Source: Acidobacteriota bacterium
GTDB taxonomy: Bacteria > Acidobacteriota > Terriglobia > Terriglobales > Acidobacteriaceae
DNA: 64,000 bases
Direction: 5' to 3'
Assembly: GCA_003225175.1 (NCBI GenBank)
Contig: QIBA01000045.1
Coordinates: forward strand, 1 to 64,000
In this document: in pieces, positions 1-64,000 of the stretch
Layout: each line of letters starts with the position of its first letter
Numbering within the stretch: the first letter of the stretch is position 1
Made by a program: the position numbers and the translations under genes
The notes under the pieces: generated by a model
The model's database searches: none
Seen by the model: the letters and a program-made list of their open reading frames with translations, nothing else
Told to the model about the DNA's origin: nothing

Positions 1-131
1 CATTAGACTCGACGTTTTGCCTTGGCCTCTCGGTTCTTCTCTGTTGAGAGCGCGTATTGCGGGTTCTCCGGCCAGCGCGGGAAGTCTCGTGCAGACGGAT
101 CAGTAGCGAATCCAAGCTGAAGGAGCTTTGG

Positions 132-1586
132 TTGCGAATCACGTTTGCCGCGTCGGAGGGAGTACCGTACTCGAAAACCGGTGGTCTTGCCGATGTTGTT
201 GGCGCTCTTCCAAAAACGCTTTCTGCACTGGGTCATGAACTCACAGTTTTCCTGCCGCGCTACCGGCGAACTCACCTGAAGGAAGCGCAGCTCGTTATTC
301 CGAACCTCACGGTTCCAATGCAGGACTACCTGCTCTTTTGCCAAATCATAGACGGCGGAAAGCACGACGGAGTGCAATTCTACTTTGTCGACCATCCGGA
401 ATTTAGCTATCGTGACGGACTTTATGGTGATAGTCATGGCGATTATGTGGACAATGCTGAGCGCTTCACGATGTTTTGCCGCGCAGTAATCGAATCCTCC
501 AAGCGATTCGGACCACCAGATGTTTTCCACGTTCATGATTGGCAGACATCTTTGATTCCGGTGTTGTTGCGCAGTTTGTACTCGCATGACGCTACTTTCG
601 CGCTCACGGGAACAGTGTTAACGATCCACAACATTGGATACCAAGGTCTGTTTCCCAACAGCGTGATCCCGAAGCTTCTGCTGCCGTGGTCGCTGTTCAC
701 GATGGATCGTCTCGAGTTCTATGACAAAGTGAACTTTCTCAAGGGCGGGATCGTGTACTCGGACTACGTAACAACAGTGAGCCGAACCTACGCGAAGGAA
801 ATACAGGCTTACGATTTCGCTTTTGGACTTGCGGATACCGTCTCGAAGAAACGCGATCGTTTAATCGGAATTGTGAACGGAGCTGACTACGGCGAGTGGA
901 ATCCCGCAGCAGACCGCTATCTTCCGGCGAGATTCTCTGGTTCCGACCTCAGTGGCAAGGCGAATTGTAAGGAAGCCTTGCTCGAGCAATACGGAATATC
1001 AAAGGCTAGACTGCAGTCCCCAATCATCGGAATTATCTCGCGCTTTGCGGCTCAAAAAGGATTTGATTTGATAGAAACTGCTTTGCCCCGGCTGCTGCGG
1101 GAGGACGTCGTCCTGGTCGTTCTCGGAACCGGTGACAAGCATTATGAAGCGATGTTTCAGACCCTGCGCCGAAGCTTTCCAGATCGCTTGTCGGTGAAAA
1201 TCGCTTACGACAATTCGCTGGCCCATCTGGTCGAAGCCGGAAGCGACATTTTCCTCATGCCGTCCCACTATGAACCTTGCGGCCTGACCCAGATATATAG
1301 CATGAGATACGGAACCGTACCCGTGGTTAGAGCTACGGGTGGCCTCGAGGATACGGTTGAACAATGGAATCCTAAGACTCGGACCGGAACCGGGTTCAAG
1401 TTTGCGCGCTACGATCCGGCGCAACTGATCGTCGCAGTGCGACAGGCGCTTTCAACCTTCAAGAACAAGGAGGACTGGAAGCAGTTAATGCTCAATGGCA
1501 TGAGTCAGAACTTTTCCTGGGAGCAGCCCGCTCGTGAGTACGTCAGTGTTTACGAGAAAGCGCGATTGGTCCGGGTACCAAAATGA
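132..1586 (+). CDS. glgA: Glycogen synthase (ADP-glucose type), GT5
   Basis: Transfers glucose from ADP-glucose to the end of a growing alpha-1,4-glucan in the cytoplasm. I place the start at the TTG at 132: AAGGAG lies six bases upstream (120-125), and this start puts the donor-binding KTGGLADV lysine at residue 15, as in E. coli GlgA. An upstream in-frame start at 57 would add 25 residues with no family resemblance. The N-terminal GT5 domain runs to about residue 235. The C-terminal GT-B half carries the acceptor and catalytic segment MPSHYEPCGLTQ and the TGGLEDTV loop. The 484-residue length is normal for the family. No other glycogen gene is in the window, so it stands alone here, convergent with the esterase at 1601. 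Confidence 0.95.
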   Translation: MRITFAASEGVPYSKTGGLADVVGALPKTLSALGHELTVFLPRYRRTHLKEAQLVIPNLTVPMQDYLLFCQIIDGGKHDGVQFYFVDHPEFSYRDGLYGDSHGDYVDNAERFTMFCRAVIESSKRFGPPDVFHVHDWQTSLIPVLLRSLYSHDATFALTGTVLTIHNIGYQGLFPNSVIPKLLLPWSLFTMDRLEFYDKVNFLKGGIVYSDYVTTVSRTYAKEIQAYDFAFGLADTVSKKRDRLIGIVNGADYGEWNPAADRYLPARFSGSDLSGKANCKEALLEQYGISKARLQSPIIGIISRFAAQKGFDLIETALPRLLREDVVLVVLGTGDKHYEAMFQTLRRSFPDRLSVKIAYDNSLAHLVEAGSDIFLMPSHYEPCGLTQIYSMRYGTVPVVRATGGLEDTVEQWNPKTRTGTGFKFARYDPAQLIVAVRQALSTFKNKEDWKQLMLNGMSQNFSWEQPAREYVSVYEKARLVRVPK

Positions 1587-1600
1587 TGTTTGATTCCCAC

Positions 1601-2464
1601 TTACCTGCTGGGAAATAAGAATCGCAATACCGGTTCTACGCGATCTGCCCAGGCAGCTTCTTCGTGCTTGGCTCCGGGAATGACTTCGTAATGCAGATCG
1701 TCGCCTTCACGCCATCCTCTGGCGATAAGTGCCTGGTCGAGAAGATTGGCATCGCGCACTCCAGTCTTACTTTCCTCCGTACCCATCGAGAGCCAGATTT
1801 TCAGTCGCGGCTTCGGCTGGGTCTTCTGAATGATCTTGAGAATGGCTTTGTTGTCCCACCAGAGGGAAGGAGAAAGCACCGCTACTTTGCCGAAGACCTC
1901 AGGATGTGTGAATCCCAGATAGAGAGTTGCGAGTCCGCCGAGTGATGATCCGCCAAGACCGGTATGGTGCGCGTCACGCAGGGTGCGGTAGCGCGCTTCG
2001 ATAAAAGGCTTAAGCTCTTCGACGAGCATGCGTCCGTAGAGCTCGGCATGTCCGCCACCAAGCTTGCGGTCGCGAGTAGGCGTGTACTCTTCGATGCGGT
2101 GCTTCCCGGTGTTGTAGATGCCTACGATGATCAAGGGTTCTATCTCACCGGATCGGATTAGCGCCTCGGCAGTCTCATCGACCTTCCAATCCATTCCCCG
2201 GACGTAAGCGGTCTCAGGATCAAACAGGTTCTGGCCGTCGTGTAGATATAGAACCGGGTAGCGGCTCTCACTGTGTTCGTAGTTTGGCGGAAGATAAACG
2301 ACTAGATCGCGACGATAAGGCACGAAGTTAGAGATGAAGTTGTGGTGGCGCTGAACTCTGTCGGTGTTGTGAACATCAGTTTGTGATGTTTCTACTTCCG
2401 GCGCGGATTGAGAAACCTGCTCCGCGCCATTGGCTTCTGCAATGTCGAAATTTTCAGTAGACAT
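1601..2464 (-). CDS. Alpha/beta-hydrolase esterase (enterochelin esterase / esterase D-like)
   Basis: A 287-residue serine hydrolase of the putative esterase family (PF00756-like). About 40 polar N-terminal residues precede a YLPPNY strand, VLYLHDGQNLFD and the nucleophile elbow GGSSLGG, with the likely catalytic serine at residue 174. The probable catalytic histidine is in PGAKHEEAAW near the C-terminus. No signal peptide is visible, so it is probably cytoplasmic. It is transcribed away from the second esterase at 2677, with a palindromic intergenic element between them. Its position suggests it may belong to the ligase/peptidase cluster to its right, but being on the opposite strand it could equally be an independent gene. 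The substrate is unknown. Confidence 0.85.
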   Translation of the reverse strand: MSTENFDIAEANGAEQVSQSAPEVETSQTDVHNTDRVQRHHNFISNFVPYRRDLVVYLPPNYEHSESRYPVLYLHDGQNLFDPETAYVRGMDWKVDETAEALIRSGEIEPLIIVGIYNTGKHRIEEYTPTRDRKLGGGHAELYGRMLVEELKPFIEARYRTLRDAHHTGLGGSSLGGLATLYLGFTHPEVFGKVAVLSPSLWWDNKAILKIIQKTQPKPRLKIWLSMGTEESKTGVRDANLLDQALIARGWREGDDLHYEVIPGAKHEEAAWADRVEPVLRFLFPSR

Positions 2465-2535
2465 CCTTTGCTGTTAGAGTACACGGCGCACTCAATGTTG
2501 CAAGCGGAAATCGTGCGGCGCGGCTATGAGCGGCA

Positions 2536-2665
2536 TTCGGCTGTCGGCATTCGGCCAACTATCAGTTTGGTCCAGGCCGCAAAGGGAATTGGGCCGTGAC
2601 GAAAGCCTCCGCGTGAGTCACACGAAAAGCTTGGTTGGCTGAATGCCGAAGGCCGACCAGCCGAA
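2536..2665. repeat. Imperfect palindromic intergenic element
   Basis: A left arm at 2536-2558 and a right arm at 2635-2665 are near-perfect reverse complements. The core TTGGC(C/T)GAATGCCGA of the right arm matches the inverted left arm, which is then interrupted in the right arm by about eight extra bases before CAGCCGAA. The arms flank about 76 bp. This resembles a REP- or MITE-type element between two divergent esterase genes. The open frame that extends the downstream esterase to 2635 runs into the right arm, which argues for the later ATG at 2677. Confidence 0.5.
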
Positions 2666-2676
2666 AGCCTATTTCC

Positions 2677-3390
2677 ATGAACCGCGAGTATCACAAATGG
2701 TGGTCACCGCGTCTTGGACGCGATATGGAGCTGTTGGTCTTCGGGCATGCCGGCTTGCCCGCAATCGTGTTCCCCACTTCGCAGGGTCGCTTTTTTGAGT
2801 TTGAGGATCGCGGCATGGTGGGCGCAATCTGGCGCAAGATTGAGAGTGGAGGCTTGCAGCTCTATTGCGTTGACAGCGTTGACAGCGAGAGCTGGTACAA
2901 CAAGAATGTTCCTCCCCGCTGGCGGATTGCACGCCACGTGCAATATGAAGACTATGTGCTGCACGAAGTCGTCCCGCTGATTAAATTGAAGAATTCGCGC
3001 TGGGATCTCGCCACTACGGGATGTTCGTTCGGCGCATATCACGCCATGAACCTGGCCTTGCGCCATCCCGATTTGGTAAGTGGGAGCGTGAGCATGGGCG
3101 GGGCATTCGACATCATTCAATTTCTAAACGGCTACTACGACGATGACGTTTACTTCAACAATCCTCCACATTATTTACGCAACATAAGCGATGGCTGGCA
3201 TCTGGATCGCTGCCGGCAGAACAAGTATGTATTAGCGACAGGAGAGCACGACATGTGCTGGAACGAAAACGAACGTCTCGCCGAAATCATGCGGGACAAG
3301 CATATTCCACATCGGCTCGATGTATGGCGCGATCAGACCGGCCACGATTGGCCCTGGTGGCAACGAATGGCGCAGGTGTATTTCGCATAA
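2677..3390 (+). CDS. Alpha/beta-hydrolase esterase of the ligase cluster
   Basis: A 237-residue predicted esterase, different in sequence from the one at 1601. It starts MNREYHKWWSPRLGRDMELL, has no signal peptide, and carries the nucleophile elbow TTGCSFGAYHAMN with the likely catalytic serine near residue 117. The acid is probably in ATGEHDMCW and the histidine in QTGHDWPWW near the end, giving a plausible Ser-Asp-His triad. The ATG at 2677 is preferred because upstream sequence belongs to a palindromic repeat. It is the first plus-strand gene of the cluster that continues with an ATP-grasp ligase 142 bp later. By context it may release, hydrolyse or transacylate a ligase product; that is inference. 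Confidence 0.82.
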   Translation: MNREYHKWWSPRLGRDMELLVFGHAGLPAIVFPTSQGRFFEFEDRGMVGAIWRKIESGGLQLYCVDSVDSESWYNKNVPPRWRIARHVQYEDYVLHEVVPLIKLKNSRWDLATTGCSFGAYHAMNLALRHPDLVSGSVSMGGAFDIIQFLNGYYDDDVYFNNPPHYLRNISDGWHLDRCRQNKYVLATGEHDMCWNENERLAEIMRDKHIPHRLDVWRDQTGHDWPWWQRMAQVYFA

Positions 3391-3532
3391 AGGCAGCAAT
3401 TAGCGATGATCCATTAGCCATTGGCGAAAGCGCGAGCCCGGCCATTCGGCGGACTATGGCTGCTGCGCAGCCTGGGCTGGAGGCCGGCATGTGCTCAAAG
3501 AAGTAGAATAGAAGACCCCTCTGGAGCCTCAA

Positions 3533-4558
3533 ATGGCCACTCACAAAATCGGCATCATCTTTGGCATGGAGAACACTTTTCCTGGCGCCTTCGTCGAAAA
3601 AGTCAATTCCATGGGTAATCGCGACGTACATGCGGAGTTCATCAAGATTGGCGGCATTCGTATGGCGGAGCCAAGCGGCTACAGCGTGATCGTTGATCGC
3701 ATCTCGCATGACATTCCGTTTTATCGTGCGTATCTGAAGAACGCCGCCCTCAACGGCACGATCGTGATCAACAATTCATTTTGGTGGAGCGCCGACGATA
3801 AATTCTTCAACTACGCGCTGGCCGAGAAGTTGGGTGTTGCGGTGCCGCCGACCGTGATCCTGCCGCATAAGGAGCATCCACCGGGAACGACCGATCAATC
3901 CATGCGCAACCTGATCTATCCCATGAATTGGGATGAGGTCTTCCAATATGTCAAATTCCCAGCGTTTCTCAAGCCATTCAATGGTGGAGGATGGCGCGAC
4001 GTGTATCACGTGCACACGCCCGAAGATTTCTTCCGTGCCTACGATCAGACGCGCGATCTCTGCATGACGCTGCAGCGCGCAGTGAAGTTCCAGGAATACT
4101 TCCGTTGCTACGTTGTCGGGCAAGAGAAGGTACACATCATGCAATACGATCCTCGGCGACCACATCACGAGCGATATGTGAAAGATGGTCCGAAGATCGA
4201 TCCTAAGCTGCTGGAACGAGTGGAGCGCGATGCGCTCACGCTTTGCCGGGCACTCGGGTACGACTTGAACACGGTCGAGTTCGCGTGCGAGGACCGAATT
4301 CCGTATGCAATCGATTTCATGAATCCAGCTCCGGATGCGGACGTGAATTCCGTGGGACAAGATAACTTCGACTGGATCGTCAATGCCGTCGCAGAGCTGG
4401 CTGTGAAGAAAGCATTGAGCGACGAGAATCCAGCTCGAGAGCTGCGCTGGTCGGCCTTCCTTGCAGGCGGATCGTCTGGCTCTTCAAAGACCACTGCCGT
4501 GAAATCGCCAACAAAAACGCGAATCAAGGCTCCAGCGCAAACGGGTTTGAGTGCCTGA
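3533..4558 (+). CDS. ATP-grasp (RimK/carboxylate-amine ligase-like) protein
   Basis: A 341-residue protein with ATP-grasp features. A pre-ATP-grasp N-domain covers roughly residues 1-110. The nucleotide-binding strand FPAFLKPFNGGGWRDVY follows, then the hinge-like KFQEYF. Metal-binding acidic residues sit in NTVEFACEDRIPYAIDFMNP, where the E...D.N pattern is typical of the fold. Such enzymes activate a carboxylate as an acyl phosphate and join it to an amine. GGAG lies six bases before the ATG. The gene is followed after 11 bp by the GCS2-type ligase. The C-terminal 45 residues are Ser/Thr/Lys-rich and probably disordered. Substrates cannot be read from sequence. Confidence 0.8.
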   Translation: MATHKIGIIFGMENTFPGAFVEKVNSMGNRDVHAEFIKIGGIRMAEPSGYSVIVDRISHDIPFYRAYLKNAALNGTIVINNSFWWSADDKFFNYALAEKLGVAVPPTVILPHKEHPPGTTDQSMRNLIYPMNWDEVFQYVKFPAFLKPFNGGGWRDVYHVHTPEDFFRAYDQTRDLCMTLQRAVKFQEYFRCYVVGQEKVHIMQYDPRRPHHERYVKDGPKIDPKLLERVERDALTLCRALGYDLNTVEFACEDRIPYAIDFMNPAPDADVNSVGQDNFDWIVNAVAELAVKKALSDENPARELRWSAFLAGGSSGSSKTTAVKSPTKTRIKAPAQTGLSA

Positions 4559-4569
4559 GCGAAAACACC

Positions 4570-5703
4570 ATGAAGCCGTCATTCACCATCGGTATTGAAG
4601 AGGAATATCAGACAATCGATCCTGAGACCCGAGATCTGCGTTCGCACATCCACAGCGAGATCATCGCCAAGGGCAAGCGAATCATGGAAGAGCAGATCAA
4701 GGCGGAGATGCACCAGTCTGTCGTAGAAGTGGGAACTGGCGTTTGCAAGAACATCAAGGAGGCCAAGAAGGACATTCGCAAGCTGCGCCACGACATGATC
4801 AAGCTCGCCAAAGACAATGGACTCTTGCTCGCCGCAGGCGCTACGCATCCCTTTGCCGATTGGCGATCGCAGGAAATTTATCCGGACGAGCGCTACCGCA
4901 AAGTCGTCGAGGACTTGCAGCTTGTGGCACGCGCCAACCTGATCTTCGGATTACATGTCCACGTCGGTATTGAGGATCGTGAAACCACGATCCATGTGAT
5001 GAACCAGGCACGCTATTTTCTGCCGCACCTTCTCGCGCTTTCTGCGAATTCTCCATTCTGGTTGGGAATGAATACGGGACTAAAGTCCTATCGCTGCAAA
5101 GTGTTCGACAAATTCCCGCGAACCAACATTCCCAATTCGTATTCCAGCTGGTCGGAGTACGAGAACTTCGTGAATTTACTCATCAAGACCAACTGCATCG
5201 ATAACGCTAAGAAGATATGGTGGGATATCCGCCCGCATCCGTTCTTCAATACACTCGAGTTCCGAGTGTGCGATATTCCCATGCGTCTCGAAGAGACGAT
5301 TGCGCTGGCTGCTCTTATTCAGGCCACCATCGCGAAGCTCTATAGGTTGCACTCGCGCAACCAGGGATTTCGCATCTATGGGCGGGCACTGCTCATGGAA
5401 AACAAATGGCGCGCTGCTCGCTATGGTCTCGACGGCAAACTGATCGACTTCGGCATTGAAGCCGAGGTCAACGAGCGCGATCTCATTTACGAATATCTGG
5501 AGTTTGTTGACGATGTGCTCGACGAGCTAGATAGCCGGGAAGAGATCAACTATATTCATCGTATCCTTGAGATGGGGAACGGCGCTGACCGTCAGCTCAA
5601 GGCGTTTGAAGAAACCGGAGATCTGAAGAAAGTGGTCGACTACATGGTGGAAGAGACGAAGGTAGGCGTGTTTGACACCGAAACCGCTTCGGTGACTCAC
5701 TGA
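4570..5703 (+). CDS. Carboxylate-amine ligase, GCS2/YbdK family
   Basis: A 377-residue member of the glutamate-cysteine ligase type 2 superfamily (YbdK-like). It opens with SFTIGIEEEYQTIDPETRDL, the characteristic metal-binding glutamate strand. It continues with EVGTGVCKNIKEA, AAGATHPFADW and GLHVHVGI, then RPHPFFNTLEFRVCD. The family condenses a carboxylate, often glutamate-like, with an amine using ATP. It sits 11 bp after the ATP-grasp gene and its TGA overlaps the next ATG by one base (TGATG at 5701-5705), which suggests translational coupling to the peptidase. The pairing of two different ATP-dependent ligases suggests successive amide-bond formation. The true substrate is unknown, and the name glutamate-cysteine ligase should not be applied. 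Confidence 0.9.
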   Translation: MKPSFTIGIEEEYQTIDPETRDLRSHIHSEIIAKGKRIMEEQIKAEMHQSVVEVGTGVCKNIKEAKKDIRKLRHDMIKLAKDNGLLLAAGATHPFADWRSQEIYPDERYRKVVEDLQLVARANLIFGLHVHVGIEDRETTIHVMNQARYFLPHLLALSANSPFWLGMNTGLKSYRCKVFDKFPRTNIPNSYSSWSEYENFVNLLIKTNCIDNAKKIWWDIRPHPFFNTLEFRVCDIPMRLEETIALAALIQATIAKLYRLHSRNQGFRIYGRALLMENKWRAARYGLDGKLIDFGIEAEVNERDLIYEYLEFVDDVLDELDSREEINYIHRILEMGNGADRQLKAFEETGDLKKVVDYMVEETKVGVFDTETASVTH

Positions 5704-6761
5704 TGGGAGTAGTTAGTACGCGCGACAGCGCAATCCGCACGCCAGATCGCCTTAACGTTCCAATCGATCCGGAATTGGCTCCCGGAGCCCGCAATGCGGT
5801 TCGCATTTGCCTCCGCATTCAGCCAACGGAAAAAGTCACGATCATTACCGATCTTGTGAGCCGCGAGATTGCGGCGAGCATTGCAAGAGAAGTGGAGACC
5901 GTGGGTTCTCCTTTCAATGCATTTGTCCTCGAAGATCTCGCTTCGCGACCGCTGACCGGCCTACCGGTAGAGATCGCCGATGACCTCGAAACCAGTCAGG
6001 TCAGTATCTTCGCGGTTCAGGTCCAGACCAACGAGCTGCGCTCGCGCATGCAGATGACCGACATCGTAAATCGCCGGCATATCCGGCACGCGCACATGGT
6101 GAACATTAACCGGCAGATCATGCTCGAAGGCATGCGCGCAGACTTTCTGAAAGTGGATCGCATCAGCAGCAAAGTCCTGGAAATGGTGAGCGGGGCAAAG
6201 CAGATCAAAGCCCGGACGCCTGCGGGAAGCGATTTCGTTGCCGATATCGAACCGAGCTACAGGTGGCTCAAAACCAGCGGTCTGATCAGTCCTGACAAGT
6301 GGGGAAATCTACCTGGTGGCGAGATCTTTACTACGCCGGGCGAAGTGAACGGCACCTACGTGATCGATGGAGTTGTCGGAGATTATCTGTGCGCGAAATT
6401 CGGCGATCTCAAGCAGACGCCGCTCACGATCCGGGTAAAAGGGAATCGGCTGACCGAAGCTTATAGCGACAACAAAGAATTGGAGCAGGATTTCTGGGCA
6501 TACACCCATACTGATGACAACAGCGATCGTGTCGGTGAGTTCGCTATTGGCACCAACATCGAATTAAAAGACGTGATCGGGCACATCCTGCAGGATGAGA
6601 AATTTCCTGGCATCCATATCGCATTCGGCAATCCTTATGGAGAGCACACCGGCGCCAAGTGGTACTCATCGACTCACATCGATGTTGTTGGGCGAAGATT
6701 TGATATTTGGGTCGATGATCAGCAAATCATGCGCGAAGGCAAGTTTTTGATGGAGGCTTAA
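5703..6761 (+). CDS. Leucyl aminopeptidase-like metallopeptidase (M29 type)
   Basis: A 352-residue protein resembling thermophilic M29 aminopeptidases. Family signs are in the C-terminal half: VGEFAIGTN (metal-ligand glutamate), IHIAFGNPYGEHTGAKW and STHIDVVGR (histidine and aspartate ligands). About 120 N-terminal residues form the alpha/beta domain. No signal peptide is present. The ATG overlaps the stop of the ligase gene by one base. Within this cluster it could trim or mature a peptide, or recycle a failed product. It is somewhat shorter than the roughly 400 residues usual for M29, so the exact subfamily is uncertain. Confidence 0.8.
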   Translation: MGVVSTRDSAIRTPDRLNVPIDPELAPGARNAVRICLRIQPTEKVTIITDLVSREIAASIAREVETVGSPFNAFVLEDLASRPLTGLPVEIADDLETSQVSIFAVQVQTNELRSRMQMTDIVNRRHIRHAHMVNINRQIMLEGMRADFLKVDRISSKVLEMVSGAKQIKARTPAGSDFVADIEPSYRWLKTSGLISPDKWGNLPGGEIFTTPGEVNGTYVIDGVVGDYLCAKFGDLKQTPLTIRVKGNRLTEAYSDNKELEQDFWAYTHTDDNSDRVGEFAIGTNIELKDVIGHILQDEKFPGIHIAFGNPYGEHTGAKWYSSTHIDVVGRRFDIWVDDQQIMREGKFLMEA

Positions 6762-6772
6762 GATCTATTCAC

Positions 6773-6837
6773 CACGGAGTCACGGGGTCACGGAGAGGCC
6801 TTTTGTCATTGCGAACCGCCTTCGGCGAGGAATCTCC
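6773..6837. repeat. Degenerate intergenic repeat (CACGG triplet plus GAGGAATCTCC motif)
   Basis: Three copies of an 8-bp unit (CACGGAGT, CACGGGGT, CACGGAGA) at 6773-6796 are followed at 6803-6837 by a stretch starting TTGTCATTGCGAA and ending GAGGAATCTCC. Both resemble noncoding sequences I recall as scattered, repeated intergenic text in acidobacterial and some other genomes; the copy here looks decayed. It separates the peptidase gene from the second ATP-grasp-like gene, so the latter may have its own promoter. Confidence 0.45.
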
Positions 6838-6892
6838 ACTTTGGCCCGAACGGCACGCACTGCCGATGGTTGATGTTTAAAATGTCGGGCGC

Positions 6893-8086
6893 ATGATTCC
6901 GCACCTTCGTCGCGCGTTTAATCAGCAATTCACTCCCGAGAAGTACAGAAAATTCCTTACAGCACTTGACCGCCGCTGTGGCACACCAGTGAAATTCCGC
7001 GTTGCGGAAACCCCCTGCTTTTTCCCTAAATCACTACTAGACAAGATGGCCGAAGAAGGCACAATGCTTGTGAACCAACTGCTCGACAGTGGGGCGTATC
7101 GCAAGCAGTCCGACGCAACGATTCCGAGCGAATACAACGTGCCGAACGAGTCGAATCACCCAATGTTCTTGCAGGTCGACTTCGGCCTCACTTGCACACG
7201 CGGCAAGGTAGAACCTAAGTTGGTGGAGCTGCAAGCGTTCCCTTCGCTCTATGCATATCAGCCCGCACTCACGCAGGAATATCGCAAGAGCTATTCGCTC
7301 GATCCGGCGACGCATGCTTTCCTGTCGGGACTCGATTTCGACAGCTATCACCAGCTTCTGCGCCAAGCAATTGTCGGAGAACATTCTCCGGAGAACGTGA
7401 TCCTGCTTGAGATCGATCCAATGGAGCAAAAGACGCTTCCGGATTTTCTGCTTACGAAAGAGCTGTGTGGTATTGAGACAGTGAATGTCCTCGACCTGCT
7501 GAAGCAGGGAAGAGCGCTCTATTATGAGAAACATGGCAAGCAAGTCCGAGTAGAGCGAATCTACAATCGCATGATCGTCGATGAGGTCATACGAAAGGCG
7601 ATCAAGCTGCCGTTCGACTTACGTGACGATCTCGATGTCGAGTGGGCCGGTCATCCCAACTGGTATTTTCGTATCAGTAAATTTTCTATTCCTTTTCTGA
7701 AACACGCGTCCGTGCCGCGCACATGGTTTCTTGATGAACTCGATTCATTGCCTGGCGATCGAGAAAACTATCTGCTCAAGCCGCTCTATTCGTTTGCGGG
7801 AATCGGGATCAAGTTTGCGCCAACGGACGAAGACATCGCTGCGATTCCACAACAGCAACGCCACGAGTACATCATTCAGGAGCGGATCGCGTTTGAGCCA
7901 GTAATCGATACTCCTCATGGTATGACGCAGGCGGAGATTCGCATTATGTACATCTGGCGCGATGGCGACCCGCAGCCCACACCGGTGCTCACTCTAGTGC
8001 GGATGGGGCGCGGCAAGATGATGGGCGTTGATCACAATCGCAATCTCGAATGGGTTGGTGGCTCAGCCGGACTTTGGGCCGACTGA
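6893..8086 (+). CDS. Uncharacterised ATP-grasp-like protein
   Basis: A 397-residue protein I do not recognise by name. Its C-terminal third reads like an ATP-grasp nucleotide-binding region: NYLLKPLYSFAGIGIKF (Lys and Gly-rich loop), YIIQERIAF (hinge Gln-Glu), AEIRIMYIW and TLVRMGRGKMMGVDHN. The N-terminal 270 residues carry VDFGLTCTRGKVEPKLVELQAFPS and YNRMIVDEVI. The arrangement is reminiscent of permuted ATP-grasp enzymes. No signal peptide or membrane segment is visible. It lies 131 bp after the peptidase on the same strand, across a repeat-like spacer, and is probably the last member of the cluster. A ligase role is inferred from the fold and the neighbours only. Confidence 0.65.
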   Translation: MIPHLRRAFNQQFTPEKYRKFLTALDRRCGTPVKFRVAETPCFFPKSLLDKMAEEGTMLVNQLLDSGAYRKQSDATIPSEYNVPNESNHPMFLQVDFGLTCTRGKVEPKLVELQAFPSLYAYQPALTQEYRKSYSLDPATHAFLSGLDFDSYHQLLRQAIVGEHSPENVILLEIDPMEQKTLPDFLLTKELCGIETVNVLDLLKQGRALYYEKHGKQVRVERIYNRMIVDEVIRKAIKLPFDLRDDLDVEWAGHPNWYFRISKFSIPFLKHASVPRTWFLDELDSLPGDRENYLLKPLYSFAGIGIKFAPTDEDIAAIPQQQRHEYIIQERIAFEPVIDTPHGMTQAEIRIMYIWRDGDPQPTPVLTLVRMGRGKMMGVDHNRNLEWVGGSAGLWAD

Positions 8087-8112
8087 TCCTGCTATCCTTT
8101 TCTGTTTGTCCA

Positions 8113-8142
8113 GGTATAGACGCAGCATGCTGCGTCTCTACC
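8113..8142. repeat. 30-bp palindrome centred at 8127/8128
   Basis: Two 15-base halves with one mismatch: the inner ten bases AGACGCAGCA are followed immediately by their exact complement, and GGTA at the left edge pairs with TACC at the right. There is no loop. It lies between the ATP-grasp-like gene (stop 8086) and the M28 peptidase (start 8165). It could be a dispersed palindromic repeat, a terminator without a T-tract, or a protein-binding site. Confidence 0.6.
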
Positions 8143-8164
8143 ATTACAGTTTCCAGGAGAGTCT

Positions 8165-9772
8165 ATGAGTAGAGTTGCTGTTCTCGTCGTGAGCACCGTC
8201 CTGCTTGCTGCACAGGATGTGCCGAATCCGCCCAAGGAGTTTGATGGCAAGAGCTGGTGGGATCACGTTAAGGTTCTGGCCGATGACGACATGGAAGGAC
8301 GTGAAACCGGCAGCCCTGGATTGAAGCGAGCGGAGGCGTACGTAGTTAACCAGCTGAAGCAGTCCGGCGTTGAGCCCGCCGGCGAGAACGGCTACTACCA
8401 ACCGGTGAAGCTAACTTCACGCGAGATTGACGAGAAGAACTCCAGCATGGCGCTGGTGAAAGACGGCAAAGCTGAACCCTTGACCCTGGGAGAGGATGCC
8501 TTCTTCTCAACGCGGGCGGAGCTTGCTCCTCAGGTAGAAGCGCCGCTCGTCTTCGTTGGCTACGGCTTGAAAGTTCCAGAACTGAACTACGACGATCTCG
8601 CCGACCTCGACCTCAAAGGAAAGATCGCAGTGATTTTTGGCGGAATTCCATCGAACATCCCTGGACCTCTTGGGTCGCATTATTCGACTGTTGCCGAGCG
8701 CTGGAAGGCTTTGAAGGCGGCCGGAGCAATTGGCGCTTTCAATATTCCCAATCCTGCGTCGATGGATATTCCATGGTCGCGAATGAGTTTGTCGCGCACC
8801 CATCCAAGCATGGATCTCGTGGGAGCGGAGTTCAATGAGACTGCCGGTGAAAAGATCGGCGGCGTTATCAATCCTGCGCGCGCCGACAAGTTCTTCTCCG
8901 CCTCCGGCCATTCCTTTCAGCAGATTCTGGACGCCAGTAAAGATCGCAAACAGCTCCCGCGCTTTCCGCTCAACATTTCGCTCCGCGCTCGCACAAAGAC
9001 TGTCACGCGTCCGGTCGAGTCAGCAAATGTGATTGGCAAGCTGACTGGCACGGATCCAACTCGGAATAACGAATATGTTGTTCTCTCAGCGCACATCGAT
9101 CATCTCGGCATAGGCGAGCCGATTAACGGAGACAAGCTCTACAACGGTGCCATGGACAATGCTTCCGGCGATGCCGTGCTGCTCGATGTAGCCGCCGCGC
9201 TGAAGAGTTCGCCGGAGAAACCGAAGCGGTCGCTGCTCTTCGTCTTCGTTACAGGCGAGGAGAAAGGATTACTCGGATCAAAATATTTCACAGCGCATCC
9301 GACGGTCCCAGCGAAGTCGATGGCAGCGAATATTAATATTGACATGTTCCTGCCGCTGTATCCCATGAAGGCGGTGACGGCCTATGGACTCAAGGAATCA
9401 GATCTTGGCGACGATCTGCGCCGAGTAGCGGAGAAAGACGGAGTCGAGGTGCAAGACGATCCTGAGCCGCAGCGCAACAGCTTCATTCGCAGTGACCAGT
9501 ACAACTTCATTCGTCACGGAATCCCCGCGATCACAATGAAGGTCGGATACAAACCGGGATCTGCAGAGGACAAGGCCTTTCATGACTGGCTGCATGAACG
9601 TTATCACGCTCCTTCAGACGACCTGAACCAGCCCATCGATCAAAACGCGGCGGGCAAGTACGAACAGGTGATCAGTCAGCTGATGCTAACGATCGCAGAT
9701 AACGACAAACGGCCAGAGTGGAAGCAGGAGAGTTTTTTCCGTCGCTACGCGCACACCAGCAGCGGAGATTGA
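8165..9772 (+). CDS. Secreted M28-family metallopeptidase
   Basis: A 535-residue zinc aminopeptidase-like protein. A signal peptide (hydrophobic stretch about residues 3-16) indicates export. A protease-associated domain probably covers residues 130-270. The M28 catalytic domain shows LSAHIDHLG (zinc His and Asp), GAMDNASGDA (bridging Asp), VTGEEKGLLGS (catalytic Glu-Glu), NINIDM and a C-terminal HAPSDDLNQP (zinc His). It therefore has a full active site. AGGAG lies just upstream of the ATG. It follows the ligase cluster on the same strand but after a palindrome, and unlike those genes it is exported, so I regard it as a separate unit. It ends nine bases before the convergent DinB gene. Confidence 0.9.
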   Translation: MSRVAVLVVSTVLLAAQDVPNPPKEFDGKSWWDHVKVLADDDMEGRETGSPGLKRAEAYVVNQLKQSGVEPAGENGYYQPVKLTSREIDEKNSSMALVKDGKAEPLTLGEDAFFSTRAELAPQVEAPLVFVGYGLKVPELNYDDLADLDLKGKIAVIFGGIPSNIPGPLGSHYSTVAERWKALKAAGAIGAFNIPNPASMDIPWSRMSLSRTHPSMDLVGAEFNETAGEKIGGVINPARADKFFSASGHSFQQILDASKDRKQLPRFPLNISLRARTKTVTRPVESANVIGKLTGTDPTRNNEYVVLSAHIDHLGIGEPINGDKLYNGAMDNASGDAVLLDVAAALKSSPEKPKRSLLFVFVTGEEKGLLGSKYFTAHPTVPAKSMAANINIDMFLPLYPMKAVTAYGLKESDLGDDLRRVAEKDGVEVQDDPEPQRNSFIRSDQYNFIRHGIPAITMKVGYKPGSAEDKAFHDWLHERYHAPSDDLNQPIDQNAAGKYEQVISQLMLTIADNDKRPEWKQESFFRRYAHTSSGD

Positions 9773-9781
9773 AGCTCAGCT

Positions 9782-10243
9782 TCAGGACTCGCGCAGACGA
9801 AACAGGATGGCGTAGAGGTGATGAGCCTCGTGTAGCAAGAAGAACTCAAGCCAGAGTGGGACATCCATCTCGCCCAAAACGGGATGGATACCTGTCCTTG
9901 CGAGTTGCTCATCAGAAAGAGAGCTGAGCTGGCTGCGCACGTCTCTGCGAAGTTGTCGGATGCGCGCGAGCAGCAGATCTACAGGTAGAGGTGACCACGA
10001 TGGCCATAGCTCGTCATCTTCTGCGCGATAGCGCCCAAACTGAGGCCGATCTTCGCGCAGAATGCGATTCAGGCGTTCGAGAAATACTTCGTGGTATCGG
10101 CAAAGATGGGCGAGGTTCACCCTTGCGGACCATTTTCCAGAAGCAGGCACGCGATTCCATTCGTCAGCAGTTTTATTTGCGACGAACGCGCTAAGCGAGT
10201 CGAGTTGGTCACGCAGACGCGCTACTGCAAGTTGGTTCAACAT
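9782..10243 (-). CDS. DinB-family four-helix protein
   Basis: A 153-residue DinB/YfiT superfamily protein, probably a cytoplasmic metal-dependent enzyme of unknown substrate; some family members are thiol transferases. Candidate metal ligands are the histidines in NLAHLCRYHEVF and in LLHEAHHLY near the end, a spacing typical of the superfamily. The WSARVNLAHL segment after SGKW matches the usual W(S/T)xxE/N-x-L-x-H pattern. It is convergent with the M28 peptidase. No clear functional context. Confidence 0.82.
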   Translation of the reverse strand: MLNQLAVARLRDQLDSLSAFVANKTADEWNRVPASGKWSARVNLAHLCRYHEVFLERLNRILREDRPQFGRYRAEDDELWPSWSPLPVDLLLARIRQLRRDVRSQLSSLSDEQLARTGIHPVLGEMDVPLWLEFFLLHEAHHLYAILFRLRES

Positions 10244-10278
10244 GCCGGTGTAGATGTGCGGGGATCAGTGTATGCCAC

Positions 10279-10312
10279 AAAAAGAACAGACCCCGCCGGA
10301 GCGGGGTCTGTT
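10279..10312 (-). terminator. Rho-independent terminator of the SYLF gene
   Basis: A perfect 12-bp stem (AACAGACCCCGC at 10285-10296 and its complement at 10301-10312) with a 4-base loop. On the minus strand the stem is followed by C and a T-run (TCTTTTTG). It lies just past the stop of the minus-strand gene at 10325. Confidence 0.85.
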
Positions 10313-10324
10313 GTCAGGAGTTGG

Positions 10325-11050
10325 TTACTTACTGGCGCGCGCTTCGGCGAAGTCACGATGAACTTCGGCAATGAACTCTCGAGCCGACCCAGGCGTACGG
10401 ATTTGTCCGTTCAAGATTTGCGTGAAGGGAACTTCGCGTCCATAGACGTCCTTCGTCGATTTATCATCCTGTTTCACCTCAGCACCGTTGATGTCGATGC
10501 CGGCGAAGAGGCCTTTTGTCCGCGAATAGGTCAGGATTTCAGAGTCCAATTTAATGTTGGTGTCCGCAGCAACCGTTCGCCCAACCGGACCGGCAGCAGC
10601 GCTGGCGTCCACACCGACTTTGAACTTGCTGGAAAGCAGCTTCTGCACGCCCTTGTCGTTCATGACGAGCATGAGAATGTCCGTCGAGGAACCACCGATC
10701 TGCGCTCCCCAGCTTCCTCCACCAAGGAACACGGGTGCCGGTGCGCTCCATTGCGCAGTGTTATTGGAAAGACGGCAAGTCGCGAAGCCGCGGCCATAGC
10801 TTCCACCGAATCCCAGTGCAGCTTTCTTCTGGTTCGGGATGATGACCACGCATTTCGCATGGCTCAGCAAGTCTGACGGAACTCCCTTATCGGGCGCACC
10901 AAACATTTCTTTCAATGTTGAAGTAGCTTCATCAAAACGCTTGGCAACGGCTGGATGATCGTCCTCGAGCTTGCTCTTCGAAGTGTCCGTTTGCGCGAAT
11001 GTGACCGTGCCGAATGCAAGCAGGAACAGTGTCAAAAATAAACTCTTCAT
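10325..11050 (-). CDS. Secreted SYLF/Ysc84-type lipid-binding protein
   Basis: A 241-residue exported protein with an Ysc84/SYLF domain, a fold linked to lipid binding. The start at 11050 gives MKSLFLTLFLLAFGTVTFAQ, a clean signal peptide, with GGGAG about eight bases upstream; the open frame continues 35 codons upstream without a usable start. Domain signs are AKCVVIIPNQKKAALGFGGSYG, SSTDILMLVMN, VGVDASAAAGPVGR and ILTYSRTKGLFAGIDINGA. It stands alone, with its own terminator downstream. Confidence 0.9.
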   Translation of the reverse strand: MKSLFLTLFLLAFGTVTFAQTDTSKSKLEDDHPAVAKRFDEATSTLKEMFGAPDKGVPSDLLSHAKCVVIIPNQKKAALGFGGSYGRGFATCRLSNNTAQWSAPAPVFLGGGSWGAQIGGSSTDILMLVMNDKGVQKLLSSKFKVGVDASAAAGPVGRTVAADTNIKLDSEILTYSRTKGLFAGIDINGAEVKQDDKSTKDVYGREVPFTQILNGQIRTPGSAREFIAEVHRDFAEARASK

Positions 11051-11199
11051 TAGTACTCTCCCTATCCTCTTCAAAGGCTCATTGAGAGCTTCGTGTGTAT
11101 GGATGAGGAGAGCTTCGGCTGCGTTGTGTGCTACTCCCGTGTATTTGGAGTGCATTCCAGGTCAGCAACTCTGCTAATCCAGGAGAAATCGGCTCCAGG

Positions 11200-12750
11200 T
11201 CAGGCGAGCGGGTCAAGTGTGCGCCAACTCCAGCCCTGACGCGCGATCAACAAGTCCGCTCCCTCGGGCCCTGCACTACCTGCCGGGTAGTTTGGGAAGT
11301 TTGGAGCACGAAGTTCTGCCCAGGCGTCCTCGATCGGCGTAATCAGCCGCCACTCGGCCTCGGCTTCATCGCGGCGAGTGAACAACGTCGCATCCCCGCG
11401 CATGGCGTCCAGCAGCAACGTCTCGTAAGCCACCGGACTTTTTGTGCCAAATGCCTCGCGATAACGGAAATTGAGTTGGACGTTGGCGGTGTGCATCTCC
11501 GTTCCGGGCCGTTTCGCGGCGAAATCTACCGAGATGCCTTCGTTCGGCTGAATGCGGAAGGCGATGACGTTACGCTCAATTTCGTGGTCGCTCTCATGTG
11601 CAAACAGGGTCTGAGGAGTTCGTTTGAAGTGAACTGCAATTTCCGTCAGGTTGCGGGAGAGCCTCTTGCCCGTCCTTAGAGAGAAGGGAACCCCAGCCCA
11701 GCGCCAGTTGTCGATGAAGAATTGCACAGCCGCGTAGGTTTCGATCTTCGAATTGGGGGAAACTCCTGGCTCCTGGCGATAACCGGGTACGGGTTTGCCG
11801 TCGATTTGGCCCTGCCCATATTGTCCGCGCACCGTACGATCGGGAACTTCTTCAACACTCATCGGCCGGATGGCGCTTAGCACTTCTACCTTTTTGCCAC
11901 GAACCGAGCTGGCATCGAAAGCCAACGGCGGCTCCATCGCGGTGAGGCTGAGCAGTTGAAGCATGTGGTTGGCAACCATGTCGCGCAAGGCTCCGGTTTC
12001 TTCGTAGAAGCCGGCGCGCTGCTCCACCCCGAGAATCTCGGCGGCGGTGATTTCCACGTAGTCGATGTAGTTTCGATTCCAGATCGGTTCGAAGAGCAGG
12101 TTCCCGAAGCGGAACACCAAAATATTCTGGACAGTTTCTTTGCCGAGATAGTGGTCGATGCGATAGACATCTTCCTCCTGGAATACAGAACGAAGCACTT
12201 CATTCAACCTGCGCGCCGAATCCAGATCGTGGCCAAACGGCTTCTCTATGACAATCCGCGTCCACCCTTTCTCGTTGCGGTGTAGTCCAGCGGCTCCGAG
12301 TCCCCTGATGATCTCATCAAATAAAGAACTGGGCGTTGCGAGATAAAAAAGCAGGTTGGGGCTGCAGTCTTTGCCTCGCATGTCTGCGAGGTACTTCGCG
12401 AGGCGCGGATAGATTTCAGGGTCGTCGGTGTCAGCAGTGAAGTAGCGGATACGCTTGGCGAATTCGCGCCAGCCTTCGGCAGAAAAGTTACGCGCGTCCT
12501 TCGAATGAGCCGCCGCTTCCTCCAGACTGTCGCGAAACTCTTCGTCTGAGAGTTGCTTCCTGCCCATCCCGACGATATCGAAGTGCGGCGACATGCACCC
12601 GACACAGGCGAGATCGTAGAGCGCCGGAATCAGCTTGCGTCGGGTGAGGTCTCCTGTCGCGCCAAAGATTACAAGGATGCAGGAGTCCGCCTTGGGCAGA
12701 GCGGGAGTTGTGTAAGCAGCCGTAGGTCTCGCTTCAACAATTGTCGCCAT
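11200..12750 (-). CDS. zwf: Glucose-6-phosphate 1-dehydrogenase
   Basis: Oxidises glucose 6-phosphate to 6-phosphogluconolactone with NAD(P)+, the first step of the oxidative pentose phosphate route. The 516-residue protein has the N-terminal dinucleotide-binding motif FGATGDLTRRKL (about residues 29-40), the substrate motif RIDHYLGKE with the active-site histidine, and EKPFGHDL. Length is normal. Unlike many bacterial zwf genes it has no 6-phosphogluconolactonase or 6-phosphogluconate dehydrogenase next to it. The next minus-strand gene upstream, the VWFA protein, ends 31 bases before the zwf start, so co-transcription is possible. Confidence 0.97.
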   Translation of the reverse strand: MATIVEARPTAAYTTPALPKADSCILVIFGATGDLTRRKLIPALYDLACVGCMSPHFDIVGMGRKQLSDEEFRDSLEEAAAHSKDARNFSAEGWREFAKRIRYFTADTDDPEIYPRLAKYLADMRGKDCSPNLLFYLATPSSLFDEIIRGLGAAGLHRNEKGWTRIVIEKPFGHDLDSARRLNEVLRSVFQEEDVYRIDHYLGKETVQNILVFRFGNLLFEPIWNRNYIDYVEITAAEILGVEQRAGFYEETGALRDMVANHMLQLLSLTAMEPPLAFDASSVRGKKVEVLSAIRPMSVEEVPDRTVRGQYGQGQIDGKPVPGYRQEPGVSPNSKIETYAAVQFFIDNWRWAGVPFSLRTGKRLSRNLTEIAVHFKRTPQTLFAHESDHEIERNVIAFRIQPNEGISVDFAAKRPGTEMHTANVQLNFRYREAFGTKSPVAYETLLLDAMRGDATLFTRRDEAEAEWRLITPIEDAWAELRAPNFPNYPAGSAGPEGADLLIARQGWSWRTLDPLA

Positions 12751-12781
12751 CTCAAATCCTCGCCTTCATTCGGATCTCACG

Positions 12782-13726
12782 TCACGAACCGATCGGCACG
12801 TAAACTTGTCGTTGGGTCACGAGTTCCACATTGGGAACCTCGGTGCTCAGCTTGATGCGCTCGAATCCAGATTTCTTTCCCGGCTGGGCTTCAAACGTGA
12901 GCAGGAATTGGTGCGAGATACGTTCTGTGAGATCCGTGAAATAGGGTCTGAAGGACGGAGGAGTGTCGTTGCCAACGTAATAGGCTTCTCCGCCGGTAGC
13001 ATCGGCCATTTCGGATAGGTAGTTCTGTCCCCAATTGATCATCCAGGGAGAGTGGCCAAAGTGTCCTCCACCTCTTGCGTATAGAGCATTCACGACAACA
13101 CCTCCGCGTTGCGCCTCCTCGATGGCGGAGTTCAGATATGGATCATCCAAGCCAACGCCGTCCCAAAAGCGATCGATACCATCTGTGATCATGATTACTT
13201 CTCTGGCGCTGTTGGATTGCGGCCACCTTTTGAGTAGATCCTGCAGGGCAAAGTACGGACTCGGAGAGGAGCCGCCATCTCCAATGCTCAAGCGCAGAGC
13301 CTTTGCCGCGAGGGCATGCTCGCTGGTTGGATTCTGCGCAACCAGTGCGGTTCCGTTTCGCATGTAAGCAATGCCAACGAGAACACTTACAGGTTGAGCG
13401 CTTATGAAATCGCGAATGTCGTTGAGCTTGCTGCCCATCTCCGAGGATGAAAGCGAATCATCGATGAGGACAAAGACCTGTGCTCCCACTTCGGGACTCA
13501 AAACGGACTGCCAGGCAAGCACCTTGTCACGCTGTTTGCCTTGAGTGATGGTTACATCTTCCTTGCGGACGGCGGGAACTTGCTTGCCATGTCGTGGTTC
13601 CACACTCACAAGAACTCTACTCTGAACTCCGGGAAATGCAGGCTCCTGCTGCGAAAAGGCAGGAACCGAAGAGGAAAAAGAGAAGACTGTAAGAACAATC
13701 GTTAGCCAAATCTGTGGGAGCTTCAT
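12782..13726 (-). CDS. Secreted VWFA-related protein of acidobacterial type
   Basis: A 314-residue exported protein with a von Willebrand factor A domain. The signal peptide (MKLPQIWLTIVLTVFSFSSS) ends around residue 25. The A domain opens with VFVLIDDSLSSSE, whose DxSxS pattern is the metal-ion-dependent adhesion site. REVIMITDGIDRFWDG supplies the later metal-site strand. The family is greatly expanded in Acidobacteriota and probably mediates protein-protein contacts in the envelope; no specific partner is known. It lies between zwf and the efflux gene, all on the minus strand. Confidence 0.88.
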   Translation of the reverse strand: MKLPQIWLTIVLTVFSFSSSVPAFSQQEPAFPGVQSRVLVSVEPRHGKQVPAVRKEDVTITQGKQRDKVLAWQSVLSPEVGAQVFVLIDDSLSSSEMGSKLNDIRDFISAQPVSVLVGIAYMRNGTALVAQNPTSEHALAAKALRLSIGDGGSSPSPYFALQDLLKRWPQSNSAREVIMITDGIDRFWDGVGLDDPYLNSAIEEAQRGGVVVNALYARGGGHFGHSPWMINWGQNYLSEMADATGGEAYYVGNDTPPSFRPYFTDLTERISHQFLLTFEAQPGKKSGFERIKLSTEVPNVELVTQRQVYVPIGS

Positions 13727-13821
13727 GCGTTACTCCAACAGATTAGATTCCTATTAAGAGCTAGAGGATTCGCAATGCCCGCGCGCCGAAGCTGGTTCGA
13801 CGCAAATCGGCTCACTTCTTC

Positions 13822-15297
13822 CTACTGCTGTACGACTTGTTTTGCTGTCGGACGAACTAAGAGCGCATCGATTTCTTTGCGGTCCCAACCTCCACCGAGA
13901 GCCTTTACCAGGAACACTGATGTCACTAGTCGCTGACCCTGAATCTGCGTGGCAAGCCGCTGGTTGCTAAGTAGCGTCTGCTCTGCAGTAATCACATCCA
14001 GATAAGTAACCAGCCCTCCAACATAGCGGTCGTTAGCAATGTTGAGATAACGCTGTGCATCGTTCACCGCTTTTGCTTGTGCCGAGGCCGCATCTGCCAG
14101 CGTTGTGAGTCCGGATAAACCGTCTTCAACTTGCTGAAAAGCAGTTAGGACCGTGTTGCGATATGTCGCAACTGAGCCCTGATATCCGGCCTTCGCGAAA
14201 TCAACCTGAGCGTGAGTGCGACCACCGTTCAGAATCGGCTCCGCCGCAGAGACTCCCAGCGACCAAAACGTACTTGGCGCAGAGAAAAGGCTGGTGATGT
14301 CAGTGCTATTTAAACCACCGCCGCCGAACAGGGAGATTGATGGATAAAACGCGCTTCTTGCGACTCCGATTAGAGCATTCTGTGCCGCCATCTGGCGCTC
14401 AGCAGTAGCGATGTCGGGCCGGCGTTCGAGCACATCTGTGGGAACGCCGAGAGGTATGGCTGGGATCTGTGTGTTCAGAGTCGCAGGTTGCACGTGAAAC
14501 GTTGGCGCCGGAGCGCCAACCAGCGTAGCGATCGCGTGTTCAAAAGTAGCGCGCTGCTCCTGCAAAAGACGAAGCTGTGCGCGAGCCGCATCGAGCACAG
14601 TCTCTTGCTGTGCAACGTCGAGTCCGGAGGCCACGCCACCAGCATGGCGATTGTTCACCAGAACAAGGCCCTTTTCGTCGTAGGCGATCGACTCCTGTAC
14701 ATCCCCGATCTCGGCATCGAGCTCGCGCAGGGTGAAGTAGTCAGCGGCTAAGTCTGAAGTAATCAGCAACCTGGCGTTCTCGAGATCGGCTGCCGTAGCC
14801 TGATAGGTTGCGTTAGCAGCTTCGACATTCCGACGCACGCGACCGAAAAGGTCGACTTCGTAATTCAGCTGAAACGGGAGCTGATAGACGTTCTGCGTGA
14901 TTGCATTGCTGGGCGCAATCGCAGAAACGGCGGCGCGATTGGTTGAGAGTCGCTGCCGCTGCACACTGGCTCCGCCCGACAATGTAGGGAAGTAGCCGGC
15001 GACCTGAACACGCGCCAGGTCTCGTGCCTGCTCAACTCGCGAGGCGGCAACTTGAATCGATTGATTTGCGTTGAGCGACTGCTCTTCAAGTACGTCCAGC
15101 GCCGGATCCTGATACAGCTTCCACCATGTGCCTTTTGGAATCCCATCACGGGGCTCCGCGGCACGCCACGGTTCCTCAGAGGACCAGACCGGAGGAGTAG
15201 TGACGTTCGATCGTTGATACTTCGGTCCTGCGGCGCAGCCGGTCAAAATCAGCAGCAATAATGCCACGACAGCAAAATTCATCTTCTCTAAAGGCAA
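13822..15297 (-). CDS. RND-type efflux outer-membrane lipoprotein (NodT/OprM family)
   Basis: The outer-membrane channel of a tripartite efflux pump. The signal sequence ends in the lipobox LTGCAAGP, so the mature protein is probably a lipoprotein. Two OEP repeats of coiled-coil and beta segments fill the rest, with family signatures NYEVDLFGRVRR, GVPTDVLERRPDIATAERQM and QVEDGLSGL. The frame opens at a TTG at 15297; an ATG five codons later (15282) is an equally possible start. No membrane-fusion or RND inner-membrane gene is adjacent, which is unusual, so its pump partners must be elsewhere. Confidence 0.92.
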   Translation of the reverse strand: MPLEKMNFAVVALLLLILTGCAAGPKYQRSNVTTPPVWSSEEPWRAAEPRDGIPKGTWWKLYQDPALDVLEEQSLNANQSIQVAASRVEQARDLARVQVAGYFPTLSGGASVQRQRLSTNRAAVSAIAPSNAITQNVYQLPFQLNYEVDLFGRVRRNVEAANATYQATAADLENARLLITSDLAADYFTLRELDAEIGDVQESIAYDEKGLVLVNNRHAGGVASGLDVAQQETVLDAARAQLRLLQEQRATFEHAIATLVGAPAPTFHVQPATLNTQIPAIPLGVPTDVLERRPDIATAERQMAAQNALIGVARSAFYPSISLFGGGGLNSTDITSLFSAPSTFWSLGVSAAEPILNGGRTHAQVDFAKAGYQGSVATYRNTVLTAFQQVEDGLSGLTTLADAASAQAKAVNDAQRYLNIANDRYVGGLVTYLDVITAEQTLLSNQRLATQIQGQRLVTSVFLVKALGGGWDRKEIDALLVRPTAKQVVQQ

Positions 15298-15491
15298 AGT
15301 GAGGACCTCGCAGCCTACTGGATTTCAATACGCAGAATCATCGATATCTTGCAGCGCAGCAACTCAGATGGTTACAAATCTTTACGTGCTCTCCCGCTGC
15401 TTAAGAGACGAGTAGCCCGTCTTGGTATCGGATAATAATAGATAGTTCTGGACGTGCAGATAGCACTGACGCGCCATCTTCCCGAGGAAAT

Positions 15492-16676
15492 TTGACTGCA
15501 ACTCCCAAATTGATGTCCTGGTCAGCGATCTCGATTCTCCTACTTTTTATTAGTGCCTTGCTTCTGAGATCGGGAGTCGCACAGGAGGCATCCACAACGG
15601 CTCCCAGCGCAGGTAGAGCCATAGGGACAGTAACTGCCATCAACGGCAACATCATCTCGGTGAAGACGGATGCCGGCCCGAATGCAGCAGTCACAGTGTC
15701 GGATTCGACTCGCATCGTGAAGACTGCGCCTGGACAAAGAGACTTAAAAGAGGCCACTCCGATTCAGCTTCAGGATTTGCAGGTTGGCGATCGCGTACTG
15801 GCGCGCGGGAGGCCGGGAGATGAAGCAGGCTCAGTCACCGCGACATCGCTGATTGTGATGAAGCAAAGCGATGTAGCGAATCGTCAGCAAAGGGATGTTC
15901 AGGAATGGCAAAGGCGTGGAGCAGGAGGGATTGTTCGTGAGCTCGACGCTGCTTCGGGCGGCATTACGATATCGCCTACTCCAACCCAAACTATCGCGGT
16001 GCATACCAGCGGCGCCACCGTTTTTCTCCGCTATCCTCCGGATTCTGTGAAGTTCAGCGATGCCAAGAAGAGTTCCTTCAGCGAAATCAGGATTGGAGAC
16101 CAGCTTCGAGCGCGGGGCAACAGGAGCGGCGATGGTCAATCGCTGAACGCAGATGCGGTTATCTCGGGAACTTTTAGAAACATTGCGGGCACGGTGAACT
16201 CTATCGATACTTCTGCGGGAACGATCACGGTGATGGATCTGATCCGCAAGAAGAGTGCGATCATAAGGGTCACGCCGGAAACTCAAATGCGCAAGATTCC
16301 GCCCGAGGTCGCGCAACGAATCGCGATGTTCCTGAAGCGTCCTGCCGCTGCGGGCAGCGCCGAACAGGCGTCGAGTCCTCCACCCCAAGGCGGCGGACAA
16401 CAAATGCGCGCTGGCGGAGGCTCACGCGGTCCTGGTGGCGGGCCGGATTTTCAGCAGATTATCCGTCGCATGCCGGCGGCCTCGCTGCCGGATCTTCAAC
16501 AAGGCGACGCGGTGATGATTGTGACGACAGATGCCCCGGCTGACCAACAGGTTATTGCTCTCACTCTCTTAAGTGGCGTTGAACCGATCCTTACTGCCGC
16601 TCCGACGCAAGCTAGCGCTGCCAATTTACTCTCCGGATGGAGCATGGGGAGCGACGCTGAAGGCGGAAATCAGTGA
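15492..16676 (+). CDS. Secreted protein with DUF5666-like repeats
   Basis: A protein of up to 394 residues with an N-terminal hydrophobic signal segment (about residues 9-30) and at least three DUF5666-like beta modules: AIGTVTAINGNIISVKTDAG, GIVRELDAASGGITI and IAGTVNSIDTSAGTITV, each followed by a VGDRV/IGDQL-type segment. A Gly/Pro/Gln-rich stretch at about residues 290-325 separates the last modules. The TTG at 15492 has GAGG four bases upstream and gives a basic N-region; the ATG at 15513 is the alternative. Its TGA overlaps the GTG of the next gene (GTGA), pointing to co-translation with the receptor-like protein. The function of DUF5666 proteins is unknown. Confidence 0.78.
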   Translation: MTATPKLMSWSAISILLLFISALLLRSGVAQEASTTAPSAGRAIGTVTAINGNIISVKTDAGPNAAVTVSDSTRIVKTAPGQRDLKEATPIQLQDLQVGDRVLARGRPGDEAGSVTATSLIVMKQSDVANRQQRDVQEWQRRGAGGIVRELDAASGGITISPTPTQTIAVHTSGATVFLRYPPDSVKFSDAKKSSFSEIRIGDQLRARGNRSGDGQSLNADAVISGTFRNIAGTVNSIDTSAGTITVMDLIRKKSAIIRVTPETQMRKIPPEVAQRIAMFLKRPAAAGSAEQASSPPPQGGGQQMRAGGGSRGPGGGPDFQQIIRRMPAASLPDLQQGDAVMIVTTDAPADQQVIALTLLSGVEPILTAAPTQASAANLLSGWSMGSDAEGGNQ

Positions 16677-19609
16677 AAGTCGCTTCTCATAATTTTTATT
16701 CAGGCGAAGACTACGTGACATCTTGTTCGTTCCAATTGCGACGTTTTGCTTTAGCCGTTTTTTCCTTCCTGATTTTTTCCTCTTCTTTCTTACTTGCCCA
16801 AACCAGTGTGCTACGCGGGAGAGTGACAGATCCCAGCGGGGCGGTTATTCCGAATGCAGTGGTCACGGCGAAATCATCGAGTGGGCAGGCGAGTAGTGGG
16901 ACTTCTGGCGGTGACGGTCAATATCAAATCAAAGGGCTTGCTCCAGGACAGTACGCGGTCTCAGCTACGGCTCAGGGCTTTGCTCCATTTTCGAAAAGTT
17001 CCGTTACAATTTCCGAAGGACACCCTCTCACACTCGATATTCCACTTGAGATCGAAGTGGTACACCAGAATATCGATGTTCAGTCAGAAGGAAACAACCT
17101 CGATACTGCTCCGGCCAACAACTCAAACACCGTCGTCCTGAAAGACAAGGATCTTGACGCATTATCCGACGACCCGGATGAGTTGCAATCGGAACTGCAA
17201 GCACTCGCCGGGCCTTCGGCTGGTCCCAATGGTGGACAGATGTACATCGACGGATTCACCGGAGGGCAGCTTCCTCCGAAGTCCGCGATTCGCGAGATTC
17301 GTATCAATTCGAATCCTTTCTCCGCGCAGTACGACAGGCTTGGCTTTGGGCGTGTTGAGATCTTTACCAAACCGGGAACGGATAAGTATCACGGGCAAGT
17401 TCAGTTCAACGAAAACAATTCGATCTTCAACTCGCGAAATCCCTTCACCTCAAGCATTGCTACTCCTCCGGACTATCACACGGAAATGTACGAGGGTAAC
17501 TTCGGTGGGCCGCTGGGTAAGAAGGCTTCATTTTTTCTGAATGCCCAACGGCGCAACATCGGAGATGTCGCGATTGTTAGTCCGCAATGCGGCAATTTTG
17601 TTCTTCCGGAGTGTGCGCAGCAGACCGTTCCGAATCAGCGTTCCCGAACTGAAGCAGGACCGCGCCTCGACTATCAGGTCTCAAGCAATAACACGTTGAC
17701 TGCGCGATACGAATATGAAGGAGCGCATGAGAAGAACGATGGCATTGGTCAAACCCAGAGCCGTATCAACCTGGCCTCGCTCGGTTACAACCTCGACAGC
17801 TCTGAACATAACCTGCAGGTCAGCGATACGCAGGTGCTTGGCACAAAAGTAGTGAATGAAACGCGGTTGCAGTATCAACGCGTGCACAGCGATCAGACGC
17901 CGCTCAGCACTGCCCCGGAACTCTCCGTTCCAGGATTTTTCGCGACCGGCGGTCGCAGCTCCGGGCACGTGGTTGATCAGGAAAACCATTACGAACTTCA
18001 GAACTACACGTCGATTCTTTCTGGCAATCATTCCGTGAGGTTCGGCGGACGACTGCGTCTGTCGCAGGCATCCAATTTGATCGCAGACAATTTCAATGGA
18101 ACTTTCACATATCCATCGATCGCTGCCTATTCCGTCGGACAGGCGAACCAGTTCTCCATTACCACTGGGCAACCCCTGATCTCGGACACGTTCGCCGATG
18201 TTGGCATCTACGCAGAAGACGACTGGAAGGCGCGGGCGAACTTAACCGTCAGCTATGGCCTGCGTTACGAAACACAAAGCGCTATTCACGATTACACCGA
18301 CTTCGCACCGAGGATTGGAGTTGCACTTGGACTGGGCAAGAAAGGCTCAGCCCCAAAGACCGTTGTGCGCGCGGGATTCGGCATCTTCTACGACCGCTTT
18401 CCGCAGAGTCTCGTTCTGCAGGCGAGTCGATTGAACGGAACCAATCAGCAGTCATTCATAGTGCCGTCGCCACAGTTTGGACCGGATAACATTCCATCAT
18501 CGTTCAATGGATTCACAGGCGTGTCGCCAGCGGTCTACCGCATCGATTCGAATCTGCGCGCACCATATGTGATCCAAACGGCCGCTGGCATTGAGCATCA
18601 GCTCAACAAGGCAATAAAACTTTCTGTTAGTTACCTGAATTCCCGCGGACTTCATCAGCTCTTCACGAACAACATCAATGCTCCCTTTCCGGGAACTTTT
18701 CCCGCAAACCCTGTTTGTCCTCTGGGCTGCGGGCTGGGAAACATCTATGCGTACGAATCCCAGGGGATCTTCAAGCAGAATCAATTAATCAGCAACCTAA
18801 ACATGCGCTACGGGCCGAACCTTTCGATCTTCGGGTTCTATTCGTTGAGTTTCGCAGACAGCGACACCGGGGGATCAGGCAGCTTTCCAACCAATCCATA
18901 TAACCCGAGCGCCGACTATGGCCGCGGTGCCTTCGATGTGCGCCAGCGGTTATTCGTGGGCGGCACATTCACAGCTCCCTACGGATTCCGCCTGAGTCCA
19001 TTCATGTTTGCGAACTCGGGCACACCTTATAACATCACGATTCCTGAGGATCTCCTCGGTACTTCGATCTTCAACGCCAGACCGGGATTCGCCGCGCCAT
19101 CTGCCCAATGCGCATCATTCTCAACCACGAATCCTCAGTGCTTCTTCATTCCACTTGCCGGACAGACCTACACTCCGATCCCAGTCAACTTGGGCGAGGG
19201 ACCAGCAAACGTCACAGTCAACCTTCGCGTTAGCAAAACGATCGGCCTTGGTGAGCGACTCGAAGGTTCTGGCAACGCCGGAGCGAATCGCGGCGGGCGC
19301 GGCGGTGGAGGTGGGGAAGGCGGGCACGAACACGGAGGCTTTGGCGGTTTCGGCGGGCCCGGGGGCGGCAGGGGCGGAATCTTCGGCGGAGGCTCCAGTG
19401 GCCGCCGTTACAATTTGACATTCAGCGTCTCTGCCCGCAATTTGTTCAATCACCAGAATCTGGCGCCACCGGTCGGAGTGCTTAGCCGCCAAGCGCTCAT
19501 TCCCAACGCAAACACGAACTTTGGGGAATCAATCTCTATGGCGAATGGACCATTTAATACCCAGGCTGCGAACCGGCGAATTGATCTTCAAGTGCAGTTT
19601 TCGTTCTAG
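16673..19609 (+). CDS. TonB-receptor-like outer membrane protein with carboxypeptidase-regulatory domain
   Basis: A 978-residue outer-membrane beta-barrel protein of the Oar-like type. After an N-terminal signal segment (about residues 22-43) comes a carboxypeptidase-regulatory-like domain (LRGRVTDPSGAVIPNAVV, GLAPGQYAVSA). A plug-like region (GGQMYIDGFTGG, RVEIFTKPGTDKYHG) and a long barrel follow, ending in the aromatic terminus LQVQFSF. A run of about 35 mostly Gly residues lies near residues 865-905, before the last strands. The GTG start at 16673 overlaps the previous stop; a second GTG at 16715 would give a more usual signal peptide. It probably binds or imports a large substrate; which one cannot be told. 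Confidence 0.85.
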   Translation: MKVASHNFYSGEDYVTSCSFQLRRFALAVFSFLIFSSSFLLAQTSVLRGRVTDPSGAVIPNAVVTAKSSSGQASSGTSGGDGQYQIKGLAPGQYAVSATAQGFAPFSKSSVTISEGHPLTLDIPLEIEVVHQNIDVQSEGNNLDTAPANNSNTVVLKDKDLDALSDDPDELQSELQALAGPSAGPNGGQMYIDGFTGGQLPPKSAIREIRINSNPFSAQYDRLGFGRVEIFTKPGTDKYHGQVQFNENNSIFNSRNPFTSSIATPPDYHTEMYEGNFGGPLGKKASFFLNAQRRNIGDVAIVSPQCGNFVLPECAQQTVPNQRSRTEAGPRLDYQVSSNNTLTARYEYEGAHEKNDGIGQTQSRINLASLGYNLDSSEHNLQVSDTQVLGTKVVNETRLQYQRVHSDQTPLSTAPELSVPGFFATGGRSSGHVVDQENHYELQNYTSILSGNHSVRFGGRLRLSQASNLIADNFNGTFTYPSIAAYSVGQANQFSITTGQPLISDTFADVGIYAEDDWKARANLTVSYGLRYETQSAIHDYTDFAPRIGVALGLGKKGSAPKTVVRAGFGIFYDRFPQSLVLQASRLNGTNQQSFIVPSPQFGPDNIPSSFNGFTGVSPAVYRIDSNLRAPYVIQTAAGIEHQLNKAIKLSVSYLNSRGLHQLFTNNINAPFPGTFPANPVCPLGCGLGNIYAYESQGIFKQNQLISNLNMRYGPNLSIFGFYSLSFADSDTGGSGSFPTNPYNPSADYGRGAFDVRQRLFVGGTFTAPYGFRLSPFMFANSGTPYNITIPEDLLGTSIFNARPGFAAPSAQCASFSTTNPQCFFIPLAGQTYTPIPVNLGEGPANVTVNLRVSKTIGLGERLEGSGNAGANRGGRGGGGGEGGHEHGGFGGFGGPGGGRGGIFGGGSSGRRYNLTFSVSARNLFNHQNLAPPVGVLSRQALIPNANTNFGESISMANGPFNTQAANRRIDLQVQFSF

Positions 19610-20278
19610 CCTGCAACGGCCCTGCGAAAAATCGGTACAAAGAGTAAGACACCGGAATTTCTCGAATTTCGTCTGAAAATCATCGAATTCTGCCAAACAT
19701 TTGAAAATCTCGACTAAAGGCAGGGAACATCAGGGATCCAGGGATTTTGCTCCCAACCTGCTGTCCCTGGGCATGCTTAAACATGATTCCGCCTGGCGAT
19801 ACGTAACCCTAACCAGGAATGCTCAGGGATTTCCGTCGAGTTCGCCAGTCTTTTGTCCCTGTTTGCCTCCGCACATGAACCAGCTGAGCCCTGGATTGAG
19901 GGAGACCAAAGGAATCGTCACCACCCGAACCTGCCCATAACCGTTCCGTACTACGCTCATCGTTATTTATCCCCTCTTTTTGCAAATTAATCCCTTGATA
20001 ACGCCCTATCGACTGTTTTATTCTTCGCGGCCAATAGAGCCGAGTTGCTCGTTGGTTTCGAGCAATGTAATCGGCCCGAGGGTTGTGAATTTAGTCTGGA
20101 GTCAGCCCCTTTAATGGTTTGACTCGCTGGGGTGGAGAGGATTCGTGAGAGGGATTTCAAAAACAAAATCCCGCCGCCGTACTGTATCCGCCTGCACAGA
20201 CCTGCTGTTTGTCTCGCCGTTAGCTACCAGCCTTGAACATTTCCAAACTCTTTCCATTCCGAATCGGAGGCGAAATCC
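19610..20278. other. Intergenic region with clustered CAGGGA/TCCCTG motifs
   Basis: About 670 bp between two receptor-like genes with no coding frame I can support. It holds four CAGGGA copies (19721, 19731, 19739, 19824) and two inverted TCCCTG copies (19764, 19856) within about 140 bp. Further on are AT-rich stretches around 19970-20030 that could hold a promoter for the gene at 20279. GGAGG about eight bases before 20279 is the ribosome-binding site of that gene. Confidence 0.4.
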
Positions 20279-23200
20279 ATGAAAGCTCGATTTACCAGAG
20301 CTCTTGTACTGCTTGGGGCATTTCTGTGTTTGGTGGGGATCAGCTTTGCTCAGACAGGCACATCTTCTGTCCGCGGCACGGTCACCGATCCGCAAGGACG
20401 CGTCGTGCCAAGCGCGTTCGTTACTTTGACCAGCACAGGTACGGGAATCGTTCGTACACAAAAGACCGGACCTGTCGGCAACTTCTCCTTTGACCTTGTT
20501 CCTCCGGGTGATTACCGGCTCGAAATCGAAGCTCCCGGGTTCCAAAAATCGTTATTGGAGAACGTTCACGCTCTGGTGGCGACGCCTTCAGATCTGTCCG
20601 TGATCTTACGAGTCGGAGCAACAACGCAGACCGTAGAAGTGATCGCCGAAAATTCCGCCGTTCAAGTGAATACGCAGGACTCAAGCCTCGGCAACACCAT
20701 TGTCAGTCAGCAGATCACACAGCTGCCATTGGACGCTCGTAACGTGCTGTCTCTGCTGAGCCTCCAGCCTGGAGTAACGAGAGACGGTTACGTAGCTGGC
20801 GGTCGAATGGATCAGGCGAATGTCACGCTTGACGGTGTTGACATTAATGATGCGGAAAAAAATCAAGCTGGACCCGACACGTTGAATTCCAGCACTGCAG
20901 CTAGCCCAATTGCCGGACCAGTTCTGCGTTTGAATGCAGACGCTATCGAGGAGTTTCGCCTTTCGACAGTGTCGTCAAATTCATCGGGTGGCCGTTCTTC
21001 GGGAGCCCAAATCCAGCTGGTCAGCAAGAGCGGAACAAACCGGTTTCGTGGAACCCTGTCGGAATTTCATCGAAATACCATCTTCGAGGCCAATGACTGG
21101 TTTAACAATCACAATGGAATACCGCGGCCCGCACTAATTCGAAATACTTTTGGCCCTTCGATTGGTGGACCGATCATCAAGGATAAATTTTTCTTTTTTT
21201 ACAGCTACGAGGGACGGCGGGATGCGAGCCAAAATCCTAGCTCTCCGAGCACCGTCCCACTTCCTTCCCTCGCTCAGGGAATTGTCAAGTTCAAGGATTC
21301 CAACGGCAATTTCCAGCAGATCAACGCTACCGATATTGCCAACATCTTTCCCGATACAGGCGGAGTCAATCCTGTCGCGCTCACGGCCCTGGCCCAGGGA
21401 GCCAAATTTGCGGCAAACAGCAATGCGGTAGGCGATGGACTAAATACGGCTGGAAACGTATTCAACGCTCCAGTTCCAGTTCACCTTAATTCCCATTCGC
21501 TAAGACTCGACTACTCGCTGAACCAAAACCAGCAGCTATTTGTCCGCACGAATGTGATCTACGACCACGTTCAACAAACGCCAGCGTTCGCAACCGGCAC
21601 AGCGCCAAGGATTTGGAGTCACCCTTGGGGCCTAGCGGTTGGGCACACCTGGAGTATCAACAGTAATCTTGTCAATAATTTCCGTTACGGCATGACACGG
21701 CAGTCAGTCACAAACGGAGGAGAGCTGGCAGGGAATTTAGCATATTTCCGTCTCGTGTATCAGCCAGCGAACCTCACTTACGCCAGCAGCCGGACAACAC
21801 CCGTCAACAATTTCGTTGACGATGTCTCGTGGACCAAAGGACGCCATACCTTACAGTTTGGCGCCAACATCGAGACCATCAGCAACGCGAGCGTGAATTT
21901 CAGTAATTCGTTTGATACAGCAACTACGAATCCTTCGGGATACAAGACCAATCTGTTGATTAACGCGATCAATCTGTACCTGAACGAAAATCGTGGGTAC
22001 AAGGTTGCATCCAGTTTCAAGAGTTCGGTCGAGAATGCTGTCACCGCTCTGCTTGGCCGATACACGCAATACACTGCCAATTTCCTATTCAATCGTGACG
22101 GTTCACTTTTGAATTTTGGCTCTCCGACCAAACGCGACTTCGCTACCCAAGGGTATGAGGGCTACTTCCAGGACGTCTGGAAGATGAATCAGAATCTCAC
22201 TGTCACTGCTGGGCTTCGCTACAGCCTGTGGCGTCCGGTGTACGAGAAGAATGGATTCGAAGTACAACCAAGCATTCCTCTCGGACAGATCTTTCAGAAA
22301 CGTGTAGACGCCATGAACGCTGGCAGCGCATATCTGCAAGACATCATCATCAACAAATCAGGTCCTGTAAATGGCGGCCCACCGCTTTATAACTGGGATA
22401 AGACAGTCTTCCTGCCACGGCTGGGTATTGCCTGGTCTCCGAGGACTGGCGATGGATTCTGGTCGAAGGTCTTCGGTAGAAACAACGCCAGCGTGATACG
22501 GGGAGGATTTGCGATGCTGCCCGACTACTTCGGGGAAGCGATCGCGACCTTCTTCGACACGCGCAATACCCTGGGATTCGGGTCCAAAACTGTGATCCCG
22601 GTGAACACGTATAACGTGGGTTGCGGTCATTACGTGGTGGACGGCAATCAGTTACCCTCTTGCACGTCAGCACCTGGGCCACTGTTTACATCGTTTACCC
22701 AAAACGTTCGGACTCTGCCGCTGATTACGGTACCTGGTAATCTGACCTTCCCGTTGCAGCAGACCGAACAAGACTTCCCTACTCGGATCGAGTCTTCTCT
22801 GAACTCCCAGCTCCAGACGCCAAAGAATTACGCTGTCAGCCTAACGTACGAACGCGAGATGCCGAAGGGAGGCGTGCTGCAATTCTCTTACCTCGGACGC
22901 TTTGCTCGCGACCTGCTCGCACAAAAGGACATCGCGACACCTGCGGACCTGAGAGATCCAAAGAGCGGCATGGACTTCTATACGGCTGCCACGATTCTGG
23001 AAAAGGCTCGCCAAGCTGGAGTGCCATTCAGCCAGGTAGGAACTCCCGGCGGCGCGGTCCCGGTCATTCCCTACTTCGAAAATCTTTTTCCCGTGTCGGG
23101 AATGAATGCCAATTTGTGCTCTTCTAAAAAACCGTGTGTTTCCTCCACTCAGGCGGTATATCAGGATGCGCTCATCAATACCAACGACTGGACGACGATC

Positions 23201-24091
23201 ATGCTCGATATGGAGAACCTGTCGAACATCGGGCCGCACGCGTTCTACCAGCCGCAGTATGGCGCTCTCACTACTTGGTCAACCTTCGCGTACTCGAACT
23301 ATCACGCTCTGGCAGCTTCTTATCGCCAGCGCTTGCGCGATCTGACGATTGATTTCAACTACACCTTCTCACATTCGCTCGACAATGCCTCCGGATTGCA
23401 AGCCTATGGGGCTTACAACGATTCGGCGCTCATCCTCAACCCGTTCCGTCCGCAAGACGCATACGCCGCTTCGGACTTCGACAGCCGCCACGTCATCAAC
23501 GTCAACTCAGTCTGGCAACTACCGTTCGGGAACGGCAAGTTGCTGGGTAGCGACGCTCACGGAGCGGTCCAGCAGATCATTGGTGGCTGGCAACTCTCCA
23601 ACGTATTCCGCTTCAATACCGGCACACCATTTGGCGCTCCTTACGATGCGGCTGAGTGGTCGACCAACTGGGAAGTGCAGAGTTATACCAGTCTGAGAGG
23701 GCCGGTACCGAACAACGGCTGCAGCACGCGCGTCGTTGCGACTCCGCAGTACTTTGGCGCTTGCGAGCCAACTGCCTTCCTGAACTTCCGAAACTCCTAT
23801 CCCGGCGAGACGGGATTGAGGAACTACTTCCGCTATCCGCACTTCATCAATCTCGATTTGGGAATGGGTAAGACCTGGGTAATGCCTTACAACGAGAACC
23901 ACAGTCTGCAGTTCCGTTGGGAGGTATTCAACCTGACCAACACGCAGCAGTTCCAGGGAATTGATTTCAGCCGCAGTGGTTACGGAATCAGTCCTGGATC
24001 AACTGCGCCATCCCCGAACTTCAGCAACTGGAAAACCATGGTCCCGAACACATATAGGGTCATGCAGGCCGGCTTGCGTTACTCGTTCTAG
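20279..24091 (+). CDS. Large TonB-dependent-receptor-like protein with carboxypeptidase-regulatory domain
   Basis: A 1270-residue outer-membrane protein. It has a clear signal peptide ending ISFAQ (about residue 25) and a carboxypeptidase-regulatory-like domain (VRGTVTDPQGRVVPSAFVTL, VPPGDYRLEIEAPGF). A plug region follows with ITQLPLDARNVLSLLSLQPG and VTLDGVDINDAEKNQAG, then IEEFRLSTVSSN and LVSKSGTNRFRGTLSEFHRN. The remaining 1000 residues are a beta-barrel ending in an aromatic terminus (MQAGLRYSF). Such proteins are the dominant outer-membrane class in Acidobacteria and are thought to take up or display polymer-derived substrates. It is transcribed alone and followed by a strong terminator. 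No SusD-type partner is nearby. Confidence 0.92.
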   Translation: MKARFTRALVLLGAFLCLVGISFAQTGTSSVRGTVTDPQGRVVPSAFVTLTSTGTGIVRTQKTGPVGNFSFDLVPPGDYRLEIEAPGFQKSLLENVHALVATPSDLSVILRVGATTQTVEVIAENSAVQVNTQDSSLGNTIVSQQITQLPLDARNVLSLLSLQPGVTRDGYVAGGRMDQANVTLDGVDINDAEKNQAGPDTLNSSTAASPIAGPVLRLNADAIEEFRLSTVSSNSSGGRSSGAQIQLVSKSGTNRFRGTLSEFHRNTIFEANDWFNNHNGIPRPALIRNTFGPSIGGPIIKDKFFFFYSYEGRRDASQNPSSPSTVPLPSLAQGIVKFKDSNGNFQQINATDIANIFPDTGGVNPVALTALAQGAKFAANSNAVGDGLNTAGNVFNAPVPVHLNSHSLRLDYSLNQNQQLFVRTNVIYDHVQQTPAFATGTAPRIWSHPWGLAVGHTWSINSNLVNNFRYGMTRQSVTNGGELAGNLAYFRLVYQPANLTYASSRTTPVNNFVDDVSWTKGRHTLQFGANIETISNASVNFSNSFDTATTNPSGYKTNLLINAINLYLNENRGYKVASSFKSSVENAVTALLGRYTQYTANFLFNRDGSLLNFGSPTKRDFATQGYEGYFQDVWKMNQNLTVTAGLRYSLWRPVYEKNGFEVQPSIPLGQIFQKRVDAMNAGSAYLQDIIINKSGPVNGGPPLYNWDKTVFLPRLGIAWSPRTGDGFWSKVFGRNNASVIRGGFAMLPDYFGEAIATFFDTRNTLGFGSKTVIPVNTYNVGCGHYVVDGNQLPSCTSAPGPLFTSFTQNVRTLPLITVPGNLTFPLQQTEQDFPTRIESSLNSQLQTPKNYAVSLTYEREMPKGGVLQFSYLGRFARDLLAQKDIATPADLRDPKSGMDFYTAATILEKARQAGVPFSQVGTPGGAVPVIPYFENLFPVSGMNANLCSSKKPCVSSTQAVYQDALINTNDWTTIMLDMENLSNIGPHAFYQPQYGALTTWSTFAYSNYHALAASYRQRLRDLTIDFNYTFSHSLDNASGLQAYGAYNDSALILNPFRPQDAYAASDFDSRHVINVNSVWQLPFGNGKLLGSDAHGAVQQIIGGWQLSNVFRFNTGTPFGAPYDAAEWSTNWEVQSYTSLRGPVPNNGCSTRVVATPQYFGACEPTAFLNFRNSYPGETGLRNYFRYPHFINLDLGMGKTWVMPYNENHSLQFRWEVFNLTNTQQFQGIDFSRSGYGISPGSTAPSPNFSNWKTMVPNTYRVMQAGLRYSF

Positions 24092-24113
24092 CCAGAAGTT
24101 TCCAGGCAAAGGG

Positions 24114-24144
24114 AAAGGCCCCTCGGCAACGAGAGGCCTTTTTT
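24114..24144 (+). terminator. Rho-independent terminator after the receptor gene
   Basis: The stem AAAGGCC-C-CTCG / CGAG-A-GGCCTTT with a short GCAA loop is followed by a run of six T. It begins 23 bases after the stop at 24091. Confidence 0.88.
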
Positions 24145-24311
24145 CATTTGTCTTCACCAGGTTGCCGCCACAGAAATGATGTGGACTCCGGCTTCTTGTT
24201 GTGACACCGATTTCCAGTGGACGGCGAGAGTGCTGCACAAACCGCGGCACTTTTTGAGCGGGAATTCCGCGTAGCCGATCCGGCGTAGGTTAACGGGTCA
24301 AATAGAAGAAA

Positions 24312-25226
24312 TTACTGCACAGTCAAAAGTTCAATGTCATAGACCAAGTCGCCGGCGGGATTGAAGCGGTTGGCGGGTCGGTCGCCGAAAGCCAAGACCG
24401 CCGGAATCCAGAATCGAGCTTTCTCGCCGACCACCATTAAGGGAATCGCTTCGCGCCATCCCGCCGGAGCCGTTGCCAGCGTGACCAGTGCAGGGTGATT
24501 GCCCATCTCAGTCGTCTCGAACAGCGTGCCATCGCTCTTCCAGCACGAAAAATGAACCATTACTTTGTCTTTCAAGGAGGGATGAACACTGCCGGTTGCG
24601 TCTCTCAATACCTGATAGGCAAGGCCGGATGAAGTTCTGGTTGCGCTTGCGGGAGGCTGCGCCAGATCGGCAGGAGTAGGCGGCGCTTTGATGATCGACA
24701 GAAGCTCGACGTCGAACGTCAGGTCTCCACGCGGCGGTTCTTCGTCTTCTGGTCGTCTCTGACCATGATGATGGTGCTCTCTGAACGTGAGATCCTCTGG
24801 AACCCAAAGGCGTCTTTTTTCCTCAACTACCATCTCCTTCAGCGCTTCAGAAACGCCAATGATGCCTGCATTAAGACAGAGCATTTCTGAGTTGTCCATC
24901 GAGGTGGAGGTTGAGAACAAACTGCCGTCGGTTTTCCATGCAACGAAGTTTGCACTTACACAATCGTTGGTGGCCGGATGCACCGTCCCTATCCCTGCCT
25001 TCAGCACCTTCATTGCGAGTCCCGACGAAGTGATCTCGGCGTCAGGCGGCGGTGCTGCGACGTCCGAAGGAGCCGTGATGACTTGGCCTGTACGAGTGAC
25101 TTCTACTGTCTGACTCGAAGCTTGGAATGGGCAAATGGAGAGCGTGAGCGCCAGTAGAAGCAAAAAGTTCACTTCGCCTGTGCTGGTTGCCAACTTGCGT
25201 TGTGTCGATCGAGCTTCGTTATGCAT
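24312..25226 (-). CDS. Exported protein with two FKBP-type PPIase domains
   Basis: A 304-residue predicted periplasmic peptidyl-prolyl isomerase-like protein. A hydrophobic segment (residues 20-35) acts as signal peptide; a GTG at codon 19 is an alternative start. Two FKBP domains follow, at about residues 65-180 and 200-304. Each contains SSGL(A)(M/Y)xVL, a strand with W-K-(T/S)-DG-(S/T)-LF, a (M/V)VVxEKxR(L/F)W(V/I)P strand and a D-(L/I)-xxELL terminus. The first domain carries a HHHHG loop and lacks some aromatic residues of the prolyl pocket, so it may be a chaperone rather than a catalyst. The gene begins five bases after the stop of the PQQ-like/discoidin gene and is probably in its operon. 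Confidence 0.82.
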   Translation of the reverse strand: MHNEARSTQRKLATSTGEVNFLLLLALTLSICPFQASSQTVEVTRTGQVITAPSDVAAPPPDAEITSSGLAMKVLKAGIGTVHPATNDCVSANFVAWKTDGSLFSTSTSMDNSEMLCLNAGIIGVSEALKEMVVEEKRRLWVPEDLTFREHHHHGQRRPEDEEPPRGDLTFDVELLSIIKAPPTPADLAQPPASATRTSSGLAYQVLRDATGSVHPSLKDKVMVHFSCWKSDGTLFETTEMGNHPALVTLATAPAGWREAIPLMVVGEKARFWIPAVLAFGDRPANRFNPAGDLVYDIELLTVQ

Positions 25227-25231
25227 TTCTG

Positions 25232-27325
25232 TTATCTGCCGCCGTGAGAAGACGCCTGGTTGAGATCAGCAGCAGGGAAGACTTGTAGTTCATAAATATT
25301 TGCGGGTGGAGCTTGCGTCGCCTGAGACGTAGTTACAGTCAAACGCACATATCTAGCCTCCGTAGGAGGAATGTCATGCGTGGTGATGCTCTGAATGTTT
25401 CCTTTCACGCTTGCCGCTGTGGAGAAGGTTTGACCATCCGCGCTCACCTGGATGTTGAAATCGCGGGTATTCAGGTTGAAGTCGTCGCCGCCCGCTCCCG
25501 CGTGCTCTACGACAACTCGTCCGATCTCAGAAACTCGGCCGAGATCCACCTGGAGAAAAGGATTGGCATCGGAAGAACACCATTTATCGCTGGGTCCATT
25601 CTCCGTGCTGCCGTTAAATGCTTTGTCCGCAGTCTGAGTTGGATCGCAGGGTCGGCTTCCAGTCGCCTTTCCGCGCAACGCGAGATTCTGAAACTTGGGC
25701 GCGCCTTTGCGCTCGCCATAGACCGAGACAAAGTTCGAGATGGAAGCCATATAGACTTTGCCGTTGGCCACAATCGGAGGGCTGCCTTTGGCAAAGTTCA
25801 GCGGATCGTCGCCTGCAGCCGTGCTTGACCAAAGCAGCTTCAGATTTTCAGCGTCATAGGCGTAGAGCGCGCCCGGCACCGTCATCTGGTTGGCATCCCC
25901 CGCCCTGGGCAGTGCCGCCCAAAGAATGCCGGTGCCAGAATGGGAGCCGTTGGAAGAAATGGTCATCATGCCGCCAGGCATTCCGCTCGGTGCCAGAATG
26001 GAACCGGTCGCAACCGCCTTGGTTGCAAACTTGTGCGTAGAAGGATCGAAACGATAAACCCGTAGAAAATCGCTCTCTCCCCAGACGTACACATTCAATC
26101 CCTCAGGGCTCTCCCATACCGGGATCGCGTTGTGCATGTGATGGGTAAGCGTCGGACGAACTGTAGGATCGACAGCCTGAACCACCTGCGAAATCTGGAT
26201 GTCGCCTGGCGACTGGCCGCCGAGCTTTCCGGCGTCAAGCAGATACATCTTGCCCTCCTTGCCTCCCACGAGAAGATGATTTGTGCCCGGCAGCATCGTT
26301 GGGCCCTGCGTTCCGAAATCGAGGTCGAAATCGTTGAGCGTATTGAAATTTGAGGGTGTGAAAAAGTCCAGGGGATGAAGGGTCTTCGCCTGCACCTTGA
26401 CCAGCGACTCGCCGAATCCTGTAGTCCCATCGTAACTGCCATTGCCGGTTGAGAAGTACAAGTTCCCGGATTGGTCCAATACTGGGCCTGCGCCGGACAT
26501 CCAGATCCCGGCCATGTTTCCATTCGGCGACGAGTTGAAGACTCCGATCTGCTTCAACGTCGAAGCATCGTAAGATATCATCCAGCCGTGATAAGGGCGT
26601 GTATCGCAAAACGACGCCCAGCCTATGTACACGGTTCCGTCCGCGAGAGCCAGCGCTGGACGTTGGTTTTCCGTTAAGGGATTAAATCTGACCACTGATC
26701 CATTGGTGTCGTCCCCAGTTCCGGACACGGTCGCCTGGATTATCTGTGGACTGTTCGGCCGGTCTGCGCCAGTTGTAATGTCAATCGCGCGCAGACGCTG
26801 CACGGTCGCATCGCCCTCGACCATACGCGTGACGAAATACATGGTCCTGTCTGGCCCGATCACAGGCGTGCCGACGATACCGATATTGCCAATGAAGTCG
26901 TTGTAGATGCGACACGCCTGACCAACCTCGGTGTTGCGCGTCGGCCGCCCGCTGCCGTTGAAGTTCCGGTGCCACAGCGGCGGGCCAAAATGGTCGGCAT
27001 CGAATGCATAGACGCTGTTGTTTACCGTGGCGACGAAGAGAACGTTGTGTTTATGACCAGCGATCTCTAAATCTGCGGCGTAAAGCAAGCCCGCATAAAT
27101 CTGATCGTCCACAGGCAACATGAACAGCTTGCCGAATTGCTTCGGGTCGACCTTCGAGGGCTTTAGCTTTTTCTCGACGAGATTCGCCGCGGTGCGTTGA
27201 TTGTTATAGCCGCGGGTCAGAACTTCCGCGCGCTTCGCCGCGTCGGCGTTCAAAGCTGCCAAAAAGCAGGTCCACAACGCGAAGAATCTGAACAAACTAT
27301 TAACAGACGGTGCGCGGCGACTCAT
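25232..27325 (-). CDS. Secreted PQQ-like beta-propeller protein with C-terminal F5/8 type C (discoidin) domain
   Basis: A 697-residue exported protein. The ATG at 27325 is chosen because AAAGGA lies six bases upstream; it gives MSRRAPSVNSLFRFFALWTC and a signal peptide. Residues about 40-540 form a quinoprotein-like propeller (FVATVNNSVYAFDAD, WHRNF, VYMASISNFVSVYGE). The last 150 residues are a discoidin-like carbohydrate-binding domain (DLGRVSEIGRVVVEHAG, ARYVRLTVTT). A real cofactor site is not evident, so it is more likely a binding or scaffold protein than a dehydrogenase. FKBP follows after five bases. Confidence 0.8.
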   Translation of the reverse strand: MSRRAPSVNSLFRFFALWTCFLAALNADAAKRAEVLTRGYNNQRTAANLVEKKLKPSKVDPKQFGKLFMLPVDDQIYAGLLYAADLEIAGHKHNVLFVATVNNSVYAFDADHFGPPLWHRNFNGSGRPTRNTEVGQACRIYNDFIGNIGIVGTPVIGPDRTMYFVTRMVEGDATVQRLRAIDITTGADRPNSPQIIQATVSGTGDDTNGSVVRFNPLTENQRPALALADGTVYIGWASFCDTRPYHGWMISYDASTLKQIGVFNSSPNGNMAGIWMSGAGPVLDQSGNLYFSTGNGSYDGTTGFGESLVKVQAKTLHPLDFFTPSNFNTLNDFDLDFGTQGPTMLPGTNHLLVGGKEGKMYLLDAGKLGGQSPGDIQISQVVQAVDPTVRPTLTHHMHNAIPVWESPEGLNVYVWGESDFLRVYRFDPSTHKFATKAVATGSILAPSGMPGGMMTISSNGSHSGTGILWAALPRAGDANQMTVPGALYAYDAENLKLLWSSTAAGDDPLNFAKGSPPIVANGKVYMASISNFVSVYGERKGAPKFQNLALRGKATGSRPCDPTQTADKAFNGSTENGPSDKWCSSDANPFLQVDLGRVSEIGRVVVEHAGAGGDDFNLNTRDFNIQVSADGQTFSTAASVKGNIQSITTHDIPPTEARYVRLTVTTSQATQAPPANIYELQVFPAADLNQASSHGGR

Positions 27326-27600
27326 TAACATTCCTTTGGACCTTGCCAGAGACTCAACAATGTAAATGACTCGGTTGGCAAAACCTAACATTTCGAGAAT
27401 ACGGTTGCAGAAAAAGCTGTTCTGGTCTAACGCTCTCGGATTAGCTCTCTGATTTCAGGAATACGGCCAAACACCTGCGCGGGCGCGGCGGTCCTTACAT
27501 CAGCAACAATCAGGGCCTGCGGCCGCCTCGGCCGGGGGTTTGTCTAAAACGGCTATAAGGTGATTCTCTCCTCAGACCAACCGTGTACGCGACTCGCGTC

Positions 27601-29280
27601 CTAGGATCGTGGGCCAAACTTGCGACCAGCCTTTATGCCCGCACCCTCCCGAACAGTAATCATCTGGCCCGCCGGAACATCGCGCAAGATCTCGTGTTGG
27701 CCGCTAGGCCAATCGATATCGATACGATCTGCTTTGGTCGAATTAGCGAGGCCAAAGGTAAGCACGAGTTCACTCTGGGAAAGATAGCTGGAGCCGCTCC
27801 GCATCATTAGCGCCTGCTCGCCGGCGCCGGTGTGTACGTGAACGACTGTTCCAATTCCATCACGATTCGATTTTGTGCCTTCCAGCTTGATGCGCAGGCT
27901 TTGATTCTCTTTCGTGTCGTTGCGGAAGAGTTGTGCCGGGCCGCCGTTAGTCGTCATTACGAGATCGAGATCTCCGTCATTATCGATGTCGGCGTATGCG
28001 GCTCCGCGAGCCACTCGCGGCCGCGCAAATTCGGCGCCCATGCGCTCCGTTACTTCAGTGAACTTCCCATTGCCGAGGTTGTGAAACAAATGTGGAGGCT
28101 CGGCATAGCGCACGCGTTTCTGAATGTTCTCGATCTGATCCTCAATGTGTCCATTCGCGACGAAGATGTCGAGCCAGCCATCGAGATCGTAGTCGAAGAA
28201 GAAACAACCAAATCCTAGAGTGAGCAGACTATCGCGGCCGATCTCGGATGTGGGCGCCACATCCACAAATAGACCATGCCCTTCATTATGGAACAGCGAA
28301 AGCATCTGATTGGAGAAGTTTGAGATCAGAATGCTGGGGTTGCCACTGCGATCGTAATCCGCCGCATCGACGCCCATTCCGGCACGTGCCAGACCTTCTT
28401 CGCTGTACGCAATTCCTGCTGTTACGGCGACCTCCGAGAAGCGCGTTCCTTTATCGTTGACGTAGAGCTTGTTGGGCTGTGTGTCGTTGGAGAGGACGAA
28501 ATCCGGCCAGCCATCTTTGTTGTAGTCGAGGACGGCGATGCCCAACGTCTTTGAAGTCAGGTCGAGCAATCCCAACTGGGCAGTCGCGTCTTCGAACTTG
28601 CCATTACCGAGGTTGTGCCAGACGCGAATCGACGCTCCTTTATAAGATTCAGGAGTGCAGTAGGATTTTCTCTTGCCGTCAATACTGCAGTAGATATCCT
28701 CTTTCGGCGACCAGCGAACATAATTGGCAATGATGAGGTCAAGCTTGCCGTCGCGATCATAGTCAACCCATGCGGCGCTGGTGCTGAACTCCTGCACACC
28801 AGTCATGCCGGCTTTCTGGCTTACATCGCTAAAAGTTCCATTGCCGTTGTTATGAAACAGGCGACTCTGGCCGACAGCAGAGACGAATACGTCGTCGTAG
28901 CCGTCGTTATCGTAGTCACCGACTGCGATTCCCATGCCATACATGCTGATCCCAAGGCCTGACTTCTGCGTCACATCGGTGAAGGTTCCATTGCGATTGT
29001 TGTGATACAGCTTCAGCGTAGACGGATGCTTCGGAGCTCCCGGCCAGTCTTCGCTGTTCGCAAAGAGGATGTCCTGCGATCCATCGTTGTCGTAGTCGAT
29101 GAAGGCAACCCCCACTCCCAGCGTCTCTGGCAAGTACCGTTTTCCTGTCGCGCCGTTGTTGTGAACAAAGTGAATTCCGGCGGCTTGAGTAATATTCGTG
29201 AACTGTGAGTTTTGCGCAGATGCAATCGTGTAAACCAATATGGAACCGACAAGAGAAAGACGCAGAATGGATTTATTCAT
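27601..29280 (-). CDS. CRTAC1-family FG-GAP/VCBS repeat protein with ASPIC/UnbV domain
   Basis: A 559-residue exported protein with a signal peptide (about residues 1-22, ending ASAQ). Seven or more Asp-rich FG-GAP/VCBS blades follow, each with a calcium-binding loop of the type DYDNDG, DYDRDGKLD, DYNKDGWPD, DYDLDGWLD or DIDNDGDLD. The C-terminal ASPIC/UnbV domain (about 465-545) contains GIGTVVHVHTG and IDIDWPSGQHE. The start overlaps the stop of the upstream cytochrome gene (ATGA at 29277-29280), so the two are probably made together. The function of this family in bacteria is not known; a structural or adhesive partner to the redox protein is inference. Confidence 0.93.
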   Translation of the reverse strand: MNKSILRLSLVGSILVYTIASAQNSQFTNITQAAGIHFVHNNGATGKRYLPETLGVGVAFIDYDNDGSQDILFANSEDWPGAPKHPSTLKLYHNNRNGTFTDVTQKSGLGISMYGMGIAVGDYDNDGYDDVFVSAVGQSRLFHNNGNGTFSDVSQKAGMTGVQEFSTSAAWVDYDRDGKLDLIIANYVRWSPKEDIYCSIDGKRKSYCTPESYKGASIRVWHNLGNGKFEDATAQLGLLDLTSKTLGIAVLDYNKDGWPDFVLSNDTQPNKLYVNDKGTRFSEVAVTAGIAYSEEGLARAGMGVDAADYDRSGNPSILISNFSNQMLSLFHNEGHGLFVDVAPTSEIGRDSLLTLGFGCFFFDYDLDGWLDIFVANGHIEDQIENIQKRVRYAEPPHLFHNLGNGKFTEVTERMGAEFARPRVARGAAYADIDNDGDLDLVMTTNGGPAQLFRNDTKENQSLRIKLEGTKSNRDGIGTVVHVHTGAGEQALMMRSGSSYLSQSELVLTFGLANSTKADRIDIDWPSGQHEILRDVPAGQMITVREGAGIKAGRKFGPRS

Positions 29281-32168
29281 CGATGACCGGGAGAAAATGA
29301 GCTTGTCGAGCTGGATTGTGTCGACGCAACCCTTGGACGCTTCGGCTTCAGGGTAGAAGTCTTCGTTGGTCGGATGGGATTCGACAGCGAAGCACTCTCA
29401 TGCTCATGGATAGTCTGTCGCTCGTTGTTGTCCTCTGGATGGGCCAGGCGATACGGACCGGTTAACGCCTGCGCAGCCTCGTCTGCCTTGAAGCGTAAGT
29501 ATCGCTTCTGATACTCAGCTGTTTGTTCCGCGTTTCCCGCCCCCCGGTAGCTCAACATCAGATTGTAGTTTGCCTGCAGATCTTCAGGATCGATAGCTAT
29601 CGTTTTGTTCAGCTCGTCGATCGCCTCTTGATACTTGTGCTGCAGGAAGAGAATTCTGCCAATATCATCGATCACGACACGGTCCTGAGGGTACTTCTGT
29701 TCGGCGATTCGTAGGTGCTGCAATGCATCATCGTACTTGCCTTCGATGCGCAGAGCACGCGCATAAAAGTAATGCGTGCGCGCAAGGCTGGCGTCAATCG
29801 CGAGCGCCTTCTCCAGGACCTCTTTGGCACGCTGCACGTCACCTTCTTGAACCAAAACGCGTCCTTGGTTCACGTAACTATCTGCTCTTGCAGGATCTAC
29901 TTCCGCTGCAACTTGAAACGCAGAGAGTGCGCCTTTCAGGTCCCCCTGCAGGAATAGGCCAATTCCGAAATCGTTCCAACGCTCCCAATCCCTTGCCTCA
30001 AGTTGCCGCTTCGGTTCCGGCTTAGCCACGTTCCTCGCAACAACTGGCAAGCTGACTTCGTCGGAGGCGATGGTAGTGATGGGAAGATCGGGGATGTATT
30101 TCAATTTGCCCGAGACTCCGGACATTTCGCCATCGAATGAAACCTTGCGATCATCGAAGCTCGAAGCCATTTGGCTGGCGAAGCCTTGGCTATTGCCGGC
30201 ATAAGAGAACTGCGTGTAGTACCACGAGAACTTCCGGTAATTCAGTCGTGCTTCGAGTTTGATTTTATTGCCGGCGTTGTCAGGAATTCGCAAGCGATAG
30301 TGGACCGTATCTGCTGCGCCTGGGGGAATCAGCTTCACATACACAAGCGCGCGCGCTGACCACGCGTTACGCTTGTTGATTGGATTGCCGTGCTCATCGA
30401 TGCTCTGCGAGCGATAGAAATGCGCGCTCTTTTCGACGGGCCCTTTGCCGTTGTCTTCCGCGCGACCACTCCAGAAGAGCACCTGTCCTTTTTCGTCGGT
30501 GGCTTTCAGTTCGAGCCAGACATCAAAGCCATCGACAGTGCCGGCAGGGAAGAAGTGTCCAACTTTGCGCGTGCGCACGACAACGTCAACGCGTTCCGTA
30601 TCGCCGCGATGAAGCGCAGGCAGCACCCGATTCAGTGGAGCTGTAACGTCAAACTGCTCAGTGCCACCGGTTCCAGTTTCTCCGGCACGAACGCTCGACT
30701 CAGCCTCTTCGCCCACCGCAAAGGTTGTTGAGAGCTCCCCAGGAACAGCGGCTCCTGCGCTTGCCTGCTTTGTCTCGCGAGCCATGGCGAAAATATCCAC
30801 ACTGATGATTCCGTTCTTGAGAAAGTCGAGGACGGTCTGCATCTGCTTCTCGTCCTGATTCGCGAACGGCAGCGCTGTGTTGGCAGCAGGGAAGCGATGT
30901 GAGTGTAGCTTGCCGTCAGTGGTTCCATAATCAGCAGACTCCACGAGCGGCATATGGCAGTCCAGGCAGCGCTGCGGTTTGGGCGGATAGTAAAACGACC
31001 GCGCGCCCAGCCCGGAGACTCCGCTTGCTTGCCAATTGTCGTAGTCGTTAAAACCCCGGATCCAGCGATAGTGATTGACTGGAATGTCCAGATGAACCTT
31101 GTGGCAGCTCGAGCAAAACTCCGCTGACTGCTCGTTATGCATGAAGGGCTTGAAGAAAGCCCGCCGATGCGGCTCAGGATTCACATAGACAGCATAGTCG
31201 TGCAGCCATCGCATCACCGGGTTCTTGCTTGCGGCCAGTTCGTGCAGTTTCGGATAAAGAAGCACGAAGTCTCCCTGTCCCATCGTGCTTTTCACTTTAG
31301 TGATGGAGTGGCACATCAGGCATCCCAGACCGGCATTGGCTTCGGGGGTGTGAACGATCTGCTTGATTGGCGTGTCCATTAATCCGCTGTACAGCACCGA
31401 TGGATCGTGGCATCCGCCGCACCACTTTGATGGATGTGTGCCGACCACGTCCTGCATATACTCAATGCTCTTCCGATACCACTGATTATTGAAGGAAGAG
31501 AAGTGGTGAGCCGAGCTGCTCCACTGTTCGTAGACATCTTTATGACAACGTTCGCAGGCCTGCGACTCCATGAAGTACTTGGCAGGTATCAGCTTGCCGT
31601 CAGTAGTTTGCGCTGAGCTCGGGAAAAAGGCTCCCGAAGGACCGTCTCCCTCTTTGGTCATTTCTGCCGGAGCGATCTCTGGGTTCCTGATGGGTGTAGA
31701 CGTCTCCCATCGCTTCAGGCGCAAATGACGAGCCTCCAAAGCGAGAAGGACCGCTACTAGAAACAGCGATGCGCACTGCGCAGTGAGCTTCGGCCCAGCC
31801 GACGAGAACCATTGCCTGGAGCGAAGCCAATTCACCGCCAGCAGGAGCACTCCAGCGAAGGACAAAATCGAATGAAGGTAAACAAAGTCGAGATGCGGGC
31901 GAGTTCCGCCAACCACCATGACGACGACGCCATCGATCGCACCAAGAACTAGAAGCGCGACTGCGGCTTTGCCCAGCCGAGAGAGCCCACGCAGCTTATG
32001 AATAAGGAAGGGAGCAGCGAGAACCGCGACTACTCCCAGCGCAATATGCGCCAGGGAAATGCTGATATAGAAGAGGTTCGGTCCAGGAAAAGCATAAAGA
32101 TACGCACCGGAAAGGGCCGCAAACCAGAGGCAGGCCTTGGTAATGCTTTTCTGAGACAGGAACCTCAT
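29277..32168 (-). CDS. Membrane-anchored pentahaem cytochrome c with C-terminal TPR repeats
   Basis: A 963-residue fusion. The first 150 residues contain about four membrane helices. A periplasmic cytochrome domain follows with five CXXCH haem sites: CERCH (205), CGGCH (250), CLMCH (283), CSSCH (352) and CLDCH (401). Several nearby histidines could be distal ligands (SSAHHF, HSHRFP). A beta-rich domain occupies about 500-720, and about four TPR units lie at 755-900 (GLFLQGDLKGALSAFQ, ALRIEGKYDDALQHL, FLQHKYQEAIDEL). The C-tail is Ser/Thr/Lys-rich. It resembles the cytochrome c554-like proteins with TPRs common in Acidobacteria. Electron donor and acceptor are unknown. It is translationally coupled to the CRTAC1 gene. 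Confidence 0.9.
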   Translation of the reverse strand: MRFLSQKSITKACLWFAALSGAYLYAFPGPNLFYISISLAHIALGVVAVLAAPFLIHKLRGLSRLGKAAVALLVLGAIDGVVVMVVGGTRPHLDFVYLHSILSFAGVLLLAVNWLRSRQWFSSAGPKLTAQCASLFLVAVLLALEARHLRLKRWETSTPIRNPEIAPAEMTKEGDGPSGAFFPSSAQTTDGKLIPAKYFMESQACERCHKDVYEQWSSSAHHFSSFNNQWYRKSIEYMQDVVGTHPSKWCGGCHDPSVLYSGLMDTPIKQIVHTPEANAGLGCLMCHSITKVKSTMGQGDFVLLYPKLHELAASKNPVMRWLHDYAVYVNPEPHRRAFFKPFMHNEQSAEFCSSCHKVHLDIPVNHYRWIRGFNDYDNWQASGVSGLGARSFYYPPKPQRCLDCHMPLVESADYGTTDGKLHSHRFPAANTALPFANQDEKQMQTVLDFLKNGIISVDIFAMARETKQASAGAAVPGELSTTFAVGEEAESSVRAGETGTGGTEQFDVTAPLNRVLPALHRGDTERVDVVVRTRKVGHFFPAGTVDGFDVWLELKATDEKGQVLFWSGRAEDNGKGPVEKSAHFYRSQSIDEHGNPINKRNAWSARALVYVKLIPPGAADTVHYRLRIPDNAGNKIKLEARLNYRKFSWYYTQFSYAGNSQGFASQMASSFDDRKVSFDGEMSGVSGKLKYIPDLPITTIASDEVSLPVVARNVAKPEPKRQLEARDWERWNDFGIGLFLQGDLKGALSAFQVAAEVDPARADSYVNQGRVLVQEGDVQRAKEVLEKALAIDASLARTHYFYARALRIEGKYDDALQHLRIAEQKYPQDRVVIDDIGRILFLQHKYQEAIDELNKTIAIDPEDLQANYNLMLSYRGAGNAEQTAEYQKRYLRFKADEAAQALTGPYRLAHPEDNNERQTIHEHESASLSNPIRPTKTSTLKPKRPRVASTQSSSTSSFSPGHR

Positions 32169-32216
32169 TATGGGGGTCGTGTGGAACGTTAAACTCCCGG
32201 GCAGCTCAGGACGATA

Positions 32217-32573
32217 GTGCTTTTATATTACTTTTCTGGGGAATCGAATGGGCACTCCCGCGACAAGCCAGATGCATCGCACTGTTGTGTGACAGTGAAG
32301 CGACACACCGCTCCAAAGAAATCTAAGAGATGGGTAGCGAAGGTAAAAACTGATTCGACTCATCCTCCGTCTGGTCTTTTCACGAAGAGCGCGTCCATGA
32401 TTGCGAGGACGCTGGCGTCCAAGAAGGTCTCTCCAAAGGGACCGAGCTCAGGGATGAGGATGTTGACCTACTTCATCAATCGCGCAGGACGCGGCTTGGG
32501 GGCAAAGCGACGATCGGAGCTGGAGAAAGCAAAAGAATTGCTTTCGAAGCGAATTCATCGCAGAGGGGCCTAG
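32217..32573 (+). CDS. DUF3175 protein
   Basis: A small basic protein of up to 118 residues. The conserved region SKRWVAKVKTDSTH, SGLFTKSASMIARTLASKK and SGMRMLTYFINRAGRGL with a final KAKELL helix matches what I know of DUF3175. The frame opens at GTG 32217, but in-frame GTGs at 32289 and 32295 are closer to the conserved region; none has a strong ribosome-binding site. It has no known function. It is divergent from the cytochrome gene and 39 bp upstream of the DUF488 gene, probably in one transcript. Confidence 0.68.
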   Translation: MLLYYFSGESNGHSRDKPDASHCCVTVKRHTAPKKSKRWVAKVKTDSTHPPSGLFTKSASMIARTLASKKVSPKGPSSGMRMLTYFINRAGRGLGAKRRSELEKAKELLSKRIHRRGA

Positions 32574-32612
32574 TCTGGCAAACTATCCAATCACCGCGAT
32601 GAGGGTTCGACC

Positions 32613-32999
32613 TTGCCGATTGCGATCATAAAGCTCGGATCGCCGAGGAAACCGAATGAAGGACTGCGCATCGGCACGGTTCGCAGACCACCTCGGGGAG
32701 TTCCGAAGGCGCAGTTCGCGAAGCGCGATTTCTACGACGTCTGGCTACCAAACCTCTCGCCGACCCCAGAGCTCGTGGCATTCGCTCAACGATCACAGGA
32801 CGAGGGCTCGTGGAAAACATTCAAACGCCGATTTCGCGCCGAGATGAACAAGCCGGAAGCGGCCAGACTTCTCGATGTACTGGCGGCGCTCTCGCATCAG
32901 ACAAACTTCTGCGTAGGCTGCTACTGCGAGGACGAAGATCGCTGCCATCGTTCCGTTCTCAGGGAATTACTCACAGAGCGCGGTGCCAAAGTCTCCTAA
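32613..32999 (+). CDS. DUF488 family protein
   Basis: A 128-residue cytoplasmic protein. RIGTVRRPPRGVPKAQFAKR and YDVWLPNLSPTPELV lead to the family hallmark FCVGCYCEDEDRCHRSVLRELL, a Cys-x-Cys-Glu...Cys-His-Arg motif typical of DUF488. The start is a TTG at 32613, with GAGGG about nine bases upstream. Function is unknown; some family members occur near stress genes. It sits after DUF3175 on the same strand. Confidence 0.8.
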   Translation: MPIAIIKLGSPRKPNEGLRIGTVRRPPRGVPKAQFAKRDFYDVWLPNLSPTPELVAFAQRSQDEGSWKTFKRRFRAEMNKPEAARLLDVLAALSHQTNFCVGCYCEDEDRCHRSVLRELLTERGAKVS

Positions 33000-33108
33000 G
33001 CGCAGCGCATTCGGATCAGTGCGCCAGTGACCTGCTCCTCTGCTCCTTTCTCAAGCGGCGCTGCCTCCACGGTGCAACTAGCCGCCGCGCCTCCACATCG
33101 CATTGGGC

Positions 33109-34197
33109 ATGCTGCTCGACGAGAAGACCACGCGAGTCTTGATCACGCTCCTGCTGTTCGCAGCCGTGTTGGGATTCGCCTGGGCAGCGCGTGCAGTACT
33201 AATCGCTTTTCTCTTTGCAATCTTCTTCGCGTATCTGGTCGCGCCCCTTGTGGAACACGTTCGCAATCGCGCACGAATCTCTCTGGGCAGGGCCATCGTC
33301 ATCGTTTATATCGCCATTGGCGCGGGCTTGGCGCTCCTGCTCCTGTTCATTGGACCGAGCCTGGTTCGTGAAGCGCAAAAACTAACCAGTACCATTCCGG
33401 ACCTGTACGAGAAAATCACCACCGGCCAGATCGCGTGGACACTAGGCTCGAAGCGTGGATGGAGTCATGAAACCATTCAGAAAGTGCAGGCATTCATGGC
33501 CGCCCATCGCGACACGATCATCGGTGTCGCCGGCGATCTCGGCATCAGGCTCACCGCGTTGGGGAAGAACGCATGGTGGCTCGTCATAATTCCCATACTC
33601 TCCGTGTTCTTTCTCAAAGACGGCAGCAAAATCAGCGGCTCGGTTCTGGACATCTTTGAGCGCCGCAGCCAACGCGAATTTGCCGAAGGACTCATGAATG
33701 ACATTGATCAGATCCTGGCCCATTACATCCGCGCGCAATTGATTTTGGCCGCGCTGACCGGAGTCGTGTTCTGCATTACTCTGATCGTGATGCGCGTGCC
33801 TTATGGTTACGTGCTCGGCGCGATCGCCGGCTGTCTCGAGTTCATTCCGGTTGTCGGACCTGCGATCGCTGCGCTGGTCATCATCGGTGTGGCCATCGGC
33901 ATGGGGTACACGCACCTGCTGCTCTTGATTGCCTTCCTGGCTGTCTGGCGCGTGATTCAGGATTATGTGAATGCTCCTCGCATTATGGGCGGCCGAGTCG
34001 AACTGCATCCGCTGGCAGCGCTCTTCGGCGTGCTTGCCGGCGCCGAAGTCGCTGGAGTAATTGGGGTGTACCTCTCGATTCCTGTCGTGGCTACTCTGCG
34101 CGTGCTCTGGCGACGCTGGCGTGCACAGACGGCTCTCCGGTCCCTCGCTGTCACGGAAGAAGTTGTTCCCAAATCAGAACGCGATCGGGCAGCCTAA
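33109..34197 (+). CDS. AI-2E family membrane permease
   Basis: A 362-residue polytopic inner-membrane protein of the AI-2E/PerM family. Two close N-terminal helices (about residues 10-45) and one around 60-80 are followed by a soluble segment, then four or five helices from about 155 to 335. Family motifs include FLKDG, PVVGPAIAALV and PRIMGGRVELHPLAALFGVLAG. Family members export small molecules or ions; the name does not prove AI-2 transport. The ATG at 33109 (MLLDEKTTRVL) is preferred over a TTG two codons earlier. It stands alone and converges with the alcohol dehydrogenase gene. Confidence 0.9.
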   Translation: MLLDEKTTRVLITLLLFAAVLGFAWAARAVLIAFLFAIFFAYLVAPLVEHVRNRARISLGRAIVIVYIAIGAGLALLLLFIGPSLVREAQKLTSTIPDLYEKITTGQIAWTLGSKRGWSHETIQKVQAFMAAHRDTIIGVAGDLGIRLTALGKNAWWLVIIPILSVFFLKDGSKISGSVLDIFERRSQREFAEGLMNDIDQILAHYIRAQLILAALTGVVFCITLIVMRVPYGYVLGAIAGCLEFIPVVGPAIAALVIIGVAIGMGYTHLLLLIAFLAVWRVIQDYVNAPRIMGGRVELHPLAALFGVLAGAEVAGVIGVYLSIPVVATLRVLWRRWRAQTALRSLAVTEEVVPKSERDRAA

Positions 34198-34252
34198 TAT
34201 TACTCAAGGCACTCGACGCTTTCCTGCGGTATTGGGCGGCTCTTCCGCTCTG

Positions 34253-34279
34253 AAAAGGGCACGAGTGAAACTCGTGCCC
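34253..34279 (-). terminator. Rho-independent terminator of the alcohol dehydrogenase gene
   Basis: A perfect 10-bp inverted repeat (GGGCACGAGT, 3-base loop, complement) at 34257-34279. On the minus strand it is followed by TTTT. It lies 27 bases past the stop at 34307. On the plus strand there is no T-run after it. Confidence 0.8.
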
Positions 34280-34306
34280 GTATGCGAGAAAACAGCCGAT
34301 GTTACG

Positions 34307-35350
34307 TCACATGGTGAGGACGACGCGGAATTGTGCGTTGCCGCTCAGCATGCGCGCGTACGCTTCGCCTGCTTGTTCGAGCGGATAGGTTTCGATCATC
34401 GGACGCACGCCGGTTAATGTCGCGAAGTTGAGCGTGTCCTCGGAATCGGTTGGTGTTCCTGAAGCCCAGCCCTGGATAGTACGAACTCCGCTGATGAGCT
34501 GTATCGGCGTAACTTCGATAGGATCTAACGTTGCGCCTACCACCATGAGCTTGCCGTTCGGCGCCAGACCGTCGATCAACTCGGACATGGCCTTTGAGTT
34601 TGGCGCTGTCGCCAGAATTACCTGTGCGCCGCCAAGCTTCTGCAACTCCTGCGCTGCGTTGGTAGATTTGCTGTCGATGTACGAGCTGGCTCCCAGCTTC
34701 TTTGCTAGCGCACTATTTTCCGGACCGCGGCCGATGGCCACGACGTTGTAGCCAAACTTGTTCCCAAATTGGATTCCGAGGTGGCCAAGTCCACCGATGC
34801 CTTGCACCGCAACCAGACTGCCTGGTAGGGCGCCGCTGTGCCGCAGCGCGTTGAATGTAGTAACTCCTGCACAAAGCAATGGAGCAGCTTCGACGTCGCT
34901 GAGACCGTCTGGTATCGCAGCCAGCGCCTCGACAGGAGCGATCATGTACTGCTGGTATCCCCCGTCGTAGCTGATGCCGGAAATTTTCAGGTTGCGGCAG
35001 TTGATGAAGTCGCCACGCCGGCATTGGAGACAAGTACCATCCTGTCCGCCAAACCAGCCAACGCCGACGCGTTGGCCTTTGTTCCAGCCGGTAACATCCT
35101 GCCCAACTTCGTCGATGACGCCGGCGACTTCGTGTCCGGGACTGCGCGGATACTGGATTCCAGGCCACACGCCTTCTTTCGTCAGCAGGTCACTGTGACA
35201 CACGCCACAGGCCTTCACCCTGATACGAACTTGACGTGCGCCGGGCGTAGGAACTTCGCGATCAACGATCTCGAAATCAGCTCCGGGTCTGGAAATCTGT
35301 GCCAACCTCATTGGCGTTACTGCTGGTACCGCTACTCGCATTGTTGCCAT
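34307..35350 (-). CDS. Zinc-dependent alcohol dehydrogenase (MDR family, AdhP/AdhA-like)
   Basis: A 347-residue NAD(P)-dependent alcohol dehydrogenase. The ATG at 35350 has AGGAGGAG immediately upstream, so the 68-codon upstream extension of the frame is not used. Catalytic zinc residues are in KACGVCHSDLL (Cys) and SPGHEVAGVIDEVG (His-Glu). The Rossmann motif is VQGIGGLGHLG. The structural-zinc lobe reads QDGTCLQCRRGDFINC, a D-x2-C-x2-C-x7-C pattern in which aspartate replaces the usual first cysteine. The C-terminal half is ordinary. It is monocistronic with a terminator. The substrate is probably a primary alcohol or aldehyde. Confidence 0.92.
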   Translation of the reverse strand: MATMRVAVPAVTPMRLAQISRPGADFEIVDREVPTPGARQVRIRVKACGVCHSDLLTKEGVWPGIQYPRSPGHEVAGVIDEVGQDVTGWNKGQRVGVGWFGGQDGTCLQCRRGDFINCRNLKISGISYDGGYQQYMIAPVEALAAIPDGLSDVEAAPLLCAGVTTFNALRHSGALPGSLVAVQGIGGLGHLGIQFGNKFGYNVVAIGRGPENSALAKKLGASSYIDSKSTNAAQELQKLGGAQVILATAPNSKAMSELIDGLAPNGKLMVVGATLDPIEVTPIQLISGVRTIQGWASGTPTDSEDTLNFATLTGVRPMIETYPLEQAGEAYARMLSGNAQFRVVLTM

Positions 35351-35620
35351 AACTCCTCCTGTGGATTCTGGTGGATTACATTTCTGGAGAAAAAACGTTG
35401 GTTGTGCGCGACCGGCCAAGTCGGTCGTAAGTGAGGAATCAAAGTAAAGATGCGGAGGACCTAATATCGATTCGAAATTGTATTCTTGAACTCGCGGCGC
35501 GAGTGTCACAGACTGGGTAATGGCGCAGCACGGCAGGCGCAGCCGTACCCGCAAACGTCAATCCCCTAACATAGCTTTTAAATGTACTGTCAGGACCGCA
35601 GTCTTCACTGGCATGCGGTC

Positions 35621-37231
35621 TCACGGCAGCGCGCGATAATGAGCCCAATCGAAATCGATCGCTCCGTCCTTATCTGAGTTGAGTTTACTCTGTGCCCCCT
35701 GATGTATGGACGTCGCCTTGTAGGCAAACAGTGCTGGGCGAGAGCCTTTCCAAAAAGAGAATGTGATCGATATGTCGTTACCGAGTTGATGGAACGACCT
35801 ACCGTCGTCCAGGCTATAACTATAGATCGCACGGTCCCCATCGATATTGATGCGTACTTGAACGGTGTTGACCTTGAGCTCCGGTCCGTCACTGACGTCA
35901 TTCGCGGTGAAGAGCTGTAATTTGCGTTTTCCTGCCTCTTGTACAACCTGCAGGCCGTTCGGATTTTTCTGGAGCATAGCCACTCCGGCGCGAACACCGA
36001 TTTGCATGTGAGATACATCCATGCGAACCGTGAATTCGAGCGATTCGCTCTGCATCTGCTGGGTAAGCGTGTTCCGCGCGCGCAGAAAGCCGCTCGCAGC
36101 TCCGGGCACAAGCCGTAGAAAGCCATGCCGCTGGCTGAGGCTCCAGCGGGCATCGTCCGGGTTGTGATTCCATTCCCATTGTGGGCCGAGAGTCGGAGCG
36201 TCGAACTCGTCGGATGTTTGCGGCTGCATTGCGCGGCCTTTCGCGTCGGCCTCAACCGGCAATTGCGGGTACTCGGCAATCGGTTCACCAACGCTGCCGC
36301 CCGGAACGACCTCGCCCATCAGCGGCCAGCCATCCTGCCACTTCACAGGCTGCAGATGCACGATGCGGCCGTGCGCTCCACGAGACTGAAAATGAACGAA
36401 CCATCCCCTTCCATCGGGCGTCTCGACGTAGGCTCCTTGATGCGGCCCATTGATCTTGGTCGAACCTTGCGCGAGCACTGTTCTGTACTCATACGGCCCC
36501 CAAATCGACTTGGATCGCAACACCGCCTGCGATCCTCTCTCGACGCCACCGAACGGCGCAAAGATGTAGTAATAGCCCTCGCGCTTGTAGATCTTCGGAC
36601 CTTCGAGCGTAGGCAAGTGTTCTGGATCACGAACAATCTCCTTCCCATCGTCAAGGACTGACAGGCCATCCGCCGCCATGCGGCGCAGAATCAGCGGACC
36701 AGCACCTTTCTTTGAGTGCACGAGGTATGCGGAGGCATCTTCGTCCCAGAATGGGCAAGGATCTTCAAGGCCGGGTTGCCGAATCAGAGGCAGCGGTTTC
36801 GACCAGGGACCATTGATCGTCTTCGCGGTCACGACAAAAATACCTTCGGTTGGAGTAGGGAAGTAGATGTAGAACAGCCCATTGTGCTTGCGAATGGCTG
36901 GAGCCCACACGCCCATACCATAACCATTGCTCCCGATAAGGTCATAACGAGCATCGATATCAAGCCGCGGCAATGCATGGCCAAGAATCTTCCAATGCAC
37001 AAGGTCGAGCGATTCCAGAATAGGAATGCCGGGAACAAAATGAAAGCTCGAGGCAACCATGTAGAAATGATCACCATTACGAATGACGTCAGGATCGGAG
37101 TAGTCCGAGAATAGAATTGGATTGCGATAGCCCCTGTTTTCCGAGGATTCTGGCGCACTCTGAGCACTTGCGCAGATCAGACAGACCGAAATGAGAATTG
37201 GAAGCGCAAAGCCACTAAACCTGTTCAGCAT
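35621..37231 (-). CDS. Secreted glycoside hydrolase family 43 (beta-xylosidase-like)
   Basis: A 536-residue exported enzyme with a signal peptide to about residue 25. The five-bladed GH43 propeller spans about residues 30-325: SDYSDPDVIRNGDHFYMVAS holds the catalytic base aspartate, PGLEDPCPFWDEDASAYLVHS the pKa-modulating aspartate, and LEGPKIYKREGYYYIFAPFG the acid glutamate. A GH43 C2-type beta-sandwich follows (about 345-536). The family cleaves xylo- or arabino-oligosaccharides. It stands alone rather than in a polysaccharide-utilisation locus. Confidence 0.92.
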   Translation of the reverse strand: MLNRFSGFALPILISVCLICASAQSAPESSENRGYRNPILFSDYSDPDVIRNGDHFYMVASSFHFVPGIPILESLDLVHWKILGHALPRLDIDARYDLIGSNGYGMGVWAPAIRKHNGLFYIYFPTPTEGIFVVTAKTINGPWSKPLPLIRQPGLEDPCPFWDEDASAYLVHSKKGAGPLILRRMAADGLSVLDDGKEIVRDPEHLPTLEGPKIYKREGYYYIFAPFGGVERGSQAVLRSKSIWGPYEYRTVLAQGSTKINGPHQGAYVETPDGRGWFVHFQSRGAHGRIVHLQPVKWQDGWPLMGEVVPGGSVGEPIAEYPQLPVEADAKGRAMQPQTSDEFDAPTLGPQWEWNHNPDDARWSLSQRHGFLRLVPGAASGFLRARNTLTQQMQSESLEFTVRMDVSHMQIGVRAGVAMLQKNPNGLQVVQEAGKRKLQLFTANDVSDGPELKVNTVQVRINIDGDRAIYSYSLDDGRSFHQLGNDISITFSFWKGSRPALFAYKATSIHQGAQSKLNSDKDGAIDFDWAHYRALP

Positions 37232-37351
37232 CCGGAAAGGATATACGAGCGAAAACCTAGGGGGATATTGAAGCCGAGCGCTCGCTCGGTCAGTCTAAGA
37301 GTGAAACGCAATGCACCCTGACACGAGCACGTGAATACGAATGTTCTCGAG

Positions 37352-38161
37352 CTAGATTCCTGCCTCGGGAATTGAAAGATCCTGCTGCAAGGTGAAGTCG
37401 AGGAGTGTCTCACTCGGGATCTTCACCTGGTCTCCCTTGGTAATGATTTCTGACCCTGCGCCGGCAGCGCCTCCGACGCCCGCGCCGATCGCGGCGCCTC
37501 TGCCTCCGCCCGCAATCGCGCCGATAATCGACCCGACTGCGGCTCCTCCCACTGTCCTTTTGGCAGTGCTGGCCCCGCGAGACTTTCCGGTAAGTTCATA
37601 CTCGCCAGTCACGATGGAAATAGTTTGACCTTTGACGGAAATGCCGGTCAGCTCAAGTTGCAGTTGCGATTTGCCGCTGAACTTTCCCGATTCTTTCGAT
37701 TCAGCTAGCCGTCCATAAACGTCGCTCCCTTTTGGGACCACGATATTTCCATCAGCCGTGAGTGGCTCCTGTAGCGAGGCCTGAAAGCGATCCCCGGCAT
37801 GATTCTGAGTGGAATCAATGCCATCAATCATCCGCACAGAAATACGCGTCCCTGCTGGGATCGTGACGTATGCCGGTGGCGGGGAGCTGACAAGACCTGT
37901 AATCTCTCCTTCGCGGGAGAGCGAACTGCGCCGCTTCAAGCTGTCGTTTGCTTCGGGGGTCGAATCGAACTTGATCGAAAGGATATCGGCAACTTCGTAC
38001 TTCTGTATCGACGAGCCGACCTGGAAGCTGACGTAAGAATCGGTACCACCCACGAACTTGCCCTTGATAAGGCTGCCATTCTTCAACTCCAACGAATCAG
38101 CCCACGCAACCGACGCGATGCACAGTACGAACGCTAAAGCAAAAATCAGCTTGGATCTCAT
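37352..38161 (-). CDS. Secreted protein with VirB10/TrbI-like barrel and glycine zipper
   Basis: A 269-residue exported protein with a clear signal peptide (MRSKLIFALAFVLCIASVAWA) and GGAGAGG just upstream of the ATG. An N-terminal beta domain (LKNGSLIKGKFVGGTDSYVSF) is followed at about residues 100-190 by a barrel-like segment: IPAGTRISVRMIDGIDSTQ, AGDRFQASL, IVVPKGSDVYGRL. A Gly/Ala-rich glycine zipper lies at about 205-240. The middle segment closely parallels the secreted protein at 42094. It probably acts in the envelope; the function is unknown. Confidence 0.72.
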   Translation of the reverse strand: MRSKLIFALAFVLCIASVAWADSLELKNGSLIKGKFVGGTDSYVSFQVGSSIQKYEVADILSIKFDSTPEANDSLKRRSSLSREGEITGLVSSPPPAYVTIPAGTRISVRMIDGIDSTQNHAGDRFQASLQEPLTADGNIVVPKGSDVYGRLAESKESGKFSGKSQLQLELTGISVKGQTISIVTGEYELTGKSRGASTAKRTVGGAAVGSIIGAIAGGGRGAAIGAGVGGAAGAGSEIITKGDQVKIPSETLLDFTLQQDLSIPEAGI

Positions 38162-38374
38162 TCTTTGCCTCTCCTCAGCTCCCGCTTAGCTCATCTGTTT
38201 TGCGCAGCTGTTCCTGAATTGTAAGTGTACAGATGATCGGCCCGAAGAACTGCTGCAACGATGAGCATTCAAAAGATCAACAGGTTTGTAGCAGCAAAGC
38301 ACAGGCAAAAACGGGATATTCTCCCGATTATCAGCATTCGAACGCGCACATCTTACATCGCTGAAACAGTCCCG

Positions 38375-39133
38375 TCAGATACCGGCGTACCAGGCGTAGC
38401 CTCCTTCAGGAGAGGCCGAGCCCAGGCCCTTGCCGAAACGCTTCATACTGTCGGTGACCGTCAGGTGCGTGATGTATTTCACGCTCTTGTAGCCGAGTTG
38501 GCGGGGAAGCCGCATGCGCAGTGGGCCGCCGTTGCCTATGGGAAGGTCACTGCCGTTCATTCCATATGTGAGAAAGGTCTGCGGATGCATGGCATCGGCT
38601 ATGTCGATGCTCTCCCACCATTCCGGATCGATAGAGAAATAGACAACGTATCTGGCTTCTGGGTGGGTGCCGACCAGATTGAGCACATGCGACAGTGGCG
38701 CACCGATCCATTCAGCTATGTATGACCAACCCTCTTCGCATGCCAGTTCGGTGATCTGGCTGCGCAAGGGATAACTCTTCAGGTCGTCAATGGAAAATGA
38801 TGTGGGCCGATCGACTAATCCGTCTACCGAGAGCCGCCAGTGAGAGAATCCACCAGCCTGAAGGCGCTTGAATGCCTCGTTCGGTGCAGCGACTTCATTC
38901 GCGAGTGGACGCTCTGAGATTTGGCTCCGCGAGAACTCACGCGCCAGCGAATGTCTGGTCAGCAGGCGTTGAGAAGCATACGTCAGCGTCTCGCCGAGAC
39001 CATAGGGTCCACCGTGATCAGGGGGAACGAGTCCGTACTCTTGCGCAAGGCGTGCAGCAACACCCAACCCAGATATGCCGGCGGCGGCTGCGAGTCCGGT
39101 TTTGATCAATTTGCGGCGTGAGAGGTCGGTCAT
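38375..39133 (-). CDS. Periplasmic molybdopterin-dependent oxidoreductase (sulfite oxidase/MsrP-like fold)
   Basis: A 252-residue protein with a twin-arginine signal (SRRKLIKTGLAAAAGISG), so it is probably exported folded with its cofactor. The sulfite-oxidase-type Mo domain shows HWRLSVDGLVDRPTSFSIDDL and the molybdenum-ligand cysteine in ELACEEGWSY. EWIGAPLSHVL, LRMRLPRQLGYKSVKYI and a GYAWYAGI terminus follow. It sits nine bases after the gene for a membrane cytochrome b, which probably anchors it and exchanges electrons with it. It resembles MsrP in size but its partner is not an MsrQ-type flavocytochrome, so the substrate is open. Confidence 0.88.
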   Translation of the reverse strand: MTDLSRRKLIKTGLAAAAGISGLGVAARLAQEYGLVPPDHGGPYGLGETLTYASQRLLTRHSLAREFSRSQISERPLANEVAAPNEAFKRLQAGGFSHWRLSVDGLVDRPTSFSIDDLKSYPLRSQITELACEEGWSYIAEWIGAPLSHVLNLVGTHPEARYVVYFSIDPEWWESIDIADAMHPQTFLTYGMNGSDLPIGNGGPLRMRLPRQLGYKSVKYITHLTVTDSMKRFGKGLGSASPEGGYAWYAGI

Positions 39134-39142
39134 GCGCGCTCC

Positions 39143-39913
39143 TCAGGGTGTGTGAATGTGACCAGTGATCATCGCTTGCGTTCTGCGCCTGAATCCGGCG
39201 CGACATACCATGACGAGATGAACAATAAGAAAAAGCAGGAGAGCCAGAGACACCAACAAGTGAATGGTGCGCGCGGACTGACGGCCGCCCAACAGCGTGA
39301 CCGTTGCCGGAAAGGCGGAAACGAAGGCGGGGGACATGGCCAATCCCGTCCAGATCACCAATGGGAAGAAAAAGAAGATCACAGATAAATAGGTGAGCCG
39401 CTGGAGCACGTTGTACGACCAAGCTTCTTCCGCACTCGGCCGCTGGAAGCGCAAATTCTTCGCGAGCGCGCTCGAAAGCGTCCGCCAGGAAAGATCGGCC
39501 TTGCCTGGAAGCAGGTGTTTCCGGAAATGCCCTGTGAACAAGCTGGAGATTAGATAAACGAAGCCGGTCAGTACTGCGATCCACGCAGACTGAAAATGAA
39601 GAGCCCTGCTCCAGCCATTCTGATCGGGCAGCACGTATCTGTAGCCGGTCGGAACGAGCGCCCTCGAGGAAGGAATCGGCAGCTTGAACAAGGGTGAGGT
39701 CAACACATTGCCGGTCTCGCCCCAATAGAAACGAGGGTGGGAGATTAAAATTTCAATTCCAGTAACGAGCAGGGCAAAAAAGCACAGAGTGATAATCCAA
39801 TGAGTAACGCGGACGAGGACAGAGTGCCGCGCCAACATTGTGGGTGAGAGCCGCGAGGCGAAACTTGGGAGGCAAGCTCCCGCCGATACCTGCACGGACC
39901 CAGATGCGGCCAT
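39143..39913 (-). CDS. Membrane cytochrome b (thiosulfate-reductase/cytochrome b561-type)
   Basis: A 256-residue inner-membrane protein with about four helices (near residues 35-55, 105-130, 175-200, 215-240). Candidate haem-ligand histidines are in VRVTHWIITL, SRALHFQSAW, RTIHLLVSL and FLIVHLVMV. The start at 39913 is supported by GAGGAG five bases upstream. It is the first gene of a two-gene operon with the molybdopterin oxidoreductase and probably links that enzyme to the quinone pool. Confidence 0.83.
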   Translation of the reverse strand: MAASGSVQVSAGACLPSFASRLSPTMLARHSVLVRVTHWIITLCFFALLVTGIEILISHPRFYWGETGNVLTSPLFKLPIPSSRALVPTGYRYVLPDQNGWSRALHFQSAWIAVLTGFVYLISSLFTGHFRKHLLPGKADLSWRTLSSALAKNLRFQRPSAEEAWSYNVLQRLTYLSVIFFFFPLVIWTGLAMSPAFVSAFPATVTLLGGRQSARTIHLLVSLALLLFLIVHLVMVCRAGFRRRTQAMITGHIHTP

Positions 39914-40042
39914 TGGGACTCCTCGTCAGTTTTGCTTGTGATCCAGGATTGGCTGTTCATGCTATCACGCTTCGGTCTGGGTGATGGCATCTCCCGCGGA
40001 AGGCCCTGTAATGGCTCTTATTTTTCGCGAAAGCAGTTCGGG

Positions 40043-41158
40043 CTACTCAAATCTAAGCATAACAATCTCAGGATTCGAGCCCAGGCGCAGCGGCGGTCCC
40101 CACGTGCCTGCACCGCTCGAGGTGAAGACCTGCATTTTCCCGAATCGGGTCAAGCCATAGACGAATTCCCGGTAGACGCGTCGCGCTATCCAGCTCCAGG
40201 GTATAAATTGACCGAGGTGAGTATGTCCGGAGAGCTGCAAAGAAACGCCGGCGGCCTCGGCAATCTGCGGGTGATCAGGCGCATGAGTCAACAAAATGCT
40301 TGCCCGATCACGATCCAGGCCGATAGCGTGAAGCACCGAGGCAAATCGGTTGCGATGGGCTGCGTTCCGATATGGGACGCCGACGATTTGCAGGCCATCC
40401 ACTTCCACCTTCTCATTGCTGAGGACGCGAATACCGGCAGCCGCAACGGCATCCAGATACTTTCTGTCGTCCCCGAATTGCTCGTGGTTTCCTGCCACAA
40501 AATACACTCCCTGTGGCGCCGCAAGTTTTTTCAATGGCTGTGCCGCCTGATGGGCATCGATGGCTGTGCCATCGTATAAGTCACCAGCGATAAAAATCGC
40601 GTCCGGCTCTTCCTTCAGAATCTTCGTGACCATACGACGCAGAAAGCTGCCGTTGCGAACGTGCCCCAGATGCACGTCGCTGATCAGCGCCGCCTTTCTT
40701 CCACGCCAAGTCTCCGGCAAGTTCGCTATTCGAACGCTTGCTCGCGTGATCCGGGTGCAACTGGCATTGAGCACGCCATAAATTCCGACCGCAACAGCAA
40801 TACTGAATAGAACTTGCACGATGCGATGGAAGTTGATATCCAGTCCTGCCAGCCGCATCGTACCGAAGGTAATCCAGGATGCAGCCGCCCCGAGAAAGAG
40901 GAAGCTCAGTAGTCCGAGCCATATCGCAGAAGTCTTGTAAGCCGCGCGCACGATGCCGTTCTTGTATCGAAAGGCAAGCAGGGAACTGGCAATGAAACTA
41001 ACGGACAAAATGCCAAGCACAACCTTGATGCCCGAAGCTACGGGGATACCGCGGCCTTGCGAAGAAAATATCCAAGTCTCATAGAGCACGAGGTGCCCCA
41101 GGAAGAGAATGGACTGGATGACGGTGATGAAGATAATGAGCTGCTTCCGTGATGGCAT
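40043..41158 (-). CDS. Membrane-anchored metallophosphoesterase (YkuE/YaeI-like)
   Basis: A 371-residue protein. Four N-terminal membrane helices span about residues 5-130. A calcineurin-like phosphoesterase domain follows with all expected motifs: ALISDVHLGHV, FIAGDLYDGT, VAGNHEQFGD, LLTHAPDHPQ and LSGHTHLGQF. These supply the two-metal ligands. Related proteins act on membrane lipid phosphates, for example UDP-diacylglucosamine or polar-lipid pyrophosphates; the substrate here is unknown. It stands alone, between the cytochrome b gene and tRNA-Asp. Confidence 0.92.
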   Translation of the reverse strand: MPSRKQLIIFITVIQSILFLGHLVLYETWIFSSQGRGIPVASGIKVVLGILSVSFIASSLLAFRYKNGIVRAAYKTSAIWLGLLSFLFLGAAASWITFGTMRLAGLDINFHRIVQVLFSIAVAVGIYGVLNASCTRITRASVRIANLPETWRGRKAALISDVHLGHVRNGSFLRRMVTKILKEEPDAIFIAGDLYDGTAIDAHQAAQPLKKLAAPQGVYFVAGNHEQFGDDRKYLDAVAAAGIRVLSNEKVEVDGLQIVGVPYRNAAHRNRFASVLHAIGLDRDRASILLTHAPDHPQIAEAAGVSLQLSGHTHLGQFIPWSWIARRVYREFVYGLTRFGKMQVFTSSGAGTWGPPLRLGSNPEIVMLRFE

Positions 41159-41257
41159 GTGTCGTTAGGCTGCTCTGATGTTTAAAGACAAGATGAATTC
41201 GAAGTAGATGGCGATTCGGAAAGAAGCTGTTAAGCCTCTTATCACTCGAGGAGAGTA

Positions 41258-41334
41258 TGGCGGGGACGACGGGACTCGAACCCGCGGCCTCTGCCGTGAC
41301 AGGGCAGCGTTCTAACCAACTGAACTACGTCCCC
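41258..41334 (-). tRNA. tRNA-Asp (GTC)
   Basis: 77 bases on the minus strand. The acceptor stem GGGGACG pairs with CGTCCCC, the discriminator is G and the CCA end is encoded (41258-41260). The D arm is GTTC/GAAC, the anticodon arm CTGCC-CTGTCAC-GGCAG with anticodon GTC, and the T arm GCGGG-TTCGAGT-CCCGT. The whole closely follows E. coli tRNA-Asp. Confidence 0.97.
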
Positions 41335-41556
41335 GCTTCTTGACGCCCGCCGTGGCGGAAACTCGTTGGAAGGTGAGCGGAACCTTGTGCCGAAACCTGG
41401 CGGCTCCGACTGATTTAATTGTAACAGAAAGAATCGGTCCTGCTCGACGCTATGTCTCTCATCGCCGTTGGCAGTTTCTTCTCTCATCCCAAATTGCGTA
41501 CGGATTACTCGCGCATCTCATATGTCTGAACAGGTGTGGGGTGTAATCTCGAATTG

Positions 41557-42090
41557 ATGACTGTGGCGCAATCATTGCCTCCCCGAACCACTGACAACCT
41601 TGCGCTCAGTGCGCATCGAGAGCACCTTGCCGGCTTGCGCGCGGTTGCCCTGCTCGAGATTTTTAAGGGCGTCCTTGCGATGCTGGCGAGCTTTGCGCTC
41701 TTCACGCTATTGCACAAGGATATCGGTGACGTTGCGGAAAATATTATCGAGTTCCTTCATCTGAATCCCGCACACCGGTTTGTTCAGGCGTTCCTCACGG
41801 CCGCTGACCGTTTCAGCGGCAGGAAAATCGTGGCAGTCGCGTGCGTGGGAATCGCTTATGCGCTGATTCGGTTTGTGGAAGCTTACGGGCTTTGGAATGC
41901 CCGAGCGTGGGCCGAATGGTTCGCCATTATTTCCGGATCGGCTTATCTGCCGCTGGAGATCATTGGGCTAATAAGGCATCCGAATGCGCTGCACTGGACG
42001 GTCCTGATCGTAAACATCCTTGTCGTACTCTACATGATTTATGTGCGGTGGGATGTGCTGCGACAACGCCGCGTCGTCGAAAAGCATTAG
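41557..42090 (+). CDS. DUF2127 family membrane protein
   Basis: A 177-residue inner-membrane protein with about four helices (near residues 30-50, 80-105, 120-140, 145-165). It shows the DUF2127 pattern: LRAVALLEIFKGVLAMLASF near the start, then VEAYGLWNARAWAEWFAIIS with YLPLEI. The ATG at 41557 is preferred over a GTG seven codons earlier; neither has a good ribosome-binding site. It is convergent with the next gene, ending three bases before it. Function is unknown. Confidence 0.83.
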   Translation: MTVAQSLPPRTTDNLALSAHREHLAGLRAVALLEIFKGVLAMLASFALFTLLHKDIGDVAENIIEFLHLNPAHRFVQAFLTAADRFSGRKIVAVACVGIAYALIRFVEAYGLWNARAWAEWFAIISGSAYLPLEIIGLIRHPNALHWTVLIVNILVVLYMIYVRWDVLRQRRVVEKH

Positions 42091-42093
42091 CTT

Positions 42094-42855
42094 TTAGGGT
42101 AACGGCGTGTCCCGATCGACACGCAGACGCAGGCCGCAGTCTGCAGGAAGATCCACCTGCTTTCCGCTGGTTGAAAGCACGTAACCACCGCCAGAGAGAT
42201 TCCCGACCGCCACTCCCTTCATCGGCGGACCGAAGGCACGGGACAGCGCCGTATTCGCTGCGGTATTCGCTCCGATTGAAGTGCTCCCTGGTTGCGAGCC
42301 GCCGTCGGCAGAGGGCCGCATCAGTTGCGGCTTATGTACAGAAAGTAGAGTTGCGTTGATCGGAATGTCCGCTCCACTTGCAAGCTGTATGTTAGTAAAC
42401 CGCAGGTTGAGGTGCCCCATGCCTTTTATAGCGCTGGCAAGCTTTTCGTCGGGGGGCTCAGTGATCTGACCATTCAGTTTGGCTCCGACGGGAATGATGA
42501 TATTGCCCCCGGAATCCTGCACAGGGGCAGTGATAGTTGCGGTGAACCGGTCTCCAACCTGCGAAGTTCTGGTCGATAGCGGAGTGTCCAGATTTGCGCG
42601 AATAGTAGTCCCTGGAGAAATGTAGTGCGCTGCAGCAGGATTGCTCGGGAATTGTCCAGGCGACGTGCTGGGTGTCGATGTCGGCGGAGGAGCCTTCGTG
42701 TCGGGCGGCATCTGGTTCTGAGGCTGCGCTGGATCATGTGCAGCCGGAGCTGTCCCGGGTGTAGGAGCTGTTCCTTGCTGGCCGGCATTGGCCTGCGGGA
42801 GAGCAAAGCACGAAATTGTAAGCAGTAACGCGAGTAATAGGAATGCATTCCGCAT
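42094..42855 (-). CDS. Secreted protein with VirB10/TrbI-like barrel
   Basis: A 253-residue exported protein with a signal peptide ending ANAG and GAGAGG six bases before the ATG. A Pro/Thr/Gln-rich linker covers about residues 25-75. A barrel segment follows: ISPGTTIRANLDTPLSTRTS, VGDRFTATI, IIIPVGAKLNGQI, LRFTNIQLASG. This order matches residues 100-190 of the protein at 37352, so the two are probably distant paralogues. It lies just downstream of nuoN on the same strand, separated by 125 bp, and is probably unrelated to complex I. Confidence 0.7.
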   Translation of the reverse strand: MRNAFLLLALLLTISCFALPQANAGQQGTAPTPGTAPAAHDPAQPQNQMPPDTKAPPPTSTPSTSPGQFPSNPAAAHYISPGTTIRANLDTPLSTRTSQVGDRFTATITAPVQDSGGNIIIPVGAKLNGQITEPPDEKLASAIKGMGHLNLRFTNIQLASGADIPINATLLSVHKPQLMRPSADGGSQPGSTSIGANTAANTALSRAFGPPMKGVAVGNLSGGGYVLSTSGKQVDLPADCGLRLRVDRDTPLP

Positions 42856-42980
42856 CGACAGCCTCTCTTCAGCAGCTTAGAACCAATGTGGTGTTATGTA
42901 GGTTGGCTTTAGTGCGGAACAGCTTGAATGAGGATTGCACGCGAAAATGCGTTCGTTTTTCAGGCGAATCTGGAAGAAAG

Positions 42981-44513
42981 TTAGCGCGATAAGCTCGAGC
43001 TCTGCTGAAAGCTCGGCAGCAATCTCGAAGCTCCGCGAGTTGCGTAGTCCAGCACACCGGCAGGTCGAACACCAAGCCAGATCGTGATGATGGCCGTGAT
43101 CACGAGTGCGGCCGTAAGTCCGGGAGCAGCTCTCATCTCGAGCTTTTCCTCACCGGGTTGCGGTTCATACATGTACATCACCACGATGAGACGCAGATAA
43201 TAATAAGAAGCGACTGCGCTATTAATGAGGCCGATGATCGTAAGCCAAATGAGATCGCTCTTGATAGCGGCGTTAAACACGTAGAACTTAGCGAAGAATC
43301 CGCCAGTCGCCGGAAGTCCGAGTAGGGAAAGAAGGAAGATGGTGAGAGTCGCGGCCAATAGTGGGGACCGCTTTCCCAACCCGGCATAGTCTTCGAAGTT
43401 GACGTAGCGTTCGCCAGTACGCGCGAAGTGCGATACCACGGCGAAGGCGCCAACGTTCATAGCTGCGTACGACGCTGCGTAGAAGATCGCAGCAGAGATG
43501 CCTGTATCGCGAGCATTGGGCGCGATCACGGCTGCAAATGCAATCAACAGATATCCTGCGTGAGCGATCGATGAATACGCGAGCATGCGCTTCACGTTGT
43601 TCTGCAGAAGCGCTCCGAAGTTTCCGAGAGTCATCGAAAGCGCGGCAGAGATCCAAACCAGCCAGAACCAGGCTTTGCTTGTATCGATAGCGGCGCCAAA
43701 AAGAATCCGAAGTAGAACCGCGAAGGCAGCCGCTTTGGGAGCCGTCGACATGAGAGCGACCACCGGAGCAGGCGCACCTTCATATACATCTGGAGTCCAA
43801 ACATGGAATGGCGCAGAAGCGACTTTGAAGCCGAGCCCCACAAACATGAGCGCCACCGCAACGTAAGCGAGACCATAGCTGACTGGTGCTACCGAAGAGC
43901 CGAGCGCTACTTGTCCCGATTGAAGCGCACTGGATATTGTGTAAATGCTAGTTGATCCTGTCGCGCCAAACATCAATGCAACGCCATAAAGGAAGAAGGC
44001 GGTCGCAAATGAGCCGAGAAGGAAATACTTGATGGAAGATTCGGCACTTGTGGCAGCCCGGTGTCGATAGCCCGCCAACACGTAAGTAGCGATAGACGAG
44101 ATCTCGAGCGCAATAAAAATCAGCACCAGCTCGACAGCCGAGGACATCAGCACCATTCCCACTGTGCCAAACAGAATGAGCCCGTAATACTCGCCGCCGC
44201 GAATTTGCTGAGTTTCCAAATATTCGAATGAAGCCAGAATTACGACCGAGGAAATCGCACAGATCGTGACGTGAAAGAAGACGCTGAACTCGTCCACACG
44301 GATCATATTGAACCATCCCCATCCGGGATAGTTCGTCTGATAAAGAGAGGCCACCAACGCCAGCAGGGTGCCAAACAGAGAAAAGATGCCAAGCGATTTG
44401 TGGCTGCTACGCTGGGGCAACAAAGGCTCGACGAGCATAACTATCAGGCCGCAAGCGCTCAGGATAAGCTCGGGCAGAATGCGGATATAGCTCAATTCGG
44501 GAGTCGGATTCAT
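42981..44513 (-). CDS. nuoN: NADH-quinone oxidoreductase subunit N
   Basis: One of the three antiporter-like proton-pumping membrane subunits of complex I. The 510-residue protein has about 14 helices. Diagnostic segments are SSIKYFLLGSFATAFFLYGV, FHVWTPDVYEGAPAPVVALM (conserved helix break) and NVKRMLAYSSIAHAGYLLIA with the pumping lysine. The ATG overlaps the nuoM stop by four bases (ATGA). It is the last gene of the operon. Confidence 0.97.
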   Translation of the reverse strand: MNPTPELSYIRILPELILSACGLIVMLVEPLLPQRSSHKSLGIFSLFGTLLALVASLYQTNYPGWGWFNMIRVDEFSVFFHVTICAISSVVILASFEYLETQQIRGGEYYGLILFGTVGMVLMSSAVELVLIFIALEISSIATYVLAGYRHRAATSAESSIKYFLLGSFATAFFLYGVALMFGATGSTSIYTISSALQSGQVALGSSVAPVSYGLAYVAVALMFVGLGFKVASAPFHVWTPDVYEGAPAPVVALMSTAPKAAAFAVLLRILFGAAIDTSKAWFWLVWISAALSMTLGNFGALLQNNVKRMLAYSSIAHAGYLLIAFAAVIAPNARDTGISAAIFYAASYAAMNVGAFAVVSHFARTGERYVNFEDYAGLGKRSPLLAATLTIFLLSLLGLPATGGFFAKFYVFNAAIKSDLIWLTIIGLINSAVASYYYLRLIVVMYMYEPQPGEEKLEMRAAPGLTAALVITAIITIWLGVRPAGVLDYATRGASRLLPSFQQSSSLSR

Positions 44514-46054
44514 TTAGCTGTGTTGCCCATCGCAAAAATGTGTGCCGCCGCCCTTGGTCTCACTTCCGTGGCGGCATTCACGGAACTAGGCCGCAAGGAG
44601 TGCTCGACTGATGGATCGATCATTCGTATCCACAATGGCGAAGCCACGCCCATAATCAAGGCCATAACAACCATCGGAATCAGGCTGATTCGCTCGCGTC
44701 CATCAGCGTCAAATAGTTGCGCATTCACTGGCTGTGTTACTTCACCATAAAAAATGCGCTGATAAAGCCAGAGCAGATAGCCGGCGCTCCAGATCACACC
44801 TGTCGTTCCAATGATCCCGTACCACTGCCAGCTAGTAAACGCGCCGCTCAGGATGAGAAATTCACCGACGAATCCATTCATTAGCGGCAATCCGACCGAC
44901 GACAGCGTGATCATCAAGAATAGGGTGGAATAGACAGGCATTGGCGTCGCCAAACCACCGTACTCCCTGATCTCGTATGTATGGCGGCGTTCATACAGCA
45001 TTCCAAGAAGCATGAAGAGCGCGCCAGTCGAGATACCGTGATTCAACATCTGGTATACCGCGCCATCAACTCCAACCTGCGTGAATGTGAAGATTCCGAG
45101 AACACAGAACCCAAGATGGCTAACGGAGGAGTAAGCCACGAGCTTCTTCATGTTCGGCTGCACCAAAGCGACGAGCGCGCCGTACACAATGCCGATCAAA
45201 GCAAGAATGTTGATCCAAAGCGCATGTTCGTGTGCCTGCGCAGGGAACAGCGTCGCATTGAATCGGAGCAATCCGTAGGTGCCCATCTTCAGCAGAACGC
45301 CTGCGAGCAATACGGAGCCAGCGGTCGGAGCTTCGACGTGGGCGTCTGGCAACCAGGTGTGGAACGGAAAGAGCGGAACCTTTACTGCGAAGGCGATAAA
45401 GAAGCCGAAAAACAGAAACTCAGCGGCACGATTAAAGCCTGTGATGGATCCACCTTGAATTGCGTTTTGAATCGTGACGTAGTCGAAGCTACTGGTGTGT
45501 ATGTAGAACCAGATAATGGCACCGAGCATGAATACGGACGCGATCATCGTGTACAGGAAAAACTTGACGGCGGCATACACGCGGCGCTCGTGTCCATACA
45601 TGCCGATCATCAACGCCATGGGAATCAGCGTAGCCTCCCAGAAGACGTAGAAGAGGAAAAGATCGAGCGAGACGAAAACGCCAATCATCGCCGTCTCCAG
45701 GATCAGCATCAGCACGAAGAACTCTTTGACCGCACCGTGGATCGACTTCCACGAAATGAGTACACAAAACGGTGTGAGGAAAGTGGTGAGTAGGACGAGC
45801 CAGACCGAGATGCCGTCGACGCCCAAGTGGTAGTGAGTGTTCGGACTAGAAATCCATTGCTTGTCGACGGAGAACTGAAAGCCAGTTACACCGTGGCTCC
45901 AATACACCGGGAGGTGGAGCGAGAAGAAGAAAGCCAAAATGGAAACGACAAGCGCAATCCACTTGATGGCGCGATCGTTTCGCGGCATCAACATCAGGAG
46001 GATAGCTCCGGCGGCCGGCACGAATGTGATCAGGGTGAGGACTAGCTCGTTCAT
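44510..46054 (-). CDS. nuoM: NADH-quinone oxidoreductase subunit M
   Basis: Antiporter-like pumping subunit of complex I, 514 residues and about 14 helices. The start at 46054 ([20 protein letters not shown]) overlaps the nuoL stop by four bases; a 20-codon upstream extension lies inside nuoL and is not used. Signatures are SWKSIHGAVKEFFVLMLILE, AVKVPLFPFHTWLPDAHVEA and KKLVAYSSVSHLGFCVLGIF. It sits between nuoL and nuoN, overlapping both. Confidence 0.97.
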   Translation of the reverse strand: MNELVLTLITFVPAAGAILLMLMPRNDRAIKWIALVVSILAFFFSLHLPVYWSHGVTGFQFSVDKQWISSPNTHYHLGVDGISVWLVLLTTFLTPFCVLISWKSIHGAVKEFFVLMLILETAMIGVFVSLDLFLFYVFWEATLIPMALMIGMYGHERRVYAAVKFFLYTMIASVFMLGAIIWFYIHTSSFDYVTIQNAIQGGSITGFNRAAEFLFFGFFIAFAVKVPLFPFHTWLPDAHVEAPTAGSVLLAGVLLKMGTYGLLRFNATLFPAQAHEHALWINILALIGIVYGALVALVQPNMKKLVAYSSVSHLGFCVLGIFTFTQVGVDGAVYQMLNHGISTGALFMLLGMLYERRHTYEIREYGGLATPMPVYSTLFLMITLSSVGLPLMNGFVGEFLILSGAFTSWQWYGIIGTTGVIWSAGYLLWLYQRIFYGEVTQPVNAQLFDADGRERISLIPMVVMALIMGVASPLWIRMIDPSVEHSLRPSSVNAATEVRPRAAAHIFAMGNTAK

Positions 46055-48147
46055 GCGTGCAGCCCCATCCAGATCATGAAGCCGACGACGCAAGCGGCTC
46101 CAAGCGCGACCCAACCTGCGTAGGACCGAATGCTGCCGGATTGCATGCGGCGCGTTATTCCTGACAATAACTTGGAGGTCGTGCCGGCGCCGTTCACGAG
46201 AGCATCAATCACTCCGACATCCACGCCACGCCAGAGTACATTGCGGGAGCCGTCGACGATGGGATTCACCAGCGTTGCATAATACGTCTCGTCGACCCAG
46301 TATTTATTCAGCAGAATGCGATAAACACCTTTCAAATTTGTCGCGATGCGGTCGGGGAGCTCAGGACGCCGCACATAAAAGAGATATGCCAAACCGAGCC
46401 CAGCGAATGCCACGGCCACCGAAGCTCCGGCGAGCTCTAGCTCGAGACTCTTGTTCTCCTCAGGGCTCTCGGATTTCTGAGGCTCCGAGGGAAAGTTTTC
46501 TGTGGAACGCACTGGCTCGGAACTGGTATGGACGACAGGAGCGAGGAATTGATCGAATCTGTTGTGACCATGGAGCGCCTCAGGAATTCCGAGCCAGCCT
46601 ACGATGATGGAACCAATGGCAAGGACCACCAGCGGAGCGAGCATTATCCACGGACTCTCGTGAACATGTCCGGTGTGACCATAATTGCCATGACCGTGCT
46701 GGACTCCAGATTGATGACCCGCAGCAGCCTGCGCTGAGCCGGGAGCATGAACGCCTCCCGTAGGCTCCTCGTGTTCGTTATGGACTGCTTCGCGGCGCTC
46801 CCCAAAGAAGGTCATAAACCAGAGGCGGAACATGTAGAACGATGTCATTCCCGCGGTGATCAATCCGATCAGCCAGAGGACCCAGTTTCCGTGATTCTTG
46901 TCAGAGAATGCCTTCCAGAGAATCTCATCCTTCGAGAAAAATCCGCTAAGTGGTGGAAATCCTGCGATGGCGAACGTAGCAATCGTCATCACCCAGAATG
47001 TCCACGGAATCAGCTTTCGCAGTCCTCCCATGTGGCGCATGTCCTGCTCGCCGCCGAGCGCGTGAATCACAGATCCTGCTGCGAGAAAGAGCAGGGCTTT
47101 GAAAAACGCATGCGTCACAAGGTGGAAAATGCCCGCAGAGAACGCGGCCACACCGCAGGCCATAAACATGTAGCCAAGCTGCGAGACCGTGGAGTATGCG
47201 AGGACGCGCTTAATATCGTTCTGCACCAGGCCGATGCTGGCGGCGAAGATAGCAGTCAACGCTCCGATAATTGCAACCACGCGCAGCGCTTCCGGCGAGT
47301 GCAGAAATAGAACATTCGAGCGCGCAACTATGTAGACTCCTGCCGTCACCATGGTTGCAGCGTGGATCAGTGCCGAAACGGGAGTCGGACCCTCCATAGC
47401 GTCCGGTAACCAGACATATAGCGGAATCTGTGCAGATTTGCCGGCGGCACCGAACATTATAAGGAGCGCGGTAATCGTCAATACCCCGACGCTGGCTTCG
47501 ACTGGTCGTCCAGAAATTGTCTTGAAGACCTTGTCATAATCGAGCGTTCCAAATTGTTTGATCAGCAGGAACATTCCCAAAAGGAACCCGTAGTCACCCA
47601 CGCGGTTGGTGATAAATGCTTTTTTGCCTGCCTGGGCGGCCGAGTCCTTGCGAAAGAAAAATCCAATGAGCAGATACGAAGCCAGGCCGACGCCCTCCCA
47701 ACCGACAAACATCAACAGGTACGTGTGCGCCAGCACCAGCGTCAGCATAAAAAACATGAAGAGGTTCAGGTAGGAGAAGAAGCGGTAATAGCCGCCTTCC
47801 TCTGCCATGTATCCGACCGAATAAATGTGAATCAGGAATCCGACACCCGTAACGACAAGCAGCATTGTCACCGAAAGCTGATCGAGGTAGAAACCGTAAT
47901 CGACACGGAACCCGCCAGCTTCGATCCACGGGAACAGACGCTCGATGTGCGGGATCTGTGCCTGCGATAGACTCGCAAATTGGCTGACCACCCACACTGC
48001 ATAGGCGAACGTTGCGCCAGGAAAAACAAGCGCGATGGTGGCGACAAGATTGCGCGGGAATCGCTTGCCGAAAATGCCGTTGATGGCAGAGCCAATTAGC
48101 GGCAGAATCGGGATCATCCACAAGTTGAAATTCGTATTCGAATTCAT
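46051..48147 (-). CDS. nuoL: NADH-quinone oxidoreductase subunit L
   Basis: The largest antiporter-like subunit of complex I, which carries the long lateral helix. At 698 residues it is slightly longer than usual. [39 protein letters not shown] and [20 protein letters not shown] are conserved. A His-rich loop of nine histidines (about residues 455-500, [19 protein letters not shown]) is inserted between C-terminal helices and accounts for part of the extra length. It overlaps nuoK and nuoM by four bases each. Confidence 0.97.
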
Positions 48148-48458
48148 AGTTTGAGCAGGTTCACCTGATCCACATTCAAGGTTTCGCGGCTACGAAACAC
48201 AGCGAGAATAATCGCCAGTCCCACAGCGGCTTCTGCTGCAGCCACGACCATTACGAAGAAGACGAATACCTGTCCGCTTACCTGATGCCAGTGGCTGGCG
48301 AACGCTACGAAGGCCAAGTTCACAGCGTTTAGCATCAGCTCAATCGACATAAAGATCGTGATGATATTTCGCTTAATCAGAAAGGAAGCCACTCCGATGG
48401 CAAATAGGAACGCACTGAGAATCAGATACCAAGAGAGTGGAATGGACTGTGTCATCAT
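48144..48458 (-). CDS. nuoK: NADH-quinone oxidoreductase subunit K
   Basis: A 104-residue complex I membrane subunit (the ND4L equivalent) with three helices. The conserved glutamates are in [15 protein letters not shown] and in [13 protein letters not shown]; both are needed for proton transfer in the family. It overlaps nuoJ and nuoL by four bases each. Confidence 0.97.
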
Positions 48459-48955
48459 TGGCGCTCCTTCCTGGCCAGAACGACGGCTCCCATAATGGCA
48501 ATCAGCACAAGGACAGAGGTAATCTCAAACGGCAGCAGGAATTCGCGGAAGAGAGCGATGCCCAATTCTGTGGTGGGAACGTAATATCCCCCGATCTGTA
48601 CTTGTCCAAGCTGGGAACGAGAGGACGAGACCGTCCAGCAGAGCAATCCAAAAAGCGCGATAAGACCGGGTACGCCTAGCACTAGGGCAACGCGGCTGCC
48701 ATGGGTGCGCTCCTCTTCGCCGGCGTTCAGCAACATGATCACGAAGACAAACAGGACCATGACGGCGCCGGCATAGACAATTATCTGAACGGCGGCCACG
48801 AATTCTGCGCCTAACAGCAGGAACAGCAATGCGAGCGATCCCATAACGACGATCAGCGACAGAGCGCTGTTCACGGGGTGGCGTTGCAGCAGGAAATTCA
48901 GGGCTCCCGCCACACAGATTCCGCCGAAGATAAGGAACAAAATCGTGTGAAGCAT
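48455..48955 (-). CDS. nuoJ: NADH-quinone oxidoreductase subunit J
   Basis: A 166-residue complex I membrane subunit (the ND6 equivalent) with five helices. I start it at the ATG at 48955 ([20 protein letters not shown]); the longer open frame runs into nuoH. Signature: [20 protein letters not shown], with the conserved pi-bulge helix. The previous gene, nuoH, ends only 13 bases upstream. In most operons nuoI would lie in this position, but here it is missing. Confidence 0.95.
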
Positions 48956-48968
48956 TTCCGTTCCGAGA

Positions 48969-50039
48969 CTAAGACCGCAGTGCCAGCACCAGGCTGGTGA
49001 CCACAATGTTCGCAATCGATAGGGGTAGCAGAAATTTCCAGCCAAAAGCCATCAATTGATCGTAGCGGAAGCGCGGAAGCGTCCCGCGAACCCAGATATA
49101 CACAAAGATAAAGAAGAACACCTTCACAAAAAACCAGAACAGCGGCGAAATCATCAGCCAGATTGCTGGCACAGGCAGATGCAGTCCCTCCAGCGGACTG
49201 TGCCAGCCGCCAAAGAAGAGCAGAGTCGCCAGACACGCTACAGTTACCATGTTGCAGTATTCAGCCATGAAGAACATGGCAAATTTCATGGCGCTGTATT
49301 CGGTGTGATAGCCGGCAACCAGTTCGGTCTCCGCCTCAGGCAGATCAAATGGAATGCGGTTCGTCTCCGCGTACGCCGCCATGATGTAGATAAAGAAAGC
49401 GACGAACTGCAGACCTCCGAAAAAGTTCCAGTTCAGGAGGGAGCCGGCCTGAGAATCAACAATCTGTCGTAGGCTCAAGCTCCCGGCAAGAAGCAGCACG
49501 CCGACCAGCGAGAGCCCAAGCGCCAATTCATAGCTGATGAGCTGCGCGCTTGCTCTCAAAGATCCAAGCAGGGAATATTTCGAATTCGAAGACCAACCCG
49601 AAAGTGCAACTCCATAAACTCCCAGCGAAGTGATACCAAGAATGATTAGCAGGCCGATGTTGATGTCCTGAATCCCGTTGCCGTTCCAAAACGCAGTCGT
49701 TTGCAGGGGTATGTGATAGCTGCCTATCGTCCATTCTCCACCAAATGGGATGATGGAGATCGAGATCAGCGAAAGAGTAAGCGCGATCATCGGAGCTGCT
49801 ATGTAAAGTGGTTTATAGACGCTGTCGGGAATGATGTCTTCTTTGAGGATGAACTTGATGCCATCTGCCAAAGGTTGCAGCAAACCGAACGGCCCAACGC
49901 GATTGGGACCCCAGCGGTTCTGCATGCGCGCAATAACCTTGCGCTCCATGAGCACGATGTACGCCACTGCTGTCAGCAGGATAAAGAGCAGCAGCGCGAT
50001 TTTTATAACCGCAAAGATGAGGTATTGAAGCAATTCCAA
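48969..50039 (-). CDS. nuoH: NADH-quinone oxidoreductase subunit H
   Basis: A 356-residue complex I membrane subunit (the ND1 equivalent) that forms much of the quinone chamber. It shows ERKVIARMQNRWGPNRVGPF near the start, GWSSNSKYSLLGSLRASAQ, the charged loop AETNRIPFDLPEAETELVAG and EYSAMKFAMFFMAEY. It is separated from nuoG by 113 bp in which I see no gene, and from nuoJ by 13 bp. Confidence 0.97.
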   Translation of the reverse strand: MELLQYLIFAVIKIALLLFILLTAVAYIVLMERKVIARMQNRWGPNRVGPFGLLQPLADGIKFILKEDIIPDSVYKPLYIAAPMIALTLSLISISIIPFGGEWTIGSYHIPLQTTAFWNGNGIQDINIGLLIILGITSLGVYGVALSGWSSNSKYSLLGSLRASAQLISYELALGLSLVGVLLLAGSLSLRQIVDSQAGSLLNWNFFGGLQFVAFFIYIMAAYAETNRIPFDLPEAETELVAGYHTEYSAMKFAMFFMAEYCNMVTVACLATLLFFGGWHSPLEGLHLPVPAIWLMISPLFWFFVKVFFFIFVYIWVRGTLPRFRYDQLMAFGWKFLLPLSIANIVVTSLVLALRS

Positions 50040-50152
50040 TTCTCTTTAAGTTCTGAACCGTTATCTTGATCCGCTTGGTGTCACCCTGATCCTGTAAGCA
50101 GGGGCTCTGGCCTGTATCAACTGCAGACTTCAAAAACAGACGGAATCAATCT

Positions 50153-52522
50153 CTAATCGGCCGGAATTTGTGCTTCGACCGTTGTAGCTTGTCGGTTCTC
50201 AATGACCGAATTGAGAGTGTTCGAATACCGGCCGAGTGTGCCGGACGTGAAGAGCGTGTCATTGGCCGGAACAATGCTTTCCGGCGATGAAGGTTGTGAG
50301 ATAGAGCTGAACTCTGGAGCCAGAGTGTGAACGTCACCTCCGGAAAACAGGTTCAGCCGTGAGAAGTTGTAACCGGGAACAAGCCGCTGGATCTCGTCCA
50401 GCAATGCCTCTGGATCGAACGGACTAAGCTTAGGCTCAAGATTCCGGGCACTAAGCCACACAAGGTGCTGATCCGCTTCTCCGGATTGCGCTCCACGACT
50501 CTGTCCCATATCGGCACGAATGCCCTTCCCGAAAGGAACCAGCTTGTGGACGTCTGCTCCCATGCGATCGGCAATGCGGACGATCAGCTCGAAGTCGGTG
50601 CGCACTCCGGCCAAATCGCCAGCCTTCTTCAAAAGCTGAAGGTCGCCGTAAGTGTTGGAATATGTGCCGGCTTTCTCATAAGCATTTGCCGCAGGGAGGA
50701 AAACTTCCGCTATAGTCGCGGTCTCGGTGAGAAACAGATCCTGCACGACAATGCAAGTATTTTTCAAAGCAAACGGATCGATGTTGTAACGGGCTACAGG
50801 ATTCGATCCGACTATGTAGAGCGCGCCGAGTTTGCCGGATTTGGCGGCGGAGAACATGCCCTGGATGTCGAGTCCAGCCTGCCCTGGCATCAAGGATCCG
50901 TATTCCTGCGCAAAGGCCGAGTTGCTCGAGACTGGAGTGAATCCCGGGAGCAGATGGGGATACAGACCCATGTCAGCAGCGCCGCGGGAGTTTGAGTAGT
51001 CGCCTAGACAGATGAATTTGGCCGACTGCGCCGATCCCCACTTCACAAGCCTAAAAACGTCGTCGCCGCGCAACTCGGAACCAAAGACAATGATCAGCTC
51101 TTTCTCGCCCTTTACCTTGTCGCGGAACTCTCGAAGCAGGTCGCGGCTGAGACTGCTAGACTGCAACTGACTGGCGACTGAATCATCCCCGCCCAGATAT
51201 CGAACCATCAAACTCTCGCCGCCATCCATCGGAACCTGCGCGTAAGCGCGAGCTTGGCGACGCAACTTGATGTCTCCCGAATTCACGATGTAAATACGGC
51301 CATTGTGAATACGAACGTTGGTGCGGAGATTCCAGGCAAGCAAAGGATGCTGCTCAGTGGGGTCGTTCCCAATGAGCAGAACTGCTGGAGCAGTCGTCAC
51401 TTCGCGCAGTGTCGCCGTTATGTTCTGCTTGCCTGCAACGGCCTTGGCGAATGCAGGATAATCGGCCGTTTGGTGATGATCGATGTTGTTCGTCCCCAAA
51501 ATAGAGCGCGCGAACTTTTGCAGCAGATAGTTCTCTTCGTTAGTTGTGCGATTCGAACCGATTACACCGATTGCGCCCCCGCCTTGTGAATCGCGAATCT
51601 GCTTGAAGCGGTTCGCGACGTGATCGATGGCTTGCTCCCAGGAAACTGCCATCAGCTTGCCATCGCGACGGACTAGAGGCTGCGTTATGCGGTCGTCGGA
51701 ATTCGCAAAATCGAAGGCATAGCGACCCTTGATGCAGAGGAAATCGCCGTTTATGCCGCTCTTATCACGATTGTCACCACGAACGATCTCCATCCCACCT
51801 TTGGAACGACGCACACCAAGAGTTGTCTTGCAACCGTCGGCGCAATGCGTGCAGATGGTGCCGACGTGGTTCATCTCCCATGGACGAGTCTTGTAACGGT
51901 ACGCGCCCGACGTGAGTGCGCCGACAGGACAGATGTCGATGCACATGCCGCACTCTTCGCACTCGAGATGATCCTGCTTATTCGGAGCAATCAGGGATGC
52001 CACGCCTCGGTTTTGTACGCCGAGCGCCCATACGTCCATTCCTTCACCACACACACGAACGCAGCGATAGCAAAGAATGCAGCGCGGCCGATCAAAGAAG
52101 ACGACAGGTGACCACTGCTGCTCCTCTTTGTGCTGCTTGGACTCCATGTACTGTGATTCCGCCGCGCCGTAGGCGAAGGTCATATCCTGCAATTCGCATT
52201 CTCCGCCAGCATCGCAGACCGGGCAATCAAGAGGATGATTTCCGAGCAAAATCTCAACCGTTGCTTTACGAGCCTGATGGACCTCAGGGGTAGCGGTAAT
52301 GACGATCATGCCGTCCGTAATCGGTACGGTGCACGCCGTCTGAAGCTTCGGCATCTTCTCGATGCGCACCAGGCACATACGGCATGCGCCCTGAACTGAT
52401 AGTCCGGGGTAGTAGCAGAAGGCGGGCACTTCAACGCCTGCGCTCTTGCAGGCCTCAATGAGAAGCGTTCCCGCAGGTGCGGTAACCTTCTTGCCGTCGA
52501 CAGTGATGGTTACGTCAGCCAT
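50153..52522 (-). CDS. nuoG: NADH-quinone oxidoreductase subunit G
   Basis: A 789-residue peripheral-arm subunit. The N-terminal ferredoxin domain binds a 2Fe-2S cluster (FCYYPGLSVQGACRMCLVRI). The His-Cys3 site is in HPLDCPVCDAGGECELQD. Two 4Fe-4S-type motifs follow (CILCYRCVRVC; CEECGMCIDICPVG). The molybdopterin-like domain carries CTHCADGC and a fourth cysteine 32 residues later, an N7-type set. The rest is a degenerate molybdopterin oxidoreductase domain. It starts 20 bases after nuoF. Confidence 0.97.
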   Translation of the reverse strand: MADVTITVDGKKVTAPAGTLLIEACKSAGVEVPAFCYYPGLSVQGACRMCLVRIEKMPKLQTACTVPITDGMIVITATPEVHQARKATVEILLGNHPLDCPVCDAGGECELQDMTFAYGAAESQYMESKQHKEEQQWSPVVFFDRPRCILCYRCVRVCGEGMDVWALGVQNRGVASLIAPNKQDHLECEECGMCIDICPVGALTSGAYRYKTRPWEMNHVGTICTHCADGCKTTLGVRRSKGGMEIVRGDNRDKSGINGDFLCIKGRYAFDFANSDDRITQPLVRRDGKLMAVSWEQAIDHVANRFKQIRDSQGGGAIGVIGSNRTTNEENYLLQKFARSILGTNNIDHHQTADYPAFAKAVAGKQNITATLREVTTAPAVLLIGNDPTEQHPLLAWNLRTNVRIHNGRIYIVNSGDIKLRRQARAYAQVPMDGGESLMVRYLGGDDSVASQLQSSSLSRDLLREFRDKVKGEKELIIVFGSELRGDDVFRLVKWGSAQSAKFICLGDYSNSRGAADMGLYPHLLPGFTPVSSNSAFAQEYGSLMPGQAGLDIQGMFSAAKSGKLGALYIVGSNPVARYNIDPFALKNTCIVVQDLFLTETATIAEVFLPAANAYEKAGTYSNTYGDLQLLKKAGDLAGVRTDFELIVRIADRMGADVHKLVPFGKGIRADMGQSRGAQSGEADQHLVWLSARNLEPKLSPFDPEALLDEIQRLVPGYNFSRLNLFSGGDVHTLAPEFSSISQPSSPESIVPANDTLFTSGTLGRYSNTLNSVIENRQATTVEAQIPAD

Positions 52523-52542
52523 TTCCGAGATATGTGATTTCC

Positions 52543-53877
52543 TTAAGCGATGGCCATTTCTCTCGACACGGGCTCAAATGGGCACGGCTTGCCATCGAGA
52601 TGCTCTTCGAACTCCTGGCGCCATTTTTTCACAATGGAGATGGTTGGGAATGCAGCCGCGTCTCCCAGAGCGCAGAATGTTCGTCCAGCCATGTTGTTCG
52701 CGAGATACAGCATTTGATCGATATCCTTATTAACGCCGCCTCCATCGTGGAAGCGCGTGAGGGTCTTCTTCAGCCAGTCGGTGCCTTCGCGGCATGGAAT
52801 GCACCAGCCACAACTCTCGTGTTGGTAAAACTTCATGATGCGCAGCGCGACCTTCACCATACATGTCTGATCATCGATCGCCACTACTCCACCTGACCCA
52901 AGGAACTCGCCGCGCCTCGCAAACCAGTCGTAGTCCATCGTCGCGGACTCGGCTTCTTCCTGGTTCAGCAGGAACGTCGACGACCCGCCGGGGACGAGAG
53001 CTTTCAATTTGCGTCCGTTCGGAATACCGCCGCCCACTTCATAGATCATTTTCTTTGAAGGATATCCAAGCGGTAATTCGTAAACGCCAGGTTTGTTGAA
53101 GTGTCCTGTTAGGCAAGTCAGGCGCGTGCCACCATTCTTTTCATTCGGTCCGAAGCTCACGTACCATTTACCGCCATTCAGAATGATTGGAGGAACGGTG
53201 GCGATCGTCTCAACATTGTTAATGACCGTTGGACCGCCGTAGAGACCTTTGATAGCAGGGAAAGGCGGCTTCAGGCGCGGCAATCCGCGCTTGCCTTCGA
53301 GTGACTCCATCAGTGCAGATTCTTCACCTACTTCGTACGCTCCCGCGCCGGTGTGAGTCAGTATGTTGAACTCGCGTCCGCTGCCGAAGATGCTGTTGCC
53401 GAGAAAACCCTTCACGTAGGCGTCGGCTACGGCTTTCTCCATAATTTCGAGAAGATAGCGATATTCTCCCCGTAGATAAATGAAGCCGAGCTTCGCGCCA
53501 ACTGCCAATCCAGCAATGATCACGCCTTCGATAATTGCATGCGGATCGTATTCGACCAGCAGCCGATCTTTGCAGGTGGCAGGCTCGCTCTCGTCGCCGT
53601 TGATGAGAATGTATTTCGGAGCTTCAGATTGCTTGGGAATGAACGACCATTTCATTCCGGTGGCGAAGCCGGCACCTCCTCGACCGCGCAACCCAGATGC
53701 CTTTACTTCATTGATGATGTCGTCGGGCTGCATCTCCAGCGCTTTGCGGGCAGCTTTGTAGCCGCCGAGTTCAATGTAGCGATCGATGTTTTGCGCGCCG
53801 TGGCCAAAACGCTTCGAGATAATACGAACCTCGTCGGGATGTGAGGCCAGCGGCGTTGGCGTGTAGATCGTCTTCAC
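52543..53877 (-). CDS. nuoF: NADH-quinone oxidoreductase subunit F
   Basis: The NADH- and FMN-binding subunit that takes hydride from NADH; 444 residues. The nucleotide-binding loop GLRGRGGAGFATGMKW, the FMN region ILINGDESEPATCKDR, and the 4Fe-4S site ESCGWCIPCREGTDWL plus the later TFCALGDAAAFP cysteine are all present. The ATG overlaps the nuoE stop by four bases. Confidence 0.97.
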   Translation of the reverse strand: MKTIYTPTPLASHPDEVRIISKRFGHGAQNIDRYIELGGYKAARKALEMQPDDIINEVKASGLRGRGGAGFATGMKWSFIPKQSEAPKYILINGDESEPATCKDRLLVEYDPHAIIEGVIIAGLAVGAKLGFIYLRGEYRYLLEIMEKAVADAYVKGFLGNSIFGSGREFNILTHTGAGAYEVGEESALMESLEGKRGLPRLKPPFPAIKGLYGGPTVINNVETIATVPPIILNGGKWYVSFGPNEKNGGTRLTCLTGHFNKPGVYELPLGYPSKKMIYEVGGGIPNGRKLKALVPGGSSTFLLNQEEAESATMDYDWFARRGEFLGSGGVVAIDDQTCMVKVALRIMKFYQHESCGWCIPCREGTDWLKKTLTRFHDGGGVNKDIDQMLYLANNMAGRTFCALGDAAAFPTISIVKKWRQEFEEHLDGKPCPFEPVSREMAIA

Positions 53878-54356
53878 TGTTGCGTCTTCTTCTGATAGCT
53901 GTCGAGGATCTGGTCCATCTTCTCCGGCGTTACTTCCAGGTGAAAGTCATAGTTCACCTGCACCGCGGGAGCCCAGCTGCAAGCCCCAATGCACTCTACC
54001 TCTTCGACTGAAAATGTTCCGTCGCGGGTGACCTCTTTGTGATCGACTCCGAGCTTCTGCCTGCAATGATCGAATACGTTCTCAGCTCCTCGAAGCATGC
54101 AACTGATATTTGTACACACTTGAACGACGTATTTGCCCGCCGGCTTCGTGCGCAAAAGGGAGTAGTAGCTGATCACATTGCGAACTTCAAGCTCGTTCAG
54201 ATCAACTCTTTTCGCGATGTCAGAAACCACGTCATCAGACAGATACCCGACTTCATCCTGCGCATAGAGCAGCAAAGGAATGAGTGCCGAACGTTTCCAC
54301 GGGTATTGGGTAACTAGCTTTTGGAACCTTTGCTCGAGCTCGCGCGAGTATTGCAT
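53874..54356 (-). CDS. nuoE: NADH-quinone oxidoreductase subunit E
   Basis: A 160-residue thioredoxin-like subunit that holds a 2Fe-2S cluster. Ligands are in QVCTNISCML and ECIGACSWAP. The start at 54356 (MQYSRELEQRFQKLV) overlaps the nuoD stop by one base (TGATG); the 37-codon upstream extension lies inside nuoD. It overlaps nuoF by four bases. Confidence 0.96.
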   Translation of the reverse strand: MQYSRELEQRFQKLVTQYPWKRSALIPLLLYAQDEVGYLSDDVVSDIAKRVDLNELEVRNVISYYSLLRTKPAGKYVVQVCTNISCMLRGAENVFDHCRQKLGVDHKEVTRDGTFSVEEVECIGACSWAPAVQVNYDFHLEVTPEKMDQILDSYQKKTQQ

Positions 54357-55561
54357 CAGCGGTCGATCTCCCCGAGCACAATATCGATGCTTCCGATTGC
54401 GGCGACAACATCGGCTAAAAGTCTGCCGATACAAAGCTTTTCGAGGGCTTGCAAATTCGCAAGACACGCTGATCTCATATGGACGCGATATGGCTTGGCG
54501 GTCCCATCGCTGCGAATGTAATAGCCCATCTCTCCACGCGGCGACTCCACACCTTGGTACACCTCGCCCGCCGGAACCGAAAAGCCCTCCGTAACGATTT
54601 TAAAGTGATAGATGAGCGCTTCCATCTGGGTCTTCATCTTTTCCCGATCCGGGAGAACTACTTTGGGAGCCTCAGCCTTAAATGGGCCCTCAGGCATACC
54701 TTCCAATGCCTGTCGCGCAATCTTGTTTGACTCGCGCAATTCCTGTACGCGCAATAGATAACGAGCATAGACATCGCCCTCTTTAGAAACGGGTACTTTG
54801 AATTGGAACTTCTCGTAGCCCGAATAGGGCATATCCCGACGCAGGTCCCAATCAATTCCGCTGCCACGCGCACTCGGACCAGTTACGCCAAGGGCAGTGC
54901 AGTCTTCGGCGGTAAGGTATGCGACACTGCGAGTACGTTCGATCCAGATCGGATTGGAAGTCAGCAAACCCTCATATTCATCAACACGATCCGAGAATTT
55001 ATCGATGAAATGCTTTACCTTGCTCCAGAAGTCCAGGGGTGGATCGAGAGAGACGCCTCCAATGCGGAAGTAAGAAGTCATCATTCGCTGGCCGGAAACA
55101 TTCTCGAAGATCTTCAGAAGTTCTTCGCGCTCGCGGAAGCAGTATAGGAACACCGTCATCGCGCCGATATCGAGCGCGTGGGTGCCAAGCCAAACCAGAT
55201 GCGAATTGATACGGGTAAGCTCGTTTAGTAGAACCCGCAAGTATTGAGCTCGAGGCGGGATTTCAAGCTGAAGAAGTTTCTCGACAGCCAAACAATACGT
55301 AAGATTGTTGGTCATCGGGCACAAGTAGTCGATGCGGTCCGTTAGTGGAACCACCTGCTGATAGAACTTCGCCTCACAAGTCTTCTCGATTCCGGTGTGG
55401 AGATATCCGATATCGGGAATGCACTTGATAACTGTTTCGCCGTCAATCTCGAGCAGGAGTCGCAACACTCCGTGCGTTGACGGATGTTGCGGGCCCATGT
55501 TCAGGATCATCGTGCGATCCTGTGCTGGTTCCAGTAGCGGTGTGGGATTGAGATGCGCCAT
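54356..55561 (-). CDS. nuoD: NADH-quinone oxidoreductase subunit D
   Basis: The 49-kDa-type subunit that, with NuoB, forms the quinone-binding site. The 401-residue protein has NMGPQHPSTHGVLRL with the quinone-contact histidine, IPDIGYLHTGIEK and GVESPRGEMGYYIRSDG. It begins one base after the nuoC stop. Its usual structural partner NuoB is not encoded in this operon. Confidence 0.97.
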   Translation of the reverse strand: MAHLNPTPLLEPAQDRTMILNMGPQHPSTHGVLRLLLEIDGETVIKCIPDIGYLHTGIEKTCEAKFYQQVVPLTDRIDYLCPMTNNLTYCLAVEKLLQLEIPPRAQYLRVLLNELTRINSHLVWLGTHALDIGAMTVFLYCFREREELLKIFENVSGQRMMTSYFRIGGVSLDPPLDFWSKVKHFIDKFSDRVDEYEGLLTSNPIWIERTRSVAYLTAEDCTALGVTGPSARGSGIDWDLRRDMPYSGYEKFQFKVPVSKEGDVYARYLLRVQELRESNKIARQALEGMPEGPFKAEAPKVVLPDREKMKTQMEALIYHFKIVTEGFSVPAGEVYQGVESPRGEMGYYIRSDGTAKPYRVHMRSACLANLQALEKLCIGRLLADVVAAIGSIDIVLGEIDR

Positions 55562-55562
55562 T

Positions 55563-56054
55563 TTAGCGATATCCCTCCACTGGGTAATCCTTACGGAGCG
55601 GATGACCTTCCCAGTCCTCGGGCATCATGATGCGCCGCATATTTGGGTGTCCCACAAAGCGCACACCGAAAAGATCGAAGACCTCGCGTTCGAAGAAGTT
55701 CGCGGAAGCCCACAAACCCATGAGCGATTCGATCGAAGGGTCTCCCCCTGGAAGCTTGGCGATTATGCGGACTCGTTCTTTTCGCGAGTGTGAGAGCAGG
55801 CTATAAATCATTTCAAAGCGCGGCTCAGAAGGGAAGACGTCGACGCAAGTAATGTCTGAAAGAAAGTTGAATTTAGTCTGCGTGTTCTCCCGCAGAATCT
55901 CACAAGCACGCCGGATGTCGGCGCGGTTGACATAAATCGTCAACTCATCGCGATCGAATTTCGCCGCTTCCAAGAGTGAGGCAGACTGGAGCGCCGCTGC
56001 TGCCGGTCTGTCTTTGAGTTGGTCAATTTCGGTGATTGCAGGCTGTAACGGCAT
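55563..56054 (-). CDS. nuoC: NADH-quinone oxidoreductase subunit C
   Basis: The 30-kDa-type peripheral subunit, 163 residues. ITCVDVFPSEPRFEMIYSLL, NFFEREVFDLFGVRFVGHPN and MPEDWEGHPLRKDYPVEGY are standard. It directly follows nuoA with no spacer, which leaves no room for nuoB. Confidence 0.97.
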   Translation of the reverse strand: MPLQPAITEIDQLKDRPAAAALQSASLLEAAKFDRDELTIYVNRADIRRACEILRENTQTKFNFLSDITCVDVFPSEPRFEMIYSLLSHSRKERVRIIAKLPGGDPSIESLMGLWASANFFEREVFDLFGVRFVGHPNMRRIMMPEDWEGHPLRKDYPVEGYR

Positions 56055-56504
56055 CTAGAAGTCCGTCTTCTCCGTTTTGTTCCAATCAAGCGCGCCCTTT
56101 TTCCAGATGTAGAAGAAGCCGACGAGGACGACGCCGATGTAAACCAACATCTCCCAGAAACCGAACATGCGCGCGCTAAAGTCCCCAGGAGTGCCGCCCA
56201 GCGCGGGAGCGATTGCAGCCGGCAACTTGCGGTAGATCACAGCCCAGGGAATAAGAAAGATCGCCTCAACATCAAACAGGATGAAGAGCATGGCGACCAT
56301 GTAGAACTTCACGGAGAATCGTTGACGGGCATCGCCAGTACCGACCATGCCGCACTCATACGCCTGCATTTTCGTGCGGCTGTAGCGATGCTTTCCGACC
56401 AATGCGGAAAGACCGACCATGCCTCCAGCCACCACGCAAGCCACAATAATCTGCAGCAAAACGGGCAGGTAATTGACGTAATAAGGTAGAGGCTGGTTCG
56501 GCAT
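56055..56504 (-). CDS. nuoA: NADH-quinone oxidoreductase subunit A
   Basis: A 149-residue membrane subunit (the ND3 equivalent) with three helices. The conserved loop MQAYECGMVGTGDARQRFSV and the acidic helix LFILFDVEAIFLIPWA are present. It is the first gene of the 12-gene operon; the promoter should lie in the 171 bp between it and the divergent gene at 56676. Confidence 0.97.
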   Translation of the reverse strand: MPNQPLPYYVNYLPVLLQIIVACVVAGGMVGLSALVGKHRYSRTKMQAYECGMVGTGDARQRFSVKFYMVAMLFILFDVEAIFLIPWAVIYRKLPAAIAPALGGTPGDFSARMFGFWEMLVYIGVVLVGFFYIWKKGALDWNKTEKTDF

Positions 56505-56675
56505 AGAGGCCGTTATATAATGCGCGCCAACAGAGACGGTGAAACATTTGACTATAAGTTTCGCCGCGACGGAGTGTCAAGCGCAGGACACGCAATGAGA
56601 GCTCTGATGAGCGACCACCTCCACGCGAGCAATTAACAAGATTGAATCTCCCGTGCTGCGCGATCACAGGACCCG

Positions 56676-57278
56676 ATGATTTTTGGTTTTAACACCGACG
56701 TAAAACACAATCAGACCATCTACCACGTCCAGAGTGAAGCACGAAAGGCAGACTTGCTACTGCAAACGATGGTATTCGTGAAAGGGCACTGCATCGGCAA
56801 ATACGGTTCGTCGTATGCTGAGCAGGTCGGCAATCCGGGATTCTCAGAGGAGCATATTCACGATCTCTTAAAAAAGCAGCATCGCGAGGTGCTCGATGTG
56901 ATCAAGGCCGGCTCAATCGAGCAATTCTTCCGCGATCAGACTGAAATTCGCGATGCCGAGGGCGAGAGCCTGGCTGTCACCTGGCTCAACTCCGACGAGC
57001 CAGTTCTCGAGAAGAAGCTAACCATGCGATTGCTAGTTAGCGATTCTGGTGTAGCCGTTGATGGAGCGCTGGTCACTTCACGATTGCAATATCCGGCTGG
57101 AGTTCCGATTCACTCGCAGGCCGTCAGCGAGCCCGACGGTCGAGTGGCGATCGATTTGGACCTGGAACAAGTGGGCAGTGACGCTCGTGATCCAGTTGTA
57201 TTCGTTCGTGCGACGCACGGAGAGCGCTCAGTGACCAGAAAGTATCGCCTGAAGGTCGAAAACAAACTCGTCGGTTGA
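56676..57278 (+). CDS. Conserved hypothetical protein
   Basis: A 200-residue protein I do not recognise. The first 100 residues (MIFGFNTDVKHNQTIYHVQS, KADLLLQTMVFVKGHCIGKY, then a helical segment with FSEEHIHDLLKKQHREVLD) look alpha/beta. The last 75 (MRLLVSDSGVAVDGALVTSR, PDGRVAIDLDLEQ) look like an Ig-type or transthyretin-like beta-sandwich. No signal peptide. It is divergent from the complex I operon. Confidence 0.72.
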   Translation: MIFGFNTDVKHNQTIYHVQSEARKADLLLQTMVFVKGHCIGKYGSSYAEQVGNPGFSEEHIHDLLKKQHREVLDVIKAGSIEQFFRDQTEIRDAEGESLAVTWLNSDEPVLEKKLTMRLLVSDSGVAVDGALVTSRLQYPAGVPIHSQAVSEPDGRVAIDLDLEQVGSDARDPVVFVRATHGERSVTRKYRLKVENKLVG

Positions 57279-57319
57279 GTTCTGGACAGCGAAGATTTGA
57301 GCACTGCTTTAGAAGCTCT

Positions 57320-57347
57320 GCAGAGGGCACGAGAGTGCCTCCTCTGC
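57320..57347 (+). terminator. Possible terminator hairpin
   Basis: GCAGAG-GGCAC / GTGCC-(TC)-CTCTGC around a GAGA loop, with a two-base bulge. It starts 41 bases after the stop at 57278. No T-run follows, so it may stop transcription only weakly. Confidence 0.4.
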
Positions 57348-57440
57348 ATTGAGCTAGATTCGATTTAAAGAAATGATCAGAAGTCGTGCAGGTTAGAAAT
57401 TTCCGGGATTACGCGTCTCAGTACTGTCGGGAAACCAGAA

Positions 57441-57551
57441 CTAGTGAATGGCGAGCAGGACGCAGCATGCAGCTATCCAGCTCCAAAAGGCGAGGGTGTG
57501 AACGCCCATTCGAAACCACAGGCTGTCGAGTAGCTTGTTGTTCTCAAACAT
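57441..57551 (-). CDS. Candidate 36-residue membrane peptide
   Basis: An ATG at 57551 opens a 36-codon frame ending TAG. It starts MFENNKLLDSLWFRMG and its last 18 residues (TLAFWSWIAACCVLLAIH) form one hydrophobic, Trp/Cys-containing segment. GGAG lies nine bases upstream. It sits in a long intergenic region. I know of no family for it. A chance frame is quite possible at this length; conservation would decide. Confidence 0.3.
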   Translation of the reverse strand: MFENNKLLDSLWFRMGVHTLAFWSWIAACCVLLAIH

Positions 57552-57911
57552 CCAGATTTGCTCCAAAGATAGGGGTAGGTAACGGCGGCGATTTCTGCTG
57601 CCTCAATTATTAAGCTTGAAGAGTGGCTGGATCGGAACCCGTAAACGCGCGTTGCGAGTCACTTTGGTAACGGAGTACACACTGATCCTGTTCCAAATTG
57701 AGACTAGCCGCGGTTGCTCAGCACAGTACTCTTCGGCCTCTTGGCAGTAATTCGCGGATAATCCGACCTCAAACCGGACACGGACGAAAGTCATCTACCC
57801 CACACCGCAATTGAAACCTAATATGAAGCGGGCTGGTCCGCGAAAGCGCGCAAGAGAAGTGTCTCCCCATGCGGGCGATGGACCGATTAGAGATCGATAT
57901 TGGAGGACATC

Positions 57912-59153
57912 TTGGGCGCGAAGCTTCTGCGCGTAGTCTATCGCCTCGTAGTTCCTGGTGGGCTTATTCTCTTGATCTCAGCCCTTGCGATGGAATCTGC
58001 CCGGTCTCAGGGGATGGTAGCCTCTTTTTGGCATTACTATCCATACGTCATCTTCGGTATTGGATTGCTGCTCAGCGCCGTTTTCAACTGCAGCCGCCTG
58101 TTCTTCGCTCTCTTGATCGTCGCAGCATCTGATCGCGCTCTGGTGTGGCTCGTACCAAGGCTTTCCTCTGCTGGCGTGCGCACGATCTTCGACGCAGTTG
58201 CGTTGCTGCTTCCACTGAATCTCCTTGCGCTTTATTTCATGCGGGATCGAGGAATTGTTTCTTCGCGCGGAAGACGTCGCGTGGCGTTCATTCTCGCGCA
58301 AATCGGAATTATAGGAATCATCGTTCTAGTCCATCCGATCCAAGTGCGCGCGGCGAATCTGATGCACGGCGAGATTATTCCCGGCGGCTATTTCGAGTGG
58401 AACCACATGGCGCAGCCCGCGCTCCTGGCGTTTCTGCTTGCGGGTGTTGTGATGCTGATTTACCTGCTCAATCGTCGTCGGCCAGTCGAGAGCAGCCTAT
58501 TCTGGGCTTTAGTCACGGCGTTCATCGCGCTGAATGCAGGCGGGGCAACTCATCTCTCTTCCGCCTATTTCGCGAGCGGAGGTCTGATCCTCGGCATTGC
58601 TGTGCTTGAGACCTCATACACGATGGCCTTCCACGACGAGCTCACGCAGCTTCCCAGCCGCCGCGCGCTCAATCAGGCACTGCTGAAAGTGGGTGATGCG
58701 TATACAGTGGCCATGGTGGATGTCGATCATTTCAAACAATTCAACGACACCTACGGACACGAGACTGGCGACCAGGTCCTGCAGATGATTGCGTCTCGAC
58801 TGGCCGATGTAACCGGAGGAGGCAAGGCATTTCGCTACGGTGGAGAAGAGTTCGCAGTGATCTTTCCAAACAAATCGGTAGACGAGGCATATCCGAGCCT
58901 CGAGACTCTGCGCAAAAAAGTCGAGTCAACTCCGTTCAAGGTTCGCGATCACGATCGTCGTGACAGACGCAAATCGAAGAAGAGAGATGCCCCTAAGCTG
59001 CATGCCAAGAAGCGTGTTCGCGTCACCGTAAGCATCGGAGCAGCTTCGTGCGATGGCGACGAACGCCCTGCTGACGCAGTACTTCAGGCAGCCGATAAGG
59101 CGCTGTATCGCGCTAAGAACAATGGACGCAACTGTACAGTAGTGAGCGCCTAA
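57912..59153 (+). CDS. Membrane-bound diguanylate cyclase (GGDEF)
   Basis: Makes the second messenger c-di-GMP from two GTP. I place the start at the TTG at 57912, because GGAGGA lies four bases upstream; an in-frame TTG at 57900 would put that ribosome-binding site inside the gene. The 413-residue protein has about seven N-terminal membrane helices (to about residue 235), with no recognised sensor domain. The GGDEF domain follows: ELTQLPSRRALNQ, MVDVDHFKQFNDTYGHETGD, and GGEEF at about 310-314. It has no RxxD inhibitory site before GGEEF. A basic Lys/Arg-rich insert (near residues 345-370) interrupts the domain before VTVSIGAASC. Confidence 0.92.
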   Translation: MGAKLLRVVYRLVVPGGLILLISALAMESARSQGMVASFWHYYPYVIFGIGLLLSAVFNCSRLFFALLIVAASDRALVWLVPRLSSAGVRTIFDAVALLLPLNLLALYFMRDRGIVSSRGRRRVAFILAQIGIIGIIVLVHPIQVRAANLMHGEIIPGGYFEWNHMAQPALLAFLLAGVVMLIYLLNRRRPVESSLFWALVTAFIALNAGGATHLSSAYFASGGLILGIAVLETSYTMAFHDELTQLPSRRALNQALLKVGDAYTVAMVDVDHFKQFNDTYGHETGDQVLQMIASRLADVTGGGKAFRYGGEEFAVIFPNKSVDEAYPSLETLRKKVESTPFKVRDHDRRDRRKSKKRDAPKLHAKKRVRVTVSIGAASCDGDERPADAVLQAADKALYRAKNNGRNCTVVSA

Positions 59154-59182
59154 TAAGGAATCAGCGAAGCGGACGATTTCTT

Positions 59183-59588
59183 TTAAGCCTGAAACTTGCC
59201 TTTCAACAGCTCAAGTCCTTTTGCCATCAAATCACCCTGTGGCACCTGACCATCTGGAGTGTGATCGATCATCTGCGGCAGGATCTGTGCGAGCTGCATT
59301 CACTGCCTCTGACGAAAGCCCGGCTTTCGCAGCGATGCCTGGACCTGTTGGGATCCAAGAATGCTGTGCAGCTGCTCGCGAGAGATAGGAAGGTTCTTTC
59401 CCGTTCAATCCAGGACGAAATAATGTGCCCGAGGCCCTGAGCAGCAAACTGCTGCGCCAGGCCGGAGATACCTCCAGTCTGTTGATTCGAGAGCATGGAG
59501 AGAGCTGCCGAAGCTAAAGAAGATTGGAATCGCCCGAGGGCCGGAGCAGCGCCGGTAGCAGCTTTTAGCATGCTGTAAACAAGTTCAT
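59183..59588 (-). pseudogene. YidB/DUF937-family pseudogene with about four frameshifts
   Basis: Read across three frames, this stretch gives one YidB-like protein of about 135 residues, the family's usual size. It has AAGGAG five bases before an ATG at 59588 and opens MNLF, but the frame then hits a stop after seven codons. Shifting frame recovers KAATGAAPALGRFQSSLASA and GGISGLAQQFAAQGLGHIIS-SW; a second shift gives TGKNLPISREQLHSILGSQQ; a third gives AAKAGLSSEAVN; a fourth gives LAQILPQMIDHTPDGQVPQG to the TAA at 59183. Each break looks like a small deletion. Neighbouring genes are intact, which favours real decay over poor sequence. Confidence 0.75.
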
Positions 59589-59632
59589 ACCTTCTCCTTG
59601 AACAGACCAGAAGGCGCATGAAACCGGCTTCC

Positions 59633-59965
59633 TCACTTCTGCTTTGCGATCACCATCGAAGAGATTTTTTTGTACGTGGCCTGCGGAATCACCTTTTTCT
59701 TTACCAAATCGGTCTTGGCCTTGTAGGGACGATTGTCGATAATTTTTTGCGAATAGACGTCGCCTATTCCCGGAAGTACAGAGAGCTGTTCCTTTGTGGC
59801 CGAATTCAAATCAACCAGCTCTTTCGCCGAACTGGCCGGCGCGGTCTCCGTACTGGCCTTCTTATTCGCGGTTTTTGCTTTAGTCTGCGCCGTTGCTGGT
59901 CCTGCTGCCAGGAACAGTGAGCAGAGTGCGATCATGAGGATTGAGAATAATCCGGGGCGTTTCAT
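59633..59965 (-). CDS. Secreted ComEA-like helix-hairpin-helix protein
   Basis: A 110-residue exported protein. The ATG at 59965 has AGGAGG upstream and gives a signal peptide ending ATAQ (about residue 28). A Lys/Ala/Thr-rich linker leads to a ComEA-type helix-hairpin-helix domain: [20 protein letters not shown], then [20 protein letters not shown]. Such domains bind double-stranded DNA without sequence specificity, in ComEA during uptake in the periplasm. It starts 11 bases after the stop of the repeat protein at 59977 and is probably in its operon. Confidence 0.85.
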
Positions 59966-59976
59966 CTTGGTCCCTC

Positions 59977-60756
59977 CTAGCGCTTTGCTTCCTTGTAGCC
60001 GGCCTTTATGGCATCGGCTTCGGTCATGAACTTGCCATTTTTCGTCTTGCCATACCATCGACCGCTCTTGTGGTACACGCCGCTGTCCGTATTCACCCAT
60101 ACCATTCCGGGCTGCGGAGGCGCCTGAGCGGCAGCTGTAGTTGTCGTCGACTTTGTACTTGCCGCGCTGCTGGATTTGGTTGCAGCAGCCGAAGGAGAGG
60201 ATGGATTTCCCGAAGTTGCACTTAGAGATTGCGGCGCTGAAGGAGCGGACACAGGCGCGGCTGCTTGGGTACTAGCTGTGTCGCTCGTTCCCCTGGACTT
60301 TCTGGATTTCTTCGTGGCCGTCTGCTGTTCAGTTGTGCTAGTAGTGCTCGTAGTGGCCCCGGAGTTTGAGTTGTCCGCTGTCTTGGATTTCCTGGACTTC
60401 TTCGTAGTCTGCTGATCGTTAGTAGCGCTGCTGGCACTGGTGCTCGGTGAGTTCGAGTCGTCTGCAGTCTTGGATTTCTTCGATTTCTTGCTTGTCTTCT
60501 GGTCTGCAGCGCTAGCGTCAGCGGTTGTCGTGGATGAATCGGCAGCCTTTGCCTTCTTCGACTTCTTTGACTTCGTGGTTTTACTATCGTCAGTGCTGGA
60601 GCTAGTTGCGGCGCTCTGAGTAGTGTCGCTGGGCGAAGGTGTCGCCGGCCCGTCCGCCTTCTCCTTCGAAGCAGCGAAGGCTGGGGTAAACGCGAGACCA
60701 AGCACCAAGGTCAGGATTGCTCTGAAAGATGCATGGCGGACTCCTCGAAATATCAT
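59977..60756 (-). CDS. Secreted Lys/Ser/Thr-rich repeat protein with conserved C-terminal module
   Basis: A 259-residue exported protein. The signal peptide ends FTPAFA (about residue 28). Residues 30-205 are low complexity, with four imperfect repeats built on [14 protein letters not shown]-like units, each a basic KKSKK cluster followed by Ser/Thr/Ala. The last 48 residues form a compact module, [20 protein letters not shown] then [19 protein letters not shown]. It resembles the Ada-type small zinc module (YVxxxxSxxYHxxxCRW...AxxAGYxPC) but lacks the cysteines. The basic repeats could bind DNA or polysaccharide. It is co-oriented with the ComEA-like gene 11 bases downstream. Confidence 0.7.
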
Positions 60757-60803
60757 AGATCTCTCCTATTCAAGACGCTACGCGATGGAAGTTCAGCTTC
60801 ACT

Positions 60804-61055
60804 TTAGGCTGATTTCTTGGAAAAGAACCGCACAATCGACGTGAGGATCACGGCTCCGAGAATGGCGATGATAATGGTATAGATCATGCCGCCCTCCCCC
60901 TTGAACCCCAGCGTACGCATGATAAAGCCACCGAGAATCGCGCCGGCGATGCCGATCACGATATCCATGAGGGTTCCGTAACCTTCGCCCTTCATGATCT
61001 TGCCAGTAGCCCATCCCGCGATCAGACCCACGATTATCCACCAAAGGACATGCAT
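60804..61055 (-). CDS. GlsB/YeaQ/YmgE-type small membrane protein
   Basis: An 83-residue inner-membrane protein of the transglycosylase-associated/GlsB family, linked to stress responses. It has three helices with the typical glycine-rich pattern: VGLIAGWATGKIMKGEGYG, IVIGIAGAILGGFI and IIAILGAVILTSIVRFF. The ATG at 61055 is preferred over a GTG 12 codons earlier. The 414 bp upstream (61056-61469) hold no gene I can support. Confidence 0.9.
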   Translation of the reverse strand: MHVLWWIIVGLIAGWATGKIMKGEGYGTLMDIVIGIAGAILGGFIMRTLGFKGEGGMIYTIIIAILGAVILTSIVRFFSKKSA

Positions 61056-61469
61056 GCGTGTATGTTCGCCTTTCTCGTCAATTGTGACCACTGTCGGGCG
61101 TTACAAGCGCTAGTGCGCGAGCGATAACCCTACAAATCGCGTGCACTTTGTAGCACGTGAACACCTGTGGCGCAAGAAGGAATCCACACAAGTTATGCGG
61201 CGAGACCGCGAAAGCTGGCGAAAGATTAGTCGATTGGAATTCGGCATAGACTCGCCTCCATGTGACTTATGGACCTACGCCGCTCCAAACACACTCTTCG
61301 CAGTCGCGCCCGCATTGGAGTTTCGCGACAGCTTTGGCCGTAGATGAAAGTATCCTAGCTGACCTACTGCTCCACGCCGCAGCTCTCCGCATAAGCTTTT
61401 GCGCATTTCATAACGTTTTGATGGCCAGACCGGTCAGGCTGTTCGTATGAATTCGGGAGTGTCGCTACT
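61056..61469. other. Intergenic region, no gene seen
   Basis: About 410 bp between divergent genes. I see no supported frame, RNA gene or strong hairpin. It must contain promoters for both the GlsB-type gene and the dehydrogenase. Confidence 0.35.
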
Positions 61470-62448
61470 ATGAAGAAGAGCAACGGCAGGAATCGCACCG
61501 TGGTGATTACGGGAGCGTCGTCTGGGTTTGGACGCGGCATAGCCGAGCGCTTTGCCAAAGACGGCATGAATCTCGTGCTCGCGTCGCGGCGTGAAGGACG
61601 GGTGGAGGAACTAGCGCGAAAGTGCGAAAAGCACGGTGCGCGAGCTCTGGCCGTAAAGACGGACGTGAGCCTCCGCGAACAAGTCGAGGAGTTGGCTCAA
61701 AGAGCCAGATCTCATTTCGGAAGGATTGATATCTGGATCAATAACGCCGGGGTGGGAACGTTTGGCCGTTTCACAGATACCCCCATTTGCAGAACATGAA
61801 CAAGTTATACGAACGAATCTGCTTGGTGCAATCTACGGCTCCTGGATGGCGATGAGGGAATTTCAGCGTCGCGGGCAAGGGATTCTTATCAACATCGCAT
61901 CCATGGCCGGCATTTCCGGCACGGCTTACGCGTCCTCTTACGCTGCGTCGAAACATGGCCTGCGTGGGCTGGATAAGAGCCTGCGACAGGAGCTCAAAGC
62001 CAATCATGAAAAAACGATCCGCGTGTGCACAGTGATGCCTACCTCCATGGACACTCCGTTCTTTCAGCACGCCGGTACACACCTCGGTCATCCTGTTCGG
62101 CCAATCCCCCCGGTCTACGATCCAAAGAAAGTGATCGATGCGATCTACAGGCTGGCTTATGAGCCGCAGGACGAAGTAGTGATCGGAACCAGGGGACACG
62201 TTGGCCGTTTTGTCGGGAAGATATCGCCCAAGACGATCGAAAAAGTAATGACAAAGAGTATTCATACTGCCCAAATGGAACAGAAAGAAACTGCGCCAGA
62301 ATCCTCCGCAAGCGTGTTTGAGCCAGTGTCATACGGCGATAGTGTATATGGGGGATGGAAGACGAGAAGCGCAAGCAAAGCAGCACTAAGCATTGCTGCC
62401 AGCGCCGCTGTTGCCGGAGCCCTCTGGTGGAGACGTCGGGCGGCCTGA
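61470..62448 (+). pseudogene. Short-chain dehydrogenase/reductase interrupted by a +1 frameshift
   Basis: The N-terminal part (61470 to about 61784) has the cofactor motif VITGASSGFGRGIA and INNAGVG. The rest, in the next frame, has INIASMAGISG (catalytic Ser), SSYAASKHGLRG (Tyr-x3-Lys), and a C-terminal membrane-like helix (AASAAVAGALWWRRRAA). The frame breaks in a run of five C at 61780-61784 (GATACCCCCATTT). Removing one C joins FTDTP to FAEHEQVIRTNLLG and restores a normal 325-residue protein with a complete catalytic triad. This is either a sequencing error, a fresh mutation, or slippage in the C run. The substrate is unknown. Confidence 0.85.
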
Positions 62449-62553
62449 TAATTCCAATCCCTCCTCACCCGGTTGGGTAATGGCGCGCCGGTGACTCGGC
62501 AAGGCCTCGAAGCCCATCCGAACATGAAGCGTTACTAAAACCTTCGTAATGTC

Positions 62554-62577
62554 GTAACGCGGAATTTTCCGTGTTAC
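62554..62577. promoter_or_regulatory. Inverted repeat upstream of the last receptor gene
   Basis: An 11-bp inverted repeat with one mismatch (GTAACGCGGAA, TT, TTCCGTGTTAC) ends 40 bases before the ATG at 62618. Its symmetry and position suit an operator, but a dispersed repeat is possible. Confidence 0.35.
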
Positions 62578-62617
62578 AAGCCTCGGTTGCCCGGATATTG
62601 ATGAGATCGAGGCAGGA

Positions 62618-64000
62618 ATGAGAAAACCCCAAGTACTAATAATGTGCGTGGCCCTCTTCTTTGGGGCAAGCGCATTTGCTCAGAACAGCGGAGACTTGCG
62701 CGGACGCGTCCACGACAAGAACGGAAAGCCTATAGTCAGTGCTTTCGTGATTGCCCAGGATACTCATACCGCGGTGATACGCGCTGCCAGCACGAATGAA
62801 TCGGGCGACTTCGAGATCGCGGCACTCCCCGTTGGGGAATACGTCATGCAAGTCACCGCAGATGGACATGCGAAGCTTGAAGTTCCTGCCATCCACATGG
62901 GCATAGGGCAAGCCGTAAATCTCAACCTGGTTCTCGATGCCGGATACATAAGTGAGGCTGTGGATCGATCCGGTAATGCCGGCCTGAATGTTGAGTCAGC
63001 CAACACGCAATTGGGAGTAGTGATGGATGACATCGCTGTCTCGAAGCTGCCGCTGAAGGCCCGGGACACTTACGAGCTGCTCCAGCTTCAACCTGGGGTT
63101 GAGAGCACAGTAGGAGCGAACCTGTTTTATGGAAGCAATCAGCCGGGAGTGGTTTCGGTTAGCGGAGGCCGGGCACGTTCGAACGACTACAACGTAAATG
63201 GCACGCATTCTGCAGAGTTGTTTGTGAACTCGCCTGCGGTGCAGCCATCCCCCGATTCGATCCAGGAGTTCCGTGTCATATCGCATAACTATGATGCCGA
63301 ATTGGGAAACAATTCCTGGTCAGTACTGAATGTAGTCACGAAGTCAGGCACTGACAACCTTCATGGTACTGCCTATGACTTCCTACGGAACGACTCGCTG
63401 AATGCCCGCGGCTACTTCGATCCGCAAAAGAACGCATTTCGACAGAACGAGTTCGGTGGCACCGTAGGTGGTCCGATCCGCAAAGGGAAAACGTTCTTCT
63501 TCGCCTCTTATGAAGGACGCCATGTAACGAAAGGAATTACCTCTAACGTTGTGCCTGTTCCGACCGCGCAGGAGAGAGTTGGTGACTTCTCAGGTGGAAC
63601 AGGTTTCGCCGGCACGCTCACCGATGCAACGGTTGCTCAAGTTCTAAATGCGAGACAGGGATGCGCCGCTGCAGTCACGGCTGCTGGCGGAGCGCCGATC
63701 ACTGCGAATACGCCGTACGTCAACATTTTCCCGAATTCTAAGATCCCCACTCAATGTTTCGATCCGACTGCGAACGATTTGCTCTCCTCGCTGATACCGC
63801 TGCCCAATCTTGGAACCAACATTTATCGGACATCCTCCAATTCAAATCAAAGACAGGATCAGGGCACGTTGCGGCTCGACCATAGCTTCAGCAGCCAGCA
63901 AAAGCTGGGTCTTTATTACTACGTGGCCGACGGCTACGTGCTTAATCCCTTTTCGACATTCCAGGGCGACGGAGCGAGCATACCGGGCTTCGGCGATCAG
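62618..64000 (+). CDS. TonB-receptor-like protein with carboxypeptidase-regulatory domain (partial, runs off window)
   Basis: 461 codons are open to the window edge. A signal peptide (MRKPQVLIMCVALFFGASAF) is preceded by GAGG five bases before the ATG. A carboxypeptidase-regulatory-like domain follows (DLRGRVHDKNGKPIVSAFV, LPVGEYVMQVTADGH). A plug-like domain has DDIAVSKLPLKARDTYELLQ, VSVSGGRARSNDYNVNGTH and IQEFRVISHNYDAELG. The early barrel has VVTKSGTDNLHGTAYDFLRN and FGGTVGGPI. The barrel C-terminus lies beyond 64000. It is related in layout to the proteins at 16673 and 20279. Confidence 0.9.
   Translation, partial: MRKPQVLIMCVALFFGASAFAQNSGDLRGRVHDKNGKPIVSAFVIAQDTHTAVIRAASTNESGDFEIAALPVGEYVMQVTADGHAKLEVPAIHMGIGQAVNLNLVLDAGYISEAVDRSGNAGLNVESANTQLGVVMDDIAVSKLPLKARDTYELLQLQPGVESTVGANLFYGSNQPGVVSVSGGRARSNDYNVNGTHSAELFVNSPAVQPSPDSIQEFRVISHNYDAELGNNSWSVLNVVTKSGTDNLHGTAYDFLRNDSLNARGYFDPQKNAFRQNEFGGTVGGPIRKGKTFFFASYEGRHVTKGITSNVVPVPTAQERVGDFSGGTGFAGTLTDATVAQVLNARQGCAAAVTAAGGAPITANTPYVNIFPNSKIPTQCFDPTANDLLSSLIPLPNLGTNIYRTSSNSNQRQDQGTLRLDHSFSSQQKLGLYYYVADGYVLNPFSTFQGDGASIPGFGDQ

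Follow-up and report, generated by a model that had tools for sequence, protein, structure and literature searches.

Characterized circularly permuted ATP-grasp ligases resembling the product of P0006, the last gene of the set described here, use small peptides and polyamines as substrates. In the amidoligase survey of Iyer et al. 2009, ATP-grasp and other ligases are reportedly tied to peptidases through gene neighborhood, as ligases and peptidases are neighbors in the present set, and related clusters may be among those the survey includes. Cp1B of the fungal E-64 pathway is described as a stand-alone ATP-grasp enzyme that forms a pseudo-dipeptide (PMC12568646). Its structure (9cjn) matches the P0006 model by Foldseek at 8.8e-11, but this fungal enzyme has different partners and substrates. 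No description of the present gene set was found in titles and abstract openings of the open-licence literature, which is weak evidence of absence.

The window, meaning the whole stretch of DNA analyzed, comprises 64,000 nt from an Acidobacteriota bacterium (Acidobacteriaceae; GCA_003225175.1, contig QIBA01000045.1, positions 1-64,000 of the forward strand). A preliminary description had placed six genes at 1601-8086, P0001 on the minus strand and the rest on the plus strand, and a re-check of the sequence returned the same coordinates and strands. The TGATG overlap of P0004 and P0005 at 5701-5705 is also real, with one shared base. Two ATP-dependent ligases had been named in that description; three amide ligases were counted here (P0003, P0004 and P0006). 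We give about even credence to the reading that these genes form a pathway in the cytoplasm leading to a small amide-linked metabolite, probably a gamma-glutamyl or pseudo-peptide compound, whose substrates, product and order of steps we infer. The earlier proposal of a single unit for building and processing an amide-linked compound is partly supported, by gene order conserved across phyla, co-occurrence in genomes, two slots with swappable genes and near-invariant putative catalytic residues, although the genes also stand apart in some genomes.

P0003 (3533..4558, plus strand), the core gene of the set, encodes a predicted ATP-grasp ligase. Its structure model (pLDDT 82.7) matched LysX/ArgX (5k2m, 4.8e-15) and RimK (5zk6, 1.4e-14) by Foldseek, a fold like that of the RimK, LysX, ArgX and D-Ala-D-Ala (Ddl) ligases. 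Sequence searches gave only sub-cut-off family matches, and the score against TIGR00768 (RimK family alpha-L-glutamate ligase) was 26.9 bits, far under the cut-off of 143.4. The putative catalytic residues K147, Q181, R191, E249, D261 and N264 were identical in 120 of 120 alignment rows. Modification of a protein tail is an alternative raised by these folds: P0003 would act in RimK-like fashion on the end of a cellular protein, a P0006-type ligase and the GCS2 enzyme would extend or cap the tail, and the M29 or amidotransferase-like enzyme would remove it. RimK has the protein partner RpsF (5zk6), ArgX and LysX have LysW, and a removing enzyme beside ligases suits a reversible tag. We nevertheless judge this fairly improbable, given the distance of P0003 from the RimK family cut-off, the small substrates of the characterized relatives of the P0006 fold, and the small ORFs at the loci. 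Among the eight largest groups (5-7 loci each) of 2649 clustered small ORFs (20-110 aa), none was precursor-like, carrier-like or target-like, and no small acidic carrier of the LysW/ArgW type appeared; in this the clusters appear to differ from LysX/ArgX systems. The lack of precursor- and carrier-like ORFs among these groups leans towards a small molecule over a protein tail. Graspetide synthesis was rejected, no precursor-like ORF being present among the eight.

The labeling of P0003 and P0006 as ATP-grasp enzymes in the preliminary description agrees with the structure models, which match ATP-grasp folds, with weak support from sequence (both sub-cut-off). It needed one correction, as P0006 (6893..8086, plus strand) is by its predicted fold a circularly permuted ATP-grasp of the glutathione-synthetase/glutathionylspermidine-synthetase kind. 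The AlphaFold model of P0006 (pLDDT 90.7) matched 24 PDB chains at E<=0.001, with titles covering glutathione-synthetase-like proteins, glutathionylspermidine/trypanothione synthetases, YgiC, YjfC and Cp1B. These matches included 3n6x (6.7e-15), yeast glutathione synthetase 1m0w (1.8e-14), YgiC 7uk8 (8.2e-13), and the human and soybean (homo)glutathione synthetases. Across glutathione synthetase, glutathionylspermidine synthetase and YgiC-YjfC the Foldseek E values ran from 7e-15 to 2e-7, but identity in the fold matches was 11-16% and the partner genes are others. A Pfam search of P0006 gave nothing over cut-off (PF14397 at 18.9 bits versus 31.4; PF14403, PF04174 and PF03738 without a match), and its profile found only chance-level matches among PDB sequences. 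Putative metal and ATP residues are conserved in the alignment. The fold is that of ligases which extend or cap gamma-glutamyl peptides, an observation counted in favor of a metabolite. In other clusters an alternative, putatively circularly permuted ligase, F5, is found; PF14403 was over cut-off in one of its four members (41.5 versus 32), two scored 29.7 and 26.2, and one had no match. Alignment of P0006 with F5 by hhalign (E 7.6e-4, probability 25) is no more than suggestive, and the case for their kinship is based on the P0006 fold and the partial Pfam and 3n6x matches of F5.

P0004 (4570..5703, plus strand) belongs to the YbdK-type GCS2 carboxylate-amine ligases, scoring 219.7 bits against PF04107 (cut-off 21), 315.2 against TIGR02050 (cut-off 176.4) and 550 against PRK13515 (cut-off 371), with 1tt4 and 1r8g as relatives of solved structure. 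It differs from other YbdK-type ligases in sitting inside a cluster of ATP-grasp and hydrolase genes. A GCS2 enzyme beside a glutathione-synthetase-fold ligase could instead produce a glutathione-like low-molecular-weight thiol, with GCS2 forming gamma-Glu-Cys and P0006 or P0003 adding the third residue, in place of glutathione where gshB is absent. The P0006 matches to yeast, human and soybean enzymes fit this, as does gshB (TIGR01380), which had no match in the genome of the window and was over cut-off in 0 of 40 acidobacterial genomes with strong P0003 matches. Three ligases, however, exceed the requirement of a tripeptide, and none of the nine F5-type Bacteroidota clusters had GCS2 in its vicinity (scored per locus, not per genome). 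We consider such a thiol quite unlikely. TIGR01380 was over cut-off in 5 of 149 acidobacterial genomes, none of them with P0003. Among the P0003 genomes, G067 gave a glutathione-synthase match that spans the full length but, at 183 bits, stays below the cut-off. Ordinary glutathione synthesis was rejected for lack of gshB over cut-off in P0003 genomes.

P0005 (5703..6761, plus strand) is a predicted M29-type metallopeptidase on the basis of PF02073 (39.0 bits versus a cut-off of 27, the match spanning just positions 205-353 of the 406-position model) and of conserved putative ligands. These residues, E207, E279, H305, H325 and D327, presumably the two-metal ligands of the M29 type as in aminopeptidases T, S and PepS, are conserved in 48-50 of 51 rows, with gaps in the others. 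Profile matches in the PDB were higher to the dioxygenase NicX (7cn3, 54.8 bits) than to aminopeptidases (AmpS 1zjc, 39.4 bits), but in that alignment the glutamates matching E207 and E279 are missing from NicX. The peptidase slot holds a class-I amidotransferase-like (GATase) gene in 7 of the best 80 of at least 584 related loci; several Bacteroidota/Ignavibacteria clusters show this arrangement. This gene product matched PF00117 at 40.1 bits, and all 13 rows of the Bacteroidota set retain Cys-His-Glu; a search of PDB sequences gave no match.

A search for the same gene order across genomes had been proposed beforehand, with independent occurrence to count against the claim, and found a conserved neighborhood, the genes being also separate in some genomes. 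Among the best 80 of at least 584 confirmed matches, a sample biased to Acidobacteriota, GCS2 came after P0003 in 51 of 69 testable loci, above chance, M29 after GCS2 in 34 of 47, and P0006 after M29 in 24 of 36; the order was common to several phyla. Strong matches to P0003 occurred in 40 of 149 Acidobacteriota genomes, and all strong matches to P0006 (16/16), F5 (21/21) and P0005-type proteins (10/10) fell inside these 40, with no strong P0006 or F5 in the 109 genomes without strong P0003. In Bacteroidota (n=198), P0003 was present in 58 of 60 P0006 genomes, on a separate contig from P0006 in 20 of the 58. P0006 and F5 occurred together in 2 of the 40 acidobacterial P0003 genomes and at none of 40 Bacteroidota loci (F5 in 9, P0006 in 17), a non-random choice from 72 P0003 genomes of 32 top-scoring loci and 8 picked as P0006-less. 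Where Bacteroidota genomes lacked P0006, F5 adjoined P0003 in 9 of 10 examined. Two changes on the P0003 tree account for the F5/P0006 state, with F5 scored by locus and P0006 by genome in the Bacteroidota rows.

These co-occurrence counts follow removal of rows by eye. For P0003, 5 of 45 acidobacterial genomes (~30% identity or weaker; G008, G015, G033 and G059 of these with P0002) and 14 of 86 Bacteroidota genomes (E 1e-8 or weaker) were dropped; for P0006, 2 of 18 in Acidobacteriota (G132, a short weak match, and a G134 fragment) and 1 of 61 in Bacteroidota (G201). Also dropped were 34 of 44 for P0005 (<42% identity, or the G134 fragment), 6 of 47 for P0004 (33-42% identity), 4 of 46 for P0002 (three G052 fragments counted as one) and 16 of 37 for F5. 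Eight of the last, F5-like ligases of family f3 genomes without P0003 (E 1e-49 to 1e-62), break the restriction of F5 to P0003 genomes at a looser cut-off. The set is modular, with losses: G049, G112 and G147 have P0002 and P0003 with no strong match to other members, 10 of the 41 acidobacterial genomes with GCS2 have no strong P0003 match, and P0003 is alone at 13 of the 40 Bacteroidota loci, with P0006 elsewhere in 12 of those 13 genomes. Such losses and separations, the two-event switch and Fisher values that ignore kinship, and are thus inflated, would suit a loose association, in which genes of separate small pathways are neighbors by happenstance in related genomes. We find this highly improbable given the order common to several phyla, the P0003 and P0006 genes sharing genomes across contigs, and the 109 genomes free of strong P0006 or F5. 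Counted against a metabolite were the modularity, the F5 Bacteroidota clusters with no GCS2, the f3 ligases, the NicX score of P0005, the Fisher values blind to kinship, the two-event swap and G067.

P0002 (2677..3390, plus strand; ATG at 2677 favored over TTG at 2635) is an esterase-like alpha/beta serine hydrolase (PF00756, 31.8 bits) with a putative triad of S117 (58/61 rows), D192 (61/61) and H223 (58/61). Of the 40 acidobacterial genomes matched strongly by P0003, 37 carry it, and the two genes form the tightest pair (42 and 40 genomes, n=149). This pairing, two esterases and a peptidase-like enzyme could speak for a catabolic or scavenging unit, in which the hydrolases mainly break down compounds with ester or amide linkages and the ligases re-use the fragments. 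Putative transporter genes lie nearby in a few cases, major-facilitator-like 6-8 kb downstream in 6 of the best 80 of at least 584 loci and ABC-ATPase-like in 4 of 40 Bacteroidota loci. They are, however, rare and non-adjacent, and the two or three ATP-consuming ligases kept in many clusters suit synthesis, making scavenging very doubtful in our view. Known phage defense was rejected, as none of the seven proteins compared with PADLOC models gave a match at E 0.01.

In the preferred pathway for a small amide-linked metabolite, P0004 would form the first amide on a carboxylate, for example the gamma-carboxylate of glutamate, and P0003 would add a further residue. P0006 or F5 might then attach a final residue or cap the compound with an amine, in the manner of glutathione synthetase, glutathionylspermidine synthetase and YgiC/YjfC. 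The M29-type enzyme, or the GATase-fold enzyme in its slot, may trim or recycle the product, the amidotransferase form alternatively being an ammonia source for a terminal amide, and P0002 could remove or transfer an acyl group. Retention of the set across several phyla, with near-invariant putative catalytic residues, implies a compound made by many bacteria and unnamed in the sources searched. The stronger claim that an undescribed, widespread amide metabolite, such as a gamma-glutamyl peptide or peptide-polyamine cofactor, is made in Acidobacteriota and Bacteroidota by three unlike ligases under interchangeable peptidase or amidotransferase-like control is offered as a speculative possibility. 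The two swappable slots (P0006/F5 and M29/amidotransferase-like) are direct handles on the chemistry, and the set could supply a physiological role for YbdK-type GCS2 enzymes and for a branch of circularly permuted ATP-grasps.

Genes flanking the set were excluded as members: GlgA (57-1586) was present in 2, and the M28 peptidase directly downstream of P0006 (8165-9772) in 1, of the best 80 of at least 584 related loci. P0001 (1601..2464, minus strand), a PF00756 esterase (120.7 bits), is a facultative member: at 14 of the 34 testable loci from the same best 80 it lies upstream of P0002 in divergent orientation, and it is placed as in the window at three Bacteroidota loci (L309, L315 and L318).

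The cluster (1601-8086) opens with a minus-strand PF00756 esterase (P0001), which is followed on the plus strand by a serine hydrolase (P0002), an ATP-grasp protein (P0003), a YbdK-type GCS2 ligase (P0004), an M29-type peptidase-like protein (P0005) and a further ATP-grasp (P0006). Gaps between successive plus-strand genes are 142, 11, -1 (TGATG) and 131 bases, and P0004 is the sole PF04107 match at E 0.001 in the genome, whose closest kin among the named records scanned are Acidobacteria. An imperfect 23-base inverted repeat (2537-2559 and 2634-2656, 87% complementary) lies between the divergent esterases, and a hairpin was seen 3' of P0006 (8113-8142).

Gene order was compared across 80 related loci from named records, the best of 584 confirmed matches. 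GCS2 follows P0003 in 51 of the 69 loci with room to show it, the M29 gene follows GCS2 in 34 of 47 testable loci, and P0006 follows M29 in 24 of 36. P0002 stands 5' of P0003 in 29 of 61 testable loci; P0001, divergent and 5' of P0002 in 14 of 34, is a minority member. The taxa named in their titles include Acidobacteria, Bacteroidetes, Ignavibacteria, Chlorobiota, Cloacimonetes and Rhodanobacteraceae, although individual contigs assembled from metagenomes may have been assigned to the wrong bin.

Genome-level counts were based on strong hits only, in 149 sampled Acidobacteriota genomes and in 198 from the phylum of G149, taken as Bacteroidota from L246's title. P0003 was found in 40 of the 149, P0002 in 42 (37 with P0003), and GCS2 in 41 (31 with P0003, 10 without a strong P0003), while P0005-type proteins (10 genomes) and P0006 (16 genomes) always accompanied P0003. 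Among the Bacteroidota, 72 genomes carry P0003, 60 carry P0006 and 58 carry both, the pair lying within 5 kb in 34 of these and on separate contigs in 20. Fisher values for co-occurrence reached 7e-34, with kinship ignored.

The second ATP-grasp position appears to be interchangeable. F5, an alternative, probably circularly permuted ATP-grasp ligase family (~450 residues), was found in 21 of the 149 Acidobacteriota genomes, all with P0003; counter to this link, eight family f3 genomes without P0003 have weaker F5-like matches (E 1e-49 to 1e-62). F5 or P0006 is carried by 35 of the 40 acidobacterial P0003 genomes, both by two, and the order P0003-F5-GCS2 occurs on one contig in seven (G009, G051, G052, G063, G096, G123 and G132). 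In 40 selected Bacteroidota loci, P0006 is present in 17, always together with GCS2. F5 is present in nine; each of these nine loci has a class-I amidotransferase-like (GATase) gene and lacks GCS2. F5 adjoins P0003 in nine of 10 genomes examined from the 14 Bacteroidota P0003 genomes lacking P0006. On a quick-method P0003 tree of 78 rows the F5/P0006 state changes twice, so the ligase was probably swapped twice, in few independent events; the Bacteroidota F5 rows form one group (SH-aLRT 99) among P0006-type rows, although support for nesting it there is lower, at 80-84. Two acidobacterial loci (L136, L156) each contain two F5 ligases with a common ~705-aa protein between them, and a gene near these pairs resembles, we assume, NAD synthetase.

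The M29 position also varies. A GATase occupies it in L238, L239, L242, L246, L247 and L248 and lies 3' of GCS2 in L244, among the best 80 of 584 loci; the 40 Bacteroidota loci include 13 with a GATase and two with an M29 gene. Weak acidobacterial GATase-like matches lie between P0006 and GCS2 (G067), beside F5 (G054) and some kilobases off the cluster (G107). With the P0005 profile, NicX ranks higher (54.8 bits) than AmpS (39.4 bits). In alignments, however, NicX lacks two glutamates common to P0005 and AmpS, which favors P0005 as a putative two-metal hydrolase.

No Pfam match over cut-off was returned for P0006. Its structure model (pLDDT 90.7) matches 24 PDB chains at E <= 0.001, identified by title as glutathione/homoglutathione synthetases and effector kin, glutathionylspermidine/trypanothione synthetases, YgiC, YjfC and Cp1B. 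YgiC and YjfC are termed peptidylpolyamine synthetases in PMC12568646, which cites a 2023 paper. Over the fetched homologues, six putative catalytic positions of P0003 are kept in 120 of 120 rows. Counts for the putative catalytic positions of P0006 in 60 rows are D96 60, E112 59, Q114 60, K263 56, K296 57, Q329 57 and R350 57, most exceptions being gaps. Putative M29 metal ligands are kept in 48-50 of 51 rows (the remainder gaps), the putative P0002 triad in 58, 61 and 58 of 61, and the GATase Cys-His-Glu in 13 of 13. The role of each position is presumed from related enzymes.

Because three unlike amide ligases, an interchangeable hydrolase/amidotransferase-like enzyme and a serine hydrolase are conserved together with putative active sites intact, we favor as the best explanation, at even chances, a small amide-linked metabolite pathway, whose step order and substrates we infer. 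The main rival is protein-tail modification of the RimK type; the P0003 model (pLDDT 82.7) matches LysX/ArgX, RimK and D-Ala-D-Ala ligases. The cluster could, less probably, serve scavenging, for which transporter-like neighbors in some clusters might speak: what we take to be a major-facilitator-like gene 6-8 kb downstream of P0003 in six of the best 80 of 584 loci (L178, L185, L195, L198, L205, L217), and a presumed ABC-ATPase-like gene in four of the 40 Bacteroidota loci (L309, L323, L325, L326). Searches for signs of other identities were negative: the eight largest small-ORF groups contained no precursor-like or carrier-like ORF; glutathione synthase exceeded the cut-off in none of the 40 P0003 genomes and five of the 149 overall, G067 having a full-length match under it (183 bits); PADLOC matched none of seven proteins.

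Modularity counts against this reading: in G049, G112 and G147, P0002 and P0003 are kept without strong matches to the rest, and P0003 stands alone in 13 of the 40 Bacteroidota loci, 12 of those genomes having P0006 elsewhere. In G134 (C7:67468-67930; L012/L041), a P0005 fragment (66% over 103 aa, one internal stop) adjoins a P0006-start fragment (45% over 47 aa), apparently remnants of a decayed cluster.

Other neighbors were also seen. Ten of the best 80 of 584 loci (L178, L182, L185, L188, L200, L204, L209, L210, L213, L217) have a presumed aldo/keto-reductase-like gene 3' of the cluster. Immediately 3' of P0006 in the window is an M28-family peptidase (8165-9772, plus strand; PF04389, 162 bits) with an N-terminal hydrophobic stretch, present among the same 80 only in L170, the closest relative. 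GlgA (57-1586) lies just 5' of the window cluster, and a GlgA-like gene is immediately 3' of P0006 in L249, a Cloacimonetes record.
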